From the NCBI GenBank assembly GCA_030740135.1, contig JASLXW010000027.1:1-16995 (forward strand): a stretch of 16,995 bases of DNA, written 5' to 3'. This DNA comes from Nitrospinota bacterium. GTDB taxonomy: Bacteria; UBA8248; JACPRG01. Positions 1-16,995 of the stretch are shown piece by piece (the stretch's first letter is position 1; each line of letters opens with the position of its first letter). The notes beneath the pieces are model-generated. The model had not been told where the DNA came from, did not search any database, and was given only the letters and a program-made list of their open reading frames with translations. Made by a program: the position numbers and the translations under genes.

Positions 1-57
1 GGGACTTTCCACCGGCGGGAAAGAGCAAGCCGGCCTTCATCGGGTCATCCGAATTTA

Positions 58-86
58 TTGACTTCGCGAGCGCCGGAATGTAAAAA
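58..86 (+). promoter_or_regulatory. Candidate sigma-70 promoter for the hydantoinase pair
   Basis: TTGACT at 58-63 is followed after 17 bases by TAAAAA at 81-86; an alternative -10, AAAAAT, begins one base later. The elements resemble a housekeeping promoter and lie about 155 bases before the chosen hyuA start. The rest of 1-243 shows no recognisable gene. The -10 is a weak match, so this is only a candidate. Confidence 0.35.
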
Positions 87-243
87 TACCGCCCTCGATA
101 GAAGCGGACCTTTCGCTTCGTTCGACTCCAGTCCATTGAGAATGAACCCCGAATGACCCGGCCCGTCCCGGGCGGGCCGCACGATGGCCAGCTCCCGCGG
201 CCGCGGCGGGGTCACCGGGCGGTCCGACGCCCAAGGAGAAACA

Positions 244-2301
244 ATGGCCCGTTACAGCGTGGGAATCGACATCGGCGGAACGTTCACGGACTTGGTGTGT
301 CTCAACGAGGAAACCGGTCAGGTCACCAACCACAAGATGCCCTCCACGCCCCCCACGTTCATCGAGGGCGTGATGGAGGTCCTGAAGAAGACCGGCCTGA
401 ACCCGAAGGACATGACCACCTTCCGCCACGGATCGACCATCGCCACGAACGCCATCCTCGAGCGCAAGGGCGCCAAGACGGGCCTGGTGACCACCGAAGG
501 CTTCCGGGACGTCCTGGAAGGCGCCCGGGGCGAGCGCCCCGACGTGTTCGACCTGACCTGGGACCCCGCCCCGCCCCTGGTCCCCCGGTACAACCGGCAG
601 ACCCTGCCCGAGCGGATCAGTTTCGAAGGGGAAGTCCTCACGCCCCTGAAGGAAAGCGAGCTCAAGCGCATCGCCCGGGTCTTCAAAAAGCGCGGGATCG
701 AGAGCGTGGCGGTCTGTTTCATCAACGCCTTCATGAATCCGGATCACGAGGAGCGGACGAAGGCCGTTCTCTCCAAGCTCCTTCCCGGGGCCTTCATTTG
801 CACCTCCTCGGAAGTGTTCCCCGAAATCCGCGAGTTCGAGCGGACCAGCACCACCACCGTCAACGCGTACCTCCTGCCCATCCTCGACGGGTATCTGACC
901 GAGCTGGAATCCAGGACCCGGGCGTGGGGGTTCGGCGGCGACGTCCTGATCATTCATTCGGGGGGCGGGGTCATGAGCACCCAACTCGCCCGGACCATCC
1001 CCGCCCGGACCTGCCTGTCCGGCCCCTCCGGCGGCGTGGTCGGCGGGGCGTACATCGGCTCGCTCGTTGGACAAGACAACCTCATCACGTTCGACATGGG
1101 CGGGACGAGCGCGGACCTGTCCCTGGTCTGGAAGGGACAGCCGCTGTTCCAACCGGGTTTCAAGGTCGAATTCACGATCCCCATCCGCTTCCCGTGCGTG
1201 GACATCACCACCATCGGAACGGGCGGCGGCAGCATCGCCTGGATCGACGAGGGCGGATCCCTCAAGAACGGCCCGCAGAGCGCCGGCGCCTTTCCGGGTC
1301 CGGCCTGCTACGGCCGGGGGGGCGATCAACCCACCAACACGGACGCCCAGGTCGTCCACGGCGTCATCGACCCAAATCAGTTCCTGGGCGGCGCCATGTC
1401 CCTGGATCCGGTCCGGGCCCGACAGGCGGTCGAGAACAAGATCGCCCGTCCGCTGGGCATGTCGGCCGAGGAGGCCGCCGACGGAATCCTCCGGCTCGCC
1501 GACGCCAACATGATCAACGCCGTCAAGCTGATCAGCGTGGTCCGGGGGTACGACCCCCGGGACTTCGCCTTCGTCGCGTTCGGCGGGGCGGGACCGATGC
1601 ACGCGGCATCCTTGGCCGCCGAGCTCAAGATCCCCAAGGTCATCGTCCCGCGCTATCCGGGGGTCACCTCGGCCTTCGGCGCGCTTCGCGTGGACGTCCG
1701 CCACGACTTCATCCGGCCCATCCTGAAGAAGTCGGACCAGCTCTCCCACGCCGAGCTGGCCCGGGTGTACCGCGACCTGGAGGCGGAGGCGCGGCGGACC
1801 CTCAAGGGCGAAAACATTCCGCTCGAGCGGGTCGAGCTCCACCGGCTCGCCGACGTGAAGTATTTCCCCCAGTCCAAGTACATGACGATCCCCGTGCCGC
1901 CGGGCCGGATCACGAAAGGGACGCTGGACGACATCGTGAACGGATTTGTCACGGCGTATGAGAGAGAGTTCGGCTACCGGATCCCCGACGAGTACGCCGA
2001 GGTCGAGATCAGCAACGCGCGCCTTTCGGCCGTCGGCGTCGTCCCGAAAGGGATGCTGCGGAAGTCCCGGAAGAAAGGAAGCCTGAAAGACGCCTTGAAG
2101 GGGACCCGGCAGGTCTATTTCCGTGAAGCCGCCGGGTTTACGCGGACGAAGATCTATGACCGGGAAGGGTTGGGCGTCGGGAACCGCCTCAGCGGGCCGG
2201 CCATCATCGAGCAGCCCGACTCGACAACGGTCCTGCCGCCCGGCGCCGCCGCTACGGTGGACAGCTACCTGAACCTGATCATCACGCCCAACGGGCGCTG
2301 A
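244..2301 (+). CDS. hyuA: Hydantoinase/oxoprolinase family protein, subunit A
   Basis: A 685-residue protein of the HyuA family, whose members use ATP to open hydantoins, 5-oxoproline or related lactams (N-methylhydantoinase, oxoprolinase, caprolactamase; acetone and acetophenone carboxylases are relatives). The N-terminal phosphate-binding motif GIDIGGTFTD lies at residues 7-16. The family signature HGSTIATNA is at 62-70, SGPSGGVVGG at 259-268 and FDMGGTSADLSLV at 283-295, an ASKHA-type nucleotide-binding fold; the C-terminal domain follows from about residue 500. Start 244 is chosen over the in-frame ATG at 184 because AAGGAGA lies just upstream and the conserved domain begins at residue 5. 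Length is usual for single-gene A subunits. hyuB follows after 46 bases, so the two are probably co-transcribed and form one complex. The family is certain; the substrate is not, and the gene symbol names the family only. Confidence 0.95.
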   Translation: MARYSVGIDIGGTFTDLVCLNEETGQVTNHKMPSTPPTFIEGVMEVLKKTGLNPKDMTTFRHGSTIATNAILERKGAKTGLVTTEGFRDVLEGARGERPDVFDLTWDPAPPLVPRYNRQTLPERISFEGEVLTPLKESELKRIARVFKKRGIESVAVCFINAFMNPDHEERTKAVLSKLLPGAFICTSSEVFPEIREFERTSTTTVNAYLLPILDGYLTELESRTRAWGFGGDVLIIHSGGGVMSTQLARTIPARTCLSGPSGGVVGGAYIGSLVGQDNLITFDMGGTSADLSLVWKGQPLFQPGFKVEFTIPIRFPCVDITTIGTGGGSIAWIDEGGSLKNGPQSAGAFPGPACYGRGGDQPTNTDAQVVHGVIDPNQFLGGAMSLDPVRARQAVENKIARPLGMSAEEAADGILRLADANMINAVKLISVVRGYDPRDFAFVAFGGAGPMHAASLAAELKIPKVIVPRYPGVTSAFGALRVDVRHDFIRPILKKSDQLSHAELARVYRDLEAEARRTLKGENIPLERVELHRLADVKYFPQSKYMTIPVPPGRITKGTLDDIVNGFVTAYEREFGYRIPDEYAEVEISNARLSAVGVVPKGMLRKSRKKGSLKDALKGTRQVYFREAAGFTRTKIYDREGLGVGNRLSGPAIIEQPDSTTVLPPGAAATVDSYLNLIITPNGR

Positions 2302-2347
2302 CCCGATCCGTCACGCAAGTGACATGACGCTGGAGGAGCCCCGCCGC

Positions 2348-4225
2348 ATGGCCAAGTCGAAAAAGAAAACACCCCTCCCGGATATGGACCCCATCACCTT
2401 CGAGGTGCTTCGTAGCGCGTTTCGCGACCTCTGCACCCAGGGCAGCGCGATGATCGAGCGCATCGCCTACGCCCCGGCCATCACCGAGGGCCGTGATTTC
2501 TCGGTCTCCATGTTGGCGGCCGACGGCCGGCTCGTCGCCCACGGAACCCGGGACCACACCCCTCACTTCGGGACTTTCGAAGGGACGGTTCAGAGCGTCA
2601 TCGAGGACGCGGAAGAGGATTTCCGGCCGGGGGACGTCTACATGTTCAACAACCCCTACCGGGGCGGGACCCACACCCAGGACGTCCGCCTCGTGCGCCC
2701 GGTCTTCCATCAGGGCGAGCACATCGCCTTCACCATCGCCAACTGCCACTGGACGGACGTGGGCGGGCCCGTTCCCGGGACGTTCAACCCCAACGCCCGC
2801 GAGGTGCACGCCGAAGGGCTCCTGGTGCCGACCATGAAGCTCTACGACCAGGACCGGCCCGTCAAGTCGAGCTTCGACCTGATCCGGTGGAACGTGCGCG
2901 TCCCGCACGACCGCATGGGCGACCTCGCGGCCCAGTACCAGGCCGTGAAGGTCATGGAAATGCGGATCCAGGAGTACGCGGAGAAGTACGGCGCCAAGAC
3001 CGTCACGCGGGCGTTCGAGGAATCCATGAACCACGGCGAGCGGCTCCTCCGCCACGAGGTCTCCCGCCTGCCCGACGGGACGTATGAATTCACGGACTAC
3101 TCCGACATGGACGAGGGGCATCCCGACCACCCCAGGGTCAAGATCCACTGCGTCCTCACCATCCGGGGGGACCAGGCCTCCCTCGACTTCCGCCAGAGCG
3201 ATCCGGCGCCCAAGGGACCCACGGGCCTGACGCATCCGGGGCTGATCTCGGCGGCGTTCGACGGCACGCTGCATTGCTTTCCCCATCTCACCCCGCTCAA
3301 CAACGGCATCACCCGGTCCATCGAGCTGCTGAGCATACCGGGGAGCACCGTCCACATCCTGCCTCCGTCGCCCATGGCCGGGTATTGCGCGGGGACGTAT
3401 GAAAAGGTGGACGCCGCGGTCATGGCCTGCTGGGCGCAGCCCTTGGCCCAGGTGGACCCGACGCAGATCCACGCCGGAACGGTGAACCTGGAGAACTGCG
3501 TCTGCGGCGGCAAGCACCCGAGGTCGGGGAACCAGTTCGTCTCCTACAACTGGATGGAGGGGGGCCAGGGCGCGCGCGTCGACCGGGACGGGCCCAGCTA
3601 TATGATGATGATGTTCGCCGGCGGGGCCTGCAACCAGCCGGTCGAAGTCCTGGAGCGCTGGTATCCCTACACCTATCTGAAGGCCGAAGTCCTCCCCAAC
3701 TCCTGCGGCCACGGCAAGTTCCGGGGCGGCTTCGGATTTCAGCGGCACTACCGGCTGTGGGGAGACGGGGTCATCACCATCCATGGAGACCGGGAAGAGG
3801 TCACCCCTTACGGCCTGTCCGGCGGAATGAACGGCGGGCCCAACGGTCTGAAACTCAACGAGGGAACCAAGCGGGAGCGCCACCTGGGGATGCACGCCAC
3901 GAGCGTCCCGGTCGGCCTCGGCGATGTGATCAACTTTCGGAGCAACGGCGGCGGGGGCTACGGCGACCCGAGAAAGCGGGACCCCCGGCTCGTCCTGGAC
4001 GACGTGATGAACGAGCTCATCTCCCTGGAGGTCGCGCGAAAGATCTACGGCGTGGCGATCAAGGTGGGGGATCCCGAGGCGCTGGAATACGAAGTGGATG
4101 TCAAGGCGACCCGGGCGCTCCGGAAGAGGCTGGCCAAGAAGAAGTTCCCCGTCGGACACGGCCCCGGGGAAGTCCATCCGTTCGGGCGAAAGCTCAAGGT
4201 CAAGGCCAAGAAGCCCGGCAAGTGA
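2348..4225 (+). CDS. hyuB: Hydantoinase/oxoprolinase family protein, subunit B
   Basis: A 625-residue HyuB-family protein, the partner that forms the amidohydrolase complex with HyuA. Visible family signatures are ITFEVLRSAF near residues 16-25, NNPYRGGTHTQDV at 101-113, ANCHWTDVGG at 131-140 and HAEGLLVP at 154-161. The glycine-rich GGGGYGDPRKRDP near the C-terminus closes most HyuB proteins. An in-frame ATG at 2324 exists, but GGAGGAG at 2332-2338 is a good ribosome-binding site for 2348, which I prefer. In place of the common 'ARAHHADIGG' this protein has NCHWTDVGG, a departure that may bear on substrate choice (inference). The C-terminus is unusually lysine-rich. No start signal other than the ribosome-binding site is seen in the 46-base gap to hyuA, so it is read as the second gene of the operon. 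Confidence 0.95.
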   Translation: MAKSKKKTPLPDMDPITFEVLRSAFRDLCTQGSAMIERIAYAPAITEGRDFSVSMLAADGRLVAHGTRDHTPHFGTFEGTVQSVIEDAEEDFRPGDVYMFNNPYRGGTHTQDVRLVRPVFHQGEHIAFTIANCHWTDVGGPVPGTFNPNAREVHAEGLLVPTMKLYDQDRPVKSSFDLIRWNVRVPHDRMGDLAAQYQAVKVMEMRIQEYAEKYGAKTVTRAFEESMNHGERLLRHEVSRLPDGTYEFTDYSDMDEGHPDHPRVKIHCVLTIRGDQASLDFRQSDPAPKGPTGLTHPGLISAAFDGTLHCFPHLTPLNNGITRSIELLSIPGSTVHILPPSPMAGYCAGTYEKVDAAVMACWAQPLAQVDPTQIHAGTVNLENCVCGGKHPRSGNQFVSYNWMEGGQGARVDRDGPSYMMMMFAGGACNQPVEVLERWYPYTYLKAEVLPNSCGHGKFRGGFGFQRHYRLWGDGVITIHGDREEVTPYGLSGGMNGGPNGLKLNEGTKRERHLGMHATSVPVGLGDVINFRSNGGGGYGDPRKRDPRLVLDDVMNELISLEVARKIYGVAIKVGDPEALEYEVDVKATRALRKRLAKKKFPVGHGPGEVHPFGRKLKVKAKKPGK

Positions 4226-4239
4226 TGAGAGGCCAATGC

Positions 4240-4345
4240 ATCCACAGATTGCACAGATTTGAAAGAACAAGAAGTATTTGTTGGATCTACGAACTCCGTG
4301 GTAGTGAGATTTGAAAAATAGGAATTATCTGCGTAATCTGTGGAT
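4240..4345. repeat. Imperfect inverted repeat, dispersed-repeat type
   Basis: ATCCACAGATT at 4240-4250 is matched in inverse by AATCTGTGGAT at 4335-4345. The similarity extends inward as GCACAGATT against ATCTGCGT, giving arms of about 20 bases around a spacer of roughly 65-70 bases. The element is clearly AT-richer than the genes on either side and fills the gap between the convergent hyuB and 2Fe-2S subunit genes. From memory, arms of the form ATCCACAGATTACGCAGATT recur in intergenic regions of many unrelated bacterial genomes, so a mobile or REP/MITE-like repeat is likely. It may also act as a transcription barrier between the convergent genes. Confidence 0.6.
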
Positions 4346-4368
4346 TGGGGAAATGGGGCCGGACCCGA

Positions 4369-4860
4369 TCATCCCCCCGCCCAAAGCGCCTCGGCGGCCG
4401 CACGACGAACCGAGGCGATGATGTTGACGTAGCCGGTGCAGCGGCAGAGGTTCCCCACGAGGGCGTCGCGGATCTCCTCCTCCGTGGGGTCGGGGTTCTC
4501 GGCCAAGAAGGCCACGGCGGTCATCAGCATGCCGGGCGTGCAGAAGCCGCACTGCATGCCCGTCTTCTCCAAAAACGCTTGCTGGATCGGGTGAAGATCC
4601 TCTCCCTCGGCCAGCCCCTCCACGGTTAGGATCTCCGCCCCGCCCGCCAGAAACGCGAACCGCAGACAGGACTTGACGGCGGCGCCGTCGCAAACGACCG
4701 TGCAGGCCCCGCAGACGCCGCTCTCGCAGCCCCGCTTGGTTCCGGTCAGCTCCAAACGGCGCCGGATGACCTCGACCAGCAGATCGGAGGACTTGACCGT
4801 CTCCTCGACGGCCTCGCCGTTGACCGTCAGCCGGATCGTGTGATCGACTTTTCCCTCCAC
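4369..4860 (-). CDS. 2Fe-2S subunit of a xanthine dehydrogenase/CO dehydrogenase-family Mo hydroxylase
   Basis: A 163-residue small subunit (CoxS/HcrC/NdhS type) that passes electrons from the molybdenum centre to FAD. The plant-ferredoxin-type cluster is held by C45, C50, C53 and C65 (CESGVCGAC plus a later Cys). The second, helical-domain cluster is held by C104, C107, C139 and C141 (CGFC and CRC). All eight ligands are present and the length is typical. The start is GTG at 4860: TAGTG joins the stop of the FAD subunit to this start with one shared base, and GGGAGG lies about five bases upstream. It is the last gene of the operon, in large-FAD-FeS order. The family is certain. The oxidised substrate is unknown; this subunit does not discriminate among aldehyde, purine, nicotinate or aromatic-CoA enzymes. 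Confidence 0.95.
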
Positions 4861-5735
4861 TACGCCTCCCTCGCCGATGTCCAGGCCGCGCTTGCGGCCC
4901 GGCGGAAGAACACCTTGACCATCTCGAGCCGGTAGGACGCCGGCCCCCGGACGTCATCGATGGGGTCGATCCCCTCGACCGCGCGCTCGGCGGCGGCGGC
5001 CAAAAGCTCCCCGGAGAGGTCCTCGCCCCGGAGCGCCTCCTCGGCGCCGATCGCCCGTACGGGCGCCGGCCCCGCCGCGCCGACGGCGACCCGCGCGTCT
5101 TCGCACCGCCTCCCACCGTCGCCCACCTTCAACCGGACGCCCACACAAACAAAGGGCCGGTCTTCCTCGGTCGTCGTCGTGTACCGCAAGTACGCCATCC
5201 CCGAGCGCGGCTCGGGAGCGGGGAGCCGGATCCCCGTCAACACCTCGTCCGGGCCGAGGCATGTCTCGTAATATCCCCGGGACAAGTCCTCGACCGCAAG
5301 GTCGCGCGCGCCCGCCGGACCCAGGACGGCGACCTCCGCACCCGCCGCGATGAGGGCCGTGGGCGGGTCCGAAGCGGGGTCGGCATGGCAGAGGTTGCCG
5401 CCGATCGTCCCCACGTTCCTCACCTGGGGATTGGCCACATGGCGGGCCATCCCGGCCAGCGCGGGGAACCGCTCGGCCAGGAGCGGGTCCCGCTCGATCT
5501 CCCGGTGCGGGGTCAACGGACCGATGAAGACCCCGCCGTCCGCCTCGCCCCGAATCCCGTGAAGCCCCTGAACCCCGTTCAGGTTTATGAGGGCCTTGGG
5601 CCGGTAGAGGCCCTGACGCATCAGCAAGGCCAGGGCCGTCCCGCCGGCGATGACCCGGGCGGATTCGCCGTAGCGCCCCAGAGCCTCGACGGCCTCCTCG
5701 ACCGTATCGGGCGCGACGACCCCGAAGGGCTTCAT
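4860..5735 (-). CDS. FAD-binding (medium) subunit of the Mo hydroxylase
   Basis: A 291-residue CoxM-type flavoprotein subunit that takes electrons from the 2Fe-2S clusters and passes them to the acceptor. The two FAD pyrophosphate-binding signatures are visible: AGGTALALL at residues 30-38 and TIGGNLCHADPASD at 110-123. The C-terminal CO-dehydrogenase-flavoprotein domain follows from about residue 175. There is no room for the extra 4Fe-4S loop found in the beta subunit of 4-hydroxybenzoyl-CoA reductase, which argues against that reductase. The start ATG (5735) overlaps the TGA of the large-subunit gene by four bases (ATGA), so the two are translationally coupled. Its own stop shares one base with the GTG of the 2Fe-2S gene. 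Electron acceptor and substrate are not determined by the sequence. Confidence 0.95.
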   Translation of the reverse strand: MKPFGVVAPDTVEEAVEALGRYGESARVIAGGTALALLMRQGLYRPKALINLNGVQGLHGIRGEADGGVFIGPLTPHREIERDPLLAERFPALAGMARHVANPQVRNVGTIGGNLCHADPASDPPTALIAAGAEVAVLGPAGARDLAVEDLSRGYYETCLGPDEVLTGIRLPAPEPRSGMAYLRYTTTTEEDRPFVCVGVRLKVGDGGRRCEDARVAVGAAGPAPVRAIGAEEALRGEDLSGELLAAAAERAVEGIDPIDDVRGPASYRLEMVKVFFRRAASAAWTSAREA

Positions 5736-8053
5736 GACGTGTTCTCTTTCGCCCGCTTGAGGGCTTCGAAGACCCGGGCGGGCGTGATCGGCAGGTCGTG
5801 GATCCGCACCCCGACGGCGTCGTAGACCGCATTGGCGACGGCCGGCGCGGTCGGGACGAGGACGGGCTCCCCGATTCCCTTCGCGTTGTAGGGACCCTCC
5901 GGCTCGCTCGTCTCCACGATGATGGGGACGATCTCCGGCATGTCCTTGGAGGTGAGAATTTTGTAATCCGCCAGGTTGCCGTTCACGAACTGTCCGCCTT
6001 CGGACGACAGGTTCTCGGAGATGGCGTAACCGAGGCCCTGGGAGAGGCCGCCGTGAATCTGAGCCTCCAGGAGCATGGGGTTGATGGCCCGGCCCACGTC
6101 GTGGGCGGCCGCGACGCGCACGACCCTCACCCGGCCGGTCTCCGTATCCACCTCCACCTCGGCGGCATGCGCCGCGAACACGTAGCAGGGCGAGATGTTT
6201 CCGGCGCCCGTCATGTGATCGATGAACTCGGTGGGCGTGTCATAGTGGGCCGACTCCAGGATGGCCTCGCCTCCCTGCCGGTACGTGGACGTCTCCGCGA
6301 CTTCCCCCAGCGTCATGGACCGCTCGGGTGTAGAACGCACGAAGACCCGGCTTTCCCGGATGTCCAGGTCTTTCGGGTCGGCCTCGAGCTTCTCCGCCGC
6401 GACTTTGAGGAGTCTCTCCCGCGCCTGGCGGGCCGCGTAGTAGACGGCGTTGCCCGAGATGAACGTCACGCTCGACGCGCTGGCCCCGCGGCTGTCCATG
6501 GGGGCGCCCTCGGTGTCCATGGTGTAGATCCGAACGTCGTCGAGGTTCATCCCGAGGGTCTCGGCCGCGATCTGCGTCAGGACGGTCCTCGCCCCCTGGC
6601 CGCAATCCACCGTTCCGGTGATGACGCTGGCGGAGCCGTCGTCGTGAATCTTCAGAAAAGCCCCGGCGCAGTCGGCGTCCCAATAGGCGCGGGCCCCCAC
6701 CGTATAGATCATCGCCGCCAGGCCCCTCCCGCGCTTGACGGGGCCGGTCTCGGGGCGCTTCGTTTTCTTCCATCCCAGGTCGATCTCGGCCGCCGCCTTC
6801 TCGATGCACTCCTGCAACCCGCACGTACCGATCTTCCAACCGACCGGCGTCACATCGCCCGGCTGGTTGGAGTTCTTTACGCGAAGCGCGAGGGGGTCCA
6901 TCCCGACCTCTTCGGCGAGCTGGTCCATCTGGGTCTCGACGGCGAAGACGAGCTGGGGCCCGCCGAATCCCCGGAAGGCGTTCGCCCAGCTTTTGTTCGT
7001 GTAGACGACATAGCCGTCGTACCGGACGGCCGGGACCCGGTAGAGAGAGACGCAGATGCTTCCGCCGACGCCCGCTGTGGCGGGGGTGACATTGTTATAG
7101 GCCCCGTTGTCGACGTAGGACTCCGCCCGGCGGGCCACAAGGGTCCCGTCCTTTTTGGCCGCGGTCCACATGCGGATGCTCAGCGCGCTCCGGTGGCCGG
7201 AGGTCGTGAACTCCTCCTGCCGGGTGAGAAAGAGCCGAACCGGCCGGCCGCTCTTCTTGGCGAGCAAGCCCGCCAGGGCCTCGCTGGCGCCCACTTTCGA
7301 CTTGCCGCCGAATCCGCCGCCGATGAAGATCTCGACGATCCGGACCCGGCCGAGCGGGACGCCGAGGGCGTTCGCCAGCTCACGCCGCAGGAGGTCGCTG
7401 GCCTGCGTAGAGGCCCAGAACGTATAGCGGCCCGAGGCGTCATACTGGGCCACGCACCCGTGCGTCTCCAGGGGGGTCTGGGCCACCGGCTGGGTGGTGA
7501 ACCGGCCCTCCACGACGACGGGCGCCGTCCGCAGGGTCTCCTCCCAGTCGCCGGAATCCCGGACGACGTGGGCGGCGATGTTCTTTTCTTTCCCGTCGTG
7601 AATGAGCGGGGCGCCCGGCTGGACGGCCTCCGCGGGGTCGAAGACGGCGGGCAAAGGTTCATACTCGACCTCGATGAGGGAGAGCGCCTCTTCCGCCGTG
7701 TCTTCATCCACCGCCGCGACCGCGGCCACCTCGTCCCCGACGAAGCGGACCCTGTCGATGGCGAGGGGATACTTGTCTTCGTGAGGGGGGCCGAGGAAGT
7801 GATAAGGGATTTTCGGGGTGTCCTCGGCCGTGATCACGGCCTTGACCCCCGGCAGCCGCTCGGCCCTCGAGGTGTCGATCTTCAGGATGCGGGCGTGCGG
7901 ATGAGGACTCCTCAGAACCTTCCCGTGAAGCATCCGGGGAAGCTGGACGTCGAAAGAATACCGGGCCTCTCCCGTGAGGAGAATTTTTCCATCCACTTTG
8001 GGCGGGCTTTGCCCGACGACCGAGAGGTCATCCGCCCTTGAAGCGTCTGCCAT
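5732..8053 (-). CDS. Molybdopterin-binding large subunit of a xanthine dehydrogenase-family hydroxylase
   Basis: A 773-residue catalytic subunit that binds the molybdopterin cofactor and hydroxylates its substrate with water-derived oxygen. Landmarks are LRSPHPHARI (residues 47-56), GDEVAAVAA (107-115), the cofactor loop GGGFGGK (245-251), AFRGFGGPQ (359-367), a second cofactor loop around DCGQGA (483-488) and KGIGEP near the C-terminus, whose Glu (about E729) is the catalytic glutamate of the family. The AYRCSFR loop of true form I CO dehydrogenase is absent, so this is not CODH; purine, N-heterocycle, aldehyde or nicotinate-type substrates are more likely. ATG at 8053 is preceded by a modest GGGGAAAGG site. 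A 164-base gap separates it from the upstream binding-protein gene on the same strand; no promoter was recognised there, so co-transcription is likely. Confidence 0.95.
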   Translation of the reverse strand: MADASRADDLSVVGQSPPKVDGKILLTGEARYSFDVQLPRMLHGKVLRSPHPHARILKIDTSRAERLPGVKAVITAEDTPKIPYHFLGPPHEDKYPLAIDRVRFVGDEVAAVAAVDEDTAEEALSLIEVEYEPLPAVFDPAEAVQPGAPLIHDGKEKNIAAHVVRDSGDWEETLRTAPVVVEGRFTTQPVAQTPLETHGCVAQYDASGRYTFWASTQASDLLRRELANALGVPLGRVRIVEIFIGGGFGGKSKVGASEALAGLLAKKSGRPVRLFLTRQEEFTTSGHRSALSIRMWTAAKKDGTLVARRAESYVDNGAYNNVTPATAGVGGSICVSLYRVPAVRYDGYVVYTNKSWANAFRGFGGPQLVFAVETQMDQLAEEVGMDPLALRVKNSNQPGDVTPVGWKIGTCGLQECIEKAAAEIDLGWKKTKRPETGPVKRGRGLAAMIYTVGARAYWDADCAGAFLKIHDDGSASVITGTVDCGQGARTVLTQIAAETLGMNLDDVRIYTMDTEGAPMDSRGASASSVTFISGNAVYYAARQARERLLKVAAEKLEADPKDLDIRESRVFVRSTPERSMTLGEVAETSTYRQGGEAILESAHYDTPTEFIDHMTGAGNISPCYVFAAHAAEVEVDTETGRVRVVRVAAAHDVGRAINPMLLEAQIHGGLSQGLGYAISENLSSEGGQFVNGNLADYKILTSKDMPEIVPIIVETSEPEGPYNAKGIGEPVLVPTAPAVANAVYDAVGVRIHDLPITPARVFEALKRAKENTS

Positions 8054-8217
8054 TGAACCTTTCCCCTATCGGTGAATACCTGAAAGGGAGAGAACTCTAA
8101 CAGATCCCCCATTGCAGGGACCTCGAAGCGTCCTCTCCCTTCCAGATTCACACACGCGCGTACGGCACGCGTCCCTTCACCGGAATCCACATCTTCCAGA
8201 AAAGTCCGGACCTTACA

Positions 8218-9231
8218 TTATGGCCGCTTCGGGAAGATGCGCGTCAGGAACTTGTTGGTGTAGTAGTTCCGGACCGGCTCAACCTTCTTTATGTTCCGGG
8301 CCTCCGCGACAACATCCCGGGTGAACTTCATTTTCGCGTACCCGATGTGCCCCAAACCGTTCATCTCAGTGTCCGGCGTGATCAAGTGATTCACCGCGAT
8401 CCGCCAGTGTTCCCTGGCCAGTGCTGGGTTAATCTCGGGCTTGCGCTTGCTGAAAATGGCCGCGCCCTCCTTGGGGTGCTCCACCCCGTAAGCCAGTCCC
8501 CTTAGCGAAGCGCGCATGAACCGCCGGAGGAAACTCTGATCCGTCTTAATCATTTTTTCAGTCGCAAGAAATCCGTTGGAGTACATATCCAGGCCATGAT
8601 CGGCATAAATGAACTCGGAGATTGCCACGTTGTTTTTCTTGGCGACCTTGCGAACATTGGGCCCGACCGTGACGTAAGTTAGCAGAGCGTCGACGGTTCC
8701 CGACATAACGCTTGGGATCTTCGAAGCCCAGTTCGTTTCCACGAATTTCACCTTGGAGGCGTCGATCCCGGCTGCTTTTGCGAAGGGCGGAAAGAGGACC
8801 TGGCCGTCTTCCTTGGCAACGGTCGCAATACTCTTGCCCTCCAGGTCCTTGACGGAATTAATCCCCCGGTCCTTACGGGCGTAGATGACGTGCATGCTCT
8901 TGGTGTGCCAGACGCCGATGGCACGCACCTTGAAACCCTCGGATCGGGCGATGACTAGCGTGTCCACCCCACCCGACGCCACCGTGCAGGTGCCCGTCGA
9001 GGTCCGCTTGGCGTTGTCCATGCCGCTCACGCCGCGGATGAATTTGACGTTGAGGCCTTCTTTCTTATAGAAGCCCTTTTCCTGTCCAGCGTAGAATCCG
9101 ACGTGCTTTCCATAGGCAACCCAGGCGAAGCAGAAAACAACGTCTCTACTCTTAGCGTCTGCCGAAATCGGCAGAACCATGGCGAAGGAGATTGCGAGTA
9201 ACCCGATCCACAAAAACTTGATGGACTTCAT
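8218..9231 (-). CDS. NMT1/THI5-like (SsuA/ThiY-type) ABC transporter substrate-binding protein
   Basis: A 337-residue periplasmic binding protein. The N-terminus has a classic signal peptide: K3 and K5, a hydrophobic run to about residue 20, and an ADA cleavage site at 24-26. There is no lipobox cysteine, so the mature protein should be soluble in the periplasm. The mature part begins with the NMT1-type pattern (GFYAGQEKGFYKKEGLNV) and contains the usual INSVKDLEGKSIA hinge segment. Start 9231 is chosen over the longer in-frame ORF because GGAGGA lies six bases upstream and the signal peptide follows at once. Known relatives bind thiamine pyrimidines, sulfonates, riboflavin-like or aromatic ligands. 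No permease or ATPase gene is in the window. Its place at the head of the Mo-hydroxylase operon suggests that it captures that enzyme's substrate (inference). Confidence 0.9.
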   Translation of the reverse strand: MKSIKFLWIGLLAISFAMVLPISADAKSRDVVFCFAWVAYGKHVGFYAGQEKGFYKKEGLNVKFIRGVSGMDNAKRTSTGTCTVASGGVDTLVIARSEGFKVRAIGVWHTKSMHVIYARKDRGINSVKDLEGKSIATVAKEDGQVLFPPFAKAAGIDASKVKFVETNWASKIPSVMSGTVDALLTYVTVGPNVRKVAKKNNVAISEFIYADHGLDMYSNGFLATEKMIKTDQSFLRRFMRASLRGLAYGVEHPKEGAAIFSKRKPEINPALAREHWRIAVNHLITPDTEMNGLGHIGYAKMKFTRDVVAEARNIKKVEPVRNYYTNKFLTRIFPKRP

Positions 9232-9383
9232 TTCTGTCCTCCATTCCTGAAAACGTGATAATCCACACCCCCCCACCGGTCCGCCTCTACACCCCATCGG
9301 CGAGCGGTTTGCGATGAGCGGTTTTCTTCGGCCAAGCGGCCAACGCCCGTTCATTCGGCAAGGAATCCGTCTGGAAACACCCC

Positions 9384-9412
9384 ATTAAATAAAAAATCCG
9401 CTAGGGTGTCAA
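9384..9412 (-). promoter_or_regulatory. Strong sigma-70-type promoter for the binding-protein/Mo-hydroxylase operon
   Basis: On the minus strand, TTGACA (9407-9412, perfect) is followed after exactly 17 bases by TTTAAT (9384-9389, five of six matches). The spacer is T-rich near the -10. Transcription would begin near 9377, leaving a leader of about 145 bases before the ATG at 9231. That leader holds a 9-base direct repeat, GAGCGGTTT on the plus strand at 9302-9310 and 9316-9324. The 313-base gene-free stretch 9232-9544 contains this promoter, the weaker plus-strand one at 9444-9472, and nothing else that I recognise. Confidence 0.7.
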
Positions 9413-9443
9413 GAGAACGCAGGCCCGGCCAGGACACCAACGG

Positions 9444-9472
9444 TTGACTTGATTTCATCCGGCGGGTACCCT
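9444..9472 (+). promoter_or_regulatory. Weak candidate promoter for the flavin oxidoreductase gene
   Basis: TTGACT at 9444-9449, 17 bases, then TACCCT at 9467-9472, upstream of the ATG at 9545. The -35 is good and the -10 poor, so this would need an activator or may be chance. It lies back to back with the strong minus-strand promoter, giving a divergent control region. Confidence 0.25.
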
Positions 9473-9544
9473 CCCATCCGACCGCTGAGGAAAATCAACG
9501 CCTTTTCAAAAGCGGGAGATTCCCGCGAATAGGAGACCCCCGCC

Positions 9545-10744
9545 ATGGCCGACGCCCCTCAACAAGCTTTGTTCCGGCCGGGTAGGATCGCCCGTGTAGA
9601 GACCCGAAACCGCTTCATTCGCTCCGCCACCTCCGAGTGCATGGCCGACACCGACGGCTTCATCACGCCAGCCTACCGGGACCTTCACCTCACATTGGCC
9701 CGGGCCGGGGTGGGTCTCCAGTTCACGGGTCATATTTACGTTCATCCGCGGGGCCGCTACACACCGGACATGACCGGCCTTTCCCGGGACGAGCACACCG
9801 AGCCGTTCAAAAGCTTCACGGCTGAGGTCCGGGCCGAGGGCTCCCGGTTCTTCGCCCAATTGAACCACGCGGGGAGCCAGAGCCGGGACCCCGCGGTCGA
9901 CCCGGTCGCGCCTTCCATCATCCCCAACGCGCAGCATGGACGGACTCCCAAGGAAGCGACCGAAGAGGAAATCGCCGTCATCATCGACGCCTTCGGCCAA
10001 GCGGCCGGGCGGGTCCGGGAGGCGGGTTTCGACGGCGTCCACCTGCACGCCGGTCACGGTTACCTGCTCACCCAGTTTTCGTCCCCCTACTCCAACCGCA
10101 GAGAAGACAGATGGGGCGGCTCGCTCGAGAACCGCCAGCGTCTATTGCTGGAGGTGGTCCGGGCGATGCGCAAGGCCGTGGGCGACGGGTTCCCCTTGAC
10201 GGTGAAACTGGGGATGCGGGACTTCGTTCCCGGGGGCCTAACGCTGGAAGAGGGCCTGGAAACCGCCGCCCGGCTCGAAGCGCTGGGCGTGGACGCCATC
10301 GAGGTCACGGCGGGCCTGACTTCCCGCAGGATGGAGAGCGCCGCCCAATACGTGGGCCTCAGCCGAAGGCGCGCCCTGGAAGACAAGCTGCTCCACCGCG
10401 TCTTCGCGGCTCCGAAGCCGGAGGTCCTCTTCCTGGAAGAGGCCCGCCGCCTCCGGGAGGCCGTCCACTGCCCGATCATCCTCGTGGGGGGACTGCGAAC
10501 GGTGGAGAGGATGGAGTCCATCGTCGCCGAAGGCGTCGCGGACTTCATCTCCCTCGCCCGGCCGCTCATCCGGGAGCCCGACCTCGTCCGGCAGATCGAG
10601 CGGGGAAGGAGGGGTGCGGTGGCGTGCACGTCGTGCAACATCTGCATTCAGCACGAAGGCTTTCACACCCTCCGGTGCTGGAGAAAGAACAACCGGGACC
10701 TCCTTCTCCACGCCTGGCATCGGTTCACGGGGCGGCTGCACTGA
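9545..10744 (+). CDS. NADH:flavin oxidoreductase / Old Yellow Enzyme family protein with C-terminal Cys cluster
   Basis: A 399-residue FMN-dependent ene-reductase-type TIM barrel. Landmarks are FIRSATSE (residues 24-31), FAQLNHAGSQ (103-112, the QLxHxG motif), the active-site block HAGHGYLLTQFSSPYSNRREDRWGG starting at 168 with H171 and Y173, and the FMN-phosphate strands ILVGGLRT (312-319) and SLARPLIREP (336-345). After the barrel, C361, C364, C367 and C378 (CTSCNIC, then one more) resemble the 4Fe-4S ligands of 2,4-dienoyl-CoA reductase and trimethylamine dehydrogenase. Those enzymes continue with an FAD/NAD domain, whereas this one stops 21 residues later. AGGAG upstream supports the start. 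The likely role is reduction of an activated C=C bond; the substrate is unknown. It is convergent with the cyclase gene downstream. Confidence 0.92.
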   Translation: MADAPQQALFRPGRIARVETRNRFIRSATSECMADTDGFITPAYRDLHLTLARAGVGLQFTGHIYVHPRGRYTPDMTGLSRDEHTEPFKSFTAEVRAEGSRFFAQLNHAGSQSRDPAVDPVAPSIIPNAQHGRTPKEATEEEIAVIIDAFGQAAGRVREAGFDGVHLHAGHGYLLTQFSSPYSNRREDRWGGSLENRQRLLLEVVRAMRKAVGDGFPLTVKLGMRDFVPGGLTLEEGLETAARLEALGVDAIEVTAGLTSRRMESAAQYVGLSRRRALEDKLLHRVFAAPKPEVLFLEEARRLREAVHCPIILVGGLRTVERMESIVAEGVADFISLARPLIREPDLVRQIERGRRGAVACTSCNICIQHEGFHTLRCWRKNNRDLLLHAWHRFTGRLH

Positions 10745-10804
10745 GCGCGCGGATCGCGGCGTGCGGGTACGCGAGCCTGCGCCTGAGGAGCGCTCCGGCC
10801 ATCA

Positions 10805-10835
10805 GGGTCCCGGGGGGCATCCGAACCCCGGACCC
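10805..10835. terminator. Hairpin between convergent genes, possible bidirectional terminator
   Basis: GGGTCC-C-GGGG (10805-10815, one bulged C) can pair with CCCCGGACCC (10826-10835), giving a ten-pair GC-rich stem with a ten-base loop. It lies midway between the convergent stops of the flavin oxidoreductase (10744) and the cyclase (10868). There is no T-run on either side, so classical intrinsic termination is not shown. A perfect palindrome, GCGGGCGCCCGC, follows at 10848-10859. Confidence 0.35.
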
Positions 10836-10867
10836 ATGCGGCGGAACGCGGGCGCCCGCATCGCCCG

Positions 10868-11557
10868 TTACGCTTTCGCGTCTCCCAGGATCCTGGCGAC
10901 CGCGCGCGTCGCGGCGCCATCTCCCTGGTGGATCTTGAGCGGCAGGGCGTAGAGCTCGAATTCCTTCCCGACCAGCTTGTCCAGATTAATGAGGTTCTCG
11001 ATGAGGGGGATCATCTTCGGAAGGACGATGCGGTGGATGGGGCAATCGCCGTCCCGGGGCGGCTGGCCCGGGGGAAGCTTGTCGACGGTGAAGTCCACGG
11101 CGATGGCGCGGACCTCGGCCCCCACGAGGTATTCGGCCGCCTCGACCGACATGTAGGGGTTGTCCACGTAGGACCGCTCCGTCCCGAACTCCTGCTCCAC
11201 CCAGCCGGAGTAGAGGACGACGATCTTGTCTTTGATCCGCTCCGGCGTCCAGCCGAACGGCGCCAGGATCTCCAGCGTCACGGGCTCGTTCTCGCCCATC
11301 TTGCCCCGCAGATCCGCCAGGACGCCCGGGCCCATGTAGCGCTCGATCGGCATCTCATCGATGGTCGTCCCTCCGTCCACGAAGTGCCGGGGGCAGTCCA
11401 CGTGGGTGCCGCAGTGGATGCTCATCTTCATATACGTATTCGAGCGGAAGTGATCTTTGTGGGTGTTGAGGGGCTCGAACGTCACCTCGGGATGGCCGGG
11501 AACCACGGACATCCGCGGTCCGCCCAGCGTCAATGAAAGATCCACCCACTCGCTCAT
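10868..11557 (-). CDS. Cyclase family protein (kynurenine formamidase-like metal hydrolase)
   Basis: A 229-residue member of the cyclase/KynB superfamily, metal-dependent hydrolases that cleave formamides, cyclic imides or related amides. The metal-binding HxGTHxD motif is H48-C-G50-T51-H52-V-D54, followed by H58. The distal pair H175 and E187 has the 12-residue spacing seen in KynB. Start 11557 is chosen because GGAGGTG lies six bases upstream and the conserved 'WVDLSLTL' strand follows directly; the longer ORF reaching 11671 runs through the promoter. Length is typical. The N-terminal part contains HKDHFRSNTYMKMSIHCGTH, where KynB proteins also have their substrate-contact loop. No kynurenine pathway gene is nearby, so tryptophan degradation is not supported. 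Hydrolysis of a ring-opened or cyclic amide from the neighbouring enzymes is plausible (inference). Confidence 0.9.
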   Translation of the reverse strand: MSEWVDLSLTLGGPRMSVVPGHPEVTFEPLNTHKDHFRSNTYMKMSIHCGTHVDCPRHFVDGGTTIDEMPIERYMGPGVLADLRGKMGENEPVTLEILAPFGWTPERIKDKIVVLYSGWVEQEFGTERSYVDNPYMSVEAAEYLVGAEVRAIAVDFTVDKLPPGQPPRDGDCPIHRIVLPKMIPLIENLINLDKLVGKEFELYALPLKIHQGDGAATRAVARILGDAKA

Positions 11558-11642
11558 CGTTACACCTCCACGTTTCGGCTCAAGGGAAGCCCGCGCTCCC
11601 GCCCCATCGACCGCCGAGGCCCGAGGCAACGCCGCCGCAGGG

Positions 11643-11671
11643 ATGGTATCCAGTGATCGGCGGGCTGTCAA
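11643..11671 (-). promoter_or_regulatory. Sigma-70-type promoter for the cyclase gene
   Basis: On the minus strand, TTGACA (11666-11671, perfect) is followed after 17 bases by TACCAT (11643-11648, four of six). Transcription would start near 11636, about 78 bases before the ATG at 11557. This also explains why the longer minus-strand ORF beginning at 11671 should not be used. I see no clear plus-strand promoter for the OsmC-like gene in 11672-11823. Confidence 0.55.
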
Positions 11672-11823
11672 TCACGCCGGACCGCGCGGCCCGCAAGAGA
11701 ATCGCCGCCCAACACCCAAAACCGTTGCGCATGAAAGAGGGAAAATGCAATCCTAAGCAGAACACGCCATCCACCGGGTAACGCCGGTCAATACCCACCA
11801 TCCTTCAGAGAGGAAAATCCGCC

Positions 11824-12342
11824 ATGCCACCGGACATCCCACAAAGCACCTTCGGCGAGGAGCTGCCGAAAGAGGCCATGCGAAACACGATTGTCGTCGA
11901 GTGCGAGAACGAGGGCAAGCAGCTCCATCGGGCCACCCGGGGAGATTTCACCTGGCACTCCGACGAGCCGCCCCGCCTCGGCGGGGACAACAACCATCCC
12001 CAGCCCCTGACCTACCTCACCGCCGGAATCGGCCAGTGACTGCTCACCCAGGTGAAGCGGTACGCTTCCATGATGAAGCTCGAAGTCAGGTCGGTGAAGG
12101 TGCGCGTCGAGTCGGACATCTTCCTGGGGGGCTCCGTCCTCAAGGGGACGGTCTATAGCGGATTCAGCGAGGTGCGCACGCACTTCGAGCTGGAGTCGGA
12201 CGAAGCGCAAGAGGATCTGCTCAAGCTCATCCGGAACGCGAAACGGGGCTGCTTCGCCGAGAACATGGTCCACACGGCCGTCCCGGTGAAGGGCACGTAC
12301 AAGGTGAACGGGGAGGACGTCGGGGTGGACCTGGGGGATTAG
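11824..12342 (+). CDS. OsmC-like selenoprotein (in-frame TGA read as selenocysteine)
   Basis: Read through a single TGA at 12037-12039, this is a 172-residue OsmC/Ohr-superfamily protein, a family of thiol peroxidases and related redox proteins. The first part has the family pattern GDFTWHSDEPPRLGG (residues 40-54) and HPQPLTYLTAGIGQ (58-71). The TGA is codon 72, where OsmC proteins have the first redox cysteine of the 'laalgsC' motif. The frame then stays open for 100 codons that fit the rest of the domain: a helix (LLTQVKRYASMM), strands (KLEVRSVKVRVE), a FELESDEAQEDLLKLI helix and C143 in AKRGCFAENM, the position of the second OsmC cysteine. So Sec72 and C143 would form the redox pair. A SECIS-like hairpin follows the TGA. 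The start is preceded by GAGAGGA about ten bases upstream. The downstream half has no ribosome-binding site of its own. Alternatives are a nonsense mutation or sequencing error. SelA/B/C/D genes are not in the window. Confidence 0.85.
12054..12068 (+). promoter_or_regulatory. SECIS-like hairpin for selenocysteine insertion
   Basis: GAAGCG (12054-12059), loop GTA (12060-12062) and CGCTTC (12063-12068) form a perfect six-pair stem. If the last G-C pair opens, the loop is GGTAC. The loop begins with G and contains GU, as in known bacterial SECIS loops, and lies 20 bases after the TGA (12037-12039), inside the usual range of about 16-37. TGACT at the stop codon itself could also pair with AGTCA at 12084-12088 as an outer stem. 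SelB binding is inferred, not shown. Confidence 0.75.
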
Positions 12343-13382
12343 GCCGCATTTCCCGGAATGCCTTCGCGGCAGAGAGGAAAACTTACTTTCCTCTTCCGCC
12401 GCTTGGCGACGGGGGCCTTGATCTTGCCGGAGATCAGGTCCGCCCGAACCTTGTCCAGTCTGGCCTGCATCTTCGGCGTCACACGATCGGCCAGGCCGTG
12501 ATAAGGCGCCAGTCCAACGGCGTTCTGTGAGAATCCCATCCGGAGAAAACCGCCTTTCCATTTTCCGCCGTTCGCCATGGCCGCAATCTTGTCGTAGACC
12601 TGGTTGAAGTCGATCTTGACGCTCGAAAGAACCGCCTTGGGGGCGATGGCGTGCTGGTCCCGGATGAAGCCGATGGCGAGCACCCCTTTCTCCTGGGCGG
12701 CCTTGAGGGCGGCCACGCCCGCGGGCGGGGCCTCCTGAACGAGGACGTCCACGCCTTGGCTGATCATGGCCAGGGCCTTCTCCCGGGCAAGGGTGGTGTT
12801 GTTGAAGTCGCCGGTGTACTCGACCACGACTTTGACATCCGGCCGCACGAGCTTGGCCCCGGCCACGTACCCGGCGATGGCGTCCGCGATGGGCGGGATC
12901 GGCCGTCCCCCGAGGGCGCCGATCTTTCCTGTCTTGGAAACCAGCGCCGCCAGCGCGCCGGCCATGAATCCGCCGCCCTGGGTCATCGTTTGATAGGAGA
13001 TGAGATTGGTTTTGTTCCGGACGGTCCCATGGATGACCACGAATTTTGTCTTGGGAAAGGCCTTCGCCACCCGGGCCGCGGCCTCCGAGTAAACGAACAT
13101 ATGGGCGTAGACCAGGTCATACCCCGCCTCGGCGAATTTCCGCAGGGCCGCTTCGGCCTTGGGCGGTTTCACGTTCTCCTGATGGCTGGCCTGAAATCCG
13201 TATTTCTTGGCCGCATTCCGGAGCGCCTGGTATCCGGCTGCGCTCCAACCATTGTCGCCGATCGGCCCCGGAACGATCAGACCGACCTTTTTCAATTTTC
13301 GCGCGTCCCCAAGGCCCGGGAGCAGTGAAAGCGCGACGGCCAGGACAACGGTCCCGACGACGATCTTCATGGCTGTTTTCAT
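12339..13382 (-). CDS. BMP-family ABC transporter substrate-binding protein (BmpA/PnrA-like)
   Basis: A 347-residue periplasmic binding protein of the basic-membrane-protein family, whose characterised members bind purine nucleosides, with others in purine or urate-related uptake. A signal peptide is evident: K2 and K6, a hydrophobic stretch to about residue 22, and cleavage after G25-D-A27, with no lipobox cysteine. Family landmarks are VGLIVPGPIGDNGWSAAGY near the mature N-terminus, YDLVYAHMF, GGGFMAGALAALVSKTGKIG and a late ISGKIKAPVA. The start at 13382 precedes the signal peptide, with GGGAG eleven bases upstream; ATG 13421 is an alternative. The C-terminus extends past the usual family end with a basic tail (KRRKRK) encoded by a hairpin sequence. 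Its stop overlaps the stop of the convergent selenoprotein gene. No permease or ATPase genes are in the window. Confidence 0.9.
   Translation of the reverse strand: MKTAMKIVVGTVVLAVALSLLPGLGDARKLKKVGLIVPGPIGDNGWSAAGYQALRNAAKKYGFQASHQENVKPPKAEAALRKFAEAGYDLVYAHMFVYSEAAARVAKAFPKTKFVVIHGTVRNKTNLISYQTMTQGGGFMAGALAALVSKTGKIGALGGRPIPPIADAIAGYVAGAKLVRPDVKVVVEYTGDFNNTTLAREKALAMISQGVDVLVQEAPPAGVAALKAAQEKGVLAIGFIRDQHAIAPKAVLSSVKIDFNQVYDKIAAMANGGKWKGGFLRMGFSQNAVGLAPYHGLADRVTPKMQARLDKVRADLISGKIKAPVAKRRKRKVSFPLCREGIPGNAA
12366..12402. terminator. Two-part hairpin just past the selenoprotein stop
   Basis: GCGGC (12366-12370) pairs with GCCGC (12398-12402), and AGAGGAAA (12373-12380) with TTTCCTCT (12387-12394), around the loop ACTTAC. 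It begins 23 bases after the selenoprotein stop and inside the last codons of the convergent BMP gene. It could end the plus-strand transcript or act both ways. A smaller hairpin, GCATT-TCCCGG-AATGC, sits at 12346-12361. Neither is followed by a T-run. Confidence 0.4.
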
Positions 13383-13509
13383 CGCACGCTTTTCTCCCTC
13401 GGCATTCACGGACGCCTCCATCCCTTTTTCCCAGGAGGAAATTCCGGGGCTCGGAAAACCCGACGCGGCGTCCGGCCCCAGGCCGGAATTTCGGCGAACA
13501 CCACATGGT

Positions 13510-13518
13510 ATTTTAGCA
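13510..13518 (-). promoter_or_regulatory. Candidate extended -10 promoter for the BMP gene
   Basis: The minus strand reads TGCTAAAAT (13518 to 13510), an extended -10 pattern with five of six -10 matches. No good -35 lies 16-18 bases upstream, which extended -10 promoters can tolerate. It is about 128 bases before the ATG at 13382. Confidence 0.35.
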
Positions 13519-13600
13519 GAAATCCACACCCATCGTCCCGCCGGACCTCCTCCCCCCGCCCGGGGATCATCCGGAGGTGGCCCTCCGCCCCATTGGCGGC

Positions 13601-13606
13601 TATAAT
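13601..13606 (+). promoter_or_regulatory. Consensus -10 (TATAAT) upstream of the orphan Mo-hydroxylase gene
   Basis: A perfect TATAAT lies 39 bases before the ATG at 13646. The -35 position (about 13578-13583, TGGCCC) is a poor match. It overlaps a small inverted repeat, GGAGG-TGGC-CCTCC (13573-13586), which could be a regulator site. An activator-dependent promoter would fit, but this is inference. Confidence 0.4.
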
Positions 13607-13645
13607 ATGGATTACGTTTTCCCATATTCCTTTGGAGCAAACAAA

Positions 13646-15934
13646 ATGAGTGAATACGCGGTATTGGGCAAAAACGTGCCTCGAATCGACAGCAAGCCGA
13701 AGGTCACCGGCGATTCCAAGTACGCCGACGACCGGGCCGCTCCCGGCTGCCTGACGGGCCGGATTCTCAGAAGCCCCCACCCCCACGCGCGAATCCTGAA
13801 CATCGACACCTCCCAGGCCGAAAAGATCAAGGGGGTGAAACTGGTCGTGACGGGGAATGACTTTCCCAACGTCCATTTCGGCCAGTGGATCTTCGATGAG
13901 ACCCTCTTCGTCCGGGACAAAGTCCGGTACACCGGCGACGAGGTGGCCGCCGTGGCGGCCATCGACGACGATGTCGCCCGAGAGGCCCTGGAATTGATCC
14001 GGGTGGAATACGAAGAGCTGCCGGCCGTCTTCGATCCCGAAGGGGCCCTTCGCCCGGACGCGCCGGTCATCCACGAGGATTTCGAAAAGACCAAGGCCAT
14101 ATTCGATGTCAGAGACCGGCAGGGCAACCAGGCCTGCAAAACGCGGTTCCACCACGGGGACCTGGACGTCGGATTCAAAGAAGCGGATGAAGTCATCGAA
14201 AACCGCTTCACGACACACCCGCATCACCCGGCCTACCTCGAAACCCACTCGGCCCTGGCGGAATACGACGCCTCGGGAAACATGACCGTCTGGCTGACCA
14301 CCCAGTCCGTCTTCAAGGTCCAGGAGGTCATCGGCAAGCTGCTCGACATGCCGCTGAGCCGGATCCGGGTCATCGGCTCGACGGTCGGGGGCGGCTTCGG
14401 CGGAAAGAAGCCGAGGATCGATCATTACGCCGCCGCGATGGCCTACAAGACGCGCAAGCCGGTCCGCATCACCCTCAGCCGGGAAGAGGACATGGAGACG
14501 ACCTACCAGCGTCATCCCTCCATCGTCGACATCAAAACCGGCGCGAAGAAGGACGGGACCCTGACGGCCTGGGACTTCCGGATGCTGATGGATACGGGAG
14601 CCTACGCCGACCACGGGCCTTCCATTCTGGCGATGGGCTGCTTCCACGCCCGGGGGCCCTACAAGACGCCGAACGTCAACATCGAGGGCCGCCTGGCCTA
14701 CACCAACAAGACAATCAGCGGGGCGTTTCGCGGATATGGCAACCCCCAGGCGAACTGGGCCGTCGAGTCCCAGATGGACATCCTTTCCCGGACCTTGGGC
14801 ATCGACCCCCTCGAGCTGAGATACAAAAACGGCATGGGCGACGGCGACCCCATGGTCAACGGCCAACGGTACCCGGAAGTCAACCTTCGGGAAACCCTGG
14901 AAAGCGCCGCCGAGGCCGTCGATTGGGGAAAGGCGGCCGGCACGCCGGCCAACGGGAAAAAGCGGGGGATCGGGATCGCGTGCGGCTCCCATCCGTCGGG
15001 CGGCATGGGGTCCTCGGCGATCGTGAAGGTGATGCCCGACGGGACGGCCCAGGTCGTGAGCGGGGTGATCGAGGTCGGCCCCGGCGAGTACACCATCGCA
15101 GCCCAGGTCGCCGCGGAGACCCTCGGTGTCCCGTACGAGAAGGTCCGAATGGTCACCGCCGACACCGACGGCACGCCGTATGAGAACAGCACGGGGGCAA
15201 GCCGAATCACGTTCAACGTGGGCCATGCCGTGCATCTTGCCTCGGAGGACGCGCGCAACGAGTTGCTCGCCCGCGCGGCCGAGATGCTCGAGGCCGACGT
15301 GGAGGACTTGGACACAGGCGACGAGCGGGCCTTCATCGCCTCGGCGCCGGATCGCGGACTGAGCTACGCCGATGTGTCCAAAGCGGCCAACATTCACCTG
15401 AAAGGCCCCATCATCGGCAAGGGCGCCTACAGCCCCAGCCCCCCGACCCCGGCGTTGGAGAACATCGAAGGCTCCGCGGTCCACGGCTTCCCCACCCACG
15501 CCTTTGTGACCCACATCGCCGAGGTGGAGGTGGACGAAGACACCGGAGAGATCGAGATCCTCCGGATGATCTGCTCACACGACATCGGACAGATCATGCA
15601 TCCCGGGGGCCTGGGAGGACAGGTCGACGGCGGAGTGACCCAGGGGATCGGCTACGCCCTGCTCGAAGAGATGGTGTACGACGGGGGCGTTCTCAAAAAC
15701 GCGGATCTGGTTGACTACCTGATCCCCAACAGCCTGGACATCCCCACCATCGAGCACCGGTTCATCGAAAAGCCGGACCCGGCCGGGCCCTACGGCGCGA
15801 AGGGCATCGGCGAGGCCGTGCTGGTCCCAACGGCTTCGGCCATCGCCAACGCCGTCTACGACGCCGTGGGCGCACGGATCATGGACCTGCCCATCACCCC
15901 CGACAAGCTGCTTCGGGCATTGGACAGGATGTAA
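13646..15934 (+). CDS. Orphan molybdopterin-binding large subunit, xanthine dehydrogenase family
   Basis: A 762-residue catalytic subunit, paralogous to the one at 5732-8053. Landmarks are LRSPHPHARI (residues 41-50), GDEVAAVAA (97-105), the cofactor loop GGGFGGKKPR (248-257), GAFRGYGNPQ (359-368), VGPGEYTIAAQ in the second cofactor loop and KGIGEAV near the C-terminus with the likely catalytic Glu at 723. Both CO-dehydrogenase-specific loop residues and an active-site Cys at the corresponding loop are absent. ATG 13646 has GGAG nine bases upstream; the earlier in-frame ATG at 13577 lies upstream of the TATAAT element and is rejected. Unlike the first enzyme, no FAD or 2Fe-2S gene adjoins it: downstream is a hairpin and then two broken genes. 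It must use subunits from elsewhere, share those of the first operon, or have lost its partners in the rearrangement seen after 15935. Confidence 0.93.
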   Translation: MSEYAVLGKNVPRIDSKPKVTGDSKYADDRAAPGCLTGRILRSPHPHARILNIDTSQAEKIKGVKLVVTGNDFPNVHFGQWIFDETLFVRDKVRYTGDEVAAVAAIDDDVAREALELIRVEYEELPAVFDPEGALRPDAPVIHEDFEKTKAIFDVRDRQGNQACKTRFHHGDLDVGFKEADEVIENRFTTHPHHPAYLETHSALAEYDASGNMTVWLTTQSVFKVQEVIGKLLDMPLSRIRVIGSTVGGGFGGKKPRIDHYAAAMAYKTRKPVRITLSREEDMETTYQRHPSIVDIKTGAKKDGTLTAWDFRMLMDTGAYADHGPSILAMGCFHARGPYKTPNVNIEGRLAYTNKTISGAFRGYGNPQANWAVESQMDILSRTLGIDPLELRYKNGMGDGDPMVNGQRYPEVNLRETLESAAEAVDWGKAAGTPANGKKRGIGIACGSHPSGGMGSSAIVKVMPDGTAQVVSGVIEVGPGEYTIAAQVAAETLGVPYEKVRMVTADTDGTPYENSTGASRITFNVGHAVHLASEDARNELLARAAEMLEADVEDLDTGDERAFIASAPDRGLSYADVSKAANIHLKGPIIGKGAYSPSPPTPALENIEGSAVHGFPTHAFVTHIAEVEVDEDTGEIEILRMICSHDIGQIMHPGGLGGQVDGGVTQGIGYALLEEMVYDGGVLKNADLVDYLIPNSLDIPTIEHRFIEKPDPAGPYGAKGIGEAVLVPTASAIANAVYDAVGARIMDLPITPDKLLRALDRM

Positions 15935-15971
15935 GCGCGGACCCGGACAAGAATTGTTGCCTGTCCTTGGA

Positions 15972-16013
15972 GGGGGACGGGGGGAACGCCCGGCCGGCCG
16001 CCCCCGCTCCCCC
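15972..16013 (+). terminator. Strong hairpin after the orphan Mo-hydroxylase gene
   Basis: GGGGGACGGGGG (15972-15983) pairs with CCCCCGCTCCCCC (16001-16013, one bulged C) over about 12 base pairs, and the loop is GC-rich. A T/C-rich stretch (TCTTCTGTTT) follows at 16014-16023. Position 38 bases after the stop at 15934 and the T-rich tail fit an intrinsic terminator, though the T-tract is imperfect. Confidence 0.5.
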
Positions 16014-16041
16014 TCTTCTGTTTGGGCGAGGGGATCCGCCT

Positions 16042-16446
16042 GAAAAGGCGCTCCTGGACTGCGAGGTGGAGGTGCGCGCCTTTCTGCGGATGATGGACCT
16101 TCTGGAAGGCCGCCTGGGGCCGATCCTGTTCCAGTTCCCGTATTTCAACGGGCGGGTCTTTCCGAAGGTGGACGAGATCCACCGACGGGTGGACTCCGTA
16201 ACGGCCGACTTCTCCTACATCCGGTTTCTCGGCGATCGGTATGGAATCGAGGCCGAGACGAAGGACTGGGATCGCCTCATTTGGGACCGAACGGAGGATA
16301 TGAACCTGTGGATGCCGATCATCCAGGAAATTCTGAGCAAGGGCGTCAAGAACGTGTTTGTCTATTTCAACAACCACTACGCCGGACATGCGCCCGGATC
16401 CGTCCGAGAGTTCCAAAACGCCTGGGGGCGGTTTCTCTCCCGGTGA
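16042..16446 (+). pseudogene. DUF72 (YecE-like) protein remnant, 5'-truncated with internal deletion
   Basis: The reading frame resembles the DUF72 family, TIM-barrel-like proteins of unknown function usually about 240-290 residues long. Similarity begins near 16042 (EKALLDCEVEVRAFLRMMD), within the family's central part, so the N-terminal third is missing. GPILFQFPYF (family hallmark) is followed after only about 20 residues by DSVTADFSYIRFLGDR, which in intact members lies roughly 100 residues further on. The middle segment with the usual 'VEIR..W' strand is gone, with the junction near 16178-16190. The C-terminal part, with YFNNHYAGHAPGSV, is intact and ends at a TGA. No start codon with a ribosome-binding site is visible; the ORF could be opened at 15967, but that lies in the terminator hairpin. 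About 135 codons remain and the frame is not disrupted, so the loss looks recent or the product may still be made. Confidence 0.75.
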
Positions 16447-16497
16447 TCCGGAAGGGGCCGGAAGCTGCCCGCAATTCAGGCCTTTTCCCCAGGATGA

Positions 16498-16995
16498 AAT
16501 CAGGTCCGCGGCCTCGATGGCGCGATGCAGGTAGTCCTCGGTGGAAAGGGCGGCCGTTCCAAGAAAGAGGGGATGTCTTTCATCGATCACCCCTTTTCCC
16601 ATCTGGGTGTTGAAGAAATAGACGCCCGTTTGGTCGATCAGTTCGCGCAGGGCGACGCTCGTCCGGTTCCGGTTGGCGGCGGCGCCGATCAGGACAAGCG
16701 GTATCTTGGAGGCCTTCAGCATCTCCACCGCTTCATCGATGACGCGCTCGTTCGCGCTCGGCCGCCTTGCGGCGCTGACCTCATAGGGAGCGGTGGTGGT
16801 TGTCTCGGTGGCGATGTCTTCGGGCAGCTCCAGGTGGACGGCCCCGGGGCGCTCCTCCTGCGCGACTCGCACCGCCTCCCGGACGAGGACGGGGATGCTG
16901 TCTCCATTGACGATCTGCTTTGTGAATTTTGTGATGGGCCGCATCATCTCGACGACGTCCACGATCTGAAACCGGCCCTGCTTGCTTTTCTTGAC
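16498..16995 (-). pseudogene. Acetolactate synthase-like ThDP enzyme, internal fragment (3'-truncated, runs off window)
   Basis: The minus-strand frame is open from the window edge at 16995 and resembles the large subunit of acetolactate synthase and related thiamine-diphosphate enzymes (IlvB type). It starts within the N-terminal ThDP domain (VDVVEMMRPITKFTKQI, then ERPGAVHLELPEDIA) and continues into the central domain (KIPLVLIGAAANR, GVYFFNTQMGKGVIDERHP, FLGTAALSTEDYLHRAIEAADLI). Family members continue after 'AADLI' with a conserved segment and the C-terminal ThDP-binding domain. Here similarity stops at about 16498 and the frame runs on into sequence antisense to the DUF72 remnant. About half of the gene, including the ThDP-binding GDG...N domain, is therefore missing and the product should be inactive. 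The 5' part lies beyond the window, so the true start cannot be given. Confidence 0.8.

Follow-up and report, generated by a model that had tools for sequence, protein, structure and literature searches.

A very probable OsmC-like selenoprotein gene with an in-frame TGA codon, its conserved hairpin and its relatives

In bacterial selenocysteine (Sec) insertion, SelB together with Sec-tRNA(Sec) binds a hairpin that follows a UGA codon, the SECIS, and decodes this UGA as Sec. In the SECIS of E. coli fdhF, for instance, SelB contacts a bulged U and the GU of the apical loop. OsmC-like selenoproteins with a UxxT motif (U, Sec) were reported in the Sargasso Sea survey of 2005, which had three sequences (PMC1088965), and in the GOS survey of 2008, whose table gives five in its first number column (PMC2398784). 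They are also listed in reviews of 2022 and 2026 (PMC9312934, PMC13188914), the latter with a table that enters a 1 for the family, apparently in its Sec-number column. In the excerpts of the two surveys cited here, these proteins (COG1765/pfam02566) are described as having the OsmC domain, the UxxT motif and a hairpin whose small apical loop contains a G.

Here, we analyse a gene that resembles them by description. It lies in a stretch of DNA of 16,995 nucleotides, which we call the window, and its features are collected in Table 1. Against the NCBIfam model NF041052 (OsmC_like_Se, 'OsmC-related (seleno)protein'; cut-off 95), its product scores 158.8 bits over residues 24-163; the same model gives 154.5 bits for the Cys homologue P0006 and 181.3 bits for a Sec copy in locus L066. 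We found nothing that would set the window product apart from this model, and the gene belongs to an already catalogued selenoprotein family rather than to a new one. One small peculiarity concerns the residues before Sec, which are GQ in the window versus GF or GY in the other copies listed. Among proteins of known structure, the OsmC-like protein 3cje from Jannaschia has Cys-x-x-Thr-Gln at the Sec position, that is, a Cys where the window has Sec, and its second Cys in a GCF motif; identity in structural alignments is 22-24%. A literature search for selenoproteins in Nitrospinota found no paper. What we add is evidence from covariation, copy numbers, repeated switches between Sec and Cys (at least four) and a fused form with two TGA codons.

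Table 1. Coordinates of the OsmC-like gene and its elements in the window.
Feature	Position	Strand	Details and evidence
AGAGG, Shine-Dalgarno-like	11809..11813	+	10 bases upstream of ATG; sequence
Predicted OsmC-like selenoprotein gene, 172 aa, ATG to TAG, one in-frame TGA	11824..12342	+	Pfam OsmC; NCBIfam NF041052 OsmC_like_Se
TGA, very probably read as Sec72, motif ULLT (UxxT; residues 72-75)	12037..12039	+	TGA in 63/63 loci and 95/95 copies; Cys in 18/23 long homologues
Bacterial SECIS-like hairpin	12049..12072	+	Stem 12049-12059/12063-12072, unpaired U 12053, apical loop GUA 12060-12062; comparison
Cys143 codon TGC, candidate partner of Sec72	12250..12252	+	Invariant in 38 rows, alignment A3

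The gene was noticed as two ORFs (11824-12039 and 12040-12342) which, as the first-pass annotation had claimed, share one frame and are separated by exactly one TGA, at residue 72 of the read-through product. Its further claims that both pieces form a single OsmC domain and that a second cysteine is kept hold as well: Pfam OsmC (PF02566) covers residues 54-156 without a break at the TGA (58.4 bits against a cut-off of 27.5), and Cys143 does not vary in the alignment. One alternative is that a point mutation or a sequencing error produced the TGA and that the gene is a pseudogene broken in two. Automatic annotation does yield two fragments here, and many relatives stand in the databases as the downstream piece alone, since 17 of the 19 that we examined, out of 38 found, begin downstream of the TGA. 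The G+C content by codon position, however, is typical of coding sequence both upstream (0.66/0.45/0.85) and downstream (0.63/0.34/0.91) of the TGA, and the same TGA recurs in distinct close copies from records that name several phyla. This column is kept in independent genomes (63 of 63 loci, 95 of 95 copies), and we rejected the pseudogene and error explanation, which we regard as very improbable.

The 63 loci encoding a relative came from a profile search with one genome per species, and every one of them carries TGA at the residue-72 column. To count distinct copies, loci of additional genomes were included, and those identical over the 99 bases from this codon were merged; of the 99 remaining, 95, including the window, have TGA followed by LLTQ, and four distant paralogues (27-30% identity) have TGC or TGT. 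The pattern recurs in 18 genomes of the phylum of genome G001, called Nitrospinota-type here after the record titles of loci in it; 13 of these genomes were previously known to carry the gene and five not. Among 98 matches there, 71 exceed 100 bits and each of these has exactly one internal TGA; 23 lie below 37 bits and none has a stop. Of four partial matches in between, two have one TGA, one has two, and one has none, the last lying entirely downstream of the TGA position. The strong OsmC selenoprotein matches amount to 1-10 per genome in all 18. The first-pass annotation had described the family as predicted in metagenomic surveys but rare; rarity does not fit these copy numbers in the phylum of G001, and a family model exists at NCBI. 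The three and five sequences in the tables of the surveys compare with 95 distinct copies here. Two hundred genomes sampled from one order yielded 15 strong matches with one TGA each in five genomes, and three weak ones (43-51 bits), in three other genomes, from which the TGA is absent.

In a protein database, we aligned the 23 longest of 120 listed matches (146 found); the other 97, of up to 117 aa, were classed as fragments by length. At the column of residue 72, 18 of these long homologues have Cys, as the first-pass annotation had stated for family members, and two do not reach it. The homologue check named in that annotation thereby came out in favour of Sec, with three results that do not fit: two homologues have Ser (P0047, P0053) and one has Trp (P0048). 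The contigs that carry these three are 857 to 2340 bases long, and the sequence of P0048 departs from that of the family past GSVLKGT, as if frameshifted. The Trp in P0048 would suit a host that decodes TGA genome-wide as Trp or another ordinary amino acid. Against this, the prevailing residue in the long homologues is Cys, not Trp, tRNA-Sec is present in 47 of 50 relatives' genomes, and five of the ten other complete genes in the window end in TGA, which is therefore an ordinary stop there. That these ten genes contain no in-frame TGA follows from the procedure by which ORFs were called and is not evidence. As genes on the same contig terminate in TGA at the expected length, genome-wide reassignment was rejected; we consider it more improbable still than a pseudogene. 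Among the named near relatives, P0005 and P0007 carry the name Nitrospinota. A tblastn search of plasmids gave 27 records, every one below 60% identity, while searches with P0001 alone against genome contigs and viral contigs, and with alignment A1 against viral contigs, gave nothing useful.

Downstream of the TGA, comparison of the copies reveals a conserved hairpin. Counting the U of the UGA as 1, its nine pairs are 13-36, 14-35, 16-33, 18-32, 19-31, 20-30, 21-29, 22-28 and 23-27; they close the loop G24 U25 A26 and leave U17 unpaired. Both the GUA loop and the U at position 17 are found in all 95 distinct copies. In the hairpin alignment (93 copies, of which the 90 distinct were counted), 94.0% of 810 cells are paired, versus 7-58% when the 3' side is slid. 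In 27 cells, both sides are changed, versus a mean of 4.1 in shuffled alignments, and none of 500 shuffles reached as many, although these shuffles do not keep the relatedness of the sequences. The changes on both sides are confined to the four pairs 16-33, 18-32, 19-31 and 20-30, a number of pairs that 53 of the 500 shuffles also reach; four of the nine are invariant and uninformative on covariation. Pair 18-32 is broken in 14 and pair 16-33 in 29 of the 90 distinct sequences. The window itself differs from the majority at three adjacent pairs, all three of which are still paired. In the four Cys paralogues, 0-4 of the nine pairs can form and the GUA loop is absent. The Arg codon in the loop, CGG, is identical in every copy, but this is weak evidence on its own, since CGG is the commonest Arg codon in four large genes of the window (101 of 189).

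The first-pass annotation had stated that a hairpin with the geometry of a SECIS follows the TGA. A hairpin of this kind is indeed conserved, but folding does not single it out: a 55-nt stretch folded freely is unremarkable (z = -1.10) and prefers another structure (-16.9 kcal/mol versus -7.7 for the conserved hairpin). Rfam searches of the window and of the hairpin region gave no match. The layout resembles that of the fdhF SECIS, and the hairpin is predicted to be a bacterial SECIS of the type described for the UxxT OsmC selenoproteins: it covaries, and its loop begins with G.

We also looked for the Sec machinery in the genomes of relatives. A tRNA scan of the window gave nothing useful. 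The sample comprised 50 genomes, reached via 50 of the 63 loci, some of which share an assembly (five of an initial 55 were omitted). tRNA-Sec was found at 65 bits or more in 47 of them, with the next matches at 52 bits or below. At a loose limit of E 0.001, all 14 control genomes give a match, five of them over the cut-off; at E 1e-11, only two do, namely E. coli and M. jannaschii. At this stricter limit, tRNA-Sec is present in 16 of the 18 genomes from the G001 phylum. For SelB, 15 of 20 host genomes taken from the 50 have a match above the cut-off, versus 2 of 14 controls, and in 7 of these 15 it is no more than 1.5 kb away from tRNA-Sec; SelA exceeds its cut-off in 14 of the 18 genomes from the G001 phylum, versus 1 of 14 controls. 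The genomes missing SelB, SelA or tRNA-Sec are drafts. In the 200-genome sample from one order, 57 genomes have tRNA-Sec and five have the TGA gene, all of them among the 57; four of these five were previously known to have the gene.

The Sec reading, the main interpretation of the first-pass annotation and supported here, thus rests on the TGA in 95 of 95 distinct copies, the Cys in 18 of 23 long homologues, the covarying hairpin and the Sec machinery in the genomes of relatives. On these sequence comparisons, we put the probability that the product is a bacterial selenoprotein belonging to the OsmC-like Se family at about 95%, a figure which covers Sec insertion and family membership and excludes the chemistry proposed below. 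The UGA at residue 72 occupies the position of the relatives' Cys, and the hairpin with its invariant GUA loop, 10 to 33 nt after the UGA codon, would direct the insertion of Sec.

A tree was built from 94 rows with Sec and 18 with Cys, omitting L063, the frame of which is broken. The Sec/Cys label needs five changes on this tree, four of which are forced by well-supported branches, so the two residues were exchanged more than once. The window groups beside four Cys rows, but its place is unsure because support is below the starred level and its end branch is 1.05 long. In metagenome-assembled genomes titled Bordetella parapertussis, Chitinophaga pinensis or Devosia (loci L006, L018, L021, L022, L034, L040, L041, L050 and L059), the titles are probably mislabelled, since the OsmC copies, except that of L041, group with uncultured betaproteobacterial ones.

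Some copies occur in multiples. Locus L097 (genome G055, contig C120, minus strand) combines a pair of OsmC domains in a single frame, which holds two TGA codons 191 codons apart; there is no other stop between them, and the same hairpin sequence follows each. This locus likely encodes a protein with two Sec residues. The piece between the TGA codons is 97% identical to P0046, a cluster of eight members in eight contigs. The excerpts of the OsmC selenoprotein surveys and reviews cited here do not mention such a fused form. Separately, L074 (1262/1868), L075 (1687/2275) and L084 (1044/1657) each have two OsmC selenoprotein genes in tandem, at a distance of about 0.6 kb and with one TGA per gene; in L074 and L075, a separate stop closes the first gene ahead of the second.

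With regard to chemistry, the product would be a homodimer with the OsmC fold, in which the selenolate of Sec72 would react first with an oxidized or electrophilic substrate; Cys143 would then resolve it as a Se-S bond, which a cellular dithiol would reduce. The product may act as a peroxidase or a reductase, as the first-pass annotation had proposed. One version of the Sec reading names the substrate: an Ohr-type peroxidase of organic hydroperoxides, reduced by lipoyl proteins, with Sec in place of the peroxidatic Cys. Catalysis by Ohr is described as relying on the peroxidatic Cys (Cp), an Arg and a Glu, with OsmC also being a thiol peroxidase, and Glu51 of XfOhr lies ten residues before the reactive Cys61 (PMC5962072). 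The OsmC fold is common to these Cys peroxidases and the window family, and both would combine a reactive residue with a second Cys: Sec72 and the invariant Cys143 could match the Cp/Cr pair. The position ten before Sec, however, is Leu or Met rather than Glu in all 38 aligned members, so that the catalytic Glu of Ohr is not conserved at this spacing; the product reaches 18.7 bits, against a cut-off of 240, with the Ohr model listed by NCBIfam, and none of the 11 window genes scanned with Pfam belongs to a MarR/OhrR-type family. We regard an Ohr-type peroxidase as conceivable but doubtful.

A second version of the Sec reading, about which we are equally hesitant, is a selenol-dependent reductase, not a peroxidase, acting on a catabolic metabolite or an electrophile. 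By Pfam, the window encodes hydantoinase A and B, a three-subunit molybdenum dehydrogenase, an NMT1-type binding protein, a relative of old yellow enzyme, a cyclase, a Bmp-type binding protein, a second molybdenum dehydrogenase subunit and a TPP enzyme. The hydantoinases, molybdenum dehydrogenases, old yellow enzyme relative and cyclase give these neighbours a catabolic look, and the several diverged paralogues per genome suggest different substrates. Catabolic genes are common in such genomes, however, and the neighbour clusters that hold a window gene span at most four loci, the OsmC gene itself aside. No neighbour was found to be common to the window and many loci, so that genomic context does not settle the function; one of the neighbourhood comparisons was clouded by antisense frames.

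Several observations on the surroundings may be recorded. The flavin oxidoreductase of the window has a near relative, P0131, at 70% identity that carries the name Nitrospinota; together with P0005 and P0007, this makes a Nitrospinota-type host probable. The flanks of loci L001-L063 contain a cluster of 97 ORFs in 38 loci, represented by a TctC-type transporter receptor; 49 of these ORFs lie within 2 kb of an OsmC gene, which may be a chance association. In L007 (8621-9541) and four other loci, a similar ORF follows the OsmC gene in the same orientation, within 2 kb in three of the five; the single representative that was scanned carries a rubredoxin domain at its C terminus and is a possible electron donor. 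Finally, P0010, from a contig of 774 bp, joins the N-terminal part of the cyclase encoded beside the OsmC gene to the N-terminal half of the OsmC protein analysed here, and ends exactly before the Sec position. It is likely a chimeric assembly, since the cyclase and OsmC genes are divergent in the window.

Taken together, the gene is a well-supported example of a recoded UGA, one for which routine annotation yields fragments. The family, known from survey reports of a few sequences, has several copies in all but one of 18 genomes in the phylum of G001. Tentatively, and with less than even confidence, we propose that OsmC selenoproteins form a paralogue-expanded class, both in this Nitrospinota-type phylum, with its 1-10 copies per genome, and in some uncultured betaproteobacteria; that they have mostly stayed Sec proteins and include a fused two-Sec form; and that their Sec/Cys pair, which lacks the Glu of Ohr, may therefore carry out a redox reaction unlike that of Ohr, probably on paralogue-specific substrates. 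The repeated switches between Sec and Cys and the fused form with two TGA codons make the family usable for asking what Sec gains over Cys in the OsmC fold.
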